DNA of 64,000 bases, taken from Lachnospiraceae bacterium. Its GTDB lineage: Bacteria > Bacillota > Clostridia > Lachnospirales > Lachnospiraceae. Shown here in pieces: positions 1 through 64,000 of the stretch; positions within the stretch are counted from its first letter, which is position 1, and each line of letters begins with the position of its first letter. Location: the NCBI GenBank assembly GCA_017623675.1, contig JAGAOO010000022.1:40336-104335 (forward strand), given 5' to 3'. A program made the position numbers and the translations under genes. Below the pieces are notes generated by a model. The model worked only from the letters and a program-made list of their open reading frames with translations. It was not told where the DNA came from and did not search any database.

Positions 1-1468
1 CATGATTCCGAACCGCACCGGAAGACAGCTCTACACCATTACATACAATATCATACTGATATGCCAGAATATCTTCCGGATTCTTGGTGTTCAAGGCTTC
101 CAATCCGCCCTGTGGCATAGAGAATGGATTGTGGGTGAAAATCATCTGTTTTGCTTCCTTGTCATATTCATACATTGGGAAGTCGTTAATATAGCAGAAA
201 CGATATGCATTTTTCTCTAACAAATCCAAACGCACGCCTAATTCTGTACGAATCTGTCCTGCATACTCTGCTGCCCGTTGTTCATTATCTGCAATGAAGA
301 AAATAGTATCTCCGGGAACTAAGCCTGCAATATCTGCAATTTCCGTCTTCATATCATCCGGAATAAACTTGTCAATTGGTCCCTTATAGCTCTTATCTTC
401 CAATACTTCCAAATAACCAAGTCCACCCATACCAATCGAGGTTGCAAACTTCAACAACTTTTCATGCTGACCCTTTGATAACTTTTCATGTACGTTAATC
501 GCACGTACTGTCTTGCCATGGAACGGCTTAAAGGTACAACGTTGGAAGAAATCTGTCACATCCACAATACGAAGTGGATTCCGCAAATCCGGCTTATCCG
601 TACCGAATTCCAGCATTGCCTGCTTATAGCTAATAACCGGATAAGGGGCTTCTGTAACTGCATAGCCTTCCGGTGCAAATTTCTTAAATGTAGCAGATAA
701 TACTTCCTCACCTACACGGAATACATCCTCCTGGGTAGCAAAGCTCATTTCAAAATCCAACTGATAAAATTCTCCCGGTGAACGGTCTGCTCTTGCATCC
801 TCGTCACGGAAACAAGGTGCAATCTGGAAGTATTTATCAAAGCCGGACACCATTAACAACTGCTTATACTGCTGTGGTGCCTGTGGCAATGCATAGAACT
901 TACCCTTGAACTTTCTGGACGGTACAATATAGTCTCTGGCACCTTCCGGTGAAGAAGCGCAAAGAATCGGAGTTTGAATTTCCAAAAAGCCCATTTCTGT
1001 CATTTTTTCCCGCAGGAAGCTAATCACCTTTGAACGGAAAATGATATTATCCTTTACCTTCTTATTTCTTAAATCCAAGTAACGATATTTCAGACGTACA
1101 TCCTCACGGATTTCCTTAGAGGTCATGATTTCAAATGGAATCTGCTTATATACTTTACCTAATACGCTAACGCTGTGTGCCTCTAATTCGATCGTTCCGG
1201 TCTCAATATTCGGATTGTAGGTTTCCTCATCACGATGCTCTACTACACCTTCAATCGATACACAGTCTTCCTTTGTTAATCCGTCCAACAGGGTAGTATC
1301 ACGCATTACTACCTGTAATACGCCATACATATCTCTTAAGTCTACGAAGGAAACACCGCCGTGGTCACGGATATTTTCTATCCAGCCTGCCACCTTTAAT
1401 GTTTCTCCAACATCTGATTCCTTGATGTTATCAATGGTTCTGTTCCGATACATGTTTGATGTGTTCAT
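1..1468 (-). CDS. aspS: Aspartyl-tRNA synthetase, 3' end cut by window edge
   Basis: Charges tRNA-Asp with aspartate in the cytoplasm. The reading frame runs from an ATG at 1468 (protein begins MNTSNMYRNRTI) to base 2 without a stop, giving about 489 visible residues. The bacterial-type enzyme is usually near 590, so roughly 100 C-terminal residues lie outside the window. An N-terminal OB-fold anticodon-binding domain comes first. Class II landmarks follow, with FRDEDARADRSPGEFYQLD (motif 2), FGTDKPDLRNP, typical of bacterial AspRS, and NGVELSSGAVRNH at the left edge (start of the motif 3 region). It is preceded by a T-box leader and is probably the first gene of its transcript. The D-type rather than D/N-type specificity is assumed from family resemblance. 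Confidence 0.97.
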   Translation of the reverse strand, partial: MNTSNMYRNRTIDNIKESDVGETLKVAGWIENIRDHGGVSFVDLRDMYGVLQVVMRDTTLLDGLTKEDCVSIEGVVEHRDEETYNPNIETGTIELEAHSVSVLGKVYKQIPFEIMTSKEIREDVRLKYRYLDLRNKKVKDNIIFRSKVISFLREKMTEMGFLEIQTPILCASSPEGARDYIVPSRKFKGKFYALPQAPQQYKQLLMVSGFDKYFQIAPCFRDEDARADRSPGEFYQLDFEMSFATQEDVFRVGEEVLSATFKKFAPEGYAVTEAPYPVISYKQAMLEFGTDKPDLRNPLRIVDVTDFFQRCTFKPFHGKTVRAINVHEKLSKGQHEKLLKFATSIGMGGLGYLEVLEDKSYKGPIDKFIPDDMKTEIADIAGLVPGDTIFFIADNEQRAAEYAGQIRTELGVRLDLLEKNAYRFCYINDFPMYEYDKEAKQMIFTHNPFSMPQGGLEALNTKNPEDILAYQYDIVCNGVELSSGAVRNH

Positions 1469-1523
1469 CTCATTTCTCCTTCTTTTCTTTCTTCTCTGAA
1501 CAAAGGGCTCATTCTCTATCATT

Positions 1524-1570
1524 TAAAAATAAGAAAGTCCGCCCTAAACAACTACTTGTTCAGGACGAAC
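1524..1570 (-). terminator. T-box-controlled terminator before aspS
   Basis: GTTCGTCCTGAACAA (1556-1570) pairs over 15 positions, allowing G-U pairs, with TTGTTTAGGGCGGAC (1537-1551) around a 4-nt loop. A T-rich tract follows at 1524-1536 on the minus strand. It sits just after the T-box motif, as expected for the regulated terminator. Confidence 0.9.
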
Positions 1571-1870
1571 AGTACATTCTTTCTGTCCGCGGTACCACCT
1601 GATTTACTGCTTTTGCAGTCTCTCACCGGTTACAGGAACTCCTTATAACCTGCTGTTTTTCGCACAACTGCGGCGCACCTACTGCCAAAAGCTCACACAG
1701 ACTGAGTTCTTTTACTCATTTGTCCTGTTTCCTTTCGGGTTCAGATTGCGGCTGGTAAAGTGTTATTCACGCCAATTCATTTTATGGAGCTTCCACCCTC
1801 CTCCACTCGCTGGAAACGATAATTGGGCTACTTCTCTTCGTCATCGCCTATACGTTTGTCATTATATATC
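1525..1870 (-). promoter_or_regulatory. T-box riboswitch leader of aspS
   Basis: Tandem conserved T-box features are read on the minus strand. The antiterminator T-box motif AGGTGGTACCGCG lies at 1588-1600 and is followed by an intrinsic terminator at 1537-1570. The upstream part (about 1600-1860) contains the usual long stem I region, beginning near GATGACGAAGAGAAGTAG. T-box leaders sense uncharged tRNA by pairing a specifier codon with the anticodon and the T-box with the tRNA acceptor end, which prevents termination. The gene order implies tRNA-Asp, but I could not assign the specifier codon with confidence. Confidence 0.92.
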
Positions 1871-1936
1871 ACCGGAAAATCTGCTGTCAAGTCCAGACCT
1901 TGAAATAGGCACCAGTCAGCCTTGAACCATCTACGT

Positions 1937-2614
1937 TCACGGCATCACCTTAACATTATGCACAATTACCCGATTTTCTACTACATGAAACCAGATATCA
2001 TGATTACCGAACATCATACGATATTCTTTATCTACAGCCTCCTGTGTACCGGGTCTTGGGTCTTGCCTTAATAACTGGATTACCGTTTCCCGTTGTTCTT
2101 CCGGCAGACGGTTCAATAATTCTTCCGGGAATTCCACTTCCAATTCATAATCCATGACCGTTCCGGCAAATCCGGCTGTAGCTTCCGGATGGCTGTCTGT
2201 GTATGCCAGATAGGGCTTGATATCATAAATTGGTGTTCCATTTAACAAATCCGCACCGGACACATACAATACCGGTCCCAGCTTCTCATCCAGCTCCACC
2301 CGTTCCAGCTTTACAGAAGAAAGTCCAATGGAATTGGGACGATAGGGCGAGCGGGTCGCAAATACCCCCATGCGTGTCCGCCCTCCCAGTCTGGGCGGAG
2401 CAACCGTAGCAGTCCAGGTATCCTGAACTGCTTTTGAAAACTGCCATAGAAGCCAGATATGTGAAAACTCCTCCAATCCTCGAACCGCATCGGGATTGCG
2501 AAATTCCGGTTCAAATACTATCTTCCCCTGCAAGGACTCTACCAGTCCACTCTGCCTTGGTATTCCGAATTTTGCAGTGAAATCCGTTTGAATATGTGCA
2601 ATTACTTTCATCAT
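1937..2614 (-). CDS. trmO: tRNA (N6-threonylcarbamoyladenosine37-N6)-methyltransferase, TrmO/TsaA family
   Basis: A SAM-dependent enzyme family that methylates t6A37 in threonine tRNAs. The core motifs are visible: LEEFSHIWLLWQF, GVFATRSPYRPNSIGLS and DLLNGTPIYDIKPYLAY, the hallmark segments of the UPF0066/TsaA beta-barrel. The C-terminal region (about residues 150-225) resembles the extension seen in bacterial TrmO. I chose the ATG at 2614 (MMKVIAHIQ). An in-frame GTG at 2632 lies further inside the upstream gene. The start overlaps the stop of the DHH phosphoesterase by four bases, so the two are translationally coupled. Confidence 0.9.
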   Translation of the reverse strand: MMKVIAHIQTDFTAKFGIPRQSGLVESLQGKIVFEPEFRNPDAVRGLEEFSHIWLLWQFSKAVQDTWTATVAPPRLGGRTRMGVFATRSPYRPNSIGLSSVKLERVELDEKLGPVLYVSGADLLNGTPIYDIKPYLAYTDSHPEATAGFAGTVMDYELEVEFPEELLNRLPEEQRETVIQLLRQDPRPGTQEAVDKEYRMMFGNHDIWFHVVENRVIVHNVKVMP

Positions 2615-3531
2615 GCATTTGCCATCTGGCACAATTCTTCTAACATTTTTGGAAGCTCTGTTGCCATATTTTCATCTGTAAACTGGCAGGTTCCTACCTT
2701 CTTGTGTCCACCACCATTATATTTCAACATTAAGCTACCAACATTCACATCACTGGTTCGATTCAAAATACTGTATCCGACGGCTGCAGAACAACCTTTT
2801 CCGCCACGACCGCTTACAATCCATGCAGAAATATTCTGTTCCGGATACATACTGTAAATCATAAAACGATTTCCTGTATAAATCGGGTCAACTCCCCGCA
2901 AATCAGAAATAATCACATTTCCTTCCACACGGGTATATTTCGTAACCATTTCCTTGAATTTTTCTGTCTGCTCGTTATAAACCTCAATACGTTCCTGCAC
3001 ATCAGGCAAAGCAAGTATTTCATCTGTTGTCATGGTACGACAAGCGTCCATCAGTTTTTCCATTAATTGATAATTGGAAATGGTAAACTGTCTCCATCGT
3101 CCCAAGCCCGTTCTAGGATCCATTAAAAATCCTACCAAAATCCATCCCGTAGGATTCATCACTTCATCAATGGTCAGATTACCGGAATCTACCTTATCTA
3201 CCGCTTCCATCATATCATCAAACTGTGGAAACCGTTCTTTACCACCATAGTATTCATATATGATTCTGGCACAAGAAGGAGTAATCCGGCTTTCACCCTT
3301 GTATTTTCCCTCTAATTGCTGGCGTTCAAATTCGCTGGAATGATGGTCAAACCAAAGTCCGCATCCTTCTACAAAAGGTACATTAGCCAGACAATCATTC
3401 TCATTTACTTCTATCAATCCATCCTGCAAATCCTTTGGATGTGCAAACATCCAGGAATCAATAATTCCTGCTTCCTTTAATAAAGCTCCACACGCAAGCC
3501 CATCAAAATCTGAACGTGTAACTAATCTCAT
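2611..3531 (-). CDS. DHH-family phosphoesterase (exopolyphosphatase-like)
   Basis: A 306-residue DHH/DHHA1-type phosphoesterase. TRSDFDGLACG at residues 5-15 carries the first metal-binding aspartates and FDHHSSE at 61-67 is the DHH motif. YNGGGHKKVGTCQ near residues 271-283 is the DHHA1 glycine-rich substrate-binding loop. Such proteins hydrolyse small phosphodiesters or pyrophosphates in the cytoplasm (oligoribonucleotides, cyclic dinucleotides, polyphosphate); the sequence does not tell me which. The ATG at 3531 follows a GAGGA ribosome site. It overlaps trmO, so the pair forms an operon. Its leader contains the tandem repeat at 3574-3805. Confidence 0.88.
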   Translation of the reverse strand: MRLVTRSDFDGLACGALLKEAGIIDSWMFAHPKDLQDGLIEVNENDCLANVPFVEGCGLWFDHHSSEFERQQLEGKYKGESRITPSCARIIYEYYGGKERFPQFDDMMEAVDKVDSGNLTIDEVMNPTGWILVGFLMDPRTGLGRWRQFTISNYQLMEKLMDACRTMTTDEILALPDVQERIEVYNEQTEKFKEMVTKYTRVEGNVIISDLRGVDPIYTGNRFMIYSMYPEQNISAWIVSGRGGKGCSAAVGYSILNRTSDVNVGSLMLKYNGGGHKKVGTCQFTDENMATELPKMLEELCQMANA

Positions 3532-3573
3532 TTTCTAATTCCTCGCTTCCCTTCGCCTTTATATATCTTAAGT

Positions 3574-3805
3574 TCTCCCGCATGAACGCTCACCTCGTGT
3601 GCTCCGCACCCTCGGTGTTCGTTGCACTCACATAAGCTCTTAGCCAATCCCTTGCCTGCAAGCAGGCAGTGCTTGGCCTGCGACACTGCGGTTCTCTCCC
3701 GCATGAACGCTCACCTCGTGTGCTCCGCACCCTCGGTGTTCGTTGCACTCACATAAGCTCTTAGCCAATCCCTTGCCTGCAAGCAGGCAGTGCTTGGCCT
3801 GCGAC
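3574..3805. repeat. Tandem 111-bp direct repeat (two units, period 121 bp)
   Basis: Bases 3574-3684 recur essentially identically at 3695-3805, separated by 10 bp. Both begin TCTCCCGCATGAACGCTCAC and end GGCCTGCGAC. Each unit contains the near-palindrome GCCTGCAAGCAGGC. A diverged third copy lies at 38964-39062, and both places end with the same TTCATGCTTATGCGTTCATTATA flank (first 20 bases TTCATGCTTATGCGTTCATT). On the minus strand the units form part of the 5' leader of the DHH-trmO operon. The GC content is clearly higher than the surroundings. It looks like an interspersed intergenic repeat family, not a CRISPR array. Confidence 0.9.
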
Positions 3806-3828
3806 CTTGCGTTCATGCTTATGCGTTC

Positions 3829-3857
3829 ATTATACTCTCTTTCTGGGGTTTCGTCTA
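3829..3857 (-). promoter_or_regulatory. Candidate promoter for the DHH-trmO operon
   Basis: On the minus strand TATAAT (3829-3834) has TAGACG 17 bp upstream (3852-3857), a partial -35 match. Transcription would run through the 111-bp repeats into the DHH gene about 300 bp away. The TATAATGAACGC context is shared with the repeat copy at 39 kb. Confidence 0.45.
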
Positions 3858-3967
3858 GGTCATGTATGGAAGATTTCCGCATCTATTATGAATGTATTTT
3901 TAATATATTAATAATGTCTGTTTGATTTGCTGGAAAAAATATACACTACCAACAGGAGGGTCGAATT

Positions 3968-4372
3968 ATGTCGTCAATGCATTCAAGAAATAATAATTGT
4001 CAGGATCGTATTAAACAAGTTCGAAAGCAACTGGGGCTTACGCAGGAAGCATTTGCAGAAGCACTGGACATTTCTTATTCCGCATATAAGAAATTAGAAA
4101 GCGGTGAAAATATTCCCTCTGTAGATACCTTGTTCAAATTTAAAAAGAAATTTCATATTTCATCTGATTATATTTTATTTGGAGAATTAAATTCTGCAGA
4201 CGATAATTGGAATCATTTCTTAAACTCCTCGGTTCAGGAACAGGCAGAGTTATACTATCGCATATTATACTACTATTCTCACATTCAAACGATTAATTTT
4301 CTGTCTGAGCAGGAACAGCAGGAAATTACGGATTACATAGAAACCATCTTTCCAAAATCATCTGACAAATAA
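3968..4372 (+). CDS. XRE-family helix-turn-helix regulator
   Basis: A 134-residue DNA-binding protein. Residues 12-70 form a Cro/C1-type HTH (RIKQVRKQLGLTQEAFAEAL, then SYSAYKKLESGENIPS). The C-terminal 60 residues are helical and acidic, without a domain I recognise. The ATG follows a perfect AGGAGGG site with good spacing. It stands alone between the repeat region and a strong terminator, so it is probably monocistronic. Its target is unknown. The divergent DHH gene and the downstream glycosyltransferase are the nearest candidates. Confidence 0.9.
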   Translation: MSSMHSRNNNCQDRIKQVRKQLGLTQEAFAEALDISYSAYKKLESGENIPSVDTLFKFKKKFHISSDYILFGELNSADDNWNHFLNSSVQEQAELYYRILYYYSHIQTINFLSEQEQQEITDYIETIFPKSSDK

Positions 4373-4377
4373 AACTT

Positions 4378-4430
4378 AGGGCGGTTCTACACACATTTTT
4401 TTCTATGAACCACCCTCTTTTTATTTTTTA
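4378..4430 (+). terminator. Terminator of the XRE gene
   Basis: AGGGCGGTTC (4378-4387) pairs with GAACCACCCT (4407-4416) with one mismatch, followed by a T-rich run (CTTTTTATTTTTTA). Confidence 0.85.
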
Positions 4431-4456
4431 CGTTTTTCTTAAATTTCTGATTTTTC

Positions 4457-4485
4457 TTGTGAAATGCTGAGTATTATACTATAAT
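4457..4485 (+). promoter_or_regulatory. Sigma-A-type promoter of the glycosyltransferase
   Basis: TTGTGA (4457-4462) and a perfect TATAAT (4480-4485) are separated by 17 bp. The element lies about 58 bp before the ATG at 4543. Confidence 0.7.
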
Positions 4486-4542
4486 ATGTGAGGTAAAATG
4501 AATGTAGTTCAATTTTGATTCACTGACTTTAGAGGGAATGCT

Positions 4543-5280
4543 ATGAGTAAAACGAAAGGTATGCTGTCTGTTGTGATTCCGGCATACAACGAAGAAAAAT
4601 GTATATATCAGAATTTATTAACAACCTGCACCTGCATTTCAGAATTCTGTCCGAATTATGAATTAATCTTAGTAAATGACGGAAGTCCTGATAGAACCTT
4701 TGAAGAAGCGATGCGTGCAAAATCGGAGAATCCTCACATTAAAGTTGCCACTTATCAAATTAACCGTGGAAAAGGTGGTGCCATCAAGGAAGGAATTGCA
4801 AGAGCCTCCGGTGAATATATCGCTTTTCTGGATGCTGATTTGGACTTATCACCTACGCACCTGAAAGACTTTTTGCAGGCAATGCTTGATGAGGATGCAG
4901 ATATTGTAATTGGTTCCAAGCTCCATAAGGATTCCAAGCTGGAATATCCTTTGAAACGTAAAATCATGAGCTATGGCTATTATATTCTCCTGCGACTTTT
5001 ATTTCATTTAAAACTAAAGGATACTCAAACCGGAATCAAATTATTCCGTTCCGATGTTATCAAACCAATTGCAGAAGAATTAAAAACCTCCGGTTATGCA
5101 TTTGATATCGAAATTCTTGCTAAGGCTAATCAATTTGGGTGCCGCATCTTAGAAATGCCTGTACGTTTGGAATTCAAACGGGGATTAGAAAACGGTTCGG
5201 TTCGTATCCGTATTAAAGATATTTTCTCTATGTTTATTGATACTTTAAAAATCTTCTGGGATATTAAGATTCGTTCTTAA
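4543..5280 (+). CDS. Glycosyltransferase family 2, dolichyl-phosphate mannosyltransferase-like
   Basis: A cytoplasmic-face GT-A enzyme of 245 residues that would transfer a sugar from a nucleotide donor, by family often to a polyprenyl phosphate. Visible motifs are SVVIPAYNEEKCIYQN (residues 8-23), LVNDGSPDRTFE, the donor-site acidic motif FLDADLDLS and the TQTGIKLFR segment typical of DPM/GtrB-like enzymes. No C-terminal transmembrane anchors follow the catalytic domain, unlike GtrB proteins. The ATG is preceded by AGAGGGA. It is transcribed alone from its own promoter and converges with the acyltransferase gene just downstream. Confidence 0.88.
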   Translation: MSKTKGMLSVVIPAYNEEKCIYQNLLTTCTCISEFCPNYELILVNDGSPDRTFEEAMRAKSENPHIKVATYQINRGKGGAIKEGIARASGEYIAFLDADLDLSPTHLKDFLQAMLDEDADIVIGSKLHKDSKLEYPLKRKIMSYGYYILLRLLFHLKLKDTQTGIKLFRSDVIKPIAEELKTSGYAFDIEILAKANQFGCRILEMPVRLEFKRGLENGSVRIRIKDIFSMFIDTLKIFWDIKIRS

Positions 5281-5295
5281 TACCCCAGTTTTTTA

Positions 5296-6069
5296 TTACC
5301 ACTGTTGAAATACCGTTTGTAAAATAACATATAATACTGCCTGATGTGCCATATAAATAATCAAGGAATGACGCCCAATAAAGCTTAACACCGGCACTTT
5401 CCAGCCCAATACCTTTTGAGTCATTTCATTTTTCTCCAAAACATCCATCTTCCTAAGTCCCTGAAAAAGAAAATACCCTACAAGAAATAAGAACATCCAG
5501 GGAACCAGCGAAAAATAGTCCGTAGAGAAAAATGCAGACTCTGGAAAACCAAAAAAAGTTGAAACCAGGTTATGATATAGTTCCCTTGGAAGCTTCATAA
5601 GTTTCCAGCCCTCAAATCCAAGAAATCCTATATTGACATCTCTTGTTACTGTGAAAAGAATACCACTGCAAACCAGTCCCAGCCATGGATTTATCTTTTC
5701 CAGTAATTTATGTAACGGAATCATAAGTAACATGCAACTACCCAGCAATGTCAGCACACCAAATACCACCCGGTTGTCCGGCATGGCAATCAACGTAACC
5801 AATGTAATGATTGCACCGCCGCCAAACACCATAAGACCTCGCTTTAAGTGGTGTCTGCCCATACTCCAGCAAAAGCCGGAAAGCAAGATAAAGGTCCAAC
5901 AGATGCTTTGTTGCCAAATGTACGCAAGTGTCCCATGATACCACTGCCAGTCAACTCCGTATAGATAAACCAAATCCCAGGTTCCATGATACAGAATCAT
6001 GCTGATTAAGGTCAATCCTCGAAGACTGTCCAGTAAATGATATCGTTTCTTCTCACTTATTCTTTCCAT
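5296..6069 (-). CDS. Heparan-alpha-glucosaminide N-acetyltransferase-like (DUF1624) membrane protein
   Basis: An integral membrane protein of 257 residues with about seven hydrophobic helices. It begins RYHLLDSLRGLTLISMILYH, the signature N-terminus of DUF1624/HGSNAT catalytic-domain proteins, and ends with SFIGRHSLIIYMAHQAVLY, the recurrent final helix of these acyltransferase-like families. It may acetylate a cell-surface glycan, but substrate and direction are not visible. It is separated by 3 bp from the upstream DUF3592-like gene, so it is probably co-transcribed with it. Confidence 0.82.
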   Translation of the reverse strand: MERISEKKRYHLLDSLRGLTLISMILYHGTWDLVYLYGVDWQWYHGTLAYIWQQSICWTFILLSGFCWSMGRHHLKRGLMVFGGGAIITLVTLIAMPDNRVVFGVLTLLGSCMLLMIPLHKLLEKINPWLGLVCSGILFTVTRDVNIGFLGFEGWKLMKLPRELYHNLVSTFFGFPESAFFSTDYFSLVPWMFLFLVGYFLFQGLRKMDVLEKNEMTQKVLGWKVPVLSFIGRHSLIIYMAHQAVLYVILQTVFQQW

Positions 6070-6072
6070 TTA

Positions 6073-6804
6073 TTACTCCCAGAATAATAATTTATTATAT
6101 ATCAGCTTTTGCAACGGACCACTGATAATCAATACAACAAAGGATAAAACAATTGCCGTACCCGAATGTAAAACTGCTCCCAGCGCCATTGTTCCTGCAA
6201 GAATATTCACAATGAAAACAATCAAAAACATTCCACGTCCATCACAGACCTGTTCCGGTTCTGCTTCCTTAATCCGTAATGGCACTACTTCACCAATCCA
6301 CTTTTTACCACTGGTAGACAATCTGCTTCGATAACGATGTTCTTTTCCCTTATAGGTATAACGATAAACCGGTGTCGATGTTTCTGCATCGCCTTTCACC
6401 GCAATCACTGTTCCATATACTACAACCGGATATTTCTTTCGCATAATAAGAATAGCCAAAGCGTTGTTCAGGATGAAAACAATTAGCGATACAATCAGTA
6501 TTACAATCGGTGGAATCGTAATAGAAGTTCCTCCCAGTAGTGACATGAAAATGCTTAGTATTATACCAATAACAGGGCAAAGGGACATCAGTGCAAACAC
6601 CACACCAACTATAATGAACGACTTCGCAATTGCCGACATACCTGTTTCATTCTTATTTTTCGTATTAGGATTGACAGGTGCCGGGGCTACGTAATCTTCC
6701 CCCGTTACACTTACCACAATGCCTGTACCAATCAGTACATTTTTTATGTAATCCTCAACATCTTCTCTGTCAGCAAGACAGATTGTAGTTCCCATACTCT
6801 GCAT
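6073..6804 (-). CDS. DUF3592-like membrane protein
   Basis: A 243-residue protein with a hydrophilic N-terminus, four to five transmembrane helices (about residues 60-95, 98-120, 195-240) and a central soluble segment, VVVYGTVIAVKGDAETSTPV then YRYTYKGKEHRYRS, that resembles the DUF3592 beta domain. Function unknown. The first 12 codons overlap the 3' end of the preceding gene in another frame. No good ribosome site precedes the ATG at 6804 or the one at 6795. Either translation is coupled or the two genes are halves of one frameshifted gene. Confidence 0.65.
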   Translation of the reverse strand: MQSMGTTICLADREDVEDYIKNVLIGTGIVVSVTGEDYVAPAPVNPNTKNKNETGMSAIAKSFIIVGVVFALMSLCPVIGIILSIFMSLLGGTSITIPPIVILIVSLIVFILNNALAILIMRKKYPVVVYGTVIAVKGDAETSTPVYRYTYKGKEHRYRSRLSTSGKKWIGEVVPLRIKEAEPEQVCDGRGMFLIVFIVNILAGTMALGAVLHSGTAIVLSFVVLIISGPLQKLIYNKLLFWE

Positions 6805-7183
6805 TTTGCTTCATCGGAACCGTCCATGCAAATCCATTTACATTTCGCCTGTCTCCAAGTTCTATGGATTCTCCGTATTTCTTACCATTAAATATACCAT
6901 GTTCTAAGTCTGCTTCCAAGTGTTGAAACTGATTTGATTCAAAAATTACTTCAATGCTCTTACCTAAATCCTTGTATCGAATTGCATAACTCTTTCGTTC
7001 GTCTACCGGGTAGCACGCCACTAAACGGTTTTCTCCGGCATTATCCGTATACCGGATAATCGGTATATTAACAAAGTTAAAATCAGTCTCGTTATACGAA
7101 TAATTCGGTGTAACCAGCATAAGTCGCTCAACAATGGTTCCTTTTAAATGATAACCGGTTTCTCGAATTGTCTTTTCATCCAT
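6770..7183 (-). CDS. Conserved hypothetical protein, DUF3592-like
   Basis: A soluble 137-residue protein. The segment NIPIIRYTDNAGENRLVACY followed by YKDLGKSIEVIF looks like the beta-rich DUF3592 fold. I chose ATG 7183 (MDEKTIRETG) because AGGGG lies about nine bases upstream; an earlier ATG at 7201 is also in frame. The end (NAEYGNYNLSC, stop) overlaps the next gene by 35 bp in the -1 frame. No function can be assigned. Confidence 0.6.
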   Translation of the reverse strand: MDEKTIRETGYHLKGTIVERLMLVTPNYSYNETDFNFVNIPIIRYTDNAGENRLVACYPVDERKSYAIRYKDLGKSIEVIFESNQFQHLEADLEHGIFNGKKYGESIELGDRRNVNGFAWTVPMKQNAEYGNYNLSC

Positions 7184-7203
7184 CGTAATCTGCCCCTCCA
7201 TAA

Positions 7204-7271
7204 ATTATATCATAATGAAACATGCTGATGCACGTGTAGGTCATCAACCTTCGGCTGGTGACATTATATCA
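7204..7271 (-). promoter_or_regulatory. Duplicated TGATATAAT element with hairpin leader
   Basis: TGATATAAT, an extended -10-like sequence, occurs twice on the minus strand, ending near 7263 and 7204, about 60 bp apart. Between them lies the small hairpin CACCAGCC-GAA-GGTTGATG. Only the distal copy is far enough from the ATG at 7183 to serve as its promoter. No convincing -35 box was found. Confidence 0.4.
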
Positions 7272-7315
7272 TAACCCTCTGGAGGGAGAGTAAAATATAT
7301 GTAAAATACAATAGA

Positions 7316-7561
7316 TTACAAAGTAAACAATAATTTTAAGAGTTCTAACAGCAACAAATGTGCTGGATAAAATACATAAAAAAACCATTTATGCACCGGC
7401 TTTCTACTGCCACCCGCTCCATTATAAAATCCTTTAAGCAAGAATGGAACTAGAAAAACACCCAATTGATATAAACTCCACCAAGAAATTCCAAGGTTAT
7501 TATTGCCCTTATTGATTTATGCTTCAATTTCTGCATTTGTTCTGATTTCTTCGTATGTCAT
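7316..7561 (-). pseudogene. Chimeric remnant: HD-protein-like N-terminus joined to a TraX-family C-terminus
   Basis: Translation of the minus strand from ATG 7561 gives MTYEEIRTNAEIEA, then a TAA (7517-7519), then in the same frame INKGNNNLGISWWSLYQLG, continuing to the stop at 7316. The last 50 residues contain FYNGAGGSRKPVHKWFFYVF and YPAHLLLLELLKLL. This matches the C-terminal helix of the intact TraX protein at 29841-30599 (YNGQRGSWKGMKWLFYIYYP). The first part resembles the N-terminus of a family of HD-domain hydrolases (EEIxTYIxKGNxxLG), from memory. I infer two gene fragments fused by deletion, with a stop at a former Tyr codon. The TraX part is secure; the HD part is tentative. Confidence 0.6.
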
Positions 7562-7616
7562 AGATTGACTCTCCACTATTCCTTCTGATTCTGCAAATAC
7601 TTATTTTCTTTAATAT

Positions 7617-8050
7617 TTACTCGTAAATCCCCATACTGTTGCTATAAGCATTTATAGCTTTATTCATTAAGTTTTGACGATTGTCTCCATGATTTTGGGA
7701 ACTTAGATACGATGATTCTTCCACTGCAAAAACCACAGGGAACATATCTGCTTTTTCAATCCAAGCGATATCTCAGCTTCTGATAAGAAATAATCCATCA
7801 ATTTTAAAGTTTTGCATATTTATTCCGATTGATTCTATGCGCAAATTAAAATCTCCTTCCATATACACTTCATAAAGAACTCATTTTTCAAGCTCATATA
7901 ATCGATAAATCTTTCTGTATCTCCGCTTTGAAAACACAGTTCTAGAGAAAATTTGCTCAGACAACCTCAGTTCCTTGACAAGAAAATCAGGTGTGAGAGA
8001 ATGTTCTTTTTTTCGATAACTGCCACCCCTACAAACATCAATCCGTTTAA
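7617..8050 (-). pseudogene. Decayed coding remnant of unknown family
   Basis: On the minus strand the sequence reads like protein but only when frames are joined. First comes RIDVCRGGSYRKKEHSLTPD with DFLVKELRLSEQIFSRTVFS, then ERFIDYMSLKNEFFMK in a second frame, and then EGDFNLRIESIGINMQNFK and DGLFLIRS in a third. After an in-frame TGA comes DIAWIEKADMFPVVFAVEES, continuing to a stop at 7617. At least two frameshifts and one nonsense codon are needed, so the gene is dead. I do not recognise the family. It lies beside rhuM in a region of degraded genes that may be the remains of an integrated element. Confidence 0.5.
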
Positions 8051-8100
8051 ATTGTACTATTTCTTATTTAGAAATTATAACTACCGTTTCCCGTTACAGT

Positions 8101-9126
8101 TTACTTTTCAGTCTTTGACAACCCTTTGACCATCCTATCAAAATCAGACTCGATTGGCTGTGTCTTATTGAAGATGTCATATTCCTGATATGCTTTCTCC
8201 ACTGCCTGTTTATGGGAAATACGCCCATTATCTTTCAGAATATCGTATCTGCGGAATTCAAGGAACTCATTGACACTTTTTGAGAATTCTTTCATTGTAA
8301 ACACATTTTCCCGTTCAATCAAATCCTCTATATAATCAAAATACCCTGTAACAGCACGTTCCAATTGTCGAATCTGTTTTTCATCCAAGTAGTTTTTGGC
8401 AATCGGTGTATCTGATTTAAGTATCCGACCATCGGGAGCATTTTTCCATGTAGTTAATCCCATATTCTCCTTGGTGTGATTAGCCTGATTGTACACAATT
8501 TCAGCCGCAGTCTTACCGGTAATGGCATAGTGGAATTTGTTCTGTATGGTGGCATAAAAATGATATGCAGTATCGGAATCTCTATCATAATCAATGCTGC
8601 ACTCAGCAAATATATCCGTTATCTGTTGCCATATTCTGCGTTCGCTGGCACGGATGGAGCGAACTCTTTCCAGCAATTCACGGAAATAGTCTTTTCCAAA
8701 AGCTGTTTTCCCCTGTTTCAGGCGTTCATCATCCATAGCAAAGCCTTTAATCATATATTCCTTCAATATACTGGTTGCCCAGATACGGAACTTGGTCGCC
8801 TGAATGGAATTCACTCTGTAACCTACAGAAATAATGGCGTCCAGATTGTAATAATTGGTAAGAGAAAGCTGTGTTTTTCCGGGAATCGCACCGTGTGGAG
8901 TGGGTATTTCCATTTTGGAAACTACCACTTCTTCACGAAGTTCTCCCTGCTCGAAAATATTTCTTAAATGCTTGCTGATTGCCGGTGTCTGAACACCGAA
9001 TAATTCAGCCATTGCCTTTTGGGTAATCCAGATGGTTTCATCTTTTATTAATGCGCTGACCGTTACATTATCATCTTCGGTTCTGTACAGCACCATTTCC
9101 ATTTGTTTTGTAATATCTGTATTCAT
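8101..9126 (-). CDS. rhuM: RhuM-family protein
   Basis: A 341-residue protein of the RhuM family, first described as a virulence-associated protein in Salmonella and often found near restriction or mobile-element genes. The N-terminus has a DNA-binding-like domain (WITQKAMAELFGVQTPAISKHLRNIFEQGEL). Next come TNYYNLDAIISVGYRVNS and RIWATSILKEYMIKGFAMDD, the characteristic RhuM core. The C-terminal half contains DTAYHFYATIQNKFHYAITG, which resembles a Fic/DOC-like helical region. Biochemical function is unsettled. The ATG at 9126 lies within the 3' end of a degraded zinc-binding ORF. The gene appears intact amid pseudogenes. Confidence 0.9.
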   Translation of the reverse strand: MNTDITKQMEMVLYRTEDDNVTVSALIKDETIWITQKAMAELFGVQTPAISKHLRNIFEQGELREEVVVSKMEIPTPHGAIPGKTQLSLTNYYNLDAIISVGYRVNSIQATKFRIWATSILKEYMIKGFAMDDERLKQGKTAFGKDYFRELLERVRSIRASERRIWQQITDIFAECSIDYDRDSDTAYHFYATIQNKFHYAITGKTAAEIVYNQANHTKENMGLTTWKNAPDGRILKSDTPIAKNYLDEKQIRQLERAVTGYFDYIEDLIERENVFTMKEFSKSVNEFLEFRRYDILKDNGRISHKQAVEKAYQEYDIFNKTQPIESDFDRMVKGLSKTEK

Positions 9127-9325
9127 ATAAAGCCTTCTTTCTTATAGCAGGTGCATTAGTTATTGTTATCCTTATCCTTCGCCGGCTCTTATACACATTA
9201 TACTGGTTTTTACATTTTCCACTGCAAAATACGCTGTTGGGTCTGCCGGCAACAAAGGCATTTCCGCAGTGTTTACATACCTTCAGTGAGAACTTTTCAT
9301 CTAAAACCAGAAGAAAGGAGCCGGA
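9071..9325 (-). pseudogene. C-terminal fragment of a zinc-binding protein overlapping rhuM start
   Basis: An open stretch with no usable start. It follows an in-frame TAA at 9326 and reads SFLLVLDEKFSLKVCKHCG, then NAFVAGRPNSVFCSGKCKNQ and YNVYKSRRR, to a stop at 9071. The CxxC...CxxxC arrangement looks like a treble-clef/zinc-ribbon of the kind found at the end of uncharacterised proteins on Firmicutes mobile elements. Its 5' part is absent, so I regard it as a 5'-truncated remnant. Its 3' end overlaps the first 18 codons of rhuM. Confidence 0.55.
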
Positions 9326-9424
9326 TTATATGAAGATTTATTTTATCCGTTGTCGCAGTCCGTCAAAGATACTTTGATTATACCAAACATATGTTTGCAT
9401 TTCAAGAAGGAGGTGACTGTTCTT

Positions 9425-10465
9425 TTACTTTCCATCTGCATCCCCCTCAAATGAGAACTTCGCACTACCGGAAGTCAGGGACACCCAAATCCGTTTTTCT
9501 CCGTTCACATAGGATTGAGGCAGATTACAACTGCCGGAAGTCAAATCCGTATCGATGCTGTAATTCTCCATTTTATCCGAAAGAGAGATTGTAAAATCAC
9601 CGGAAGTAGCATCCAGATAAATACCCTCTTCCACAGCAACCTGTGTCAAATCATAATCGCCGGAGGTAGCATTTAAGTACACCTCCTTGGCACTGAAGCC
9701 ATCACAGGATACGCCACCGGATGTATTTTCAAAAGTAGCAGCACCCTCTACATCTACATTCGTTACATTTACACTGCCTGATGTGAAATTCACTTCAAAA
9801 TTCCCAGCAACCGTCATATCCTCCAACTGTGTATTGCCACTGGTCAGATAGGACTTATAATCCCCTTGGGCTTCAACATTCTGAAGCTTCAAAAATCCAG
9901 AGGTTATATCTGCTCTTATATCCTGCATGCACTCAACATCTTCAATGGTAATGCTTCCGGATGTACCATATACAATAAGTTCTCCTTCTACCGTTAATTC
10001 AGACATATAGATACTGCCGGAAGCAATATCCAAATCATATTCTCCCACATAACTTTGAGGAACCGTAATTGTCATTTCATGGGCATCATCTTCATCCATC
10101 GCGTCAAACAAATCTTGGAAGGTGGGTATATAGAACAGATGAAAGGTTCCTGATGTTTTTTTATCAATCAGAAGCGTTCCATTCCGTTCTGAAATCTGAA
10201 TGTTAGGTTCTTCCACCTCATCCCAGTACGTAATCTCTATTTCATCACCATCACCCGGTTCTATCTTAATATCATCTGAATACATATCTAAATCAATCTT
10301 ATCGATTTCATCGGCGGCAATGGAATAATACTTTTCTTCATAAACCGGATCATTTTTTGTTGTTTCTCCGCTAACATAAATAATTGCGTTTCCAATACAT
10401 CCGAGAATGACACCACTTACCACCATGCAGCCTGCCACAATCATTGCTTTTCCAAATCGTTTCAT
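9425..10465 (-). CDS. DUF4097-family beta-repeat membrane-anchored protein
   Basis: A 346-residue protein with one N-terminal membrane helix (residues 8-30, KAMIVAGCMVVSGVILGCIG) and an external right-handed beta-helix-like domain. From about residue 140 the sequence repeats with a period of roughly 18-20 residues around a TSG(S/D/N) turn: ASGSIY, TSGSIT, TSGFLK, TSGNTQ, TSGSVN, TSGGVS, TSGDYD, TSGDFT, TSGSCN, TSGSAK. This pattern defines DUF4097/adhesin-like proteins. It is the last gene of the PadR-DUF1700-DUF4097 operon, a recurrent Firmicutes arrangement thought to act in envelope stress responses. Ligand unknown. Confidence 0.87.
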   Translation of the reverse strand: MKRFGKAMIVAGCMVVSGVILGCIGNAIIYVSGETTKNDPVYEEKYYSIAADEIDKIDLDMYSDDIKIEPGDGDEIEITYWDEVEEPNIQISERNGTLLIDKKTSGTFHLFYIPTFQDLFDAMDEDDAHEMTITVPQSYVGEYDLDIASGSIYMSELTVEGELIVYGTSGSITIEDVECMQDIRADITSGFLKLQNVEAQGDYKSYLTSGNTQLEDMTVAGNFEVNFTSGSVNVTNVDVEGAATFENTSGGVSCDGFSAKEVYLNATSGDYDLTQVAVEEGIYLDATSGDFTISLSDKMENYSIDTDLTSGSCNLPQSYVNGEKRIWVSLTSGSAKFSFEGDADGK

Positions 10466-10466
10466 A

Positions 10467-11081
10467 TTATGCTTCCTCCTTTCCGATTAAACTCTTCTTA
10501 ATCTGTAAAAAACACCACTTCGTACCATGACAGATTCCTTTCGTGATTAAGAGGCTTCCAAGAAATGTAAAGATTCCGATTCCTCCTGTAAATAGAGTTG
10601 CCCCCAGATAGAGGAAAGCAGATCCAAATGCTCCTTTGAATAAGCAGACAAAAAATCCTGCAATTCCTGTTAAAGCAGATGCTCCAAATGCCAACACAAG
10701 GCACCAAAGCATGATATCAAAACACCATACCAAGGCATAGAACATAAGTACCATTCCTAGAATAAATATTAATATACTGCCCCATAACGGAAAACCAATC
10801 ACCAGCAATACAATTGCCCATGCAGGCATCCGTTTACCTTTCGTCTTTTCTCTGGTTTTCTGCTTTACCAAGGTTGTTATTGGCAGCTCACATTTTATTT
10901 GCTCTGCAATCTGGCTGGCCGCACCAAGAGACGCTACTGCCTCCGATTCACTCATACCGTCTTCCATACGGTCATCTATCATTTCCGCATAATATTCCAT
11001 GGATTTTTCTGTTTCCTCCACGGGATATTCCTGAATACGTCGTTTTAATTCTTCTAAGAATTCCGCTTTATTCATTTTCAT
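10467..11081 (-). CDS. DUF1700-family membrane protein
   Basis: The N-terminus (MNKAEFLEELKRRI, then ESEAVASLGAASQIAEQIK) is the typical cytosolic helical part of DUF1700 proteins. Residues 80-190 form about four transmembrane helices. The start ATG at 11081 overlaps the PadR gene by 14 bp and its stop is 1 bp before the DUF4097 gene, so the three are one operon. By analogy with such operons it may sense envelope state and modulate the PadR regulator or the DUF4097 partner. No direct evidence for this is in the sequence. Confidence 0.87.
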   Translation of the reverse strand: MKMNKAEFLEELKRRIQEYPVEETEKSMEYYAEMIDDRMEDGMSESEAVASLGAASQIAEQIKCELPITTLVKQKTREKTKGKRMPAWAIVLLVIGFPLWGSILIFILGMVLMFYALVWCFDIMLWCLVLAFGASALTGIAGFFVCLFKGAFGSAFLYLGATLFTGGIGIFTFLGSLLITKGICHGTKWCFLQIKKSLIGKEEA

Positions 11082-11388
11082 TCATCTCCCCTTTGATATA
11101 TTCGTAAATTGCAAGCATACCTTTCCATTCCTCTAAGAATTCCCGAATACGCTCTCGCCCAGTTTCTGTTATTGCATAATACTTTCGTAATCTGCCATTA
11201 TGTTCTGCTGAATATACATTCAATGCACCGGCACCTTCCAACCTCCGCAGGATGGGATACAAGGTTGATTCTGATATTTCTACATAAGGCTGTAAATCCT
11301 TGATAATCTTATATCCATAGGAGTCTTCTCGCAACAAAGCACTCAGCACACATATATCCAGCATTCCTCTTTTTAACTGAATATCCAT
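11068..11388 (-). CDS. PadR-family transcriptional regulator
   Basis: A 106-residue winged-helix repressor. LKRGMLDICVLSALLREDSY (residues 4-23), GYKIIKDLQ, the recognition segment SESTLYPILRRLEGAGAL and the wing (YYAITETGRERI) are all present. A short C-terminal helix would dimerise it. It heads the PadR-DUF1700-DUF4097 operon behind a strong promoter with an inverted repeat overlapping the -10 box, which points to autorepression. The start has AAGGAGGT with good spacing. Confidence 0.93.
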   Translation of the reverse strand: MDIQLKRGMLDICVLSALLREDSYGYKIIKDLQPYVEISESTLYPILRRLEGAGALNVYSAEHNGRLRKYYAITETGRERIREFLEEWKGMLAIYEYIKGEMNENE

Positions 11389-11406
11389 TCTTATACCTCC
11401 TTATGC

Positions 11407-11440
11407 ACAATACTATATATCGCATTGTATTATGTGTCAA
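11407..11440 (-). promoter_or_regulatory. Promoter and likely PadR operator
   Basis: On the minus strand TTGACA (11435-11440) and TATAGT (11412-11417) are exactly 17 bp apart. ACAATGC (11422-11428) and GTATTGT (11407-11413) form an imperfect inverted repeat around the -10 box, where a PadR dimer would block RNA polymerase. Confidence 0.75.
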
Positions 11441-11479
11441 GTGGTATTTATAAAATATTTTAAAGTTCTTTTCACCACA

Positions 11480-11527
11480 TAAAAAATGAGGCAACCCTAA
11501 AAGTCAGACTTTTGAGGGCTACCTCAT
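11480..11527 (-). terminator. Terminator downstream of yqeY
   Basis: A long, nearly perfect hairpin: on the plus strand GAGGCAACCCTAAAAGT (11488-11504) pairs with ACTTTTGAGGGCTACCTC (11508-11525). On the minus strand it is followed by ATTTTTTATG, so it terminates yqeY transcription. The plus side also carries a short T tract. Confidence 0.9.
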
Positions 11528-11550
11528 TTTCTATATATTCTGTTTCTATA

Positions 11551-11988
11551 TTATTGACACAACTTTGCCACTACCTGATTAATTACTTTTCCGTCTGCCT
11601 TGCCTTTCAATTCCGGCATAACTGCTTTCATTACCTGTCCCTTATTCTTGGTTGCCAGTACCTCAGCAAACTTTTCAGTCAGGAATGTTTCTACCTCTGC
11701 TTCCGACATCATAGCCGGTGCATATTCCTGGAACACCTGATATCTTGCCTGATACTGTTCCAGCAAATCTGTTCTGTCAGCCGGGCAGGTATCAATCTGC
11801 TCTTTCACACTTTTAATTTCCTTTAGGATAACCTGATTTACCATATCCTCCGGAATATCATCCCGACATCCATTGTCAATTCCAACTTTTTTCACTGCCG
11901 AAACCAAAGATGCAATGCTGTCCTTTCGCTCTTTATCCTTAGCCTTCATTGCTGCTATCATGTCTTTTTGTAATGTTTCTAATTTCAT
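11551..11988 (-). CDS. yqeY: GatB/YqeY-domain protein
   Basis: A 145-residue soluble protein of the YqeY family, related to the tail domain of the amidotransferase subunit GatB. Motifs are LQKDMIAAMKAKDKERKDS, LREY-like spacing in the middle, and the C-terminal GQVMKAVMPELKGKADGK with VINQVV, which matches the tRNA-interacting tail domain. Its exact role is unknown. I prefer ATG 11988 (MKLETLQ), eight bases after AGGTGGAG. A GTG upstream at 11997 is in frame but overlaps the ribosome site. It appears monocistronic. Confidence 0.9.
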   Translation of the reverse strand: MKLETLQKDMIAAMKAKDKERKDSIASLVSAVKKVGIDNGCRDDIPEDMVNQVILKEIKSVKEQIDTCPADRTDLLEQYQARYQVFQEYAPAMMSEAEVETFLTEKFAEVLATKNKGQVMKAVMPELKGKADGKVINQVVAKLCQ

Positions 11989-12056
11989 GTTCTCCACCTT
12001 TTCCTTTCTGATATAGATTTTATTATAACCTGTCGATTATTTACAGATTCATCCTT

Positions 12057-12986
12057 TTATTTCCCCGCATTCAGATAATCCACAGCCGCTAAAGCCGCAA
12101 CCGCACCATCTGCAGCTGCTGTCGTTAACTGCCTTACACTCTTGGTTCTGCAATCTCCCGCAACGAAAACACCGGCTGTGTGGGTTCTACAATCCTCTCC
12201 AGCCACCACATAGCCTCCTTCATCTAATTGTACCAGATTCCGGAATACCTGATTCTCCGGTGTCTGCCCCACAGCTACGAACAAACCATCTATCGTCAGT
12301 CTCTTGGTTTCCTTTGTTCTGACATCTTCCAAGCGTATCTGTTCTAAACAATCAGTTCCAACCAGTTCCGTTACTACTGCATTACGTATCAGTATTACAT
12401 TCTCTTTTTTCTCTAACTGTTCTGCCAATCCGGCATCTCCACGGAATTCCTCCCTGCGGTGAATCAAAAATACTTGTTTGCAAATATTGGATAAGTATTC
12501 TGCATCACCCAAAGCTGTGTTGCCACCACCGACTACCGCTACTGACTTATCTTTATAAAATGCTCCGTCACAGGCGGCACAATAAGATACACCCTTACCT
12601 GTCAATGCTTCTTCCTGTTCTAAGCCCAGTTTCCGATTCTTTGCTCCGGTTGCCAGAATCACTGTTCGGCCTTCAAAGATTGCTTCTTCCGTTTGTACTC
12701 TGAAAAACGATTGTGAAGAGGCTTCTGGTGATTGCTTCTGAATATCAATCACCTTTCCGGTTTCCAGTTCTGCTCCCAAGCCGGTTGCCTGTTCATACAG
12801 GTTCATAGCAAATTGAAAACCGGCTATATTCTGAATCCCGGGATAATTCTCAACCTCCGGTGTATTCACAATCTGCCCACCGTAGATTCCTTCCTCTAAC
12901 AACAATACATTCTTACCGGCACGCCTGCCGTAAATTGCCGCTGTCATACCGGCAGTTCCGGCTCCTACGATAACAATGTCAAACAT
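12057..12986 (-). CDS. trxB: Thioredoxin reductase
   Basis: A flavoprotein of 309 residues that reduces thioredoxin with NADPH. The FAD-binding GAGTAGMTAA lies near residues 7-16. The redox-active disulphide is CAACDGAFY (about residues 134-142) and the NADPH-binding segment is VVGGGNTALGDAEYLS. VFVAGDCRTKSVRQLTTAAA is the C-terminal FAD loop. It follows trxA by 23 bp in the same direction and the two form the thioredoxin couple. As an NAD(P)H-type enzyme it fits the family length of 305-315. Confidence 0.96.
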   Translation of the reverse strand: MFDIVIVGAGTAGMTAAIYGRRAGKNVLLLEEGIYGGQIVNTPEVENYPGIQNIAGFQFAMNLYEQATGLGAELETGKVIDIQKQSPEASSQSFFRVQTEEAIFEGRTVILATGAKNRKLGLEQEEALTGKGVSYCAACDGAFYKDKSVAVVGGGNTALGDAEYLSNICKQVFLIHRREEFRGDAGLAEQLEKKENVILIRNAVVTELVGTDCLEQIRLEDVRTKETKRLTIDGLFVAVGQTPENQVFRNLVQLDEGGYVVAGEDCRTHTAGVFVAGDCRTKSVRQLTTAAADGAVAALAAVDYLNAGK

Positions 12987-13009
12987 TTCCTTTGTTCCTT
13001 CTTTCCACT

Positions 13010-13324
13010 TTAAGCCTGTGCTAACATCTTTTGTAAAGCAGATTTTGGTAATGCTCCTACCTCTGTCTTCACTGCTTGTCCATCTCGAATCAAAACGAAG
13101 GTTGGAACAGAAATAACCCGATATTGTCTGGCAATATCCGTATTTTCATCTACATCTACCTTCACGAACTTTACATTTGGAACTTCCGCTGACAACTGTT
13201 CAACAATTGGTCCTACCATTTGACAAGGTCCACACCAGGTTGCAAAAAAATCTACCAATACCGGCTGGTCTGCCTTTAATACCTCTGCTTCAAAATTATC
13301 CGTTGTTACATGTACCACTGCCAT
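13010..13324 (-). CDS. trxA: Thioredoxin
   Basis: A 104-residue disulphide reductase with the canonical active site FFATWCGPCQMVGP and the conserved cis-proline loop ISVPTFVLIRDG. I chose ATG 13324 (MAVVHVTTDNF), seven bases after AAGGAG; an in-frame ATG at 13342 would add six residues. It is co-transcribed with trxB. Confidence 0.96.
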   Translation of the reverse strand: MAVVHVTTDNFEAEVLKADQPVLVDFFATWCGPCQMVGPIVEQLSAEVPNVKFVKVDVDENTDIARQYRVISVPTFVLIRDGQAVKTEVGALPKSALQKMLAQA

Positions 13325-13448
13325 ATGCTTCTCCTTTCCCATGCTTCTGTCTAAGCATTACAAAAGCATCTTATCCTTAGTATCTGAAATTACTCATATT
13401 TTATACATCTTTCCAATTCAAACCCCAATTACGCCTGAACATCTTCCT

Positions 13449-14720
13449 CTAATTCTCATTCAGATGTTCCTTTGCAACTGCCAGCATCAGTTTGATTCGA
13501 TTTTCCTGATTGACCTTTGTTGCTCCCGGGTCATATTCAATATCCACTGCATTTACTCTTGGGTCAATCCGACGCACCTTATTAATCATACCTTTAACAG
13601 ATACATGACATGGCAGACAGCCAAAAGGCTGAACACACACGATATTCTCATATCCATGATCTGCCATTTCTAACATTTCTGCCGCCAGATACCAGCCTTC
13701 GCCCATGCTGTTGCCGATGCCAATGACCCCTTCTGCCCGTTCCTTCAGCGTATTTACCCGCTCCGGTGCAGTAAACTGGTCAAATGCTTCAATGTTACGA
13801 ATCAACATATCTTCCACTTTGAATAAGAATTTCATGACTATATTCATAATCAGCTTTTTCAATGGTTTTCCACCATAAAGCCGCAAATCCTCCAAGGCAC
13901 CGTTGGTTTTATACACACCAAAGCCCAGCATACTAGGCATAAACACTTCACAGTCCTGTTCCGCCAGAAATTCTTCCAGATGATTATTTCCCGGCACAGA
14001 ATATTTTAAGAACAGTTCTCCAACCACTGCTACCTTTACCTTTGGAACCTTCTGAATTGGAATAGAAGCAAAATCTTCACCAATTGCATGCAGGTTCTTC
14101 TCAATTGCTTTCGGCATAAAGCCTCTGCCCTTCTTAAAAGTAGCCGTCAACCGCTCAATCCATCGGTCTACCATGGCATCCGTATCTCCCTTATTGATTT
14201 CATAAGGTCGTACCTGATTACTAACAATCATAATCATATCGCCATATATCATACCTGCCAATGCCATTAACAATGTTCTTGGTGTCAGATTAATTCCGCT
14301 ATTCAATTCCAAGCCCCAGATATTTGCTGATATGAACGGAACATTTGGATAACCTGCTTTCTCAAATGCCTTTCGCATCAAATGGATATAATTGGAATCT
14401 CTACATCCACCACCGGACTGGGTAATAACCATTGCCACCTTGCTCGGATCATACTTTCCGCTTTCCATTGCAGTCAGCATCTGTCCGGTAATCAGCAATG
14501 CAGGATAACAGATATCATTGTGGACATACTTCAAGCCTTTCTGCAATACATCCGGTCCCTCTGCTCCCATCAAATCAATATGAAAGCCTTGTCGGCTCAA
14601 AATCGGCTCTATCAGGCGAAAATGCAAAGGAGCCATTTCCGGAATTAGGATCGTATAATCCTTTTTCATTTTTAATGTGAATTTTACCCGCTCCTTATAA
14701 TGGGTATTTTTATTGTTCAT
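13449..14720 (-). CDS. 2-hydroxyacyl-CoA dehydratase-like (activase-related) protein, C-terminal partner
   Basis: A 423-residue protein related to the D/dehydratase component of the activase-related family. Conserved cysteine segments include HNDICYPALLITGQML, TQSGGGCRDSNYIHLMRKAF and VCVQPFGCLPCHVSVKGM, probable Fe-S ligands. The ATG at 14720 follows GGAAGG and overlaps the stop of the upstream activase by 11 bp. In related clostridia I recall activase, DUF2229 and this part occurring as one chain of about 1400 residues, so this gene may be the split-off C-terminal third. Substrate is not deducible. Confidence 0.8.
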   Translation of the reverse strand: MNNKNTHYKERVKFTLKMKKDYTILIPEMAPLHFRLIEPILSRQGFHIDLMGAEGPDVLQKGLKYVHNDICYPALLITGQMLTAMESGKYDPSKVAMVITQSGGGCRDSNYIHLMRKAFEKAGYPNVPFISANIWGLELNSGINLTPRTLLMALAGMIYGDMIMIVSNQVRPYEINKGDTDAMVDRWIERLTATFKKGRGFMPKAIEKNLHAIGEDFASIPIQKVPKVKVAVVGELFLKYSVPGNNHLEEFLAEQDCEVFMPSMLGFGVYKTNGALEDLRLYGGKPLKKLIMNIVMKFLFKVEDMLIRNIEAFDQFTAPERVNTLKERAEGVIGIGNSMGEGWYLAAEMLEMADHGYENIVCVQPFGCLPCHVSVKGMINKVRRIDPRVNAVDIEYDPGATKVNQENRIKLMLAVAKEHLNEN

Positions 14721-17685
14721 GTAAATTCGTTCCTTCCTCTGTCTGTTCAATGGCCGCCATCAGGCTTCGAAGCCGGATTTTTACAGCCCCCAGATTCGTA
14801 ACTTCATCTATTTTAATCTGTGTATACAGTTTACCTGCATCCTCCAGAATGCTTCTTGCTTCATCTGTTGTGACCGCATCCAATCCACATCCAAAGGAAA
14901 CCAGATGTACCAGATACATATCCGGTTGTGTGGCAACATACTGAGCTGCTGAAAACAGTCTGGCATGATAGGTCCATTGATTCAGCAGATTCACCTTAAA
15001 TTTCGGAACCAACGAAGCTACTGCATCCTCTGAAATCACTGCAAAGCCTAATGCTGCAATCAGTTTATGAATACCATGATTAATTTCAGGGTCTGCATGA
15101 TATGGTCGTCCGGCAAGTACTATGATTTTTTTCTTCTGTTCTCTTGCCTGACCAATGATACGCTGTGCTTCCTCCTGAATCTTTTGCATATAACTGTCAT
15201 ATTCTGCATATGCCTTCTCACAGGCATTCTTCACCTCAGCTTTCGTAAAGGATCCTAAGTGTTTCTCTAACACCTGATGTATCCGCTTCGGAAATTCCTT
15301 CTTCACATGAGGTCCCACATAATCATTGATATACTTTATATTACCAAAATTAACGGTATTGGCTTCAATTACTTCCGGATAACCGGCAATGACTGCACAA
15401 TTATAATGGTTCGCACCCTTCTTTTCATCAAAATTATAGGTCATGCAAGGATAGAAAATGGCATCTACCCCCATCTCAATTAACTGTTGAATATGCCCGT
15501 GCATCATCTTCGCCGGAAAACATACCGTATCAGAAGGAATGGTACCTTGTCCTTTCAGGTACAGCTTCCGATTGGAGAAGCCGGACATTTTCACCTGATA
15601 ACCCAGACTGGTGAAAAAGGCATGCCAGAACGGATACATTTCATACATATTCAGTCCCATCGGAAGACCAATGACTCCTCTGGTGCCATGACCCGGTTCA
15701 TACCCGGCCAACAGTTTTAACTTATATTCATACAGGTTCAGGGAATCGTCCTGTGCCTGATTGGTTACCGGCTTTTCACAACGGTTTCCGCCAATGAATC
15801 TCCGTCCATTTCCAAAATCATTTACCGTCAATTGACAGTGGTTATTACAACCGTTACAGGTAACACTCTTAATAGAATAGGTAAATTCCTTCAATTCCTC
15901 ATAATTCAGAATGTCGCTATCCTTGGTTGCCGCAGCTTCCTGTTCCCCTGTTGTTTTCTGATGTTGCTTTTCATGCTCCATCATCTGCTTTGCATATAAG
16001 GCAGCCCCATAAGCACCCATCATCCCTGCAATATCCGGGCGAATTACATCTACACCCATTTCCTGTTCAAATGCACGAAGTACCGCATCATTTAAGAAGG
16101 TACCTCCCTGTACAACTATTTTCTTTCCCAATTCCTCTGCGGAATGTACCCGAATGACTTTATATAATGCATTTTTCACTACACTGATAGAGAGTCCGGC
16201 AGAGATATTTTCTACCGTTACGCCTTCCTTCTGTGCCTGCTTTACGGAGGAGTTCATGAATACAGTACAGCGGGAACCCAAATCCACCGGATTGTCACCA
16301 AACAATCCAAGCTTTGCAAATTCATCAATGGGATATCCCAAAGAGCTTGCAAAGGTTTGAAGGAAAGAGCCACAGCCGGAAGAACAAGCTTCATTCAAGA
16401 AAATGTTATCGATTGCACCGTTACGGATTTTAAAGCATTTCATATCCTGTCCACCAATATCAATGATGAATTCCACATCCGGCATAAAGTATTTTGCTGC
16501 TGTAAAATGTGCAACCGTCTCAACTACGCCAACATCCACACCCAATGCGTTTCGTATCATATCTTCCCCGTATCCGGTCACTGCACCGGAAACAATATGA
16601 ACATCAGGATATTGTTCATACATTTCTACCAACGTATCCCGTACTACATCAATGGGTTTTCCCTGATTGGACTGATATTTGGAAAACAGAATGGAACCTT
16701 CCGAATCTGTCAGGATTACCTTCAAAGTGGTGGAGCCGGAATCAATCCCCAAATAGGCATCTCCATGATATTCCATACCTTCCTTACGAGGCACCTGATG
16801 CTCCTTATGTCGGGCAGTAAATACTTCATATTCCTCTTGATTCCGAAACAACGGCTGTAAGGCAGATTCCGTTACAAAATCTGCCTGTTCTCCAATCTTT
16901 ATTAATGCCTGATTCAAATCCACAGTATCTTCTGCATAGTATGCAGCACCTAATGCTACAAAATGCAGGGAATCCTCAGGACAAATTCCCTTGCAATTCA
17001 ATGTCCTGTCAAAGCTTTTCCGCAGTTCTGACATGAAGGTCAATGGACCTCCCAGATAGACAATATTTCCCTCAATCGGATGTCCCTGCGCCAGACCGGT
17101 AATCGTCTGGTTTACAATAGCATAAAAGATACTTGCAGAGATATCCTCTTTTCTTGCTCCCTGATTTAACAATGGCTGTATGTCCGTTTTTGCAAATACA
17201 CCACAACGGGAGGCAATGGAATAAATCTTCTCATGCTGCTTTGCCAGTTCATTCATTTCATCAACGGTAATCTGCATCAGGCTTGCCATCTGGTCTGCAA
17301 ATGCTCCTGTACCTCCGGCACAGGTACCATTCATTCGAACCTCCAGATTCCCCTGAAGGAACAGAATCTTAGCATCTTCTCCACCTAATTCAATTACCAC
17401 ATCTGCCTCCGGCAGACGATGATTCATGGCGACCTTTGTAGCATATACCTCCTGAACAAATGGAATATTTGCCCGTTCTGCCAGTCCCATACCTGCCGAG
17501 CCGGAAATGGCACAAACCACCGGTTCCGTTATCTGAAACTGTTCAATCAACCCCCGAATCACTTCCTGGGTCTTTTCTGTTATCATGGCAAAATGCCGTT
17601 CATAGCTTTTATGTATAATGACTCCCTGATCATCCAGTACAACACACTTAATCGTTGTTGAACCGATATCAATTCCTATCTTCAT
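14710..17685 (-). CDS. Acyl-CoA dehydratase activase (BadF/BadG/BcrA/BcrD ATPase, duplicated) with DUF2229
   Basis: A 991-residue ASKHA-fold ATPase that in this family drives electrons into 2-hydroxyacyl-CoA dehydratases or benzoyl-CoA reductases. The first ATPase domain (residues 1-255) starts MKIGIDIGSTTIKCVVLDD and has GGTGAFADQMA. The second (about 310-580) starts AYLGIDSGSTTLKVIL and has EACSSGCGSFLQTFAS, with the cysteine that binds the bridging [4Fe-4S]. Near residue 637, VTCNGCNNHCQLTVN supplies further cysteines. Residues 690-960 are DUF2229 (VIGLPMGLNMYEMYPFWHAF). It is followed by an overlapping dehydratase-like gene, forming a two-gene unit. Confidence 0.88.
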   Translation of the reverse strand: MKIGIDIGSTTIKCVVLDDQGVIIHKSYERHFAMITEKTQEVIRGLIEQFQITEPVVCAISGSAGMGLAERANIPFVQEVYATKVAMNHRLPEADVVIELGGEDAKILFLQGNLEVRMNGTCAGGTGAFADQMASLMQITVDEMNELAKQHEKIYSIASRCGVFAKTDIQPLLNQGARKEDISASIFYAIVNQTITGLAQGHPIEGNIVYLGGPLTFMSELRKSFDRTLNCKGICPEDSLHFVALGAAYYAEDTVDLNQALIKIGEQADFVTESALQPLFRNQEEYEVFTARHKEHQVPRKEGMEYHGDAYLGIDSGSTTLKVILTDSEGSILFSKYQSNQGKPIDVVRDTLVEMYEQYPDVHIVSGAVTGYGEDMIRNALGVDVGVVETVAHFTAAKYFMPDVEFIIDIGGQDMKCFKIRNGAIDNIFLNEACSSGCGSFLQTFASSLGYPIDEFAKLGLFGDNPVDLGSRCTVFMNSSVKQAQKEGVTVENISAGLSISVVKNALYKVIRVHSAEELGKKIVVQGGTFLNDAVLRAFEQEMGVDVIRPDIAGMMGAYGAALYAKQMMEHEKQHQKTTGEQEAAATKDSDILNYEELKEFTYSIKSVTCNGCNNHCQLTVNDFGNGRRFIGGNRCEKPVTNQAQDDSLNLYEYKLKLLAGYEPGHGTRGVIGLPMGLNMYEMYPFWHAFFTSLGYQVKMSGFSNRKLYLKGQGTIPSDTVCFPAKMMHGHIQQLIEMGVDAIFYPCMTYNFDEKKGANHYNCAVIAGYPEVIEANTVNFGNIKYINDYVGPHVKKEFPKRIHQVLEKHLGSFTKAEVKNACEKAYAEYDSYMQKIQEEAQRIIGQAREQKKKIIVLAGRPYHADPEINHGIHKLIAALGFAVISEDAVASLVPKFKVNLLNQWTYHARLFSAAQYVATQPDMYLVHLVSFGCGLDAVTTDEARSILEDAGKLYTQIKIDEVTNLGAVKIRLRSLMAAIEQTEEGTNLHEQ

Positions 17686-17757
17686 TCCGGTTATCCCTTC
17701 TTATGTTTTCAAACCCTTTCCTGCTGGTCATGGTGTAGATTTTCCTTCTGCACCCAA

Positions 17758-20700
17758 TTATAACGTCTTCAAATAATTCAAGTAGCGGAGATTAATCTTC
17801 GACCACTTAAAGCCTAATTTCTTCAATTCATTTACCGTAAATTCATTACTTATCGGTACATTCTTCGAGGAACTGGCAATGGTATTGTAGAAAGAAAGAA
17901 CTGCAATTTCTTTATCCTGAATTCGTTCCTTCAAGCTCCGTTCAAGCACTTCCTTAGGTACACGTTTTACACGTAACAACATCTTATTGCATAAGCTTTC
18001 CAAATAAAATACATTCGGATTATACAGGTTATAAATATTATTTACCCGATTGTGTAATGCCAGACGTACATAGGCATCCGCACACTCATCCACTGCAGTA
18101 AAGTCAATTGGATAAGCAGCCAGTTCACTACTGTACATGCCAAGCTTAAACAAGCCTCTGCAACGATCAAGGAAACCATTGTCCTGAGAATTCTTCTGGA
18201 ACTTACCATCCTTCATTCTCCAGGTCAGATTACCAATCCGGAAAATGTTCGCCTTCAAGCCCTGTTCTCTGGCAAGCAGCACCCGCTCTTCTGCTTTGAA
18301 CTTGGAGTGAATATATACATTTTGTGTGTAATTCTGTCCAATATCCAGACTGAATTCATCAAATTTTGCGTCCGCCTTACTTTGAGAAACGGTTCCTGCT
18401 CCATTGACACTTGCAGTAGAGGTGTATTGCAAGACTGCGTTAGCATCTCTACAGAAATCAATTACATTCTGAGTTCCTATTACATTGGTTCGTTCAAAAT
18501 CCGAATAATTCCCTGCATGATGCACATTAGCAGCTGTATGAATTACCATATCTACTTTGTTCGTCAGGGTCTGGTATTCCTCCGGTGTCAAGCCAAACTG
18601 TGGCTGTTCAATATCACCTTTTGCAACCTTATATGTAAAATACTCATATTCCTTCGGAAAATAGTATTTTAACGTTGGACGTAACCGTTCCTCGTTTCGC
18701 ACCAGACAAACCACATTCATCTTTCGACGTAACAATTCCCGTAATATGTGGGCTCCTAAAAAGCCGGTTGCTCCTGTCAGCAGAATATATTTTGGTTCTG
18801 TTTCATATACCAGATTGCTGTTATTTTGAATTAATGCATTTACATCAACATAATCTTCTTCCGTAGCTGCCTGCTCGCTCATTAACAGAGTTTTTTCCAG
18901 CTGTTCTACCGTTGGATTTTCATAGATGTCCTGTGCCTGAACTCCTACAACTGCTGCCAATTCCAATGCAGTTAAACTGTCGCCGCCCAGTTCAAAGAAA
19001 TCATCCTTAATACCAATCTGTCTTCGCCCTAATGCCTGCTCGAATGCCATAACCAGCCGTTTTTGTTCTGCCGTTACCGGTGGCACATAGTCAACCGCCC
19101 GCTTACTCCGCTGTTCCTTTATCCATTTCATAACCTCTCTACGCTTAATTTTAAGCGTGGTGGTCTTAGGGAAGTCCTGTGCCCGGAAGTCCAAGCCCAC
19201 AATCCGTTTGTAAGCCGGTAATTTTTCATTCAGCTTTCGAATCCCCTGTTTAATTCCTTTTAACACAGACTTTTCATTTGGATTCACAGGTTGTACAATG
19301 GCACTGATTTTGCCGTTATCATCATATACCATAACGTCCTTAACACCGGGAACCGTCATCACATATTCCTCTAATTCTTCCGGATAAATATTTTTACCAT
19401 TATCTAATATAATCAGATTCTTTGAACGCCCGGTTATATAAAGGTATCCTTCATCATCCAAATATCCCAAATCACCGGTATGGAACCAGCCATTCTGAAT
19501 TGCTTCGGCAGTGGCTTCCGGGTTCTTATAGTATCCCAGCATAACACCATCGCCTTTTACCAGAATCTCCTGATTCTCAATCTTTACTTCCATATAAGAA
19601 ACCGGCTTACCCACGGAACCAAACTTATTATGTCCCGGATAATTTGCTGCCACCAATGGTGCACACTCTGTCAGTCCATAGCCTTGATACATATTAATAC
19701 CAAATTCATCAAAGGCTTCTGCCACTTCTGAACGCAATGCCGCACCACCAACTACTACATTCGTCAGGTTGCCACCAAATTTCTCCAATAAACTTTTATA
19801 TAAACTTCTTCTGGCATCAATTTTCAGACTGCTCAATGCCTTATTACACTTTTTCGCAAATGCAATCTTTCCCTTGTTGCCACCGGATTCTATTCCTTCC
19901 ATTACCTTCTTATAAAAGATTTCTGCAATGGTAGGAACCACGAGAATCACCGCCGGTTGAAACCGATTCAGATTTGCAACAATGTTTTCTAATTTATCAT
20001 TGATACAAACCGTAGCTCCACAATAAAGTACTCCTAAATTATCTACTGTCAATTCAAAGGTATGATGAATTGGAAGTACTGACATAACTACCGGATTGGT
20101 TTTCAGATTTTGCGTAAAATCCATACGGTAAATATCATTGATATTACTTACAATATTCTTATGGCTCAGCACAACTCCTTTGCTGGTTCCGGTTGTACCG
20201 GAAGTAAAAAGTATCTCAGCCATAACATTGGGATCAAGCTTCGGCAGTGCAACCGGTTCTGTCCGCAATATTTCGCGATATGTAGTTCCGGAAAAGCTTA
20301 CAACATCTGTAACTGCATTCTCACTTTCCCGAATTTTTGTCATCATTGGTTCAAATTCCTCAGACAAAAACACTACATCTACATCACCCATTACAAGGAG
20401 ATTTAATATTTCCTGCTCCGGCAGCATTCTGTCCAACGGAATAACAACATTATCACTATTTGCAATTCCTAAAAAAGTTACAATCCAAGGATAACAGGAG
20501 GAGCCTAAGATTGCGATATGCTTTCTTCTCCAGCCTTTATTCACCAGCCAGGACGCAACTGCATTGACATCCCGTTCTAACTCCTGAAAGGTTTTACTTA
20601 CCACCGTATCTTCTACGAAATACTGATATGCCTTCCGCTCACCATATAATTTTGAAATCTCTTTTACAAATTCTTGCAAATCCACAAGCATCTTATTCAT
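17758..20700 (-). CDS. Stand-alone adenylation / carrier / thioester-reductase enzyme (carboxylic acid reductase-like)
   Basis: A 980-residue megasynthase module. The adenylation domain of fatty-acyl type (about residues 1-530) has FTSGTTGTSKGVVLSHKNI near 165-185, GYGLTECAPLVAANY, TGDLGYLDDEGYLYITGRSK and a C-terminal lysine region. The carrier domain has FFELGGDSLTALELAA near 567-582, with the phosphopantetheine serine. The NAD(P)-binding reductase domain begins YILLTGATGFLGAHIL near 640 and has the SDR segment VYIHSKFKAEE. No condensation or thioesterase domain is present. By analogy it activates a carboxylic acid, tethers it and releases an aldehyde or alcohol. ATG 20700 follows GGGAGA; an upstream in-frame start at 20757 is less likely. 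No phosphopantetheinyl transferase is seen nearby. Confidence 0.85.
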   Translation of the reverse strand: MNKMLVDLQEFVKEISKLYGERKAYQYFVEDTVVSKTFQELERDVNAVASWLVNKGWRRKHIAILGSSCYPWIVTFLGIANSDNVVIPLDRMLPEQEILNLLVMGDVDVVFLSEEFEPMMTKIRESENAVTDVVSFSGTTYREILRTEPVALPKLDPNVMAEILFTSGTTGTSKGVVLSHKNIVSNINDIYRMDFTQNLKTNPVVMSVLPIHHTFELTVDNLGVLYCGATVCINDKLENIVANLNRFQPAVILVVPTIAEIFYKKVMEGIESGGNKGKIAFAKKCNKALSSLKIDARRSLYKSLLEKFGGNLTNVVVGGAALRSEVAEAFDEFGINMYQGYGLTECAPLVAANYPGHNKFGSVGKPVSYMEVKIENQEILVKGDGVMLGYYKNPEATAEAIQNGWFHTGDLGYLDDEGYLYITGRSKNLIILDNGKNIYPEELEEYVMTVPGVKDVMVYDDNGKISAIVQPVNPNEKSVLKGIKQGIRKLNEKLPAYKRIVGLDFRAQDFPKTTTLKIKRREVMKWIKEQRSKRAVDYVPPVTAEQKRLVMAFEQALGRRQIGIKDDFFELGGDSLTALELAAVVGVQAQDIYENPTVEQLEKTLLMSEQAATEEDYVDVNALIQNNSNLVYETEPKYILLTGATGFLGAHILRELLRRKMNVVCLVRNEERLRPTLKYYFPKEYEYFTYKVAKGDIEQPQFGLTPEEYQTLTNKVDMVIHTAANVHHAGNYSDFERTNVIGTQNVIDFCRDANAVLQYTSTASVNGAGTVSQSKADAKFDEFSLDIGQNYTQNVYIHSKFKAEERVLLAREQGLKANIFRIGNLTWRMKDGKFQKNSQDNGFLDRCRGLFKLGMYSSELAAYPIDFTAVDECADAYVRLALHNRVNNIYNLYNPNVFYLESLCNKMLLRVKRVPKEVLERSLKERIQDKEIAVLSFYNTIASSSKNVPISNEFTVNELKKLGFKWSKINLRYLNYLKTL

Positions 20701-20854
20701 ATAAAATCTCCCACACGCATTATTCCAACAAATTCCCTTTAGTACAAAAATCAACACATATGATAATTATACTCTGCCACATTATTAAATTCAATTCCTA
20801 ATCTCTGAATTCGTGATAAATTCTTAATCGAGTAGGTTGCTTGTCGGGCTTTTG

Positions 20855-20902
20855 CTACAAAAAGCTGCCATGCATATGGTATTCACCATTTACATGACAG
20901 CT
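20855..20902 (-). terminator. Terminator of ilvE
   Basis: On the minus strand AGCTGTCATGTAAATGGT (20885-20902) pairs with ACCATATGCATGGCAGCT (20863-20880) around GAAT and is followed by TTTTTG. It lies directly after the ilvE stop. Confidence 0.9.
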
Positions 20903-20920
20903 CATCCTTATCATTATCTT

Positions 20921-21946
20921 TTATAGAATTACCTTAATCCAGTCCTTAGGAGCTTCAATCCGTCCCATCTGAATTCCGGTCAAAGTGTCATAAAGCTTCT
21001 GGGTAACCGGACCCATTGCATTCATACCACTTGGCAGACAGATTTCTTCACCATGGTCAACTATCTTACCAACAGGAGAAATAACAGCTGCAGTACCACA
21101 AAGACCACATTCTGCAAAATCCTTCAACTCATCTTTATAGATTTCCCGTTCTTCTACTTCTAATCCTAAGTATTCTTTTGCTACTACCATCAAAGAACGT
21201 CTGGTAATAGAAGGTAAAATACTATTGGATTTTGGAGTAACTACCTTATTATCCTTTGTTACAAACAGGAAGTTTGCACCACCGGTCTCTTCTACCTTGG
21301 TTCTTGTACCCGGGTCTAAGTACATATTTTCATCATAGCCTTCTTTATGGGCTGTTACAATTGCGTGTAAGCTCATGGCATAATTCAAACCAGCTTTAAT
21401 ATTACCGGTTCCATGAGGAGCTGCACGGTCAAAATCGCTGATACGAATGGTCAATGGTTTTACTCCGCCCTTGAAATATGGTCCAACCGGTGTGGTGAAA
21501 ACACGGAACTGATATTCGTCTGCCGGTTTTACTCCAATAACAGGATTAATTCCGAACATATATGGACGAATGTATAAGGTTGCTCCTGAACCGTATGGTG
21601 GTACATAAGCTTCATTTGCACGTACGGTTTCTACAACTGCCTCTACGAATTTATCTTCCGGAAAAATCGGCATTTCCAATCTTGCTGCTGACTGTGCCAA
21701 ACGTTCTGCATTCAAATCCGGGCGGAAACATACAATATGTCCATCTTCCGTTGTATATGCCTTTAATCCTTCAAAAATTGTCTGTGCATACTGTAACACA
21801 CATGCGCACTCACTCATGGTAATCATATCATCTTCAATCAGCTGACCATTATCCCATGCACCATCCTTGAATGTCGATACAAATCTCTTATCTGTCTTCA
21901 AATAACCAAAGCCAAGATTTGCCCAATCAATGTTCTTCTTTTCCAT
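20921..21946 (-). CDS. ilvE: Branched-chain amino acid aminotransferase
   Basis: A PLP enzyme of 341 residues that interconverts Leu/Ile/Val with their 2-oxo acids. IRPYMFGINPVIGVKP, GTGNIKAGLNYAMSLHA (with the PLP lysine) and TGGANFLFVTKDNKVVTP are diagnostic of the larger class IV type II BCAT. ATG 21946 follows GGAGGA with ideal spacing; a longer in-frame extension to 22003 lacks a good site. It sits alone between two terminator-like regions. With IorAB elsewhere in this window it could feed branched or aromatic 2-oxo acids into CoA-linked fermentation, which is inference. Confidence 0.95.
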   Translation of the reverse strand: MEKKNIDWANLGFGYLKTDKRFVSTFKDGAWDNGQLIEDDMITMSECACVLQYAQTIFEGLKAYTTEDGHIVCFRPDLNAERLAQSAARLEMPIFPEDKFVEAVVETVRANEAYVPPYGSGATLYIRPYMFGINPVIGVKPADEYQFRVFTTPVGPYFKGGVKPLTIRISDFDRAAPHGTGNIKAGLNYAMSLHAIVTAHKEGYDENMYLDPGTRTKVEETGGANFLFVTKDNKVVTPKSNSILPSITRRSLMVVAKEYLGLEVEEREIYKDELKDFAECGLCGTAAVISPVGKIVDHGEEICLPSGMNAMGPVTQKLYDTLTGIQMGRIEAPKDWIKVIL

Positions 21947-22064
21947 TATCCTCCACACCTTTCCTGATGAAATCTCTCGTATTCCCTTTGAGTTTCTTTT
22001 CATTTTGCTTTATTTTAGTCCTTGATTTCTCTACTGTCAACCCACAACCAACGGAATCTGTCTG

Positions 22065-22943
22065 CTACTGCGCAATAATTGTATATTCCGCTTCGAATAC
22101 CTTGCCGGGACGCAATTCATTTCCATATTCTCTATCTGCCAGCATACCATCAAAGGATTCTTTATCACAGCGTCCATACCATGGTTCAATGCAGACAAAT
22201 GGTGCCTGTTTCTTTGCAGGTGACCAAAGTCCAAATAATGGTGCATCGAATACTACCGTCAGATACGGTTTCTTATCCGGTCCTGCCAACGCCACTTTAT
22301 GTGCCTGCTTTCCTTCTATTACCAATGCATCCTCATCGAATAAATGGGCATCTATTTTCATACAACCGCCCTGTGTATCCAGCACATGTCCTTCTGTTTC
22401 AATTAATCCGTTACTGCTTAGCTTACTGTATGTTAATTTCTCTTTATTATCAAACAGCAAATAATAATCCGTTTGCTTTCCCTCCTCTGCAATCGGACAC
22501 ATAAATGCAGGATGTCCTCCAATAGAGAAAAAGATGGTTTTCTTATCTGTATTGCTTACTTTCCACATCACCTTTAATTCTCTTCCAACCAGCTGATAGC
22601 CAATTTCCAAACAGAATTCAAAGGGATACTTTTTCTTAGTTTCTTCATCGGACACTAACCGGAACCAAATCGTATCCGGTGTATGTTCTGTCATAGCGAA
22701 TTCCATATCTCTTGCAAATCCATGCTGTGACATTGGATAAGTCTTTCCGTTATACTTATACTCTTTATTCTTTAGGCTTCCTACGATTGGAAACAACACC
22801 GGAGACCTCCTGCCCCAATATGCCGAATCTCCATACCATAAATATTGCTTTCCGGTTAAAATATCTTCTATACTTATCAATTCAGCACCGGCATCCGAAA
22901 TCACAATTCGTAAGTCCTTACTTTGCACTGTATGTAATGCCAT
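22065..22943 (-). CDS. Aldose 1-epimerase family protein (LacX-like)
   Basis: A 292-residue galactose-mutarotase-fold protein. SDAGAELISIEDILTGKQYL, LWYGDSAYWGRRSPVLFPIV, YPMSQHGFARDMEF and GGHPAFMCPI, with FVCIEPWYGRCD near the end, match the LacX/YeaD-like branch. The conserved His and Glu residues for ring opening are present (QHGFAR, IEPW). ATG 22943 follows GGAAGAAG; an earlier in-frame start at 22967 lacks one. Substrate is probably a free or phosphorylated aldose and cannot be specified. Confidence 0.9.
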   Translation of the reverse strand: MALHTVQSKDLRIVISDAGAELISIEDILTGKQYLWYGDSAYWGRRSPVLFPIVGSLKNKEYKYNGKTYPMSQHGFARDMEFAMTEHTPDTIWFRLVSDEETKKKYPFEFCLEIGYQLVGRELKVMWKVSNTDKKTIFFSIGGHPAFMCPIAEEGKQTDYYLLFDNKEKLTYSKLSSNGLIETEGHVLDTQGGCMKIDAHLFDEDALVIEGKQAHKVALAGPDKKPYLTVVFDAPLFGLWSPAKKQAPFVCIEPWYGRCDKESFDGMLADREYGNELRPGKVFEAEYTIIAQ

Positions 22944-22979
22944 TCTTCTTCCTCCCAATCTAATCAATGTTCAAGGCTC

Positions 22980-23063
22980 ATTATATCACGTCGATTACCG
23001 TCTCCGTGTAGTTTTTCGCCTTATGGCGATGTCCGTAAACGCACATCGCCGCAAGGCTCATTA
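22980..23063 (-). promoter_or_regulatory. Duplicated TGATATAATGAGCCTTG box flanking a GC-rich hairpin
   Basis: The sequence CAAGGCTCATTATATCAC occurs at about 22973-22990 and again at 23052-23069. On the minus strand each is an extended -10-like TGATATAAT. Between them lies a hairpin-forming segment: GGCGATGTCCGT and ACGCACATCGCC, flanked by GCCTTAT/GCAAGGC. The proximal box is 36 bp from the ATG of the epimerase gene and could be its promoter; the distal box would transcribe the hairpin as leader. Confidence 0.5.
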
Positions 23064-23112
23064 TATCACAATTATTCAAGGTACGGAAGATATATCTATA
23101 AAGCTGTGACAT

Positions 23113-23155
23113 GAGAAGAGGAAGTGTTTTCTTTTATTGAAAAGCACTTCCTCTA
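23113..23155. terminator. Strong hairpin in intergenic region, orientation uncertain
   Basis: AGAGGAAGTGTTTTC and GAAAAGCACTTCCTCT pair almost perfectly around a T-rich loop. The plus side is followed by AATTTTCC. No plus-strand gene precedes it. It may end the minus-strand transcript that starts near 23549, although the minus side has few T residues. Confidence 0.45.
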
Positions 23156-23406
23156 ATTTTCCTTATTCATTTTTTGATCTCCCTTTGAGATTATTTGAGA
23201 AACTCTCCTCGATAATTAATTTCCCACACCTGCCATTACTCATCAACTTTTCAACTATATGTATCATTATCACAATTTGCATCTTTTGAAAGGATAAGTT
23301 ATTTGCTTGTAAGCCAATCGTTTCATACTCATGTATTAACTACCTAGTGTCCGGTTTCTTCTATCGTACATTCAGGTACGTTCTATTTGGACTTTTGTTT
23401 TCGAAT

Positions 23407-23484
23407 TTATATTTTAAGGCATTCTGTGTGGATTCTATTCCATGAGTTTGAAATCTGATTGACTGATTTCAACTGCGTGTCCAA
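23407..23484 (-). CDS. Candidate 25-residue small ORF with ideal ribosome site
   Basis: From TTG 23484 the minus strand encodes LDTQLKSVNQISNSWNRIHT and five more residues, stopping at 23407. AGGAGG lies eight to ten bases upstream, and a perfect sigma-A promoter lies about 65 bp further up. A second overlapping candidate starts at ATG 23503 (MLGGDTLGHAVEISQSDFKL plus two residues, stop at 23435) but has no ribosome site of its own. Either could be the stump of a deleted gene, a leader peptide or a genuine small protein. I do not recognise either sequence. Confidence 0.3.
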   Translation of the reverse strand: MDTQLKSVNQISNSWNRIHTECLKI

Positions 23485-23548
23485 GGGTATCTCCTCCTAA
23501 CATTTTAATTTTCAATGGTTGTTATCGTTTTGCTTTAGCTATGATTTA

Positions 23549-23577
23549 ATTATAATCACCTCTCTTTAATTTGTCAA
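23549..23577 (-). promoter_or_regulatory. Perfect sigma-A consensus promoter without an obvious gene
   Basis: On the minus strand TTGACA (23572-23577) and TATAAT (23549-23554) are separated by 17 bp. About 15 bp downstream lies AGCAAAACGATAACAA, an imperfect match to a catabolite-responsive (cre) element. The next annotated gene in this direction starts 600 bp away at 22943. Confidence 0.75.
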
Positions 23578-23773
23578 CACATTTTTATGATATTTTTAAT
23601 ATTTTTCTATTATTTATTCTGTTTTCTATTTCTTATCTATCTATTTTACTCTATTTCTTTGACTTATTTAATTATTTTGGGCACATTTTCGAAACTATTC
23701 AGACAATTATTACATCACCCCACCTATTAAACAGTCTTTTTCTGCGTTAATATCAAGTTTTATGCTTGTATCC

Positions 23774-23901
23774 AAAACGAGTAGGGGCCAGCCTACTCGT
23801 TTTCGCAAATGAACATCCTGTGTCAGCGCAATATCGCTTTTTGGGCTTTGCAACAAAAAACGAGCAGGACTATTGCCAAAAATACAACAGTTTTCTGCTC
23901 G
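23774..23901 (-). terminator. Tandem terminators after the cytidylate-kinase-like gene
   Basis: CGAGCAG (23861-23867) pairs with CTGCTCG (23895-23901), with TTTTTTG following on the minus strand. A second hairpin, AAAACGAGTAGG (23774-23785) with CCTACTCGTTTT (23792-23803), lies about 60 bp further on and is symmetrical, so it could act in both directions. Confidence 0.8.
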
Positions 23902-23919
23902 CTTTTACCTATCACTTTA

Positions 23920-24522
23920 TTAACGCTTCTGTTCCGTTCTCGCCCGAATATAATCCTCGAAAATATCGGTAGTTTTTTCCAATCCCAGTTTGCTGCAATT
24001 TATCGTCATATCATAGTTTCTTGCATCACCCCACTTGGTCTGACAATAGTAATTATGATAGGACTTTCTCTTTTTATCATGTCTGCGAATGATGGATTCT
24101 GCCTCATCTCTGGATACGTGTCTTGTTTCTTGTACCCGTTCCAGTTTTGTTTCCATATCTGCCATTACAAAAAAGGAAATCAAAGCATCATATTCCTTCA
24201 GTATATCCTCTGAACAGCGTCCAACTACCACAAAGGATTCTCCTTTATCCGCTTTCTTTTTCAAGAAATCAAACTGTAAACGTGCAATTACTTCTTCCGG
24301 TGAATTACTATATCCACGGACCGTTCTGGACAATAAAAGATTCCTCGGTCTCTCATCATATTGATGCAGCTTATGTTCCTTAATTTCTTTCTCATGGGCA
24401 ATTTCATCCAAAAGATTCCGATCATAATATGGCAAAGAAAAACGTCTTGCCAGCTCTTCTGCTATCTTATGTCCTCCACTGCCATATTCCCGTCCAATTG
24501 AAATAATCATTTGTTTTTCCAT
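23920..24522 (-). CDS. Cytidylate kinase-like family protein
   Basis: A 200-residue P-loop kinase-like protein. IISIGREYGSGGHKIAEELA at the N-terminus is the degenerate P-loop typical of this family (GSGG in place of GxxGxGKS). LPYYDRNLLDEIAHEKEI and RHVSRDEAESIIRRHDKKRK with YHNYYCQTKWGDARNYDM are the conserved follow-on segments. This family is distinct from true Cmk, and its substrate is unknown. It lies 12 bp after the permease gene in the same direction, so it is probably co-transcribed with it. Confidence 0.88.
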   Translation of the reverse strand: MEKQMIISIGREYGSGGHKIAEELARRFSLPYYDRNLLDEIAHEKEIKEHKLHQYDERPRNLLLSRTVRGYSNSPEEVIARLQFDFLKKKADKGESFVVVGRCSEDILKEYDALISFFVMADMETKLERVQETRHVSRDEAESIIRRHDKKRKSYHNYYCQTKWGDARNYDMTINCSKLGLEKTTDIFEDYIRARTEQKR

Positions 24523-24534
24523 GATAACCCCTCC

Positions 24535-25896
24535 TTATAAATAACGAACGAAAATAAATAGCGTACTTACAATCAACACAAGCACTGTTGCCGGTGCCAC
24601 CTTTGCACAATATTTTCCCCAGCCAACCGGATAACCTTCTTTGGCCGCAACCGATGTACCAACTACATTGGCAGAAGCACCAATCGGAGTTGCACTTCCA
24701 CCAATATCCGTACCCATGGATAAAGCCCATGCCAAGGTATGAAGATCAACACCTGTGGTTGCTGCCGCTAAGTCACGAATAATCGGAACCATGGTTGCAG
24801 CAAAAGGAATATTATCTACAAATGCACTGGCAATTGCAGAGCCCCAGATAATGATTGCCACCATTATCATAGCATTACCACCACTGATTTTTCCAATAAA
24901 ACCTGCAACAATTTCCAAAATACCGGTTTGTTCCAAACCGCCTACAACCATAAACAATCCTATAAAGAATAGTAAGGTCTTATAATCTACCTTTTTTAAT
25001 ACAATTCCAATTGCCTTTCCTGATGTAATCAGCGTTAGAATTGCAATGAATACACCGATAAACGCAACCGTCAGTCCTGTCTGCGCATGTGTTACTAATA
25101 GAATAACAGCACATGCAAAGATAATACAACTAAATATAAATCCTTTTTTATCAGTAATTGCAGATTTCGGGTCTGGAAGTTCTGCCTCATTTATCTTAGC
25201 ATTTCCATTTCCTCTTAATTCCTTATGATACACGAAATAGAAATAAATGATGGTTACCACTAGGCAAACGGCTGCCATCAAACCAGTATTTTTCAAAAAA
25301 TCAAAGAACGACAAGCCCAATGATGTACCAATAATAATGTTTGGCGGATCTCCACATACAGTTGCAGAACCTCCCAGATTTGCACAGAATATTTCTGACA
25401 ATATCATCGGAATTGGATTAAACTTCAACAGCTGAGCCAGTTCAACAGTAACTGCTGCCAAAAACAAAATAACTGTAATACTGTCAATAAACATAGCCAA
25501 AACAAATGACATTATCATAAACGTAATAAAAATAGGAATCGTTTTGTAATGTACCATCTTGGCAATTAACATACATAACCACCGGAAGAAACCGGCCCTT
25601 GCCATTCCTTCTACCATTATCATCATACCGGCAATAAATATAATGGTTGCCCAATTAATACCGGACGTAGATTCTGCAGCCGCTTCCTTGGCAAGTCCCC
25701 AGAATTCCAAAGTAAATATCTGCTTCACATTCAACGTCTCGACGATTGCATTCACATCATGCATGCATACTCCAAACACAAAAAGCAATGTTAAAAGTCC
25801 ACAGCCTAATGTAATGTAATGCCGTTCAATTTTGTCAAGCACGATTAAGACAAACATTGCAATGAAGATTACAACTGCTAAAATTTGTGCTACCAT
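24535..25896 (-). CDS. SLC13 / ArsB-NhaD superfamily permease
   Basis: A 453-residue ion transporter with about 11-12 membrane helices. Segments ANLGGSATVCGDPPNIIIGT (near residues 173-192) and ALSMGTDIGGSATPIGASAN (near 391-410) form the pseudo-symmetrical helix-breaking motifs of the ArsB/NhaD-type ion transporter superfamily, and GSAIASAFVDNIPFAATMVP lies between. Possible substrates include a sodium/proton pair, dicarboxylates or oxyanions; none can be chosen from sequence. The start has AAAGGAGGA. It is the first gene of a pair with the cytidylate-kinase-like gene. Confidence 0.85.
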   Translation of the reverse strand: MVAQILAVVIFIAMFVLIVLDKIERHYITLGCGLLTLLFVFGVCMHDVNAIVETLNVKQIFTLEFWGLAKEAAAESTSGINWATIIFIAGMMIMVEGMARAGFFRWLCMLIAKMVHYKTIPIFITFMIMSFVLAMFIDSITVILFLAAVTVELAQLLKFNPIPMILSEIFCANLGGSATVCGDPPNIIIGTSLGLSFFDFLKNTGLMAAVCLVVTIIYFYFVYHKELRGNGNAKINEAELPDPKSAITDKKGFIFSCIIFACAVILLVTHAQTGLTVAFIGVFIAILTLITSGKAIGIVLKKVDYKTLLFFIGLFMVVGGLEQTGILEIVAGFIGKISGGNAMIMVAIIIWGSAIASAFVDNIPFAATMVPIIRDLAAATTGVDLHTLAWALSMGTDIGGSATPIGASANVVGTSVAAKEGYPVGWGKYCAKVAPATVLVLIVSTLFIFVRYL

Positions 25897-26019
25897 TTTT
25901 ATCCTCCTTTGCTTAAACGTCTCTTCCTACAAGGTTATGAGGGAGGAGCATTTTTTTAACCGTATTCATTATATGCATTTCATTTTCAAAGTCAATATTA
26001 AAATTGTACTAAATTCAAA

Positions 26020-26047
26020 ACAAAGCCCCCGCTTATTCCAGCGGGGA
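26020..26047 (-). terminator. Terminator of the amt-P-II gene
   Basis: CCCCGCT (26040-26046 on the minus strand) pairs with AGCGGGG (26027-26033) around GGAATA, followed by CTTTGTTTT. Confidence 0.88.
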
Positions 26048-26077
26048 CCATGTACTATCTGAATATTTTTGTTATGA

Positions 26078-27832
26078 TTATTCAACATCCTGCAAAGCAG
26101 CCATATCTTCTTCACCTGTACGAACCTTAACAACTCGGTCAACAGCGTATACAAATATCTTACCGTCACCAATATGACCGGTATAGAGTGCTTTCTTAGC
26201 CGCCTCTATTACATCATCAACCGGAATCTTGCTGATTACAACCTCTACCTTAACCTTTGGCAATAAAGTTGCATCCATTTCAACACCACGGTATTTCTCG
26301 CCGGCACCCTTCTGAATACCACAGCCCATTACCTGTGTAACTGTCATACCGGTTACACCAAGGTCGTTTAATGCTTTCTTCAAGTGGTCGTAGCGAGACA
26401 GCTTTGCAATAATAACAACCTTGCTCATATCGCTTTCGATTGGTGCTCTGTTTACCTTTACTGCTGCATCCTTCTGTGCATCAGAAGCCTTAACATAATC
26501 ATCTTCACCAAGGTCAGTATTCTCATTTACTTCTGTCATATTAGCATTGGCATCCATAATAGCAAAACCTGCATATGCAGATGGAAGACCATGTTCCTTG
26601 ATATCCAAACCTTCGATTTCCTCTTCCTCTGTAACACGAAGACCATTTGTCACCTTAATAATCAAGAATACAATCGTCATAGTCACGGCAGTCCATGCCA
26701 ATACGGTAACCATACCCAATACCTGTAAACCTAATAACTGGAAGCCACCGCCATAGAACAAACCGGTCAACTCGGATTCCGGAGCAGTCGGAGTAGCAAA
26801 CAAGCCAACCGCTAACGTACCCCACATACCATTTAAGAAGTGAACTGCTACCGCACCAACCGGGTCATCAATATGTAATACATTATCTAAGAACCATACA
26901 CCGAATACTACCAGTAAACCTGCTACTGCACCAATAATTGCAGAGCCTGCAGCATCTGTTACATCACAAGGTGCAGTAATTGCTACCAAACCGGCAAGGG
27001 ATGCATTCAAACACATAGAAACATCCGGTTTACCATATTTAATCCAGGTAAATAACATACATACAACGGTTGCAACTGCAGGTGCAACTGTTGTTGTCAA
27101 GAAAATACTTGCCAACTGATCTGGTGTCCATGCTGCTGCACCGTTAAATCCATACCAGCCAAACCACAGAATAAATACACCAAGAGCACCGATTACTAAG
27201 TTATGTCCCGGAAATGCATTTACCTTTGTAACCTTACCATCTTTCTTAATGAACTTTCCAATACGAGGTCCTAACAAAGCAGCACCGATTAATGCAGATA
27301 GACCACCTACCATATGAATTGCACAAGAACCTGCAAAATCATGGAAACCAAGCTGTGCTAACCAGCCACCGCCCCAAATCCAATGTGCTTCAATTGGATA
27401 TACAACTGCAGAAATAACTGCTGAATAGATGCAGTAAGATGAGAATTTAGTACGTTCAGCCATTGCACCGGAAACAATTGTCGCTGTTGTTGCACAGAAT
27501 ACCAAATTGAATACAAATGCTGACCAACCAAACTCACTATAGTTGGAGAAAATATCCAAAGTAGGAATTCCACAGAATCCTGCTACATCGTCTCCTAACA
27601 ATAAACTTGAACCAATCAGGATGAAAACAACTGTACCAATACAGAAGTCCATCAAATTCTTCATAATGATGTTACCTGCATTCTTTGCTCTGGTAAAACC
27701 TGCTTCTACCATCGCAAAACCTGCCTGCATCCAGAATACTAATGCTGCGCCCATCAGAAACCAGACACTTGTTAAAACTTCACCTGTGACATTATCAGTA
27801 ATGGCACTCATAATCTCTTCACTAAGTTCCAT
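26078..27832 (-). CDS. amt: Ammonium transporter with C-terminal fused P-II regulator
   Basis: A 584-residue fusion. Residues 1-420 are an AmtB-type channel of 11 helices with WFLMGAALVFWMQAGFAMVE, AHWIWGGGWL, HNLVIGALGVFILWFGWYGF and the twin-His pore region (GSCAIHMVGG and DDPVGAVAVHFLNGMWGT). From about residue 470, VVIIAKLSRYDHLKKALNDL begins a complete P-II domain with T-loop KGAGEKYRGVEMD and B/C-loop GHIGDGKIFVYAVD. The usual uridylylated Tyr51 position is Met, while the preceding Tyr is kept. The fused regulator should gate the channel according to ATP/ADP and 2-oxoglutarate. ATG 27832 follows AAGGAGT. It ends at a strong terminator. Confidence 0.93.
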   Translation of the reverse strand: MELSEEIMSAITDNVTGEVLTSVWFLMGAALVFWMQAGFAMVEAGFTRAKNAGNIIMKNLMDFCIGTVVFILIGSSLLLGDDVAGFCGIPTLDIFSNYSEFGWSAFVFNLVFCATTATIVSGAMAERTKFSSYCIYSAVISAVVYPIEAHWIWGGGWLAQLGFHDFAGSCAIHMVGGLSALIGAALLGPRIGKFIKKDGKVTKVNAFPGHNLVIGALGVFILWFGWYGFNGAAAWTPDQLASIFLTTTVAPAVATVVCMLFTWIKYGKPDVSMCLNASLAGLVAITAPCDVTDAAGSAIIGAVAGLLVVFGVWFLDNVLHIDDPVGAVAVHFLNGMWGTLAVGLFATPTAPESELTGLFYGGGFQLLGLQVLGMVTVLAWTAVTMTIVFLIIKVTNGLRVTEEEEIEGLDIKEHGLPSAYAGFAIMDANANMTEVNENTDLGEDDYVKASDAQKDAAVKVNRAPIESDMSKVVIIAKLSRYDHLKKALNDLGVTGMTVTQVMGCGIQKGAGEKYRGVEMDATLLPKVKVEVVISKIPVDDVIEAAKKALYTGHIGDGKIFVYAVDRVVKVRTGEEDMAALQDVE

Positions 27833-27956
27833 ACGCACTCACTCCTTACTCATTTTTCTTTTCTATCGCTGTCTGCGATTTGATGTGCTTGAGTTTATCA
27901 AGATTTTTTTTTTGTTTCTTGAAAAAAAGGGACATTCTGTTTTTTGAAAAAAACTG

Positions 27957-27985
27957 TTGACTTCCGAAACCAATGCGAGTAAAAT
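27957..27985 (+). promoter_or_regulatory. Promoter of leader RNA / AraC gene
   Basis: TTGACT (27957-27962) and TAAAAT (27980-27985) are 17 bp apart. Transcription would start near 27992, about 140 bp before the AraC start codon. Confidence 0.7.
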
Positions 27986-27989
27986 AGGA

Positions 27990-28090
27990 GCGTAGGAATT
28001 TCGAATGAGGTTCTTAAGTAATTTTACATAGCATAGATTTAGCAGACAAAGAGGTCGTTTATGGGTTCTCTTGTCTGCTTTTTTATTTAT
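27990..28090 (+). ncRNA. Candidate small RNA or attenuator leader ending in an intrinsic terminator
   Basis: Between the promoter at 27957 and the AraC gene lies a hairpin: AGCAGACAA (28041-28049) pairs with TTGTCTGCT (28071-28079), extended by AGAGG with TTCTC, and is followed by TTTTTTATTT. Transcription would therefore stop after about 95 nt unless the hairpin is prevented. No ORF with a ribosome site fits in the leader. I do not recognise a known riboswitch class. It could be a free small RNA, or a metabolite-, protein- or translation-dependent attenuator for the AraC gene. Confidence 0.5.
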
Positions 28091-28131
28091 GTTCTGTATG
28101 TCTTGGTTTTTAAGATAGGAGTGTGATTATC

Positions 28132-28986
28132 ATGAAGAACATTAATTATGAAAACGACAACCATTTTATTTTGCACCAGCCGTTTTTTCACGAGGGAGTT
28201 CTAAACTACAAAGAGGTAATGTTTACCGAACCTTATCAGGCATTATTCTATGAATTCCAAACCGAAAAAGAGGATTCCTGCAATCAGAATGTTACATATA
28301 TTCCAAATGGTTGTACCGATATCCTTTTTATTCAGGATGCAAATGGTAATTACATGGAAATTCTCGGTTCCAGTACAGAGGCAAAACAAATTCATCGCCT
28401 TTCAGATGCTAAATATTTTGGTATTCGATTAAAACCAGGATTATTCATCTCCTACCATGGTTTAACTTTAAAAGAGATTGCGAATCAGGAAATTTTCTTT
28501 GAAAAAAACAATGAGGAATTATCTGCATTTTTTGAAAAATTGAACAAGACCAATATTCTGTCTCGAAAGGTTGATTTATTCCACGCATACTTTAATTCTT
28601 TCATTAACGTATCAGAAGTGAATGACTTAACCGGGTATATATTAAGTGAAATCAATTCTTCACAGGGAAATGTAAGAATCCATGAATTGGCAGATGAATT
28701 ACACTATTCGGAACGCCATATTTCCAGAATCTTTTTGGATTCTATGGGAATTACGCCAAAGACCTTTGCCCGCATTGTGCGATTCCAAAATGTAGTAGAT
28801 TCCATTTTACAACAGCCAATGCTTTCTCTTTGTGATTATATGTCAGAGCTTGGCTACTCGGATCAGGCTCATTTTCAAAGAGAGTTTAAGCAGTACACCG
28901 GCATTACTCCAAGACGGTTTCTCTCCTATGCTCAAAATACTACTTATCCGTCTCATTATGCCAGTGTTGAACAGCAGGCTTCATAA
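28132..28986 (+). CDS. AraC-family transcriptional regulator
   Basis: A 284-residue regulator. The N-terminal half has the FIPNGCTDILFI-like pattern (TYIPNGCTDILFIQDANGNY) of a family of AraC proteins with a non-cupin-like sensor, including FGIRLKPGLF. The C-terminal 100 residues form the double HTH: RIHELADELHYSERHISRIF, and YMSELGYSDQAHFQREFKQY with TGITPRRFL. I chose ATG 28132 (MKNINYENDN), about ten bases after TAGGAG, over an in-frame GTG at 28123. It is preceded by a leader terminator, so expression may be attenuated. Target unknown. Confidence 0.88.
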   Translation: MKNINYENDNHFILHQPFFHEGVLNYKEVMFTEPYQALFYEFQTEKEDSCNQNVTYIPNGCTDILFIQDANGNYMEILGSSTEAKQIHRLSDAKYFGIRLKPGLFISYHGLTLKEIANQEIFFEKNNEELSAFFEKLNKTNILSRKVDLFHAYFNSFINVSEVNDLTGYILSEINSSQGNVRIHELADELHYSERHISRIFLDSMGITPKTFARIVRFQNVVDSILQQPMLSLCDYMSELGYSDQAHFQREFKQYTGITPRRFLSYAQNTTYPSHYASVEQQAS

Positions 28987-29042
28987 GAACATAAGAGGAA
29001 TGTCACAGATGTGATATTCCCCTTTCTTCTATATCTAATATA

Positions 29043-29537
29043 TTACACAATAATATCTGCCAGTTTTCCATTGGTAACCCGTAGTAAATCATTGGGATTC
29101 AACTCAATTTGTGATCCTATTCTGCCACCACTGATTATAATAGTATCGAATGCCACCGCACTGCTATGAATTACAGTTGGATAGTTCTTTTTCATACCAA
29201 TTGGCGTACAACCGCCTCGTATATAGCCGGTAACTTGATTGATGTCCTTTACATGTATCATTTCCACCGACTTCTCTTCTACGGCTTTTGCCGCCTTTTT
29301 CAAATCCAGTTCCTGAGCAATCGGAATTACGAATACATAGTAGTTCCTGCTTTTTCCAATAGTAACCAGTGTTTTAAAACTACTTTCGTATGGTTGATTC
29401 AGCTTATCCGCAATGTGAATTCCGTCAATAAACTCATCACATTCATATGTATTTACCTTATAAGATATTTTATTTTTATCCAGTATTCGCATAGCGTTGG
29501 TTTTTACGTCTTTTTCCTTTTCTTTACTTTTTCCCAT
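29043..29537 (-). CDS. ybaK: YbaK-family aminoacyl-tRNA (Cys-tRNA-Pro) deacylase
   Basis: A 164-residue trans-editing enzyme that hydrolyses Cys-tRNA-Pro mischarged by ProRS. KTNAMRILDKNKISYKVNTY at the N-terminus, FKTLVTIGKSRNYYVFVIP, VTGYIRGGCTPIGMKKNYPT and the final GGRIGSQIELNPNDLLRVT are family landmarks. ATG 29537 follows GAGG; a longer in-frame TTG start at 29558 is less likely. It stands between the AraC gene (convergent) and the metallophosphoesterase remnant. Confidence 0.92.
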   Translation of the reverse strand: MGKSKEKEKDVKTNAMRILDKNKISYKVNTYECDEFIDGIHIADKLNQPYESSFKTLVTIGKSRNYYVFVIPIAQELDLKKAAKAVEEKSVEMIHVKDINQVTGYIRGGCTPIGMKKNYPTVIHSSAVAFDTIIISGGRIGSQIELNPNDLLRVTNGKLADIIV

Positions 29538-29604
29538 AATCTCATCCTCTATATCCAACCTTTTTTAATGCATTTCTTCCTATTTATAATATATTTCTAT
29601 GGTA

Positions 29605-29832
29605 CTATTCCAAGTCAATAATAACCAGCTCCGGACGATTAAATACTCTTGGCACCGGTGTACTTTCTCTCGCCAATCCCCGGCTGACAATCAAAGTTCC
29701 ACTTTCAAAATCATATCTTCCACCTGCATACTTTGGAAATATAGGAACCTTTGTCATCAAATATATCCCCGCTCAGCAATATGATATCCGGCAATTGCCT
29801 TTGATAATCCTGATTGCCCAAACGGTCCAATT
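29605..29832 (-). pseudogene. Metallophosphoesterase remnant with internal deletion
   Basis: On the minus strand one frame reads DYQRQLPDIILLSGDIFDDK, a central metallophosphoesterase motif (GDxFD). A second frame then gives FPKYAGGRYDFESGTLIVSR with GLARESTPVPRVFNRPELVI and IDLE, stopping at 29605, which matches the C-terminus of YkuE-like phosphoesterases. The catalytic middle that should lie between them (about 150 residues, including the GNHE and HxH motifs) is absent, and a frameshift separates the pieces. There is no start codon with a ribosome site. The gene is clearly inactive. Confidence 0.75.
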
Positions 29833-29840
29833 AACAAGCC

Positions 29841-30599
29841 TTATGAACCAATCAAAACACCAACATCACCATGCAGCAAAAGCCTTATAATACCGCAAAG
29901 TACCAAACTCACCGGATAGTAGATATAAAATAACCACTTCATTCCCTTCCAGCTTCCCCGTTGTCCGTTATACGCTTTTAGAAATGGAATTGATATACAC
30001 ACAAACAACTGAACAATTCCATATACCTTATCAATAAAGAAGAAATATACCAACGCATAAATCAACGTCCAGAACATCATGCCCTGCATCTGTTTCTTAA
30101 AATTCCCACGATTGGATGCAATGGTGAGAATCGCCATAACTGCGATACAGCTCCAGTCAGAGCAAAATGCAATAACATCGATGAGAATAATCAGCACTCT
30201 TTTCATCCAATCTTTTAACTTTGGATGATCCAGAATTGCTAATCCTACTACCGCCCAGGCCAACGACCACATCACACTGGTCTGATTAAATATAGTGGTT
30301 TGAAACGGGATAAACGGAATCCCAAAGCAAAAATTGTAAGCAAAATGGGAAACCAATGCAAATCCAAACAACCGAATGATGTATTTCTTCACATTCTTCG
30401 TATAATGATATCCTTCCGCTATGAAAAACCACATAGTAGGTGCTGTCAGTCTCCCCAAGATATGGCATCCTACAATCCACCATTCCGTCCGGTACCCCGG
30501 AAATATTACCCAAATTAAATGGTCCAAGGTCATAGCTATAATTGCTATCAGTTTCAGCTGATTGCCATTCAGTCCTTTTGTAATCGCTTTTTCCTCCAT
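29841..30599 (-). CDS. TraX-family membrane protein
   Basis: A 252-residue integral membrane protein with about eight helices. GLNGNQLKLIAIIAMTLDHL opens TraX-like proteins (named for an F-pilin N-acetylase) and FFIAEGYHYTKNVKKYIIRL with KWLFYIYYPVSLVLC near the C-terminus complete the pattern. In Firmicutes such proteins are common on the chromosome and are not tied to conjugation. They may be acyltransferases. ATG 30599 follows GAGGAGA. It lies 31 bp after jetC on the same strand, probably as a downstream rider. A dead relative lies at 7316-7561. Confidence 0.85.
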   Translation of the reverse strand: MEEKAITKGLNGNQLKLIAIIAMTLDHLIWVIFPGYRTEWWIVGCHILGRLTAPTMWFFIAEGYHYTKNVKKYIIRLFGFALVSHFAYNFCFGIPFIPFQTTIFNQTSVMWSLAWAVVGLAILDHPKLKDWMKRVLIILIDVIAFCSDWSCIAVMAILTIASNRGNFKKQMQGMMFWTLIYALVYFFFIDKVYGIVQLFVCISIPFLKAYNGQRGSWKGMKWLFYIYYPVSLVLCGIIRLLLHGDVGVLIGS

Positions 30600-30630
30600 A
30601 TTGTTTTCTCTCCTCATACCCTTCATATAA

Positions 30631-33600
30631 TTAAATGAAATCAAAACTTACCTGTTCATATTCCAGATTCCGGTACTCCACTTCCTCCTGTTCGACCTGA
30701 CTACGGTAATCAATGACAACCGTCTGTTGCCGCTTTCCAACCATCTGTTGTCCCAAGATGTAGTTTACATCGAATCTTGCAGTAATTGCCGGTGTGGCAC
30801 CACGGGCCGGTACAATTAACTGTACATTATTGGTTTTCAGCAATGCGAAAATTGGCTCCCAGATATATACATCCTTGGCTGCACCGAATGGATTATCGAT
30901 GAAAATGGTTTTCATCAGCTTATCATTTTCACCATTTGGAGAATGTAAGCCGGAAATGTAATTAATAATGGAAATTAGGAACTGGATATAAATTCCCTGA
31001 GACTGTCCTGTACTTCCTACTGCTTCTTCGTACCGAAGATACCGGCTCTGCTCCTTCATTCGTTCCCGTTTATACAAGGTCAGTTTAATATTGTTCATAT
31101 CCGTCACAATCACACTGAACAGTTTCTTTAGTTCCAAGCGGCTGCGGATAAACTTAATCCGTTCATTCTGATTCTGGAACCGATCTGCACCTTTTACCAC
31201 ATCATCAATATAATCAGACATTCTCTGCGGTATAAATTCATCCTTAACATAGGAAATATTCAATCCCACCATCTGAATTGGTTCACCCTCCAGCATAATT
31301 CGAGATAATTTCGGAAGCTTCTCCAATTCATTTTTCACATCCTGACAGCGCTGGATACACTGTTTCTCAAAGTTGGATTTGATAAACTGCATATCCTCGA
31401 TGCCCTGTTCCACCCGTTCTTTTTCCAGGGCAATAACATGAATCATAGACGTTAAGCTATCCCGAAGCTGCTTTGCTTCTCCAAAATTGCACGGAATTTC
31501 TACATCATTGCTAATGGTCTGGGATAGTTCAAATGCCTGCATCTCTGCCAAAGCCTGTGCGGTCTGGTTCTTGTATCTTTGCAGTTCATTCTTAGCACGC
31601 TCCAACGCCTTGGTACTCTTGTCATAAGCAAGCAGACTGGCTTCAAATACCTCCCGTAGCTGTTCTTTGCCAACCATCAGCACCTTGGCATTCTGTAAGC
31701 TGATATCATTGGTTTCAACAATTCGTTTCACATCTTTATATAAGTCCAGCATGGCAGTATATTCCCGACTATACTGCTGATACTCTTTTTCAGATTCCTT
31801 GTATGCCTGATCCAAATGGGACAGCAAGGTTTCTCCTTCTGTGATTCGGGCATCAATTTCTTCCTTGGATACTTCTACCTCTTCATATGGGCCAAAGCGT
31901 TCTTCCAGAGTAAGCACCGCCTGTTCAATACTTCCTTCCAACCGGTTCGCCTTCTGATTCCTGCCTGTCAAATGATGCTTCTGGGTATCCACAACCAGGG
32001 TTAATCGGGACAATTCGGTACTTAACAATTCCAATTCCTGCTCGTCCACAGCATACAGTTGGTGGTTCTTTCGCAATTCTTCCAATTCCTCTACGGAACA
32101 GTTTCGCTTTGTAATCGACTTTAATGCCTTATCCATGGATACCTGCAACGTAGCAATTAACTGTTTCTTATCTTCTAAGACAATGGTACTCTTTTCAAAG
32201 ACTGCTTTCACCGCTTTAAAGCGGGCATCTAATTCGGAATCCTCCAACGCCTCCATATCAGCCGGTATGTCTTTGACTGTATGACTTTCATCCAAATAGT
32301 ATTCCTTATAACACTGTTCCCAGTCCGTCAATCGCTCATCCACCTGTGCCTGCAGTGCCTGCATCCGGTGACTGCTTTCCGCATCCGTTACTCTCCACCG
32401 ATACAGTTCCTGCTGATATTGATTTTGAAGCTTTTGTAACCGGACAACCTCTGCTTTCGAGGTTTTCTGTTGTTCCTCCTCCTCTGCCATCTGCCTGCTT
32501 AAACTTGCGATGGATTCTAAGGTGGAACGTTCCTCCAACCAGTCTAATTGTGCCTGCCGCTTCTCTTTTACCTCTTGTTCTTTTGTTTCTACCTCATATT
32601 GTGCCTGCACCAACTCCTGTTTCTTTCTTTCCAGTTGTTCCTTACATTCCCGCAACGTATCTCTTGCCTTTAGCTGTTCCTGTTCCACATCAATAATTGC
32701 AATTCCCTGCAAACCGGCTGCAAAAGCACTATCCTCCTGATATGTGGCACTCATTTCCTCTAACCGGGCAACCTCTTCTCTTAATTCTTCCAATTCCTCT
32801 ATTTGCCGTACCTTCTCCTGCTCTAAGGTATCAGTAGAGACAAATGCTTCTCTTCCCCGTTGTAAATACATGACACAGTCATTTTCACTTTCTGTACTAA
32901 GAGAATCCAGCATAGATAGATTATAAATCGGTAAAAAGCCATCCCCCAGATTCAATTCCCGCAGTTTTCCGTCATTCTCTAAAGCAAGAAAATTCTCAAC
33001 GATCAATCCATATGGCAGTAATGGATGACTGAAAAGCATCTGTGTTCTTACTTCTTCCGTCTGGGCTGCCAGATAATCCATTCCAAATATTGCATTGATG
33101 CCATGGCGGCTTTCAATATAGTATTTTGCCTTTTCTACTGCCTGAGTTGGTGCAATCAGACGTCCCTCTTCCAGCTGCTGTAACCGCTTTTCCGCTTTTG
33201 TCAACAATTCCTTTTTCGCAGAAATCATGGCGATATTATCCAGATAACGTCGATTAATATTCTGAATTAAATCTGTAATATCCTGATTGGTCATCCATTC
33301 TGTTGTTTTCTCACCGGTATTTCCGGTATAGATTTCCAACATTCGTTTCAGCGTACCGGTCTGCTCCTGATACTCCTTATCCTGTGCCTCTAATCTTTCT
33401 AATACAGCTTCTTTCTCCCTTAACTGCTCTGTAACTGTTTCTACTTCCTGTTTTAAGTCATAATAGGTCTGTCTACCCTGCTGCAACTGCTGTTCCAGTT
33501 CATCAATTGCTTCCTGCAATCCACTGTTCTGTTCCCCCCGCTCCTGCAACAGTTCCTCCGCATTCAAAAATGATCCTGTAGCTAAACGGCTGCGTAACTC

Positions 33601-35091
33601 CTGCATCGTCTGAACATTTCTTTGACTACGTTCCTGTATCTGCTGATATTCATGTTCTGCAACAGCGAATGCAATTTGTGTTTCCCGTTCCAAGTGCTCT
33701 AAGGTTTCTGTTTTTTCTTTGGCTTCCTTTGCAGTTGCTTCTTCCTTTTCCAGTGCAGTCCGAATCTCTGCCAATGCCTGGTCGTCCCGTTGCTTTTTTA
33801 GCTTTGCCAGATTGCGAAGTTCACCCAATTGATCTTCATTTTGATGAAGAGATGCTTCAATAACTGCTTCATTTTCTTCTTTTACGCCCTTGTCCTTCCA
33901 GTAATCCAGATAATCATTCATACTCTCCTTGCGGTTTAATTCTTCCTGACAAGTGGCAATTGCCGTCTCTCCCCTTGTAATCTCAGCCTGTAAATCCCGA
34001 ATTTCTTCCATTAGGGCTTCCAATTTTAACTTATCTCTCTTAATCTTTAGGCTTTCCTGTGTTAGTCTCTGGCCATTCATCTGTGCCAATTGCTCTGCCT
34101 TCCGTTGCTCCAGCTCCTGCATTTTCTCTTCACTGTTCTTAGCAACTGTTGCACCTGTAACACATACATCTGCAATATTCGAACATTGCTTTGCCTGATT
34201 TTCATATAACTCCAAAAAGGCAGAAACCCTTGCTTCCAATACATGAAGCAATTCTGTCTGCCGGTCATAATCTGCAATTTCCCGCTTTTTTCGAGACAGT
34301 TCTACCAGCTTATCCTTAATTTCCAACAGAGTATGTGCCATATCATCTGAACTGTCATTCTTATCAATCTTTACCAGATATGCTTTTTCAATGATTTCTT
34401 CAATTAATAAATCCTCTACCACCTTGCGGGCAGTCTTATAATTTGTTTCAAAATACGTCCGGACATGACCTTCCGTCTTGTTGATACCACGAATAATTTC
34501 CCAGTGGCTTTCGTACAGGCCATAGCCACTGATAAAACGCTGGTATTCTCCTTTTCGCTCAAAGACATGAACCTCTAATTTCAAATCCCGTCTTCCCAGC
34601 TCCTTCAGATAATTCTTCCAGCCACTATAGCTGACACGTTCTCCATCCTTCACCAAAGGAAGATTTACGATATCATTATCATTATAATCCCGATAAAAGA
34701 TACAATAGTTAAAGTATTCTACCGCAGCAATTTCCCTGCCACCTTCTTCCTCATCCGGCGAATCCTTTGCTTTTCTGGCGCAGAAACCGGTAGTCATATA
34801 ACGATAGCCTTCATGGATATCCGGTTCATCTAATTTCCACTCAATCAGAGAATGTATGGTGGTGTTTCCACTGCCGGTACGAAACAGCTTTTCAATGGGT
34901 TGTTTCTCATCTAAGGTACAATTCGGAATCAGATTCTGCAGTAATAACAGCATCAAAATACTCTTACCACCGCCATTTGCCAAATCATATAAGGTGTTCT
35001 TTCCATACATGCGCATGGTAAAATCATCATACTGTTGTGTGCCAAAGTTGTATTTTACATTATTGACACGAATTCGATTAATACTCGGCAT
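30631..35091 (-). CDS. jetC: JetC-like SMC/ABC ATPase of a Wadjet/MksB-type complex
   Basis: A 1486-residue SMC-like motor. The N-terminal ATPase half has Walker A LANGGGKSIL at residues 38-47 after the INRIRVNNVKYNFG strand. The long middle (about 280-1280) is heptad-rich coiled coil interrupted by a short globular hinge-like region (about 590-700). The C-terminal half has GSTGQSQGIYIQFLISIIN as the ABC signature region and IFIDNPFGAAKD at about 1396-1407 as Walker B, with Asn where SMC proteins have the catalytic Glu. In this family the complex entraps and extrudes DNA. Start MPSINRI at 35091 follows AGAGGTGAAG; the gene overlaps jetB by 14 bp. The usual nuclease gene jetD is not adjacent. 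Confidence 0.85.
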   Translation of the reverse strand: MPSINRIRVNNVKYNFGTQQYDDFTMRMYGKNTLYDLANGGGKSILMLLLLQNLIPNCTLDEKQPIEKLFRTGSGNTTIHSLIEWKLDEPDIHEGYRYMTTGFCARKAKDSPDEEEGGREIAAVEYFNYCIFYRDYNDNDIVNLPLVKDGERVSYSGWKNYLKELGRRDLKLEVHVFERKGEYQRFISGYGLYESHWEIIRGINKTEGHVRTYFETNYKTARKVVEDLLIEEIIEKAYLVKIDKNDSSDDMAHTLLEIKDKLVELSRKKREIADYDRQTELLHVLEARVSAFLELYENQAKQCSNIADVCVTGATVAKNSEEKMQELEQRKAEQLAQMNGQRLTQESLKIKRDKLKLEALMEEIRDLQAEITRGETAIATCQEELNRKESMNDYLDYWKDKGVKEENEAVIEASLHQNEDQLGELRNLAKLKKQRDDQALAEIRTALEKEEATAKEAKEKTETLEHLERETQIAFAVAEHEYQQIQERSQRNVQTMQELRSRLATGSFLNAEELLQERGEQNSGLQEAIDELEQQLQQGRQTYYDLKQEVETVTEQLREKEAVLERLEAQDKEYQEQTGTLKRMLEIYTGNTGEKTTEWMTNQDITDLIQNINRRYLDNIAMISAKKELLTKAEKRLQQLEEGRLIAPTQAVEKAKYYIESRHGINAIFGMDYLAAQTEEVRTQMLFSHPLLPYGLIVENFLALENDGKLRELNLGDGFLPIYNLSMLDSLSTESENDCVMYLQRGREAFVSTDTLEQEKVRQIEELEELREEVARLEEMSATYQEDSAFAAGLQGIAIIDVEQEQLKARDTLRECKEQLERKKQELVQAQYEVETKEQEVKEKRQAQLDWLEERSTLESIASLSRQMAEEEEQQKTSKAEVVRLQKLQNQYQQELYRWRVTDAESSHRMQALQAQVDERLTDWEQCYKEYYLDESHTVKDIPADMEALEDSELDARFKAVKAVFEKSTIVLEDKKQLIATLQVSMDKALKSITKRNCSVEELEELRKNHQLYAVDEQELELLSTELSRLTLVVDTQKHHLTGRNQKANRLEGSIEQAVLTLEERFGPYEEVEVSKEEIDARITEGETLLSHLDQAYKESEKEYQQYSREYTAMLDLYKDVKRIVETNDISLQNAKVLMVGKEQLREVFEASLLAYDKSTKALERAKNELQRYKNQTAQALAEMQAFELSQTISNDVEIPCNFGEAKQLRDSLTSMIHVIALEKERVEQGIEDMQFIKSNFEKQCIQRCQDVKNELEKLPKLSRIMLEGEPIQMVGLNISYVKDEFIPQRMSDYIDDVVKGADRFQNQNERIKFIRSRLELKKLFSVIVTDMNNIKLTLYKRERMKEQSRYLRYEEAVGSTGQSQGIYIQFLISIINYISGLHSPNGENDKLMKTIFIDNPFGAAKDVYIWEPIFALLKTNNVQLIVPARGATPAITARFDVNYILGQQMVGKRQQTVVIDYRSQVEQEEVEYRNLEYEQVSFDFI

Positions 35092-35800
35092 GCTCTTCAC
35101 CTCTTTCTAACAATTCATAAATCCGTCCCCGATATTCTTCAAAATACTGCTCTGCCAATGCCTTCAACCGGTCTGTAGGGTAATACCGTTCATTCACATC
35201 CACAAACAAATTCTGACTTAATAAAAAATTGCAGACCAGCTTGGCCAATCCCATCCGGGAAGCTCTGGAAGCACGAAGCTGTTCCCTGTCTTCCCCGGTA
35301 ACCATCGGTAATTCCTCCCACAGCAGGGCGATGCTCTTAAAGCTGTTTTCCTCTATTTCCTCCATGCTGTATATGCTCAAATCTCTGGTAATCGTTGAGA
35401 GAGAAGCAGAAACCTCTTTCACGATTTCTTCCAATCGTATGTACTCCCGATACTGGTAAGAAGCAGAATCCTGATAAAAGCATAGTAAAATCCGGTACAT
35501 GATATAGTACGCCATATACAACTCCCGATTATAGCGAAGTCCCATAAGTCGCTTCAATTCCTCATTGGTATAACCAAATACCCGGTTCCCTTCTCCGGCA
35601 CTTAAATATAAAGCTTCCTTGTATTCATACAGATTCAAATTCAGCTTCTTCAATATCTGATTCAAAATCTCATAGACTTCTGCATTCTGGTAATACTCCT
35701 CGTACAAGCTTCCATTTTCCGGATGAGAACGCCTGATTTCCTCACCCATGGTAAGCTTTGCGTACAGTTCCAGTGCTTTATCCATATTGCGACTATCCAT
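35078..35800 (-). CDS. jetB: JetB-like KITE subunit (DUF6063-type)
   Basis: A 240-residue soluble, mostly helical protein with a winged-helix feel at the C-terminus (LGLAKLVCNFL-like region MGLAKLVCNFLLSQNLFVDV, followed by RYYPTDRLKALAEQYFEE). It sits exactly between the kleisin-like and SMC-like genes, where MksE/JetB subunits occur, and overlaps jetC. From memory I match it to the DUF6063 family found in such Firmicutes operons. Its predicted job is to bind the kleisin and regulate the ATPase. The assignment rests on position and general appearance more than on motifs. Confidence 0.7.
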   Translation of the reverse strand: MDSRNMDKALELYAKLTMGEEIRRSHPENGSLYEEYYQNAEVYEILNQILKKLNLNLYEYKEALYLSAGEGNRVFGYTNEELKRLMGLRYNRELYMAYYIMYRILLCFYQDSASYQYREYIRLEEIVKEVSASLSTITRDLSIYSMEEIEENSFKSIALLWEELPMVTGEDREQLRASRASRMGLAKLVCNFLLSQNLFVDVNERYYPTDRLKALAEQYFEEYRGRIYELLERGEEHAEY

Positions 35801-35819
35801 ATTTCCTGTTCCTTTCCTT

Positions 35820-37367
35820 TTATCTTCTAACGAATAACAGATTGGTAATGGTGAATTCCCTTTCTCCTCTTGTAATTGGAATTTCTTCCTGTACCAGAAA
35901 TTCCAACATAAATTTCATATCCCAGAACCGTTCCTTTTCTTCTTCCGTAAATGCTTCAATTACCAGATTTTCCAAAAAGGTTTCCGGCTTTTCATATAAT
36001 TGCTGCAAGGAATACTCTGTTTTCTGGGCAATGTGTACCAGAAAAGAATAATAATCACCGTTGCTTAAAAAGTCTTCTCCGTACTTAATTTCCAAAATGG
36101 CATTGAATTCTTTTAATTCAATCCTATCCTTTTTCGTCAATTGATCTAACAACTCATAGAATATTCTCCCAAAGTTATGGGCAATTCGTATATCTTCTTT
36201 TTCATCTTCATATCGGAACTCCCGGTTGGTGTCCTCTTTTACTACCTTTTCACCCTTATCCACGTTATCCGTCTTATAGGTAAGCATATTATCAATGGAC
36301 TTGATGGAAAATGATTTTTCCAGTTTCGGTGTAAAGAGTGGTGCCAAGATATAAATCATGTCTTCCGGTGAATCTTTTTGCTCCAGTTTTTGCAGACTAC
36401 CCTGAAAATCAAATACATTCCGCAGTTTTCGAAGCTTTGCCTGATGAATCATTTTATCTGTAATATCCTGCAATTGCGTAGTTTCACGAATTAATTCTCC
36501 ATGGCGGTGAATGGTCTTTTTCAATTCCGTTTCCAGCTTGTTGATTTCTTCCAGAGACTTATAAAATGCAGTTGTCTCCTGTTTTCCGGCACCTTCCAAC
36601 GTTGCTTTACTTAATGTCTGCTCTATTAATGCCTTATTCTTGGCAAATAATTTCTGTTCCTCATCGAACCAGCGTGCCACTGTCGCCATGTATTCTTCGC
36701 AAGCCTTTGCCCCTTGGAACACATCATGTCCCAATAGTTCAATTACTTCCTCTTTCTGTGCCACCAATCGTTTCACTTCGCTGTTAATCCGGCGTACCAC
36801 ATCAATACCACCTTTGAAATTCTTGGCATTAATCATTTTTTCCAGTAGCACCTGTTGGATACTGATTTTACTTTCATCCTTAATTTCCTTGGTATCTAAA
36901 TAGAATTCTATTCCCTCCGAGGTAATTCGGTATTCCACCACACCTTCCCGAATATCACTTTCAATCAAACGAACCCTTGCTGTCTTCCGCTTTTTATCCT
37001 CCGGATCAAAAAAATGAAATTCGAAGGGTTTCCCCTCATTTTTTATCTTATCAAAAATATAAGCAACTAATTCCTGCTCTTCCTCCGGCTCCACCTGCAA
37101 TTCAAAATCCCGCCGCAGCAATTCTGTTAAAAAACGCTCATACTGTTCATAGGTAATCGCCTGCTCGTTAAATTGGTTTTCATTAATAAAAAACCGCAGA
37201 CTTGCCATGGTAATATAACCCATATCCAGTTCCGCAAACCGCCCCTCCTTGTACTGGGTAAAGGTGGTTTCATTTAAAACAAAAAAGGGATAATATTTCC
37301 GCAGATTTTGCATACGTGCATGATGTTCTTCCATGATATCATTTATCATAATATAGGTTTCCGCCAC
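35820..37367 (-). CDS. jetA: JetA-like kleisin subunit (Wadjet / MksF type)
   Basis: A 515-residue soluble protein. The N-terminal part (residues 1-130, NLRKYYPFFVLNETTFTQYK then TYEQYERFLTELLRRDFELQ) is helical winged-helix-like. Residues 165-300 are long helices (KMINAKNFKGGIDVVRRINS) and a C-terminal winged helix precedes the end (VQEEIPITRGEREFTITNLL). This fits the kleisin/MksF-type JetA of Wadjet systems, which bridges the SMC head and neck. The start is GTG 37367, eight bases after AAGGAG. It lies only 33 bp after the fba terminator hairpin, so its promoter must overlap that hairpin, or expression comes by read-through. Confidence 0.75.
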   Translation of the reverse strand: MAETYIMINDIMEEHHARMQNLRKYYPFFVLNETTFTQYKEGRFAELDMGYITMASLRFFINENQFNEQAITYEQYERFLTELLRRDFELQVEPEEEQELVAYIFDKIKNEGKPFEFHFFDPEDKKRKTARVRLIESDIREGVVEYRITSEGIEFYLDTKEIKDESKISIQQVLLEKMINAKNFKGGIDVVRRINSEVKRLVAQKEEVIELLGHDVFQGAKACEEYMATVARWFDEEQKLFAKNKALIEQTLSKATLEGAGKQETTAFYKSLEEINKLETELKKTIHRHGELIRETTQLQDITDKMIHQAKLRKLRNVFDFQGSLQKLEQKDSPEDMIYILAPLFTPKLEKSFSIKSIDNMLTYKTDNVDKGEKVVKEDTNREFRYEDEKEDIRIAHNFGRIFYELLDQLTKKDRIELKEFNAILEIKYGEDFLSNGDYYSFLVHIAQKTEYSLQQLYEKPETFLENLVIEAFTEEEKERFWDMKFMLEFLVQEEIPITRGEREFTITNLLFVRR

Positions 37368-37390
37368 GAGAAATTCTCCTTTGTATCACA

Positions 37391-37441
37391 AGCTAAAATA
37401 GGGTGTATGATTGTCAGAATTCTAACAATTCATACACCCTA
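37391..37441 (-). terminator. Terminator of fba in front of jetA
   Basis: On the minus strand AGGGTGTATGAATTGTTAG pairs with CTGACAATCATACACCCT (37400-37441) around the central GAATTC, followed by ATTTTAG. The long stem and position right after fba support termination. It leaves almost no room for a separate jetA promoter. Confidence 0.82.
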
Positions 37442-37479
37442 TATAATACCATATGAAAGGAAAAGTAACAACCTAAGGA

Positions 37480-38343
37480 TTAAGCCTTACCTACAGAACC
37501 GAATAATTCCATCTTTTCCTTAACAGTTGCCTTAATTGCCTCTGCACCGGGAGCTAATAACTTACGTGGGTCAAAGCCCTTACCTTCTAAGTCCTTACCA
37601 GCTTCGATGTACTTACGTGTAGCATCTGCAAATGCTAACTGGCACTCGGTATTTACATTAATCTTAGCAACACCAAGAGAGATTGCCTTCTTAATCATAT
37701 CTTCCGGAATACCTGTACCACCATGTAATACTAATGGCATATCTCCTGTTAACTGTTGGATTGCATCCAAAGTCTCGAAGCTTAAGCCTTCCCAATTAGC
37801 CGGATACTTACCATGAATGTTACCGATACCTGCTGCCAACATGGTAACACCTAAGTCAGCAATTGCCTTACATTCCTGTGGGTCTGCACATTCGCCCTTA
37901 CCGATAACGCCATCTTCTTCACCACCAATAGAACCAACTTCTGCTTCTAAGGATAAACCTAACTTGTTACAGGTTTCCACCAATTCCTTTGTCTTAGCAA
38001 TGTTCTCTTCGATTGGATAATGAGAACCATCGAACATGATAGAAGAGAAACCAGCTTCGATACACTTCTTAGCTCCTTCGTATGAGCCATGATCTAAGTG
38101 AAGTGCTACAGGAACGGTAATGTTTAACTCTTCAATCATTGCCTTAACCATAGCAGCAACAGTCTTATATCCTGTCATGTACTTACCAGCACCCTCAGAT
38201 ACACCTAAGATAACCGGAGACTGTAACTCCTGTGCGGTTAATAAAATTGACTTTGTCCATTCCAGATTGTTGATGTTGAACTGACCAACTGCATAATGTC
38301 CAGCCTTAGCCTTTGTTAACATCTCTTTTGCTGATACTAACAT
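37480..38343 (-). CDS. fba: Class II fructose-1,6-bisphosphate aldolase
   Basis: A zinc-dependent glycolytic/gluconeogenic aldolase of 287 residues. Motifs are YAVGQFNINNLEWTKSIL, VPVALHLDHGSYE (zinc His and catalytic Asp), LEAEVGSIGGEEDGVIG, and MPLVLHGGTGIPEDMIKKAI followed by ISLGVAKINVNTE. ATG 38343 follows GGAGGA; an in-frame extension to 38388 lacks support. It ends at a strong terminator. Confidence 0.96.
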   Translation of the reverse strand: MLVSAKEMLTKAKAGHYAVGQFNINNLEWTKSILLTAQELQSPVILGVSEGAGKYMTGYKTVAAMVKAMIEELNITVPVALHLDHGSYEGAKKCIEAGFSSIMFDGSHYPIEENIAKTKELVETCNKLGLSLEAEVGSIGGEEDGVIGKGECADPQECKAIADLGVTMLAAGIGNIHGKYPANWEGLSFETLDAIQQLTGDMPLVLHGGTGIPEDMIKKAISLGVAKINVNTECQLAFADATRKYIEAGKDLEGKGFDPRKLLAPGAEAIKATVKEKMELFGSVGKA

Positions 38344-38486
38344 AATAAATCCTCCATTTGTTATAGTGTCGCACTTGTCCATGCGCATTCATACCGTAAG
38401 TATACCCCATTTTCATGCGGAAATAAAGCAAAAAATATTATTCTTATTAATTTCCATCCACTCAGATACCCTCAAGTCATTCAGCT

Positions 38487-38936
38487 TCATATCCAGTAAG
38501 GTAGCAAATCACCGATTGGATCAATATGAAATGCTACCAGTAGAACATTTTTTAAAACAAAATTTAAAATAACAATTCCCAGTGCCACATAACAAAACCA
38601 TGTCCTCAAATAATAATACCGTTTCCCATTATGACGTATCAAGGTAATAATCGCACCAACATAATAGTCTATAAAAATCAAAGCACAATAGAGCACAATC
38701 GGGTGGCAAATAAAAGACTCCGAAATATCCAATCTCAGCAAAGCATAAACAGCTCTGGTACCTCCACAGCCGGGACAATACAGATGTAAGTACTCATGAA
38801 AGACACACTGGGTATTTAACAATTGAACCCACGGACAATATTTCCAAATCATCAAACCGGCAAACAGCAGGATGCATCCCACATTTACCCATATAAATGC
38901 TTTTCTTTCCTGTTTCATAAATGTATTTTGATCCAC
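38487..38936 (-). CDS. DUF2752-family membrane protein
   Basis: A protein of about 149 residues with four membrane helices and the family hallmark YCPGCGGTRAVYALL in a loop near the middle. Function unknown. I prefer GTG 38936 (DQNTFMKQERK), seven bases after AGAGGA. However, the frame is open upstream to an ATG at 39047 that would prepend 37 residues encoded by a copy of the interspersed repeat (MNARSKDKPWLLAGKGLSES and onward). The promoter at 39060 is only about 6 bp from 39047, so the long form would be nearly leaderless. Confidence 0.82.
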   Translation of the reverse strand: MDQNTFMKQERKAFIWVNVGCILLFAGLMIWKYCPWVQLLNTQCVFHEYLHLYCPGCGGTRAVYALLRLDISESFICHPIVLYCALIFIDYYVGAIITLIRHNGKRYYYLRTWFCYVALGIVILNFVLKNVLLVAFHIDPIGDLLPYWI

Positions 38937-38963
38937 TGAATAATCCTCTTTTCCTTCGGTTTT

Positions 38964-39062
38964 TCGGTGTTCGTTGCACTCACCCAAGCTCTCAGACAAC
39001 CCCTTGCCTGCAAGCAGCCAGGGCTTGTCTTTCGACCTTGCGTTCATGCTTATGCGTTCATT
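38964..39062. repeat. Third, diverged copy of the 3.6-kb repeat family
   Basis: From TCGGTGTTCGTTGCACTCAC at 38964 to GCGTTCATTATATCA the sequence aligns throughout with the second unit at 3733-3834, with scattered substitutions, including CTTGCCTGCAAGCAG and GACCTTGCGTTCATGCTTAT. Here too it lies between a minus-strand promoter and the next minus-strand gene. Confidence 0.85.
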
Positions 39063-39087
39063 ATATCATTTTTTGTTGAAGATGCAA
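39060..39087 (-). promoter_or_regulatory. Promoter of the DUF2752 gene
   Basis: TTGCAT (39082-39087) and TATAAT preceded by TGA (39060-39065) are 16 bp apart on the minus strand. The transcript would begin inside the repeat element. Confidence 0.7.
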
Positions 39088-39204
39088 TAAAAGTCCAAAT
39101 TGGCGACTTGTCATTTCTTTCTTAATGTGATACTGTCGAATGGGATATTTGTATGGTTTTATGACCCATGACGCTTTTATCATCATTTGAGAAAGGAGTT
39201 CCAT

Positions 39205-40422
39205 ATGCAGATAGATGACTATATATTATTTCTAAATAACTTGTATGACGTAAATAATATACCTCTTTGTCTATTTCAGGAGGATGAGCTAATATCGCAA
39301 ATCCCTGCAACCTTTGTATTAAAAGAACGGGTCAAATCTTCGTTTGAACACATGAAAAGTCTTAACAAAGATGTCAGTTATCTGTCCACGCCTTATGAAG
39401 CTTTTTGCGGATTAGTCCGCCTTCCTGAACACAACTTATGGGTATTTGTAGGACCGTACTTTTTGACACCAATTACAAAAGACCTTCTGCCTACAATTAT
39501 TAATCAAATGCATGTTCCACCCGAAGAAGAAGACCGTACCAAAATCTTTTTAACCGGTTTACCCTATGGCCCTTTGCATCGTTTTCTTTCTTACTTGTCC
39601 TGCATGAACTTTGCACTAAACCATAAGGTAATGACAATTGACGAAATCGATTATAATTCTGCATACTATAAGCCTCCGGATATTGACCGTCAGTACACCA
39701 ATGCCTCCTATGAATCGCGGGAAAATGAGGTCATGCACAATACATATTTATTTGAGATGCACCGTATGGATTTGATTGCCAGTGGAAATACAGAGGCAAT
39801 GAAACGAAATCTTGTCACGCCTGTGCCGGGAAGGCAGGGAACCATCGCTGATAATGGTCTGCGTCAGGCAAAAAATATATTCATTTCTGCTTGTGCCATG
39901 TATACCAGAGCTGCTATTGCAGGTGGTATGGACATTGAAGAAGCATACAACTTAAGTGATGTATATATTCGTACCGTGGAAGGATATAAGAATGTAGTAG
40001 ATGTAGAGCGCTTATTAAAGAAAATGCCCATGGATTTTACAGAACGTGTGGAACGGGAAGTGAAGTTCAAAAATGTTTCACAGCCGATTATGGCAGCGAT
40101 TCATTATATTAAAGAGCATGTAAACCAGCCTTTGCAGGCAGAAACCATTGCCTCTCATGTAAATTTGAGTACCTCTTATTTTTTAAAGCGCTTCAAAACC
40201 GAAACAGGTTCCGGTTTATCAGAATTCATAACAAACACCAAGATTGAAGAAGCCTGTATCCTTTTATCTTATACAGACAAGTCACTGACGGAAATCAGTA
40301 ATTATTTATATTTTTCCAGTCAGAGTTATTTTCAAAATGTATTCAAGAAAGTGGTTGGTGTTACTCCGGGACAATATCGCAATACAAAACGAAAACCTGT
40401 ATTTATGCAGTATCCCAAATAG
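39205..40422 (+). CDS. AraC-family transcriptional regulator
   Basis: A 405-residue regulator. The N-terminal 290 residues form a large sensor region of unknown fold with RLPEHNLWVFVGPYFLTPIT, found in AraC proteins of Lachnospiraceae. The last 100 residues carry two HTH motifs: AETIASHVNLSTSYFLKRFK and EISNYLYFSSQSYFQNVFKK with VVGVTPGQYR. ATG 39205 has AAGGAG six bases upstream; the longer in-frame version from 39187 does not. It is monocistronic and ends at a terminator. Confidence 0.9.
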   Translation: MQIDDYILFLNNLYDVNNIPLCLFQEDELISQIPATFVLKERVKSSFEHMKSLNKDVSYLSTPYEAFCGLVRLPEHNLWVFVGPYFLTPITKDLLPTIINQMHVPPEEEDRTKIFLTGLPYGPLHRFLSYLSCMNFALNHKVMTIDEIDYNSAYYKPPDIDRQYTNASYESRENEVMHNTYLFEMHRMDLIASGNTEAMKRNLVTPVPGRQGTIADNGLRQAKNIFISACAMYTRAAIAGGMDIEEAYNLSDVYIRTVEGYKNVVDVERLLKKMPMDFTERVEREVKFKNVSQPIMAAIHYIKEHVNQPLQAETIASHVNLSTSYFLKRFKTETGSGLSEFITNTKIEEACILLSYTDKSLTEISNYLYFSSQSYFQNVFKKVVGVTPGQYRNTKRKPVFMQYPK

Positions 40423-40433
40423 TACACGATGTA

Positions 40434-40472
40434 AAAGGTGAATCCATCCTAATGGTTTTCACCTTTTTTCTT
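40434..40472 (+). terminator. Terminator of the AraC gene
   Basis: AAAGGTGAATCCAT pairs with ATGGTTTTCACCTTT around a short loop and is followed by TTTTCTTTC. It extends into the 3' end of the convergent gene at 40449. Confidence 0.85.
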
Positions 40473-41582
40473 TCTCTGAGAGAACTTCTTAACCGGAAAA
40501 AGGGATGTCCCAAATTCCTCTCTCATCTGACGGCCTGCATTTTTTAATAACTGATAGCATTCCGGATTATTTCGAATCCGCTTTTGAATCTGCCATAATT
40601 TCGCCCGCCATTTGTTATCTCCAAAATCATTTAGTGTTTGAACATCCGAATCTTCCATTGCCTGAAATACATCCGTCACAAGTTTTTTCCGTTCCTCAAG
40701 AGAAAGAGAATACACCCAGTCATGTATCTTTCTGTCCATTCTCCGGCTTTCTTCTCCCCGTTCCGGAATCGTTACAAAATGTTTCCCCAACACTCTCCAT
40801 GAAATTGGGTCATGCTGCATAAACCCTCGCTCAGTACTACTGACAATCGTATAATTTTCATCATGCTCTAATAACATTCCTATAATCGAGGAGTCCGGAA
40901 CAAATTTCCGAATACGATGTGCAATTCTTTGGTATCCATTGCTATTTATCATTGTTTTAGAAAAACCGGGACCATCATAGTTATATATCCCCTGAATTCG
41001 ATTCTGTATATCCGGCTTGACACTTGTTGCTGCATATACTGCCAGATTTCCACCCTTCGAATGTCCTCCCAACCACAGTTTTCCCGGACATCTTTGACTG
41101 ATATAATTCAAATAATCCATTGCCTTCTTCTGTGCCGGGACCGTTTCAAAGCACATGCGAAAATTCTCCTTCCAGCCAATTATAGTATCATCCGTTCCCC
41201 GAAATGCCACAAAGGTCTTTCCCTCTTCCATCTGTATACATAAGGCACTGAACTGACTCTCTTCCTCTTGATTGATAGAATTCTGATAGCACATTAGATG
41301 TAAACTCCCAAACCTCCTGCTGGCTGCCATCCTTCTCATGACAAAAGGTGCCATTTTTATTAATGAGAATTCCTGCAATATCTTCTTTTCTTCCTGCTCT
41401 CCCCAAAATAATTTTGACGCATTCTGTAAGGTAATTCCTTCCTGTTCCCAAGGCGAAGGCAGAATGTTATCAAATGCTACATAAGCCAGATTTGACAATA
41501 TCAACCCATCTATTTCATTAAAACGACATTGTGAAAATGTCAAATCTCCCCTCCAGTTCAGATAATCTACTAAATTCGCCAT
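40449..41582 (-). CDS. DUF2974 (Mbeg1-like) alpha/beta-hydrolase
   Basis: A 377-residue predicted lipase or esterase without signal peptide. The nucleophile elbow LWLGGHSKGGNLAVYAA is GHSKG. FVAFRGTDDTIIGWKENF precedes it as an oxyanion-side motif, and a downstream Asp/His pair is possible (FVPDSSIIG, KHFVTIPE). DUF2974 proteins occur widely in Firmicutes, with no settled substrate. ATG 41582 follows GAGGTGA. It is transcribed alone, facing the AraC gene. Confidence 0.88.
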   Translation of the reverse strand: MANLVDYLNWRGDLTFSQCRFNEIDGLILSNLAYVAFDNILPSPWEQEGITLQNASKLFWGEQEEKKILQEFSLIKMAPFVMRRMAASRRFGSLHLMCYQNSINQEEESQFSALCIQMEEGKTFVAFRGTDDTIIGWKENFRMCFETVPAQKKAMDYLNYISQRCPGKLWLGGHSKGGNLAVYAATSVKPDIQNRIQGIYNYDGPGFSKTMINSNGYQRIAHRIRKFVPDSSIIGMLLEHDENYTIVSSTERGFMQHDPISWRVLGKHFVTIPERGEESRRMDRKIHDWVYSLSLEERKKLVTDVFQAMEDSDVQTLNDFGDNKWRAKLWQIQKRIRNNPECYQLLKNAGRQMREEFGTSLFPVKKFSQRKKKGENH

Positions 41583-41787
41583 ATTTTCACCTCATACTAC
41601 AATTCTATATTCCTTCTGTTGTAGTATAAGCAGTTTTATATTATTTTAGCCAAACCATAAATTCATCTTTCTATTATTATTTCTTTAGAAATTTCTCATT
41701 TTTTGAACACAAAATAAACACACTTTCCCCTTATATTAAATCTTGTAAGAGCTTTTCATATATTTGAATCCTCTCTCCCCTCATTTG

Positions 41788-41826
41788 AAATGGCTGGATG
41801 CTTCGCAAGAAGTCACCCAGCCATTT
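41788..41826 (-). terminator. Hairpin downstream of the acyl-CoA synthetase
   Basis: AAATGGCTGG (41788-41797) pairs with CCAGCCATTT (41817-41826). The T tract is better on the plus side (CCCTTTTAT), but the hairpin sits 13 bp after the minus-strand gene stop and probably ends that transcript. Confidence 0.6.
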
Positions 41827-41838
41827 CCCTTTTATCTC

Positions 41839-43473
41839 TTATGCTTTATTCTGTTCCTCTACCAAACGCTCTGCTCCATAAATCTTTCGAAGCTTTGGTT
41901 TTTCAATCTTGCCTGTTGGATTTCTTGGAATATCGGCAAAGATTATTTTCTTTGGTCGCTTATACCGTGGCAGCTTCAGGCAGAACTGATTCATTTCTTC
42001 TTCCGTACAATTGTAACCATCCTTTACCTCAATAATGGCGGCTGTAATCTCACCTAACCGCTTATCCGGCAAACCAATGACTGCTACATCCTTAACTGCC
42101 GAATGACAACGTATAAAGTCTTCAATCTGAACCGGATAAATATTCTCCCCACCGCTGATAATAACATCCTTCTTTCGGTCTACTAAGAAGATAAATCCAT
42201 CCTCATCCTGCATAGCCATATCACCTGTATATAACCATCCATCTTTCAGAATTTCATTCGTAGCTTCCGGATTCTTATAATAGCAGGTCATAACACCAGG
42301 TCCTTTTACACAAAGTTCACCAACATCCCCCTGTGCAACCGGTGTACCATTCTCATCCACAATCTTTACTTCCCAGCCATAACCCGGAACTCCAATAGCA
42401 CCAACCTTATGAATGTTATCCACGCCCAGATGTACACAACCCGGTCCAATGGATTCTGACAAACCATAGTTGGTATCATACTGATGATGTGGAAAATATT
42501 CCATCCAACGCTTAATCAGGCTTGGTGGTACCGGCTGTGCTCCGATATGCATTAGTCGAAGCTGGTCTAGTTCATAATCATCCTTTTTAATTGCTCCACT
42601 ATCCAGAGCATCCAGTATATCCTGTGCCCAAGGCACCAGCAACCAGACGATGGTACAATGCTCCTTGGAAATTGTATCCATAATAAATTCCGGCTTGGTT
42701 CCTTTTAACAAAACTGCCTTACCACCGGAAATCAAACTACCAAACCAGTGCATTTTTGCACCTGTATGATATAACGGAGGAATACAAAGGAAAACATCCT
42801 CTCTGGTCTGTCCGTGATGATTCTGTTCTACCTTGCAGGAATGCATTAAACTGATATGGTTATGTAAAATTGCCTTTGGAAATCCGGTAGTGCCGGAAGA
42901 GAAATATATAGCTGCATTATCTTCGTCCTTTACTACAATTTCCGGCTTTCGGCTGGAACAATTCGCTACCATGGCAGTATAATCCTCTGCAAAGCTCGGA
43001 CAATTCTCCCCTACATAGAACAACAAACGGTTTCTGCTGATTTCCTCAGCAATTTCTTCCACACGTCCAATAAATTCCGGTCCAAATACCAGAATATCCA
43101 CATCAGCCAAATCTAGACAATACTGAATCTCATCGGATGCATAACGAAAATTCAATGGCACCGCCAATGCTCCGGTTTTTAAGATACCAAAATAAATTGG
43201 CAACCACTCCAAGCAGTTCATTAACAAAATTCCTACTTTATCCTCTTTCTTAATCCCCCTACTAATTAGAAGATTAGCAAACCGATTGGCTTTTTCATCA
43301 AATACATTCCATGTAATTTCCCGACGATAATGCTCCAATGGATTTGGTTCCATTAATTCATATTCCTTCCATGTCACACGTCGGCGTTCCTTAATCTCCG
43401 GGTTTATTTCTACCAAAGCTACATCATTTGCATATTCTCTGGCATTTCGTTCCAATAATTCTGTGATCGGCAT
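41839..43473 (-). CDS. AMP-dependent acyl-CoA synthetase/ligase
   Basis: A 544-residue ANL enzyme that activates a carboxylic acid to its CoA thioester. AIYFSSGTTGFPKAILHNHI is the P-loop and TNYGLSESIGPGCVHLGVD the A5 region. WLYTGDMAMQDEDGFIFLVD and RKKDVIISGGENIYPVQIED are the A7-A8 hinge, and NPTGKIEKPKLRK holds the catalytic lysine. The substrate (medium or long acyl, or aromatic) is not clear. ATG 43473 follows AAGGAGGA; the upstream in-frame start at 43560 lies beyond a terminator hairpin and is rejected. It lies downstream of an Rrf2 regulator but is separated from it by a terminator. Confidence 0.92.
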   Translation of the reverse strand: MPITELLERNAREYANDVALVEINPEIKERRRVTWKEYELMEPNPLEHYRREITWNVFDEKANRFANLLISRGIKKEDKVGILLMNCLEWLPIYFGILKTGALAVPLNFRYASDEIQYCLDLADVDILVFGPEFIGRVEEIAEEISRNRLLFYVGENCPSFAEDYTAMVANCSSRKPEIVVKDEDNAAIYFSSGTTGFPKAILHNHISLMHSCKVEQNHHGQTREDVFLCIPPLYHTGAKMHWFGSLISGGKAVLLKGTKPEFIMDTISKEHCTIVWLLVPWAQDILDALDSGAIKKDDYELDQLRLMHIGAQPVPPSLIKRWMEYFPHHQYDTNYGLSESIGPGCVHLGVDNIHKVGAIGVPGYGWEVKIVDENGTPVAQGDVGELCVKGPGVMTCYYKNPEATNEILKDGWLYTGDMAMQDEDGFIFLVDRKKDVIISGGENIYPVQIEDFIRCHSAVKDVAVIGLPDKRLGEITAAIIEVKDGYNCTEEEMNQFCLKLPRYKRPKKIIFADIPRNPTGKIEKPKLRKIYGAERLVEEQNKA

Positions 43474-43508
43474 CTTTTGTTCCTCCTTACTCTGCCTTTC
43501 ATCTACAC

Positions 43509-43544
43509 TAAAAAAGACAGAATCCGTATGATGCGGACTCTGTC
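43509..43544 (-). terminator. Terminator between rrf2 and the acyl-CoA synthetase
   Basis: On the minus strand GACAGAGTCCGCATC pairs with the complementary half ending GGATTCTGTC (43516-43544) and is followed by TTTTTTAG. Confidence 0.85.
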
Positions 43545-43610
43545 CTCCATATCTAGCCATATTTTAACACAGTAAAGCAAGTAAGTAAACCTCTTTTATC
43601 AAGCATTTCC

Positions 43611-44027
43611 TTACTGCTGAGACTGCCAATCCACCAAATCCTGCAAAGTAATATTATCTACCACATTATTGACTGCATCGTTAATCTTCTCCCAGACTTT
43701 TATGGTAACACAATTCTGCATACGTTCACAGGTCATTTCTTTATCCTCAATACAGGCAACCGGTGCCAGACTACCTTCTGTCAATCGCAGAATCATACCA
43801 ACGGTATAATCCTTAGGTTTTTTGACTAACACATAACCACCTTGTGCGCCTCGTACACTTTTCACATATCCGGCCTTATTCAAAGTGGAAATAATCTGTT
43901 CTAAATATTTTATGGATATATCCTGTCGTTCTGCTACATCTTTTAAACGAATCGGCTCTCCTTCATAGTTGGTTGCTAAATCAATTAATAAACGTAATGC
44001 ATATCTTCCCTTTGTTGATATTTTCAT
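43611..44027 (-). CDS. Rrf2-family transcriptional regulator with three-cysteine motif
   Basis: A 138-residue winged-helix regulator. It begins MKISTKGRYALRLLIDLA, with recognition helix IKYLEQIISTLNKAGYVKS and wing RGAQGGYVLVKKP. The segment CIEDKEMTCERMQNC provides three cysteines (C-x7-C-x5-C) where IscR-type proteins bind an Fe-S cluster, so it is probably a redox or iron-sulphur sensor. It lacks an adjacent isc/suf operon in this window. ATG 44027 has GGAGG. Terminator downstream. Confidence 0.93.
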   Translation of the reverse strand: MKISTKGRYALRLLIDLATNYEGEPIRLKDVAERQDISIKYLEQIISTLNKAGYVKSVRGAQGGYVLVKKPKDYTVGMILRLTEGSLAPVACIEDKEMTCERMQNCVTIKVWEKINDAVNNVVDNITLQDLVDWQSQQ

Positions 44028-44047
44028 AACTTACCTCCATCTGATTT

Positions 44048-44539
44048 TTATATATTCCATTGCTTTATTATCTCAATTGCACTTCTGACAGTTCGGAACA
44101 AGTAATACACTGCACCGGCTGTCAAAATGCCGCCAATTATGTATCCCCTAGGAATTCGTACAATTAACATGATTCCTGCTACGAATAAACTGAGACCAAA
44201 TATTCCCTTTACTGTTTCTTTTAATAATCCACGTACATTTATGATTGTCTTTAAATATCTTTGGGATTCTGAAAAATCTTCGCTTTGTTGTTCCCTATCT
44301 GCCTTTATCGTAATGATAAATCCCAGAACACTTTGAATCACAGCCAACACCATACTAAGCATCAGGATAATCATGATTACCTGTATAACAAGCTGAATTC
44401 CATCTATATAAATATTAGAAAATATCTGAGCCGTTGGGCGAAATCCTATAAAACATTTCCAAATAACAGCTATTCCGATTAACGATAGAATAAATTCAAG
44501 TATGTACTTAAAATAGTTCTTAATCTTGTCTTCTTTCAT
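44048..44539 (-). CDS. Hypothetical membrane protein
   Basis: A 163-residue protein with four predicted helices (about residues 12-32, 45-72, 110-128, 131-148). I do not recognise the family. The loop after the second helix is charged (KADREQQSEDFSESQRYLK). ATG 44539 has AAGGA. It lies 20 bp before rrf2 on the same strand and could be co-transcribed with it. Its leader contains the GC-rich repeat at 44555-44650. Confidence 0.7.
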   Translation of the reverse strand: MKEDKIKNYFKYILEFILSLIGIAVIWKCFIGFRPTAQIFSNIYIDGIQLVIQVIMIILMLSMVLAVIQSVLGFIITIKADREQQSEDFSESQRYLKTIINVRGLLKETVKGIFGLSLFVAGIMLIVRIPRGYIIGGILTAGAVYYLFRTVRSAIEIIKQWNI

Positions 44540-44554
44540 AATTTAATTTCCTTA

Positions 44555-44650
44555 GGGCCCCTCCTCAGGTCATATGAACTTTCCCTTTTATTTACTGCTT
44601 GTTGACCTCAGGGCCCCTCCCACCTTCGGTGGGCCCCTCCTCAGGTCATA
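44555..44650. repeat. GC-rich repeated/palindromic intergenic element
   Basis: GGGCCCCTCCTCAGGTCATA occurs at 44555-44574 and again at 44627-44646. Between them is GACCTCAGGGCCCCTCCCAC with the hairpin CCCACCTTCGGTGGG. On the minus strand the outer copy follows TGATATAGT, a weak -10-like box. The GC content contrasts strongly with the AT-rich flanks. Other parts of this 240-bp gap hold nothing recognisable. Confidence 0.75.
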
Positions 44651-44782
44651 CTATATCACAATTCTGTTTGACAGCATATATCAAAGTATAATAAAATACA
44701 ATATATCTATTTGACTATACCCATTTTATACCATAGAATAAGTTTTACAATCCAAAAAAGGAATATAAATAGGAACTTTACC

Positions 44783-45121
44783 ATGGAATATACATATAAA
44801 ACAAATTATTCTCTGCAAACCTGTTTAGACTATTTGTCTCATCAAAATATTCTTGATACATTTGATTACCAATTAGAAGTCATAGACGGAGAATACTATA
44901 TCACATTTTTAGAATATAAAAGCAGTACCAGTTTTCTTCACTTGGCAAATTCACCTAAGCCTCGTTTTAAGTTGAAATTCCAACAAACGAACCAAGAAGG
45001 AACTCTTATATATGTGATGTTTATAGAACAGCCCTTACAACCTTTTCCCTTCGTATCTACCAAGGACATTCACAATTTCTGGAAACACAAATTAAATGCT
45101 GAACCATTTAATCAAATATAG
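44783..45121 (+). CDS. Hypothetical small protein upstream of the PfkB kinase
   Basis: A 112-residue soluble protein beginning MEYTYKTNYSLQTCLDYLSH. No family recognised; the pattern suggests an alpha-beta-beta ligand-binding or START-like small domain. ATG 44783 has AGGA eight to ten bases upstream; an in-frame extension to 44711 lacks a ribosome site. It ends 11 bp before the kinase gene, so the two form an operon. Confidence 0.65.
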   Translation: MEYTYKTNYSLQTCLDYLSHQNILDTFDYQLEVIDGEYYITFLEYKSSTSFLHLANSPKPRFKLKFQQTNQEGTLIYVMFIEQPLQPFPFVSTKDIHNFWKHKLNAEPFNQI

Positions 45122-45132
45122 GAGGAATTCAA

Positions 45133-46041
45133 ATGATTTACACGGTTACCTTTAATCCTTCTCTGGATTATATCATATCTGTTCCAAACTTTGTACCAGG
45201 AAGAGTCAATCGTACTTCACAAGAAATGATTGTCCCAGGCGGTAAGGGCATTAATGTATCGATTGTTTTACATAATCTGGGAATCAACAGCACTGCCTTG
45301 GGATTCATTGCCGGCTTTACCGGCGAAGAGATTCGAAGACAACTGCAGGAACTACAGATTTCAGAGCGTTTCATCCCAATAAAAGACGGGCTTTCCCGAA
45401 TTAATATAAAATTACACTCGAAAGAAGAAAGTGAAATCAACGGTATGGGTCCTGCCATTCACGATACAGACTTATCCAATTTTTATGCACAGCTTGATCA
45501 GTTACAGGATGGTGATGTCCTGGTATTAGCCGGAAGTATACCCGGTTCTCTGCCATCCACTATATATCAGGATATCATGAAATATTTACAAAACAAGAAA
45601 ATCATGATTGTGGTAGATGCTACAAACGATTTACTTTGTAATGTATTAGAGCTTCATCCTTTCCTGATTAAACCGAATCATTTTGAACTTGGTGAAATCT
45701 TTGGTGTTAATCAGTTCCAAGGCAAAGCAGAGGTAGCACACTACGCAAAAAAACTTCAAGAGCGAGGAGCAAAAAATGTTCTGGTTTCCATGGCTGGTGA
45801 TGGTGCTGTTCTTGTTGCTGAAGACGGAAGTATCTACGAAAGCCCGGCTCCCCAGGGAGCAGTCATTAATTCCGTTGGTGCCGGTGACTCCATGGTAGCC
45901 GGTTTTCTCTATGGTTTTTCGAAAAGCCAAAATTATAAAGAAGCATTTTATATGGGTATCTCCTGTGGTAGTGCCAGTGCTTTTTCAGAGAATCTTGCTA
46001 CCAAAGAAGAAGTATATAATATATATCAATCCATTTGCTAA
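45133..46041 (+). CDS. fruK: 1-phosphofructokinase / PfkB-family hexose phosphate kinase
   Basis: A 302-residue sugar kinase of the FruK/LacC branch. TVTFNPSLDYIISV at the N-terminus, VPGGKGINVSIVLHNLG (PfkB signature 1) and NSVGAGDSMVAGFLYGF near residues 246-262 with the catalytic Asp are all present. FruK phosphorylates fructose-1-phosphate; LacC-type tagatose-6-phosphate kinase is the main alternative. No PTS or DeoR regulator is adjacent, so the symbol is provisional. Strong AGGAGG ribosome site. Confidence 0.85.
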   Translation: MIYTVTFNPSLDYIISVPNFVPGRVNRTSQEMIVPGGKGINVSIVLHNLGINSTALGFIAGFTGEEIRRQLQELQISERFIPIKDGLSRINIKLHSKEESEINGMGPAIHDTDLSNFYAQLDQLQDGDVLVLAGSIPGSLPSTIYQDIMKYLQNKKIMIVVDATNDLLCNVLELHPFLIKPNHFELGEIFGVNQFQGKAEVAHYAKKLQERGAKNVLVSMAGDGAVLVAEDGSIYESPAPQGAVINSVGAGDSMVAGFLYGFSKSQNYKEAFYMGISCGSASAFSENLATKEEVYNIYQSIC

Positions 46042-46081
46042 TCCAATATCATGTCGCCTGTCGGCTCCATGATGTTCATTC

Positions 46082-46123
46082 GCCGAATGCAGATTTTCGT
46101 GCAAGCACGAATCTGCGCTCGGC
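46082..46123. repeat. GC-rich palindromic element
   Basis: GCCGAATGCAGATTTTCGTG pairs with CACGAATCTGCGCTCGGC with two small bulges. It is flanked by ATCATGTC and CATGAT. It resembles the other GC-rich hairpins in this window in being followed by a GGCTCATT motif, here GGCTCATTGTA. Confidence 0.6.
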
Positions 46124-46129
46124 TCATTG

Positions 46130-46162
46130 TAAACACAAACAAGCAGGAAATTTCCTGCTTGT
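46130..46162 (-). terminator. Terminator of iorA-iorB
   Basis: ACAAGCAGGAAATTTCCTGC is part of a perfect palindrome (46139-46162), followed on the minus strand by TTGTTTGTGTTT. Confidence 0.8.
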
Positions 46163-46187
46163 TCTGCTATGAAGATAGCTTTTTAAT

Positions 46188-46757
46188 TTATAATGTATAT
46201 CCCACTTCAAATGCTTTTTTATTCATCTCCACAGTCTTTGGTGGTACCGTCTTTTCGATTACCTCTAACCAGTCTTCCTTGGAGTAATCCATGTGTTGTG
46301 CAGCTACTCCCAGTACGATAATATTGAATACTTTGGAATTGCCTAATTTCTTAGCCTCTGCCATGGCATCAACCGAATACACCTTATACTTTTCAGAAAG
46401 TTCCTCAATAATTCCCTCCGGATATTGTGCCGCTCCTGTTACAACTGTAATCGGATCCATACGTTGGTCGTTGACAATAATAACACCATCTTTCTTCAGG
46501 AAATGGGCATACCGTTTTGCCTCTAACCGCTCAAATGCAATTAATACATCTGCCTGTCCTTCTTCCACAATTGGCTCTGCAACTTTCTCTCCGTAGCGAA
46601 CATAGGTTACAACACTGCCTCCACGCTGTGCCATACCGTGTACCTCTGAAAGCTTTACATCATAATTGGCATGCAGGGCAATACCACCAAGTATCCGGCT
46701 GGTAAGCAGGGTTCCCTGTCCACCAACACCAACAATCATAATATTCTTTGTTTCCAT
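46188..46757 (-). CDS. iorB: Indolepyruvate:ferredoxin oxidoreductase, beta subunit
   Basis: The gamma-type (pyruvate ferredoxin oxidoreductase C-like) subunit, 189 residues. NIMIVGVGGQGTLLTSRILG and GMAQRGGSVVTYVRYG are characteristic. With IorA it converts aryl 2-oxo acids from Phe, Tyr and Trp to aryl-acetyl-CoA with reduction of ferredoxin. ATG 46757 is eight bases after AGGAGG and 11 bp after the iorA stop; the upstream GTG at 46763 is too close to the ribosome site. Confidence 0.93.
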   Translation of the reverse strand: METKNIMIVGVGGQGTLLTSRILGGIALHANYDVKLSEVHGMAQRGGSVVTYVRYGEKVAEPIVEEGQADVLIAFERLEAKRYAHFLKKDGVIIVNDQRMDPITVVTGAAQYPEGIIEELSEKYKVYSVDAMAEAKKLGNSKVFNIIVLGVAAQHMDYSKEDWLEVIEKTVPPKTVEMNKKAFEVGYTL

Positions 46758-46768
46758 CTCCACACCTC

Positions 46769-48505
46769 CTACTTTGCTACGGTTTCAATTGCACCGAAGT
46801 TACATAACTGTTTACATAAGCCACAGCCATTACACATCGTTTCATCAATGGAAATGGTTCCATCTTCATTCTTGGTAAGTGCAGGACAGCCCGGGCGCAG
46901 ACATAAGCCGCATTTTTTACATTTTTCTGAAACCGGTACGCACTTATTTGGAAATACGTTACCCTTTAGTAAAACACATGGGGACTTGGTAATGATAACT
47001 GAAATGGCATCCCGTTCCGTTTCTTCTTTCACGACCCGTTCTAATTCCTTGATATCAAAGGCATTGACTTCTACCACATGTTCCACTCCAATTGCCTTAC
47101 ACAAATTGTAAATGTTAATGGCATATGTAGGCTCACCCTTTAAGGTTTTTCCGGTTGCTGCATGGTCCTGATGACCAGTCATACCGGTTGTGGAATTATC
47201 CAGAATCATAACCGTTCCGGTTGCCTTATTATAAACCATATTCATCAGAGAATTTACACCGGTATGCATAAAGGTACTGTCACCGATGACTGCTACCCAT
47301 TTTTTCACGTAATCCTTACCCTTGGCTTTTTCCATACCATGAAGAGAGGAAATAGATGCCCCCATACAAATGGTGGTATCCACTACATTTAACGGAGCAA
47401 CTGCACCCAGAGTATAACAGCCAATATCTCCGGCCGCATGAATACCTAACTTCTTCAATACAGTGTATACGCTTCTGTGTGGACAACCCGGGCAAAGAAT
47501 TGGCGGACGTGCAGGCACTTGTGCTGCAGCTTCCAAATCTAATTCCTCATGTAAAATGGCTTTCCGTAACAGATTTGCACTGTATTCTCCCTGTACGGTG
47601 AAGATTTCTTTCCCATAACATGGAATACCCCAGGAACGAACCTGTTCCTCAATAATCGGATCTAATTCTTCTACAACATATAATTCGTCTACTTTAGAAG
47701 CGAAATCAAGAATCATCTGCTTTGGAAGAGGATTCACCAGACCCAGCTTTAGAACACTGGCATTTGGAAGCACTTCCTTCACATACTGATATTCAATACC
47801 ACAGGTAATAATACCAATCTTGGTATCTCCCATTTCTACACGGTTAATCGGCATATTGGCTCCATCTTCTGCCATTGCCAGTTCTCTCTGTTCCACATAG
47901 ATGTGACGTCCCTTTGCATTTCCCGGCATCATAACGAATTTGGCAGGATTGCGCTCATATGGTTTGTCCTCCGGTACTACTCGATCTTCTAATGTAACCA
48001 AGCCCTGGGAATGAGACAATCTGGTAGTGGTTCTCAAAATCACCGGGGTATCATATTTTTCACTCAATTCAAAAGCATACTTCATGAAGTCTTTTGCTTC
48101 CTGACTATCTGAAGGCTGTAAAACCGGCACATGTGCAGCTCTGGCTACGGAACGGGTATCCTGTTCATTCTGAGAACTGTAAAGACCCGGATCATCTGCT
48201 GCCACCAAAACCATACCGGCATTTACACCACCATAGGACATGGTATACAACGGATCTGCTGCCACATTAACACCTACATGCTTCATACAGCACATAGAGC
48301 GCACTCCACTGATACAGGCACCAATGGCAACCTCTGTTGCCACCTTCTCATTTGGTGCCCATTCTGCATATACCTCTTCGTATTTCACAAGGCTTTCACT
48401 GATTTCCGTACTTGGTGTTCCGGGATAAGCAGAAGACACTTTTACTCCTGCTTCCCATGCACCACGGGCAATTGCCTCGTTACCTAACATTATCTTTTTT
48501 TCCAT
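46769..48505 (-). CDS. iorA: Indolepyruvate:ferredoxin oxidoreductase, alpha subunit
   Basis: The TPP-binding catalytic subunit, 578 residues. GNEAIARGAWEAGVKVSSAY then PGTPSTEI starts the pyrimidine-binding domain. GDIGCYTLGAVAPLNVVDTT and VIGDSTFMHTGVNSLMNMVY are the TPP/Mg site, with TTGMTGHQDHAATG following. The C-terminus has two [4Fe-4S] motifs, CKKCGLCLRPGCPA and CNGCGLCKQLCNF. The enzyme is oxygen-sensitive and cytoplasmic. It forms a two-gene operon with iorB and follows thrS after 54 bp. Confidence 0.95.
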   Translation of the reverse strand: MEKKIMLGNEAIARGAWEAGVKVSSAYPGTPSTEISESLVKYEEVYAEWAPNEKVATEVAIGACISGVRSMCCMKHVGVNVAADPLYTMSYGGVNAGMVLVAADDPGLYSSQNEQDTRSVARAAHVPVLQPSDSQEAKDFMKYAFELSEKYDTPVILRTTTRLSHSQGLVTLEDRVVPEDKPYERNPAKFVMMPGNAKGRHIYVEQRELAMAEDGANMPINRVEMGDTKIGIITCGIEYQYVKEVLPNASVLKLGLVNPLPKQMILDFASKVDELYVVEELDPIIEEQVRSWGIPCYGKEIFTVQGEYSANLLRKAILHEELDLEAAAQVPARPPILCPGCPHRSVYTVLKKLGIHAAGDIGCYTLGAVAPLNVVDTTICMGASISSLHGMEKAKGKDYVKKWVAVIGDSTFMHTGVNSLMNMVYNKATGTVMILDNSTTGMTGHQDHAATGKTLKGEPTYAINIYNLCKAIGVEHVVEVNAFDIKELERVVKEETERDAISVIITKSPCVLLKGNVFPNKCVPVSEKCKKCGLCLRPGCPALTKNEDGTISIDETMCNGCGLCKQLCNFGAIETVAK

Positions 48506-48559
48506 CCTTACTTTCCTTTCCCTTTTCCTAAAACATTGAGCTTCTATTTCCTTGTTGTA

Positions 48560-50524
48560 TCAATCGTGTCTCTTTTCCCGGATTTCTTCTGTAATCATTT
48601 GTACAAAATCTTCCACTTTCATGGCTTCTCTTGCATTTTCTTCCCCACGACGACGAGGTGTTACCGTACCCTCTGCTTCTTCATTTGCACCAACAACCAG
48701 CATATATGGTATCTTCTGTAACCGTGCCTCCCGAATCTTATATCCAATCTTCTCCGCACGTTCATCAATTTCTACCTTGACATCTGCTTTCCGCAACTCT
48801 GCCTTAACTTTCTTTGCATAGTCCATAAACTTATCAGAAATTGGCAGGATACGAACCTGTTCCGGCATCAACCAGGTCGGCAATGCACCGGCATACTTTT
48901 CTATCAGCCATGCCAAAGTTCTCTCGTAACATCCCATAGAAGTACGATGAATGATATAAGGACGTTTCTTTTCTCCATTCTGGTCAATGTAGTACATGTC
49001 AAACCGTTCTGACAAGAACATATCCAACTGAATGGTAATCATGGTATCTTCTTTGCCATATACATTCTTTGCCTGAATATCTAACTTTGGACCATAGAAG
49101 GCTGCCTCTCCTTCTTCTTCCGTATATTCCAATCCAATATCATCTAAAATGACACGCATAGCATCCTGAACCTTATCCCATTCTTCTGCCGTTCCCAGAT
49201 ACTTTTCACTGTCATTTGGATCCCATTTTGACATCCGGTAAGTCACATCATTTTCCAAACCAAGTGTGGTCAGACAGTGCTTTGCCAGATTCACACAGTT
49301 CTTGAATTCATCTGCAATCTGCTCCGGTGTACAAATCAAATGTCCCTCTGAAATTGTAAACTGACGTACCCGGGTCAAGCCATGCATTTCACCGGAATCT
49401 TCATTTCGGAAGAGCGTAGAAGTCTCACCCATACGATATGGCAAATCCCGATAAGAATGCTGCGTCGCCTTGTACACATAATATTGGAATGGACAGGTCA
49501 TCGGACGAAGTGCCATAACCTCTTTGCCATCTGCTGTCACATCATCATCGTCATTTCCCGGATCATTTAAGACGAACATACCATCCTTATAGTGATACCA
49601 GTGATCGGAAATCTTATATAAATCAGATTTCGCCATTAACGGTGTTCTGGTTCTGACATAGCCCCATTCGTAGTCCTCTAAGTCCTCAATCCAACGCTGT
49701 AAGGTCTGAATAATCTTCGTACCCTTTGGCATGAATAATGGCAGTCCCTGTCCAATAACATCAACAGTTGTGAATAATTCCATCTCACGTCCTAAGCGAT
49801 TATGGTCACGCAGCTTAATATTCTCTAAGAATTCCAAACGTTCTTCTAAGTCTGCCTTCTTTGTATAAGCAGTACCATAAATACGGGTCAGCATCTTCTT
49901 GTTAGAATCTCCTCTCCAGTAAGCACCGGAAGAAGATGTCAACTTGAAGAATTTCACTGCCTTAGTATTCATCAGATGTGGTCCTGCACAAAGGTCCGTA
50001 AAATCTCCTTGTGTATAGAAGCTAATCACTGCATCCTCCGGTAAATCCTGAATCAGTTCTACCTTATATGGCTCGTTTTTCTCTTCCATCAACTTAATTG
50101 CTTCTTCCCTTGGCAGGGTAAATGTGGTAATCTCATCTCCCTGTTTCACCAGCTTCTTCATCTCAGCCTCAATTTTATCCAAATCCTCACGGGAAAGAGG
50201 CGGCATATCGAAATCATAATAAAATCCCTCGTCAATTGCCGGTCCGATGGTACATTTGGCATCCGGATATAAATGCTTTACTGCCTGTGCTAATATATGG
50301 GATGCGGTATGACGAAAGGTCTTCTTTCCTGCCTCATCATTAAAGGTTAAAATACTCAGCTCGCAATCTTTGTCAATGATAGTTCGTAAATCCACCACCT
50401 GTCCGTCTACTTCGCCGGCACATGCCATACGGGCTAACCCTTCGCTGATGTCTGTTGCAATATCAATAACTGACATTGCCTGTGAATACTCTTTTGCAGA
50501 GCCATCTTTCAATGTGATTTTCAT
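48560..50524 (-). CDS. thrS: Threonyl-tRNA synthetase
   Basis: A 654-residue class II synthetase. It has an N-terminal TGS domain (1-62), an editing domain with HTASHILAQAVKHLYPDAK and DLCAGPHL, a catalytic core with ALRPMTCPFQYYVYKA, LPYRMGETSTLFRNEDSGEM and IIHRTSMGCYERTLAWLIEK, and a C-terminal anticodon-binding domain ending in VQMITEEIREKRHD. Length is normal. It is controlled by the T-box leader upstream. Confidence 0.97.
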   Translation of the reverse strand: MKITLKDGSAKEYSQAMSVIDIATDISEGLARMACAGEVDGQVVDLRTIIDKDCELSILTFNDEAGKKTFRHTASHILAQAVKHLYPDAKCTIGPAIDEGFYYDFDMPPLSREDLDKIEAEMKKLVKQGDEITTFTLPREEAIKLMEEKNEPYKVELIQDLPEDAVISFYTQGDFTDLCAGPHLMNTKAVKFFKLTSSSGAYWRGDSNKKMLTRIYGTAYTKKADLEERLEFLENIKLRDHNRLGREMELFTTVDVIGQGLPLFMPKGTKIIQTLQRWIEDLEDYEWGYVRTRTPLMAKSDLYKISDHWYHYKDGMFVLNDPGNDDDDVTADGKEVMALRPMTCPFQYYVYKATQHSYRDLPYRMGETSTLFRNEDSGEMHGLTRVRQFTISEGHLICTPEQIADEFKNCVNLAKHCLTTLGLENDVTYRMSKWDPNDSEKYLGTAEEWDKVQDAMRVILDDIGLEYTEEEGEAAFYGPKLDIQAKNVYGKEDTMITIQLDMFLSERFDMYYIDQNGEKKRPYIIHRTSMGCYERTLAWLIEKYAGALPTWLMPEQVRILPISDKFMDYAKKVKAELRKADVKVEIDERAEKIGYKIREARLQKIPYMLVVGANEEAEGTVTPRRRGEENAREAMKVEDFVQMITEEIREKRHD

Positions 50525-50599
50525 CTTCCTACTTCCTTTCTACTTTTTCTATATGCGTGTGGGAATTTATAACCTCGTTGTTCCGTATTTCGTTATCCA

Positions 50600-50945
50600 C
50601 AAAACCTTTATAACACAACAAGTCCCTGACGCATATGTAACATACACGTCAGGGACGATTATTCGCGGTTCCACCCTGTTTCCTTTGTTCATTTCGCCTC
50701 ATCTAAAAGTAAATTGAAACGCTTCAAAGGCTCTTCATTCTGATGATAACGGTATCACCGTCTTCCTTTCGTACCGAATCCACAAATTATCCTTTGTCAA
50801 TCTCATTTACCGATTCCGTATTCCCGGAAGAAGCTCCAAGCTGGTGTTCAGAAGTTCCTGCAATGAATTCTTCTCAGCACTCGAATTCTCTCTGTAATGT
50901 GGTTTGACTTCCTACTGGTCTTGTCATAGCTATATATTTCTTATG
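50600..50945 (-). promoter_or_regulatory. T-box riboswitch leader of thrS
   Basis: On the minus strand the T-box motif AGGGTGGAACCGCG is at 50664-50677 and the terminator follows at 50622-50656. Upstream are the long stem I region and an AGAGAGAATTCGAGTGCTGA segment resembling the start of stem I elements. It should sense uncharged tRNA-Thr. I did not assign the specifier codon. Confidence 0.92.
50606..50656 (-). terminator. T-box-controlled terminator before thrS
   Basis: GTCCCTGACG (50647-50656, minus strand) pairs with CGTCAGGGAC (50622-50631), extended by TGTATG with CATATG, and is followed by TTGTTGTGTTAT. Confidence 0.88.
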
Positions 50946-51075
50946 AATATACATCGATTTTACGCTATGGTGTTGGAAAAGTCAAGAACCGGAATGGAAT
51001 AGTATCCATTTTCAAAAAATGGGTAAAATGAATGTATATAAAAACTTGAATTCATTATGAAAGAAGGAATGAACT

Positions 51076-51945
51076 GTGCCATCCACATATGCACATTACC
51101 GTTTTGGACAAGAAGTTCTTCGGGCTCTCCCTGAAGAGCTGCAGACCATTGCCAAGAAGCATTTACCACTCTATCATATCGGGCTTCATGGACCGGATAT
51201 CTTATTTTATTACAAGCCATTAACCCATCATCGGGTGAATCAGCTCGGTTATCTGTTACACAAAAGGAACGCCAGTGTTTTTTTTCGTAAGAGCCTCGCC
51301 ATATTGCAAAAAATGCCGGACCCGGAAGCCGGTTTGGCATATCTGCTAGGCTTTATCTGCCACTTTGCATTAGACAGTGAATGCCATGGTTATATCGAAT
51401 ACAAAATCAAGCATAGCAACATGACTCATACGGAGATTGAATCTGACTTCGACCGCAAGCTTTTACGAGATGGCGGATACAATCCAAAACGCACTTGCCT
51501 AACATCTCATATCTGTCCAAGAGAAGGCGATACAGAAACCATAGCCATGTTTTTCCCAAGTCTACGGGAAAAGCATATCCAAAAAGCACTTTCGTCCATG
51601 ATTTTTTACAACAAACTACTTCTGGCACCCACCCAGGGAAAACGGGATTATGTTCTTTCATTACTGCGAATCACCGGACATTATAAAGAAATACAAGGAC
51701 TTCTCATGCCGGAATATCCACGTCCGGGCTGTGAAGACAGCACCCGCGAATTAACCAGACGTTATAAGAATGGGATTCCAATTGCTGTCTGGCTCTGCGA
51801 AAACTATTACAACACATTTTGTGAAATGGATGTTCTATCGTCTCGTTTCCATCGTACCTATGGACCAGATGAAGTTGAGATAAAAAAGTATGAAAATGGA
51901 GTGTCACAGGAGCTGTTAAATTCATTACGTTCAACCACTCTGTAA
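51076..51945 (+). CDS. Zinc-dependent phospholipase C family protein
   Basis: A 289-residue protein of the zinc-dependent PLC-like family common in Firmicutes. MPSTYAHYRFGQEVLRALPE opens the family. HIGLHGPDILFYYKP and GFICHFALDSECHGYI hold the His/Asp zinc ligands. There is no signal peptide, so it probably acts inside the cell or is non-catalytic. The start is GTG 51076 after AAGGA. It is divergent from the thrS leader and convergent with spoIIID. Confidence 0.85.
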   Translation: MPSTYAHYRFGQEVLRALPEELQTIAKKHLPLYHIGLHGPDILFYYKPLTHHRVNQLGYLLHKRNASVFFRKSLAILQKMPDPEAGLAYLLGFICHFALDSECHGYIEYKIKHSNMTHTEIESDFDRKLLRDGGYNPKRTCLTSHICPREGDTETIAMFFPSLREKHIQKALSSMIFYNKLLLAPTQGKRDYVLSLLRITGHYKEIQGLLMPEYPRPGCEDSTRELTRRYKNGIPIAVWLCENYYNTFCEMDVLSSRFHRTYGPDEVEIKKYENGVSQELLNSLRSTTL

Positions 51946-51958
51946 CACTCCATACTGT

Positions 51959-52213
51959 TTAAGTATTCTGATGCATATATTTTTCTTTTGTTGCCATACC
52001 TCCCCGAATATGCCGTTCAGACTTATTAATGTCTAATACTACTCTGGCTTTGGCTGCCAGGGAAGGATTGATTTGGATTAAGCGTTCTGTAATATCCTTA
52101 TGTACTGTGGATTTACTGACACCGAATTTCTTAGCTGTCTGCCGAACCGTTGCATTCTCATCAATAATATACTGTGCAACCTCTATGGCACGCTCTTCAA
52201 TATAAGCTTTCAC
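51959..52213 (-). CDS. spoIIID: Sporulation transcriptional regulator SpoIIID
   Basis: An 84-residue mother-cell DNA-binding protein that modulates sigma-E and sigma-K regulons. The HTH is ATVRQTAKKFGVSKSTVHKD and the basic C-terminus RHIRGGMATKEKYMHQ is also characteristic. The start is GTG 52213 after GAGGG. Its presence indicates that the organism can form spores or descends from a spore-former. Confidence 0.96.
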   Translation of the reverse strand: MKAYIEERAIEVAQYIIDENATVRQTAKKFGVSKSTVHKDITERLIQINPSLAAKARVVLDINKSERHIRGGMATKEKYMHQNT

Positions 52214-52276
52214 AGGAACCCTCGTCTCTTTGTTTTTACAATTTATGCAGAGAACGGTGGTTGTATTACAGAATCT

Positions 52277-53152
52277 TTATATATCAAATAAACTCATCTG
52301 TATTCCCGCCTGTTTGTCCTCAAACTCCTGTGCATAGGCAAATAATGCATTGGCATTACAAACCATTCCATATTTTTTACATGTATTCCGTACCAATCTC
52401 ATTAGCTCATCCTGATTTGGAGAAGGAATATGATATGCATCACCATAGGTCTTACAATACTGTTCTTTCAGTCCCGGAAAATGCCTATCCAACTGTTGAT
52501 AGTAGTACTGCCGGTCACCATCCCGTAAGGTCAGTCCGATTCCAAACTGCATGATTCCATATACAGATGCATCCACACAATAATCCAGAATTCCCTGTAT
52601 GTTTTCCCGGGTATCATTAATAAAGGGAAGAATTGGGCTCATCCAGACAATGGTAGGAATCCCTTCTTCCTTCATGATTTTTAAAACCTCAAACCGCTGT
52701 TTTGTCGTACATACATTAGGTTCCAGTTTTTTACAGAGTTCTTCATCATATGTGGTCAATGTCATTTGAACAACACATTTGGTTTTCCGATGAATCCGTT
52801 TTAGGATATCCAAATCCCGCAGAATCATATCCGATTTTGTCAAAATAGATAATCCAAAGCTATACTCATCAATCAGCTCTAAACACCTACGAGTCAGTTT
52901 CAGGTCTTTTTCCAAATGCATATATGGGTCGCTCATTGCCCCTGTCCCTATCATACAACGCCTTCGTTTTTTTCGAAGTGCCTGTTCCAATAAGACCGGC
53001 GCATTAACCTTCACTTCTATATCCTCAAATGCATGATTCATCTGGTAGCAGGTACTCCTTGCATCACAGTAAATGCATCCATGGGTACATCCCCGATAGA
53101 TGTTCATACCATTTTGCGGCGATAATATGGTTTTGGCTTCTTTTTCATGCAT
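52277..53152 (-). CDS. SPL-like radical SAM protein
   Basis: A 291-residue radical SAM enzyme with the cluster motif YRGCTHGCIYCDARS (CxxxCxxC) at about residues 19-33. LSILTKSDMILRDLDILKRI, KCVVQMTLTTYDEELCKKLE and PIVWMSPILPFIND-like text follow (IVWMSPILPFINDTRENIQG). This matches the Rv2578c/SPL-related branch, related to spore photoproduct lyase but shorter. Its substrate is unknown, although the position next to spoIIID invites a spore-related guess. ATG 53152 has GAGGGA. Confidence 0.87.
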   Translation of the reverse strand: MHEKEAKTILSPQNGMNIYRGCTHGCIYCDARSTCYQMNHAFEDIEVKVNAPVLLEQALRKKRRRCMIGTGAMSDPYMHLEKDLKLTRRCLELIDEYSFGLSILTKSDMILRDLDILKRIHRKTKCVVQMTLTTYDEELCKKLEPNVCTTKQRFEVLKIMKEEGIPTIVWMSPILPFINDTRENIQGILDYCVDASVYGIMQFGIGLTLRDGDRQYYYQQLDRHFPGLKEQYCKTYGDAYHIPSPNQDELMRLVRNTCKKYGMVCNANALFAYAQEFEDKQAGIQMSLFDI

Positions 53153-53191
53153 AACACTTTCTCCCTCTTTCGTTCCTGCTTATATTACAAT

Positions 53192-54139
53192 CTATATTCC
53201 CTCATAATCAAATGCCGGTATAAAGCTTTCTTTTGCCGTTTCCCCTTCTTGAATAAACCCATTCTCCACTCCTATGGAAACAGCAAAATCAATCAGACTT
53301 TCATATTCTCGTTTGGTTACCTTACGATTCAATTCCGGAATCCCTGCCACCTGGGGTAAAGGAGTATACTGGTTCATCAGGCTTATATATACCTGATTTC
53401 CATAGGTCTCATGCACATACTGAATCACCGCTTTCCCATTTCTTACATGATTGGGCAGTAACAGATGCCGGACAATCACACCTTTCCGCATCATCCCGTT
53501 GTTTTGTGCTCCACATATAGATTCTCCGTCCTGTCCTTCCATTTTTTCTCCCGAAAACACCGGTTCCGGTTGCTGACGAACCATCTCTGCCAATGCAGAC
53601 TTTGCTATTGCCGGATAGTCCTCTGCGCGGGAATACCGCTTAGCCAAAGCAGAATCCATATACTTAAAATCAGTTAAATATATATCAATCAATCCTTCCA
53701 GCATACGTAAAGTATCTACTTTTTCATAACCACTGCAATTATAAACTATGGGAATTATCAATCCCTGATTTCTTGCCAGTTGAATTGCCTGAATGATTTC
53801 AAGGGTATAATGAGTCGGTGTAACCAGATTGATATTTGCCGCATTTTTGTCCTGCAATTCTATCATAATTTCTGCCAAACGCCGGATTGTAATCGGCTTT
53901 CCAATATCCGTCTGTGCAATTTCATAATTCTGACAATAAATACACCTAAGGGGACAACCAGAAAAAAACACAGTACCTGAGCCTGTGTTTCCTGAAATAC
54001 AGGGCTCCTCCCACATATGGAGAGCAGCCCTGGCTACATATATTTCTTTTTCTTTTCTTCCACATACTCCGCTTTCACCCAAACTGTGATTTGCATTACA
54101 ATTACGGGGGCAGAGATTGCAGCCTGTTTTCCTTGCCAT
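53192..54139 (-). CDS. PflX-type radical SAM protein (pyruvate formate-lyase activase-like)
   Basis: A 315-residue protein. An N-terminal cysteine motif (CNLCPRNCNANHSLGESGVC) precedes the radical SAM motif FFSGCPLRCIYCQNYEIAQ. IYLTDFKYMDSALAKRYSRA and VRHLLLPNHV are further family landmarks of the COG1313/PflX group. It is a putative glycyl-radical-enzyme activase; no glycyl-radical enzyme is encoded nearby. It starts 4 bp after the pilin gene stop, so the two are co-transcribed. Confidence 0.88.
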   Translation of the reverse strand: MARKTGCNLCPRNCNANHSLGESGVCGRKEKEIYVARAALHMWEEPCISGNTGSGTVFFSGCPLRCIYCQNYEIAQTDIGKPITIRRLAEIMIELQDKNAANINLVTPTHYTLEIIQAIQLARNQGLIIPIVYNCSGYEKVDTLRMLEGLIDIYLTDFKYMDSALAKRYSRAEDYPAIAKSALAEMVRQQPEPVFSGEKMEGQDGESICGAQNNGMMRKGVIVRHLLLPNHVRNGKAVIQYVHETYGNQVYISLMNQYTPLPQVAGIPELNRKVTKREYESLIDFAVSIGVENGFIQEGETAKESFIPAFDYEGI

Positions 54140-54143
54140 AGTT

Positions 54144-54602
54144 CTACTTTTTTTCTATAAAATCTTCACTGTCCGGATAGAGTTCATACTGATTTGAAGC
54201 ATTTGCTGCCGGAGTCAAATAAATCTTCTTCACTTGACCCGTTTTAGGATCATATTCTATTTCCCAATAGTAATCCTTAAATGTAGCAGACTGTGGAACA
54301 CCACCCAACTCTGCAAAAGCATAATCCTCCAATGTCTGCGGTGGCGAGTTTAATACTGTATCATAGCGAACCAATGCCGAACCACTGCCTAAATTTCCTC
54401 CTGTCGACTCTTTCTCCATTTCGACCGCTGCTCGCATATAACTTGCCTGTATTTCTTTAGCCGTATCTACATCACGAGTTCGTCTGGATTTTCCAATGTA
54501 TTTTATCAGTGCCGGAGCCAACGCAGCTGCTATAATAGCCATAATTGCTATTACAACGATAATCTCCACCATCGAAAAACCAGCATGCTTTCTTTTTTTC
54601 AT
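54144..54602 (-). CDS. Type IV pilin-like / pseudopilin protein
   Basis: A 152-residue prepilin. The leader MKKRKHAGFSMVEIIVVIAI carries the prepilin peptidase site after Gly8, the N-methylated residue (F) and Glu+5, and a hydrophobic helix follows to about residue 30. The globular part ends in TGQVKKIYLTPAANASNQYE. No other pilus assembly gene is visible here, so it depends on machinery elsewhere or is an orphan. ATG 54602 follows AGGGAGGT. Confidence 0.88.
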   Translation of the reverse strand: MKKRKHAGFSMVEIIVVIAIMAIIAAALAPALIKYIGKSRRTRDVDTAKEIQASYMRAAVEMEKESTGGNLGSGSALVRYDTVLNSPPQTLEDYAFAELGGVPQSATFKDYYWEIEYDPKTGQVKKIYLTPAANASNQYELYPDSEDFIEKK

Positions 54603-54659
54603 TGCCTACCTCCCTATTCTCTCATCTTCCTATACTTCCTCATTGACATTATTTTTTTA

Positions 54660-54687
54660 ATTATACACATTTTTATAGGAAGTGCAA
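54660..54687 (-). promoter_or_regulatory. Promoter of the pilin gene
   Basis: TTGCAC (54682-54687) and TATAAT (54660-54665) are 16 bp apart on the minus strand, about 60 bp before the ATG at 54602. Confidence 0.7.
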
Positions 54688-54730
54688 GTCTAAGAAACGT
54701 TAATAATTCATATAAGTGTATTCCAATTCT

Positions 54731-55570
54731 TTACTTTCCTGATTCGTCACACGCCATAACACTTCTCCGAAATAACGGATTTCCATTCATATTACCCCAT
54801 CCCATTTTTGTTCCGATCAGACAAATCATTTCTTCTTCCGATAGCTCTCCATGCTGACTTCTCGCTTGCCGTACACACTCCTTTAGTGTTCCCAACAATT
54901 TCAAACGCTCATGAAGAATTTCATTTATTTCACTTCCAATATAAGCTCTGTCCCACGCCGGGCAGCAGAATTGTAGTTCTTTCAGTTTCAAGATTTTCTG
55001 AATAGAATTCTCGCTCAACCTTTCATTTACAAAAATGGGAAAATCATCTGTGACAGGAACAACATCGCCACAGAATAATACCTTCTTTTCTTCAAACAAA
55101 TAAGATACTGAGCCATTGGAATGTCCCGGTGTCTCCAACGCTTTCACAGTTATGCCGGATTCTAACAAATATCCAGTCTGCTCTTTTATCAAATGGTCTA
55201 CATGAACCGACTCCTTTACTAAAGTATAAAAATTAGGAATCGGGCGTTCCCGAGCCTGTGTTTCAATATTCTCTATCCACTCCTTTTCTAACTGTGAGGC
55301 ATAGACTTCACAACCGGATAACCTCTTGATTTCAGCTGCACCTCCCATATGATCCGGATGAGCATGAGTTAGAAAAATGGCTTTTATTTCGGTAATACTT
55401 CTGCCCAATTCTTCCATGTACCTGCTGATAACAGTTTCACTTCCTGCAACACCTGCATCTATCAAATAACAATTCTTTCCTGTAATCAGGTACACATACA
55501 CATACCGTTTTATCTTCGGAGTCACATAAAAATCAATTTTAATCTGGTATACATTTTCACATATCTTCAT
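54731..55570 (-). CDS. MBL-fold metallo-hydrolase
   Basis: A 279-residue beta-lactamase-fold hydrolase. FLTHAHPDHMGGAAEIKRLS gives the HxHxDH metal motif near residues 69-80. ALETPGHSNGSVSYLFEEKK and LFCGDVVPVTDD supply the third and fourth ligands. It is similar to glyoxalase II-like or lactonase-like enzymes; substrate unknown. ATG 55570 follows GGAGGA. Its leader holds a GC-rich hairpin. Confidence 0.9.
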   Translation of the reverse strand: MKICENVYQIKIDFYVTPKIKRYVYVYLITGKNCYLIDAGVAGSETVISRYMEELGRSITEIKAIFLTHAHPDHMGGAAEIKRLSGCEVYASQLEKEWIENIETQARERPIPNFYTLVKESVHVDHLIKEQTGYLLESGITVKALETPGHSNGSVSYLFEEKKVLFCGDVVPVTDDFPIFVNERLSENSIQKILKLKELQFCCPAWDRAYIGSEINEILHERLKLLGTLKECVRQARSQHGELSEEEMICLIGTKMGWGNMNGNPLFRRSVMACDESGK

Positions 55571-55579
55571 TCTTTATTC

Positions 55580-55632
55580 CTCCACTACTTGGCATGAAGT
55601 GTCACCGCAGGTGACGGAGTCCTGATGCCGTT
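55580..55632. repeat. GC-rich hairpin in the MBL gene leader
   Basis: GGCAT at 55590 and ATGCC at 55625 enclose GTCACCGCAGGTGAC, itself a perfect stem. On the plus strand it is followed by GTTTTTTCAT, giving it the look of a terminator, but there is no plus-strand gene to terminate. On the minus strand it lies inside the 5' leader. Confidence 0.6.
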
Positions 55633-55648
55633 TTTTCATAATTTGACT

Positions 55649-55933
55649 TTACTCTACAATAATCGCTCTGCTGTCTACAGAGTTTTCTCTCAATGCTGCA
55701 ATTGCCCTGTATTCTTTGGAAGAAAAACAGGCCTCCAACTGCTCCTTCGTATTCCACTCAATGACAATGAATCGTTCCGGACACCACTCCTTCTGAAGTG
55801 GAGTCACTTTATCAGAGCGAATCAAATATCTGCCACCGTATTTTTCCACGATTGGTTTTACCAATCTGATATATGTTTCATAGTCCTCCTTTCTCTTCTT
55901 ATCTGAATGAATTGCTACAATAAAATAAACCAT
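55649..55933 (-). CDS. DUF1330-like small protein
   Basis: A 94-residue dimeric alpha-beta barrel-like protein with YETYIRLVKPIVEKYGGRYL, PERFIVIEWNTKEQLEACFS and SKEYRAIAALRENSVDSRAI, the standard DUF1330 layout. Function unknown. ATG 55933 follows AGGAGG. It lies just downstream of the truncated tetR. Confidence 0.85.
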   Translation of the reverse strand: MVYFIVAIHSDKKRKEDYETYIRLVKPIVEKYGGRYLIRSDKVTPLQKEWCPERFIVIEWNTKEQLEACFSSKEYRAIAALRENSVDSRAIIVE

Positions 55934-55956
55934 TCGTCCTCCTTTCATGCAAGTAT

Positions 55957-56319
55957 TTACTTGCTTTCATATTCTGTGCCGACTATTTTTTCCTTCCTTT
56001 CATTAAAATAGTGAATCAAAACCTTTTTAAAGGTCTGGGGCACCTTCAAGATTCCTTCTGCGGTATAGGGATATAATTCCGGTGTTCGAAGTCCAAGGGA
56101 TACCTTCACCATGCGTGGCGTTACCTTTTCCATATAAATCTCAGCAAAGGATATCAAATCCTGTTCCAAATCTCCCACGTAGGTAAATTGGTCTTCTGTC
56201 AAACCGGGATTCCATTCCTGCATTTGCATGGCAGATAATACAATTTCCTTTTTTCCCTTAAACTTTCTAAAAATTGTACATTCATTAATTCCTGCCCGCT
56301 GTGCAATGTCCTTGGAAAC
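55957..56319 (-). pseudogene. 5'-truncated TetR-family regulator
   Basis: Reading the minus strand from 56319 gives VSKDIAQRAGINECTIFRKF then KGKKEIVLSA, which is helices 2-4 of a TetR HTH, followed by about 90 residues of ligand-binding region to the stop at 55957. The first helix and start codon are missing. The frame begins immediately after the TGA of the ABC ATPase gene, and in the same frame. A shorter translation from ATG 56229 would lack the HTH altogether. It is probably non-functional, cut by the junction that brought the ABC gene next to it. Confidence 0.75.
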
Positions 56320-57072
56320 TCACCAGCCCATTTCCATCAGCCATTGATTGAGTCTTTCTTCCTTTTGCTTTTCAGTCTCGGACGTTACCTTACCAAGTAC
56401 CAGTTCTCCACGAATACTGCCATCCAGCAGATAGAATACCCGGTTGCATCTGCTGGCAACCTTGCTGTCATGGGTTACAATTAGGATTGTCGTTCCTTGC
56501 CGATTCAGTTTTATGAATTCATTCATGACCTCTCCAGCCGCACCCTTATTCAAAGCACCTGTAGGTTCATCTGCAAACAGAATCTCAGGTTCATTCATCA
56601 TGCTTCTGCAAATACAGGCTCTTTGAAGCTGTCCTCCGGACACTTGTGTGATACTGCGCTCTGCTAAATCAGAAATGGACAATTTCTCCATCCATTCCCT
56701 TGCAGTCTTTCTCAATTCTGCTTTTGTTTTTCTCTTTTCCTTTTTATCCTTATTCGCCTGCATTGCAGGCAACAGAATATTATCCAAAATATTCAAATTC
56801 GCCATCATATTCATCTGTTGAAAGACAAAGCCCATCCGATGCAACCGCAGGCTTGCCTTGTCATCTTCTGAAAGCTTTGTTATTTCCTGTTCTGACAGCC
56901 ATACCTTTCCTTCTGACGGCTGGTCCATGCCTGCCACATTATATAGAAGTGTGGACTTTCCGGAACCGGAGGGTCCCATAATTGCCACCATTTCACCTTC
57001 TTCCACTGTGAATGAAACATGATTCAGTATTTGATTCTTACACAAATTCTCCACTCTCAATAATTCTTTCAT
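56320..57072 (-). CDS. ABC transporter ATP-binding protein (MacB/LolD type)
   Basis: A 250-residue ATPase. Walker A is IMGPSGSGKSTLLYNVAG, the Q-loop is FVFQQMNMMANLNILDN, the signature is VSGGQLQRACICRSMM, Walker B is ILFADEPTGALN and the H-loop is ILIVTHDSKVASR. It powers the FtsX-like permease encoded 5 bp upstream. ATG 57072 is preceded by GGAATAG. Its TGA stop is also the boundary with the truncated tetR. Confidence 0.94.
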   Translation of the reverse strand: MKELLRVENLCKNQILNHVSFTVEEGEMVAIMGPSGSGKSTLLYNVAGMDQPSEGKVWLSEQEITKLSEDDKASLRLHRMGFVFQQMNMMANLNILDNILLPAMQANKDKKEKRKTKAELRKTAREWMEKLSISDLAERSITQVSGGQLQRACICRSMMNEPEILFADEPTGALNKGAAGEVMNEFIKLNRQGTTILIVTHDSKVASRCNRVFYLLDGSIRGELVLGKVTSETEKQKEERLNQWLMEMGW

Positions 57073-57077
57073 TGTCA

Positions 57078-59330
57078 CTATTCCTTTCCCATACAGCACT
57101 CAAATGCTTTCACATTTTTTATTTCCAATATACCAATCCATACCGCTATACCTGCTGCCATCAGTGCCACTGCCGGTATTAGAATAAACACCATTTCCCA
57201 CGCTATGACAAATTGAAAACCATCTGCGCCAAAGGATTTCAATATTATGCCACAAATTCCTTCCCCGCAGATATTCCCTGTGAGCAATCCTGTTACAACC
57301 CCTGCCACAGCAGGCAAAAAGCCTTTCATCATATATATTTTTTTAATACTCCCATTGGTAAAGCCCATTGCTTTTTGCAAGGAAATGGAATAGCGGTTCC
57401 TTTCTACAATTAATCGCACAAACAATAGAACCACCACAAAAATAATAAGTACAGCAATACCTGTCGCTACTTTTACTGCCAGACTAATTTCCTCCAGTGT
57501 TTGTCCATAGGTTTCTTTTACATAATCTGCAATGTCGACAGCATCCACCCCGGCATGATTATATTCCTCCATCCATTGTTCTCTCGAAACAGACTCCTTC
57601 AAGGTAATATATAGAATACTCCACATAACAGGTGTATCATCTTTCACACACTCTTCCATATTGCAAGCCTTTGCCGTTTTTCCACCATTGGTAATATCTG
57701 AATAGACACCACAAATTGTATAGGTTATTTTTCTTCCTCCTATTAACAGTTGCAAGGAATCTCCCACAGATAGTCCAAATTCTTTTGCATTTAAAGTAGA
57801 TAATGCAAGTTCTGTCTCCTTCTCAGGAGCCCTACCCTCCACATAACTTACCGGAAATACGGTGTGATTCCCCATCTCCGTCATCAGATTGCAGATTGTT
57901 CCATCCGAAAGAAACGCCGGATACGACCTTGTTTGAAGTACCGTATATTTTTCAATCCTTGTATCCTTCTCCAGTTCAGAAACTATCTGCTCTGTTACCA
58001 TTTCAATATCCTCTGTCTGCCTCACATCAATACGGATTTCTCCATCTCCAATACCCATGTAGGTTACAAACTTTGGAGAAGCAAGGGTACTATATAAATT
58101 CTGTGGAACAAGCATCAGAAATGTACCGGCTGCCACAACAAAGCCAATCAGTAAGTATTGTCCCCAAGCATGGTTCCTTTTCTGCTTCTGTGTTGAAAAT
58201 AACGCTTCTAATGCAGAAAGCTTTTCTGCCTTCTTTAAGCTATGCCTGATAGAAAGCAAAATTAGTCCCTCTGCCAAAAACACTGTCAGAAGAGAAATGC
58301 TGCCTGTCAGCCAGATACTTTTCGAAACCCCATATAATTCCTGCATTTGCTTAGTTAAGGGATTCAGTATCAGGTAAGCCATTAAAAGTCCAAGGGTGGC
58401 ACCACACACAGATAACAATATATATTTGGCAAGATATAACCGGCGAATTTCCCGATTTCCAATCCCCAATGCCTTTAGCATACCTACTTCCTTCTTATCC
58501 TTCTCCATTCTCATAAGCAGAATAAAACGGATACAAAGCAAAGAAATCAACAAAACCACGATGCTCACAATAAAAACCACCAGAATCATCATTCCGTCAG
58601 ACAAGGCATTCATCATACGAATCAACGGTTTGGTAATTGCAGGGCCATTCGCCGGAAGTCCTTCCGCCTCATAAGCTGTAATAAATGCGTTTACATCCGT
58701 TCCGTCTTGCAGCAGAAATTCAATTAAATACTCTTCTTCTCCCTGCTCTTTTATAGCTTGATAATCTGCCTCATGAATTAAAAACCGTTTGGAGGATGCC
58801 ATCATGGAATTCATCTGTGCATCTCTGACAAATCCTGCAATGACAAATTCGCGACTGCCAATCTGCATGACATCTCCAATGTTAAGATTATACCGGGCAC
58901 GATAGCAGACCGGCACATAAACCTCTCCTTGTAAAACTTCAGGCAGTTTATTCTCCATATCTAATAAATAATCAAACTGTTCTCCCTGCACGCACAATCC
59001 ATTATCCTGTGTACTGTCTGCCAGACTATAATCACCTAGCCGGATGGTTCCGTTTTCCAAATTTAAGAATCTGCAGATCTGCCATTCTTTTACTTCTGTA
59101 TGTTCCTGAACAAACTGTGCCATCTCCTTTTCATCCCATTCACCTGTATGCATTTGCAGGAAATCAGGCGTTTTTGCCTGTTGCATAAGGTCATCTATAG
59201 AACTCAACAAATTAACAAATAATAACACTGTGAGGGAAAGCAACATAGCAGAAACTGCCATAAATATAGTTGTCACCACAGACAATAACTTATTTTGTTT
59301 GATATCATTCCATATCAGCTTTCCTATCAT
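57078..59330 (-). CDS. FtsX-family ABC permease
   Basis: A 750-residue membrane protein with an N-terminal helix (about 15-40), a large external domain, and two FtsX domains near residues 250-370 and 640-740. The transmembrane motif MEKDKKEVGMLKALGIGNRE and the later RNRYSISLQKAMGFTNGSIK are typical coupling segments. With the ABC ATPase it forms a MacB-like exporter of peptides, antibiotics or lipids. Its ATG overlaps the MFS stop (ATGA). Confidence 0.92.
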   Translation of the reverse strand: MIGKLIWNDIKQNKLLSVVTTIFMAVSAMLLSLTVLLFVNLLSSIDDLMQQAKTPDFLQMHTGEWDEKEMAQFVQEHTEVKEWQICRFLNLENGTIRLGDYSLADSTQDNGLCVQGEQFDYLLDMENKLPEVLQGEVYVPVCYRARYNLNIGDVMQIGSREFVIAGFVRDAQMNSMMASSKRFLIHEADYQAIKEQGEEEYLIEFLLQDGTDVNAFITAYEAEGLPANGPAITKPLIRMMNALSDGMMILVVFIVSIVVLLISLLCIRFILLMRMEKDKKEVGMLKALGIGNREIRRLYLAKYILLSVCGATLGLLMAYLILNPLTKQMQELYGVSKSIWLTGSISLLTVFLAEGLILLSIRHSLKKAEKLSALEALFSTQKQKRNHAWGQYLLIGFVVAAGTFLMLVPQNLYSTLASPKFVTYMGIGDGEIRIDVRQTEDIEMVTEQIVSELEKDTRIEKYTVLQTRSYPAFLSDGTICNLMTEMGNHTVFPVSYVEGRAPEKETELALSTLNAKEFGLSVGDSLQLLIGGRKITYTICGVYSDITNGGKTAKACNMEECVKDDTPVMWSILYITLKESVSREQWMEEYNHAGVDAVDIADYVKETYGQTLEEISLAVKVATGIAVLIIFVVVLLFVRLIVERNRYSISLQKAMGFTNGSIKKIYMMKGFLPAVAGVVTGLLTGNICGEGICGIILKSFGADGFQFVIAWEMVFILIPAVALMAAGIAVWIGILEIKNVKAFECCMGKE

Positions 59331-60565
59331 AAGCCGTTCCTTTCCAGCGCCCTTACACTTTTAATCAGATATAGCAGCATCGCTGTTACACTCAAAAGAA
59401 CTCCCGCTATCATAACCACACCTGCTGCTCCTCTGCCAACTCCAATATGGAACTGCAATGCAATTCCATCCGCTGCTAAACCTGCTATTCCATATGCCAC
59501 TACATAACCAATCTGAGATAAAAATCCAATCATGCCCCATGCTCTTCCCTGTAATTCGTCAGGAATATTTGTTCTTACCAGATAGTCCAGACAATTGTTG
59601 GCAAATGGCAGCATGGCAAAAAAGAGAAATCCAAACAGACAAATCACATAAATATTTTCCCGAATTCCAAATCCAATCATGCCTGCACCCGCCAGAAACA
59701 GCGAGTAGCACAGCACCTTTACATATCCCTTTTTGATTCCTTTTATCCCTAAGAACAAACTGGACACCAGCATTCCACAAGCACAAACCGTTTCTCCGAT
59801 TCCAAGTGTGGTACTATTCGCAAAATCCAGAATCATCGGTTCTGCCAAAATCTGCAAGGTACCCATAAAGCAAGTCATAACTGAAGATACAATAATTAAA
59901 ATCAATACACCTCGTCGATCTGTAATTGCTTTCCAGCCCTGTCTCAAACTTTCACCAAAAGATTCTTTTTTCTCTGTTTTCTTAATTGCTATTCCTTTTC
60001 TAACCACAGCGGTTGAAATTACTGTGAGAATAAATGTACAGATATCAATCAGAAGTAACAGCTTTATATCGCTGACTGCCAGCAATACACCCGCCAGAAT
60101 GGGAGAAATCAGATATCTCGCACTTCCTGCAATATTCACCATGCCACTGGCTTTCGAATATTCTTCCTTGGTAAGCAAATCTGTTACAGTTGCACGATAT
60201 GCAGGCTCCAGCAGTGCCGAAAACACAGAACTGATAAATACTCCAATGCAGATTTGATATAAAGCTGCCTCCCCTCGTATCATACAAACCAATATGTAGA
60301 TAATACCTAATGCAGAACATCCATCACCTATCATCATAAGCAGTCTTCTGTCATACCGATCTGCCAGTACCCCTGCGGGAACACTCAGTAACAGTGTGGG
60401 CAAAAACGCCAGTAATGTAACAAGTGCCATACTGGCTGCACTTCCTGTCTGGTTAAATACATATACACCTAAACCAAAGCTGGTAAGACCGCCACCGATA
60501 GCCGATACTAATTCTCCTGCCCAAAGCAGCATAAATTTTGAAAAATTACTCTTTTGATTCCTCAT
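59327..60565 (-). CDS. Major facilitator superfamily exporter
   Basis: A 412-residue, 12-helix transporter of the macrolide/multidrug efflux type. The inter-helix-2/3 motif LSVPAGVLADRYDRRLLMMI and the repeated counterpart in the second half are present. It is the first gene of the operon MFS-FtsX-ABC, placed just after a TetR-type operator. ATG 60565 follows AAGGAGAGG. Confidence 0.92.
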   Translation of the reverse strand: MRNQKSNFSKFMLLWAGELVSAIGGGLTSFGLGVYVFNQTGSAASMALVTLLAFLPTLLLSVPAGVLADRYDRRLLMMIGDGCSALGIIYILVCMIRGEAALYQICIGVFISSVFSALLEPAYRATVTDLLTKEEYSKASGMVNIAGSARYLISPILAGVLLAVSDIKLLLLIDICTFILTVISTAVVRKGIAIKKTEKKESFGESLRQGWKAITDRRGVLILIIVSSVMTCFMGTLQILAEPMILDFANSTTLGIGETVCACGMLVSSLFLGIKGIKKGYVKVLCYSLFLAGAGMIGFGIRENIYVICLFGFLFFAMLPFANNCLDYLVRTNIPDELQGRAWGMIGFLSQIGYVVAYGIAGLAADGIALQFHIGVGRGAAGVVMIAGVLLSVTAMLLYLIKSVRALERNGL

Positions 60566-60587
60566 ACTCGCACCTCTCCTTTTTTAG

Positions 60588-60604
60588 ACCGTCAGTCTGT
60601 CGGT
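60588..60604. promoter_or_regulatory. TetR operator in front of the MFS-ABC operon
   Basis: ACCGTCAGTCTGTCGGT is an imperfect palindrome (ACCGTCA-GTC-TGTCGGT, one mismatch per arm). It closely matches the perfect palindrome at 61335-61353 next to tetR. It lies 23 bp upstream of the MFS start codon. Confidence 0.8.
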
Positions 60605-60611
60605 AATAAGT

Positions 60612-60640
60612 TATAAAACAAAGGAACCTTTAGTTCCTCT
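60612..60640 (-). terminator. Terminator of tetR
   Basis: AGGAACTAAAGGTTCCT (60622-60638) is a short, perfectly paired hairpin followed on the minus strand by TTGTTTTAT. It separates tetR from the MFS operon. Confidence 0.75.
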
Positions 60641-60671
60641 GTCTAATGTTTCTCTTTTATATTTCTATTTA

Positions 60672-61304
60672 TTAATTATTGTTTTCAAAGATTGGCATCA
60701 TTGCAGCTTCCAAGCTTCCTTGTTCCATTCCAAGCAATCGTTCCAGATTATAGATAAATGCTGCTATTTTTCTTTGCCTCTCCTCTTCGCTATACTCTGA
60801 TAACGCATCAAATGCCATGTTAGAATATAGCATAGTCATCTCTACCACTTCTGCCGGATAGTCAGTGTGAAAGATTCCCTGCTCAATGCCTTCCTCAATT
60901 AATCCGGTAATCAAAGGATTGACTCCGGCAAGCAACCGTTCCCGCATCTTCTGGTGCATCAAGGCATTCTGTGCTCTGTGCACCTGCTCCATAACCTCCC
61001 GTCCAAGGTCATTGTCTACATTTAGTGCCATAATCATCATAGTCAGACGCTGTAACACCGGAAGTTCTTTCTTCTCGGAAACGACTTTTGCCTTTGCTAC
61101 CAATTGCCCGGTCATACGTTCAATCATCGCATCCAAAATATCTTCTTTGGACTTGAAGTGATAATATAGCGTTCCTCTGGCAATTCCAATCTCATTCAGA
61201 ATGTCATTGGTACTGGTATTATCAAACCCCTTCGTTCCAAACAGCCTTTCTGCCACATCCAGTATTTCATTTCTGCGTTCTTCCGCTTCTTTTACCACTC
61301 TCAC
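60672..61304 (-). CDS. TetR-family transcriptional repressor
   Basis: A 210-residue repressor. The HTH is FGTKGFDNTSTNDILNEIGI followed by ARGTLYYHFKSKEDILDAMI. The C-terminal helices form the drug-binding and dimerisation domain. It faces no divergent gene but lies directly upstream of the MFS-FtsX-ABC operon on the same strand, separated from it by a terminator. Matching palindromes occur at its own promoter and at the MFS promoter. It therefore probably represses itself and the efflux operon until an inducer binds. Confidence 0.93.
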   Translation of the reverse strand: MRVVKEAEERRNEILDVAERLFGTKGFDNTSTNDILNEIGIARGTLYYHFKSKEDILDAMIERMTGQLVAKAKVVSEKKELPVLQRLTMMIMALNVDNDLGREVMEQVHRAQNALMHQKMRERLLAGVNPLITGLIEEGIEQGIFHTDYPAEVVEMTMLYSNMAFDALSEYSEEERQRKIAAFIYNLERLLGMEQGSLEAAMMPIFENNN

Positions 61305-61334
61305 TTGATGTTCACCATTCCTATCTGTATACGT

Positions 61335-61384
61335 AACCGACAGCTTGTCGGTTGTATTATAACTCCATGCTGAAGGATTGTCAA
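61335..61384 (-). promoter_or_regulatory. tetR promoter with overlapping operator
   Basis: TTGACA (61379-61384) and TATAAT (61356-61361) are 17 bp apart on the minus strand. The perfect inverted repeat AACCGACA-AGC-TGTCGGTT (61335-61353) covers the transcription start. Confidence 0.88.
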
Positions 61385-61433
61385 TGCGTTTGAGAACATT
61401 TGCTATGTAATCATAAAAAACCTCTTCTTATAC

Positions 61434-62069
61434 TTAAATAAAATACTCAATCGTCTTTTCTTCCGTCAGTTTTGTTTCTTCGTTAAACAAAAGCACCGCT
61501 TCCCGATTCTCATACGGTCCCAATGCATATAGCTCCGTAGTTTCACGATTAAAATGATACTCCGGAACAATGCGGTTATAGGTACATGGTTTGTCCAATA
61601 TCACCTGAATATCATCATAATCCTTAAACTTCTCATCACTATAATAAGGGTCAAACATTAAAATATTGTCATCCTGAATTCCTGTAAGCAATACATAATG
61701 CTCCACATCATAAAACAAACGAACTACCACGACCCCACCCCGGCAAAGTGCGTCATTGATATAACTTGATTTTCCTAGATAGACCCATTCCTCAGCCAGA
61801 TAACTGCAAGATACCGGCAGTTGTCCTGTTCTGGCAAATCCGTTCAGCCAGTTTGAAAGAAACATCATGGCAGCATGAGAAGTTCCGCATTTTCCCGGTA
61901 CACCATCTGTTCCATAGCAATCCAGACAGTATAACATAACATTTCGAATTACTTCCGGCGGAATCATCTCTCTCGGGAACAAATAGCTGATTGCATTTAA
62001 CATGGTGGTAGGTCCACAATCGTATTCTGAGATTTGGTAACGCAAAGGATTTTTCGTTTCATGTATCAT
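61434..62069 (-). CDS. C39-like cysteine peptidase family protein
   Basis: A 211-residue cytoplasmic protein with the papain-like C39 arrangement: YQISEYDCGPTTMLNAISYL places the catalytic Cys at about 18, VEHYVLLTGIQDDNILMFDP places His at about 124 and Asp near 139. These stand-alone C39-like proteins are not bacteriocin exporters, and their substrates are unknown. ATG 62069 follows GGAGGC with a slightly long spacer. It is followed downstream by tetR, separated by about 130 bp. Confidence 0.85.
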   Translation of the reverse strand: MIHETKNPLRYQISEYDCGPTTMLNAISYLFPREMIPPEVIRNVMLYCLDCYGTDGVPGKCGTSHAAMMFLSNWLNGFARTGQLPVSCSYLAEEWVYLGKSSYINDALCRGGVVVVRLFYDVEHYVLLTGIQDDNILMFDPYYSDEKFKDYDDIQVILDKPCTYNRIVPEYHFNRETTELYALGPYENREAVLLFNEETKLTEEKTIEYFI

Positions 62070-62100
62070 AATTTTAATTAGCCTCCATATACAATCTTCC

Positions 62101-62889
62101 TCACATATTCACACAGCACAAGATTACACCTGCCAGCGAAAGAACCGTCAAAATCCCACTACCAATGATTAAATTCTTATGAAATATTCCTGTTCCTTCC
62201 ACATAGAATTCTTCCGGATACTTCGGGTTGATATACAGTTGCACCTGATTTCCTTCTTTTACCTTGTTGGTAGATGTATAGATTTCATCACAAGATTTAT
62301 ATAACGTGCTTCTATATTCATACTGAAATACAGGTGCTTCAACAATACGCTCACTGGGATGATTTGCATCCCGATTCCATCGGCTTTTCATCTCTATACA
62401 GGTTCCGGTCACTGGAACTGTGCAGTGTTTCTTCCGAATCATCTGATACACAACACATTCCAACACCAGCCCTAATGCTGCCAGGAAAAACATCCCCAAG
62501 AACAACGCTGCATAGAATAATCCGTCATTTTCAAGTGGTCTGCCGCAGACCAGTCTCGGCAAATCTGATAGAATATGTTCCACCATTCCGCCCATCTGCA
62601 AAAAGCCAACAGCAATCAAACCAATTGAAATGAGCAACAGTATTGTGAATGCCACCGGACCCCAGGGTTGCACCTTATGTTGTCGCAGCATTTTTACTAT
62701 TGAAACTCCAATTATTCCTACAAATCCAAGGAAAAACTGACCAAGACCGATTGGTATCATAAACAAAGGCAAGCTCCCCTTCGCAGCCAGAAACAAGACT
62801 GCGATTGAGCCTATGAACCATGCCAAAAAAGTAATTCCAATCACCGGATTATTTCTTCCGATTCCTACTTCTTCATCTTCATTTAACAT
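62101..62889 (-). CDS. DUF3592-like membrane protein
   Basis: A 262-residue protein with about five membrane helices (22-42, 55-78, 85-112, 128-155, 238-258) and a soluble segment VPVTGTCIEMKSRWNRDANH leading to APVFQYEYRSTLYKSCDE and NPKYPEEFYV. That segment is similar to the DUF3592 domain in the proteins at 6.1-7.2 kb. Function unknown. ATG 62889 follows AGGGGGGA; an in-frame upstream ATG at 62943 lacks one. It lies 31 bp before the C39-like gene, probably in the same operon. Confidence 0.75.
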   Translation of the reverse strand: MLNEDEEVGIGRNNPVIGITFLAWFIGSIAVLFLAAKGSLPLFMIPIGLGQFFLGFVGIIGVSIVKMLRQHKVQPWGPVAFTILLLISIGLIAVGFLQMGGMVEHILSDLPRLVCGRPLENDGLFYAALFLGMFFLAALGLVLECVVYQMIRKKHCTVPVTGTCIEMKSRWNRDANHPSERIVEAPVFQYEYRSTLYKSCDEIYTSTNKVKEGNQVQLYINPKYPEEFYVEGTGIFHKNLIIGSGILTVLSLAGVILCCVNM

Positions 62890-63047
62890 ATAATCCCCCC
62901 TCTTTCTCCCGAAAAGAGTATGATTCTTACGGGCAAATTTCATTGCATTTTAATCATAAGCTTCCTTACTTATTCTACCATTAATGAGCATATCTGTCAT
63001 TTGGATTTTCAGATAAAGGAACTTCTTTCATATGGAAATGATTTCCG

Positions 63048-63080
63048 TTGACAGGCAGTCATTAGTTAGTTTAGACTAAT
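63048..63080 (+). promoter_or_regulatory. Promoter with overlapping inverted repeat
   Basis: TTGACA (63048-63053) and TAGACT (63072-63077) are 18 bp apart. ATTAGT (63061-63066) and ACTAAT (63075-63080) form an inverted repeat across the -10 box, a possible repressor site. Confidence 0.6.
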
Positions 63081-63116
63081 CCAGTAATAAGAATCAAGAA
63101 GGAGAGACCTATAAAA

Positions 63117-63458
63117 ATGAACGCTATTTTTTTTAAGATAATTACTTTGTTTCTTTGTGTATTACTTTTCGGAGAGCGACTGACCGGTGATATCTGTCAT
63201 GCAGTCTTAGGCATAGTATTAATGATTCTGATTGCAGCACATATAGGTCAGAAAATTGCCAAGCTAAAGCACAAGAGCCCTTATATCCGGCTGACGGATT
63301 GGGTACTTATGGCAGTAACAGTAATTCTATTTTTAACGGGAATACTGCTTCATCCGTTACAGGGAATATTGATTATTAAAATTCTGCATAAGCTTTCTTC
63401 CGTCCTATTTATACTTGGAATTATTCTGCATATGGTACAGCATAGGAAGTCGGAGTAG
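63117..63458 (+). CDS. Small DUF4405-like / cytochrome b561-like membrane protein
   Basis: A 113-residue protein with four helices. Histidines in helices (ICHAVLGIVLMILIAAHIGQ and LHKLSSVLFILGIILHMVQH) are arranged as in DUF4405/b561-like haem-binding bundles, so haem coordination is possible. No partner redox gene is adjacent. ATG 63117 follows GGAGAGA. It is transcribed alone. Confidence 0.7.
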   Translation: MNAIFFKIITLFLCVLLFGERLTGDICHAVLGIVLMILIAAHIGQKIAKLKHKSPYIRLTDWVLMAVTVILFLTGILLHPLQGILIIKILHKLSSVLFILGIILHMVQHRKSE

Positions 63459-63504
63459 AATCGTTTTTTCTCCTCTTTATGAATCTTATATTAATACTTC
63501 CTCC

Positions 63505-64000
63505 TTATTTGATAATTTTACCTTTAATCTCTCCCACCAGCTCATGCACCGTCGTACACGGGCACATCTCTGATGGCTTTGTTTTACCTTCTCTGATACA
63601 TTGCTCCAACTTCTGCTGTGCTATCTGAATTGCCTTTTCCTCGTCACCGGCTTTGCAAAGTTTTCCGTACATCTGCTCATCAGCCTTGGAATACTTCTGT
63701 CCAGTCTTAGTTTCATATACTCGTCGAAAATCCGAGCAACACGCCCATGAATCTTGGATTGCAGGCATAGACCCAAAGTAGGCGTACATCCATATTTCAA
63801 AACATGGATTGGACCAGCCCACTTGTATTCCTTTACTCACCGCCTCTAAAATAATCTCATCAAATCCCTGCACTTGATCTCTGTCAAATACAATCCAAGG
63901 TATACGATATTGTGCATCATAAGCAGTGAGTTCCAGACATTTATCAATCATGGCACGAGTTTTTGTCTCTACCACCTTTATTACGAGCTTGTTTCTCACA
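63505..64000 (-). CDS. RloB-like protein, 5' end cut by window edge
   Basis: The visible 165 residues hold the RloB-family C-terminal part: IPWIVFDRDQVQGFDEIILE, IQVGWSNPCFEIWMYAYFG and a charged helical tail. The frame is open to the window edge. A GTG at 63999 exists, but the usual N-terminus (an EGEKTE-type segment) is missing, so the start lies outside. RloB proteins are typically encoded next to an AAA/ABC-type ATPase (RloA or AbiLi-like) in defence islands, and the partner is expected just right of the window. Confidence 0.82.
   Translation of the reverse strand, partial: VRNKLVIKVVETKTRAMIDKCLELTAYDAQYRIPWIVFDRDQVQGFDEIILEAVSKGIQVGWSNPCFEIWMYAYFGSMPAIQDSWACCSDFRRVYETKTGQKYSKADEQMYGKLCKAGDEEKAIQIAQQKLEQCIREGKTKPSEMCPCTTVHELVGEIKGKIIK

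Follow-up and report, generated by a model that had tools for sequence, protein, structure and literature searches.

What would the motor of a Wadjet system do once its nuclease is gone? In Wadjet, according to a review (PMC10586767), JetABC senses and JetD cuts. The stretch of Lachnospiraceae DNA analysed here (the window, 64,000 nucleotides long) carries genes resembling jetA, jetB, and jetC, with no jetD beside them. An earlier note on the sequence had left three options: an MksBEF-type condensin acting on the chromosome, a system that recruits a nuclease encoded elsewhere, or one that has lost its effector. Among these, the tests favour the loss of the effector together with the retention of the rest as a condensin-like complex, so far as sequence comparison can tell. 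The locus may offer a natural experiment in which a Wadjet motor is separated from its blade, and it can be compared with sisters that still have jetD.

The three genes and their flanks

The genes and their surroundings are as follows.

35820..37367, minus strand: jetA (putative kleisin position), 515 aa; PADLOC JetA3 PDLC00560, 727.8 bits, residues 1-514
35078..35800, minus strand: jetB (putative KITE position), 240 aa; PADLOC JetB3 PDLC00571, 351 bits; Pfam PF19539 (DUF6063), E 5.2e-49
30631..35100, minus strand: jetC (SMC-like ABC ATPase), 1489 aa; PADLOC JetC3 PDLC00581, 1848 bits, residues 4-1489
Upstream of jetA: class II fructose-bisphosphate aldolase (fba), by Pfam
Downstream of jetC: TraX, by Pfam
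Beyond TraX (best piece 29799-29608): phosphoesterase relic, which aligns with residues 226-288 of its intact counterpart in a relative of the same genus

Judged by their protein matches, all three are full-length genes of a Wadjet type III system (jetA, jetB, and jetC). Each match spans nearly the whole of its PADLOC model, and the layout (jetA-jetB-jetC on a single strand, tightly spaced) is that of type III, which was reportedly defined in the 2018 discovery paper. No type I or II PADLOC model matched any of the three window proteins at E<=1. The earlier description of the genes as JetABC-like and without JetD is thereby confirmed, as are the flanks it named (fba upstream, TraX and then a dead phosphoesterase downstream, neither side offering a jetD), and the comparison it proposed with models of types I to III gives type III for all three proteins. 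An MksBEF-type complex, taken as a matter of sequence, drops out, since only type III models match and none of type I. So does a protein of the SbcC/Rad50 type: such proteins carry a CXXC zinc hook in mid-coil, whereas the window's JetC has no CXXC and matches JetC3 over its whole length.

The picture of an overlapping operon needs one correction. Order, strand, and the overlap of jetB with jetC stand, but jetA and jetB are separated by a gap of 19 nt. The overlap measures 23 nt if jetC starts at the GTG at 35100, or 14 nt if it starts at the in-frame ATG at 35091, which is the likelier start. The operon is like the rest of the window in composition (G+C 41.4%, against 40.2 +/- 1.2% for stretches of the same length). 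Sequence searches of the PDB with JetC and JetB returned no relevant match, and Rfam returned nothing between positions 29000 and 39000.

The search for jetD

The window's genome is a draft of 2.81 Mb in 84 contigs, 93.8% complete. Neither JetD_C (PF09983) nor a profile made from ten type III JetD proteins found a match anywhere in it, so the possibility, raised earlier, of a jetD elsewhere in the genome is not borne out by searches of this draft.

The same question was put to 150 Lachnospiraceae genomes, most of them drafts, by inspecting up to 20 kb around each of the 33 JetB matches outside the window's genome, and the window itself for that genome. DUF6063, the family of JetB, occurs in 34 of the 150 genomes and JetD_C in 47. 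The 34 divide into 11 with jetD and 23 (window included) of the window's jetD-free type. In the former, jetD lies directly upstream of jetA in 10 loci and is split across two contigs in G136; its product is PADLOC JetD3 in both copies tested. In the latter, the sequence preceding jetA can be seen in 22 of 23 (the contig of G092 begins inside jetB), and some other gene is there in all 22. The comparison of synteny within the family that the earlier note had called for therefore speaks for its view: jetD adjoins jetA in the one type and in 0 of 22 visible flanks of the other.

PF09983 gives weak scores to JetD of type III. The type III profile recovers all 11 jetD-bearing genomes at E<=2.4e-106, partly by construction, as 10 of them were its source, but the one that was not, G136, is recovered as well (E 2.4e-106). 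A broken copy in G074 scores 2.8e-25, and 13 further genomes, two of them jetD-free (G014 and G040), appear only at 6.5e-4 to 1.4e-6. Within the 23 jetD-free genomes, nothing is stronger than about 2e-6. JetD_C matches away from the operon occur in 5 of these 23 genomes and in none of the other 18, the window's included. Three of the five belong to other systems (JetD lies inside type I operons in G040 and G042 and inside a type II operon in G126), and the remaining two are pieces: 110 aa of JetD1 in G115 and one at a contig end in G014.

A probable single loss

A survey of 291 genomes from the class gave 20 with a DUF6063 match (the window included, and one below the cut-off), from which 19 loci in 18 genomes were taken, the weak match in G375 being omitted. 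In the loci from other families, jetD lies directly upstream of the position of jetA in 17 of 17 (the jetA of L272 and the separate jetB of L271 are not recognised by the profiles used). Lachnospiraceae contributed two loci: L264 is jetD-free, and L267, where a contig edge falls upstream of jetA, has its jetD status assigned by clade only.

When the JetA, JetB, and JetC sequences of 53 loci were concatenated and placed in one tree, the 27 jetD-free rows were separated from the rest by a branch with an SH-aLRT of 100. The tree is the product of a quick search with no bootstrap and a midpoint root, and it carries warnings that L266 and L268 have long branches, that long branches meet among the jetD-bearing rows, and that letter composition is uneven. 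The rows nearest the jetD-free clade (L260, L263, and L266) all have jetD. JetD is present in every relative sampled outside the clade, which makes a single loss the simplest reading. It is implied by these sequences that jetD was lost once, probably in a Lachnospiraceae ancestor, and that its absence is a property of the clade.

Distribution and genomic neighbourhood

An RpoB tree was built for 130 of the 150 genomes (13 lacked an RpoB match and 7, including jetD-free G129, gave only partial pieces). On it, the jetD-free label, carried by 22 rows, requires 10 changes; shuffles average 20.6, and none of 2000 comes as low. The jetD-bearing label, on 11 rows, requires 11 changes against a shuffle mean of 10.7, a scatter like that of chance. 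All but one of the 22 jetD-free rows lie within one clade of 59, and two sub-clades, one of them containing the window's genome, are positive in 6 of 6. The window's genus has jetB in 8 of 8 genomes and the genus of G094 has it in 2 of 3, the negative one being a draft 88% complete; a jetD-bearing genus is positive in 2 of 4. The jetD-free operon is absent from 127 of the 150 genomes, hence no family-wide necessity. The jetD-free operon was probably inherited with the chromosome, clade by clade. Distances do not add to it: Jet and RpoB distances correlate more closely in the jetD-bearing set (rho 0.84-0.87) than in the jetD-free set (0.27-0.54) and so do not favour the view that the jetD-free type, as distinct from the other, descended vertically. 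Collections of plasmids and phages gave no match to the operon, a result that tells little, because the jetD-bearing control is absent from them as well; viral contigs gave no match to the operon either.

The operon often has the same address. In 10 loci, it lies just downstream of dnaX-ybaB-recR, directly after recR in 8 and one gene apart in 2 (the names come from Pfam on L092, with recR also on L264, and from sequence clusters in the other loci). The direct neighbour of the operon is recR in 7-8 loci, which places a Toprim protein at the usual site of jetD. The window is not among them: there, recR is not beside the operon, and the operon of the window's genus occupies a different site, with neighbours partly common among its members.

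A gene encoding TPR repeats, an acidic linker, and a P-loop directly follows jetC in 12 loci (11 in the family survey, plus L264). It was considered as a dedicated effector and rejected, since it is also found in genomes without Jet: at E<=1e-10, its profile finds a match in 149 of 150 genomes whether or not they have Jet, although other TPR proteins may account for the weakest of these (about 1e-15). It is taken as a chromosomal neighbour. Among the surroundings of this gene in 15 loci from genomes without the jetD-free operon (2 of them jetD-bearing), those in G078 (L111) show the same row of genes minus jetABC. Clusters other than recR and the TPR/P-loop gene are direct neighbours in at most 3 loci each, and no candidate for a substitute effector recurring beside the jetD-free operon was found among the loci.

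Selection and the ATPase of JetC

The three genes have not been left to drift. In the comparison with L001, the nearest relative, jetA has a dN/dS of 0.037, jetB of 0.036, and jetC of 0.022 (413 codons). Between G000 and G106 (L077), it is 0.044-0.064 for the Jet genes, at high dS, and 0.028 for rpoB, about half the Jet value; this is the only pair on which the comparison with rpoB was possible, other dN/dS comparisons being near saturation. By these estimates, jetABC is under purifying selection, somewhat weaker than that on rpoB. Across 23 jetD-free loci, which represent 19 genera, all three genes have complete frames.

JetC of the window carries Walker A as NGGGKS, the signature as STGQ, and Walker B as DNPF. 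STGQ is the signature of 27 of 28 jetD-free JetC proteins; the other protein is truncated. A first reading, in which the signature appeared destroyed in the jetD-free clade (SGGE aligned with GQSQ), was rejected: the jetD-bearing sisters read SEGQ, SKGE, or SSGQ, and a count of patterns gives STGQ as the counterpart, so the signature is intact. Walker B is DNPF in every readable type III JetC (27 without JetD and 26 with it), placing Asn at the position of the catalytic Glu, and DE in both type I copies seen. Because the Asn occurs in copies with and without JetD, it is a trait of the type III copies examined, unlinked to the loss of JetD. Among the jetD-free proteins, 199 columns of JetC are conserved at >=95%, mostly in two head regions. 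A few columns are conserved only where JetD is present (e.g., JetC position 199); loss of a docking site for JetD was rejected as a reading of them, since such columns can be interpreted only on a type III structure.

Canonical Smc was found in 25 of 25 genomes tested from the jetD-free clade (in G040, split over two contigs), and so Smc has not been replaced by Jet.

Relation to known complexes

With Wadjet type III, the window's operon shares the JetA3, JetB3, and JetC3 families, the A-B-C order, Walker A (NGGGKS/T), and Walker B (DNPF). It differs in having fba where type III has jetD, upstream of jetA, and its type differs in a constant STGQ signature and in a distribution by clade instead of scattered. 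MksBEF, as described in the review PMC10586767, likewise comprises genes for an SMC protein and for proteins in the kleisin and KITE positions, lacks a nuclease gene, and exists alongside canonical Smc. The window's operon, however, is of type III by sequence, and its loss of JetD would be independent. MksBEFG and Wadjet type I have a similar motor architecture but retain JetD/MksG, and their Walker B is DE (in two copies); hhalign of two type I copies against JetA and JetB of the window's type, on shallow alignments, gave no match. Smc-ScpAB is the same kind of machine, its Smc encoded separately in the same genomes. Literature searches on Wadjet, JetD, type III, MksBEF/MksB, condensin, domestication, and Lachnospiraceae, with subscription papers largely outside their scope, gave no title on a jetD-free type III clade among the matches listed, and a search on DUF6063 found no paper.

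What the complex may do

On balance, the operon probably encodes a type III Wadjet motor that lost JetD once and was kept as a second chromosomal condensin, resembling MksBEF. In this scheme, the nuclease would have been lost in a Lachnospiraceae ancestor and the three genes left behind kept and passed on with the chromosome. Dimers of JetC, linked through JetA in the kleisin position and JetB in the KITE position, would bind DNA and, with ATP, extrude it in loops; alongside Smc, they would shape the chromosome or help to segregate it, without cutting. We infer the extrusion, the action on the chromosome, and the absence of cutting. A chromosomal SMC complex is indicated by an intact motor without a blade, by distribution over whole clades, and by the frequent site behind genes of replication and repair; the comparison with MksBEF draws on the review PMC10586767.

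The main rival is control of plasmids without cutting: JetABC would still recognise small circular DNA by extruding it completely and would then hold, compact, or silence it. The idea draws on the division of labour in Wadjet, in which JetABC is the sensing part and JetD the cutter (PMC10586767), and on the high conservation of the JetC heads in the jetD-free clade. Yet the spread by clade, reaching 8 of 8 genomes in the window's genus, is unlike the chance-like scatter of jetD-bearing systems, and in three of the jetD-free genomes a type I or II system is present as well, complete with a JetD; the idea seems unlikely, though worth keeping in mind. Somewhat less likely still is a stand-in for JetD supplied from another locus, be it a nuclease or an effector of a different kind. 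The JetD_C matches in 5 of 23 jetD-free genomes and the Toprim protein RecR, encoded directly upstream of jetA in 8 loci, would suit such a role. Against it, 18 of the 23 genomes, the window's among them, have no such match, those in the other five belong to type I or II operons or are only pieces, recR does not adjoin the window's operon, and the other recurrent neighbour, the TPR/P-loop gene, is found in genomes without Jet.

Perhaps jetD is present but was missed. The draft state of the window's genome, the weak score of type III JetD with PF09983, and a profile whose success is partly built in would allow for this, but the profile reached G136 and picked up jetD at each of the 17 distant loci in the class survey, and 22 of 23 jetD-free loci display another gene in its place, making an oversight very improbable. 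Just as improbable is a decaying remnant, drifting since the loss of its effector. The loss of jetD is what such a view would predict, but it is already contradicted by dN/dS values of 0.02-0.04 against L001, by complete frames across 19 genera, and by constant ATPase motifs.

These considerations bring us back to the chromosomal condensin. The evidence suggests that a plasmid-destroying motor of gut-type bacteria was turned into a tool for their own DNA. The wider proposition stands at about an even chance: that a family of Bacillota made a housekeeping condensin of Wadjet type III through one loss of JetD, independent of MksBEF, and fixed it in whole clades, often by dnaX-ybaB-recR and, in the genomes tested, always together with Smc. 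If so, this would be a second independent case, after MksBEF, of interconversion between immune and chromosome-organising SMC complexes. Also, because the protein models match jetD-free loci at full length, catalogues of defence systems may be counting such loci as anti-plasmid systems.

The leader of jetA

Two small features precede jetA.

37443..37471, minus strand: promoter-like site TTGTTA-17-TATTAT, immediately past the stop codon of fba
37400..37440, minus strand: leader hairpin of 18 bp with a short run of U behind it, located where the jetA transcript is predicted to start

A lone promoter-like match carries little weight, as the region holds 28 and shuffled versions of it 25.0 +/- 5.9. 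The site is nonetheless identical in L001, despite a different upstream gene, and L077 has a similar one. The hairpin does not figure in a terminator scan of the region. Its predicted stability is -25.1 kcal/mol (z -6.4, with 0 of 200 shuffles as good), and stems of like kind occur in L001 and L077.

The jetA leader and the Walker B motif of JetC

The leader of jetA carries a promoter-like site, and at the predicted transcript start stand an 18-bp hairpin and a short U run. The hairpin, which could serve as an attenuator or as an operator, is absent from the output of the terminator scan. The same elements occur in L001, the nearest relative of the window's operon, although the gene upstream of the operon is a different one there, and in the related locus L077 the promoter-like site and hairpin are kept while their sequence has changed.

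Features in the window and in other genomes
Window 37400-37471, minus strand: jetA leader (promoter-like site, 18-bp hairpin, short U run)
Window 30631-35100: jetC, among the type III copies compared at Walker B
Window 29799-29608: metallophosphoesterase relic
Locus L092, 14956-17706: large protein with TPR, acidic linker and P-loop
Genome G074, contig C50, 2870-3255: broken type III jetD

All 53 readable type III copies of JetC have Asp-Asn-Pro-Phe, not Asp-Glu, at Walker B, and the Asn is common to copies with JetD and copies without it.

Neighboring genes and jetD elsewhere

In eight loci (L076, L079, L082, L085, L092, L093, L095, and L264), the gene directly upstream of jetA is recR, whose product is itself a Toprim protein and which occupies the exact place held in other type III loci by jetD, the Toprim nuclease gene. 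This is probably a coincidence of the dnaX-ybaB-recR location. The TPR/P-loop protein of L092 has relatives in further loci, and its profile finds matches (E<=1e-10) in 149 of the 150 Lachnospiraceae genomes surveyed. G074 contains a broken type III jetD, and the genome lacks any match to DUF6063, the family of JetB.

In L002, L003, and L077, jetC is followed by full-length relatives of the window's metallophosphoesterase relic; the relic itself is separated from jetC by a TraX gene.
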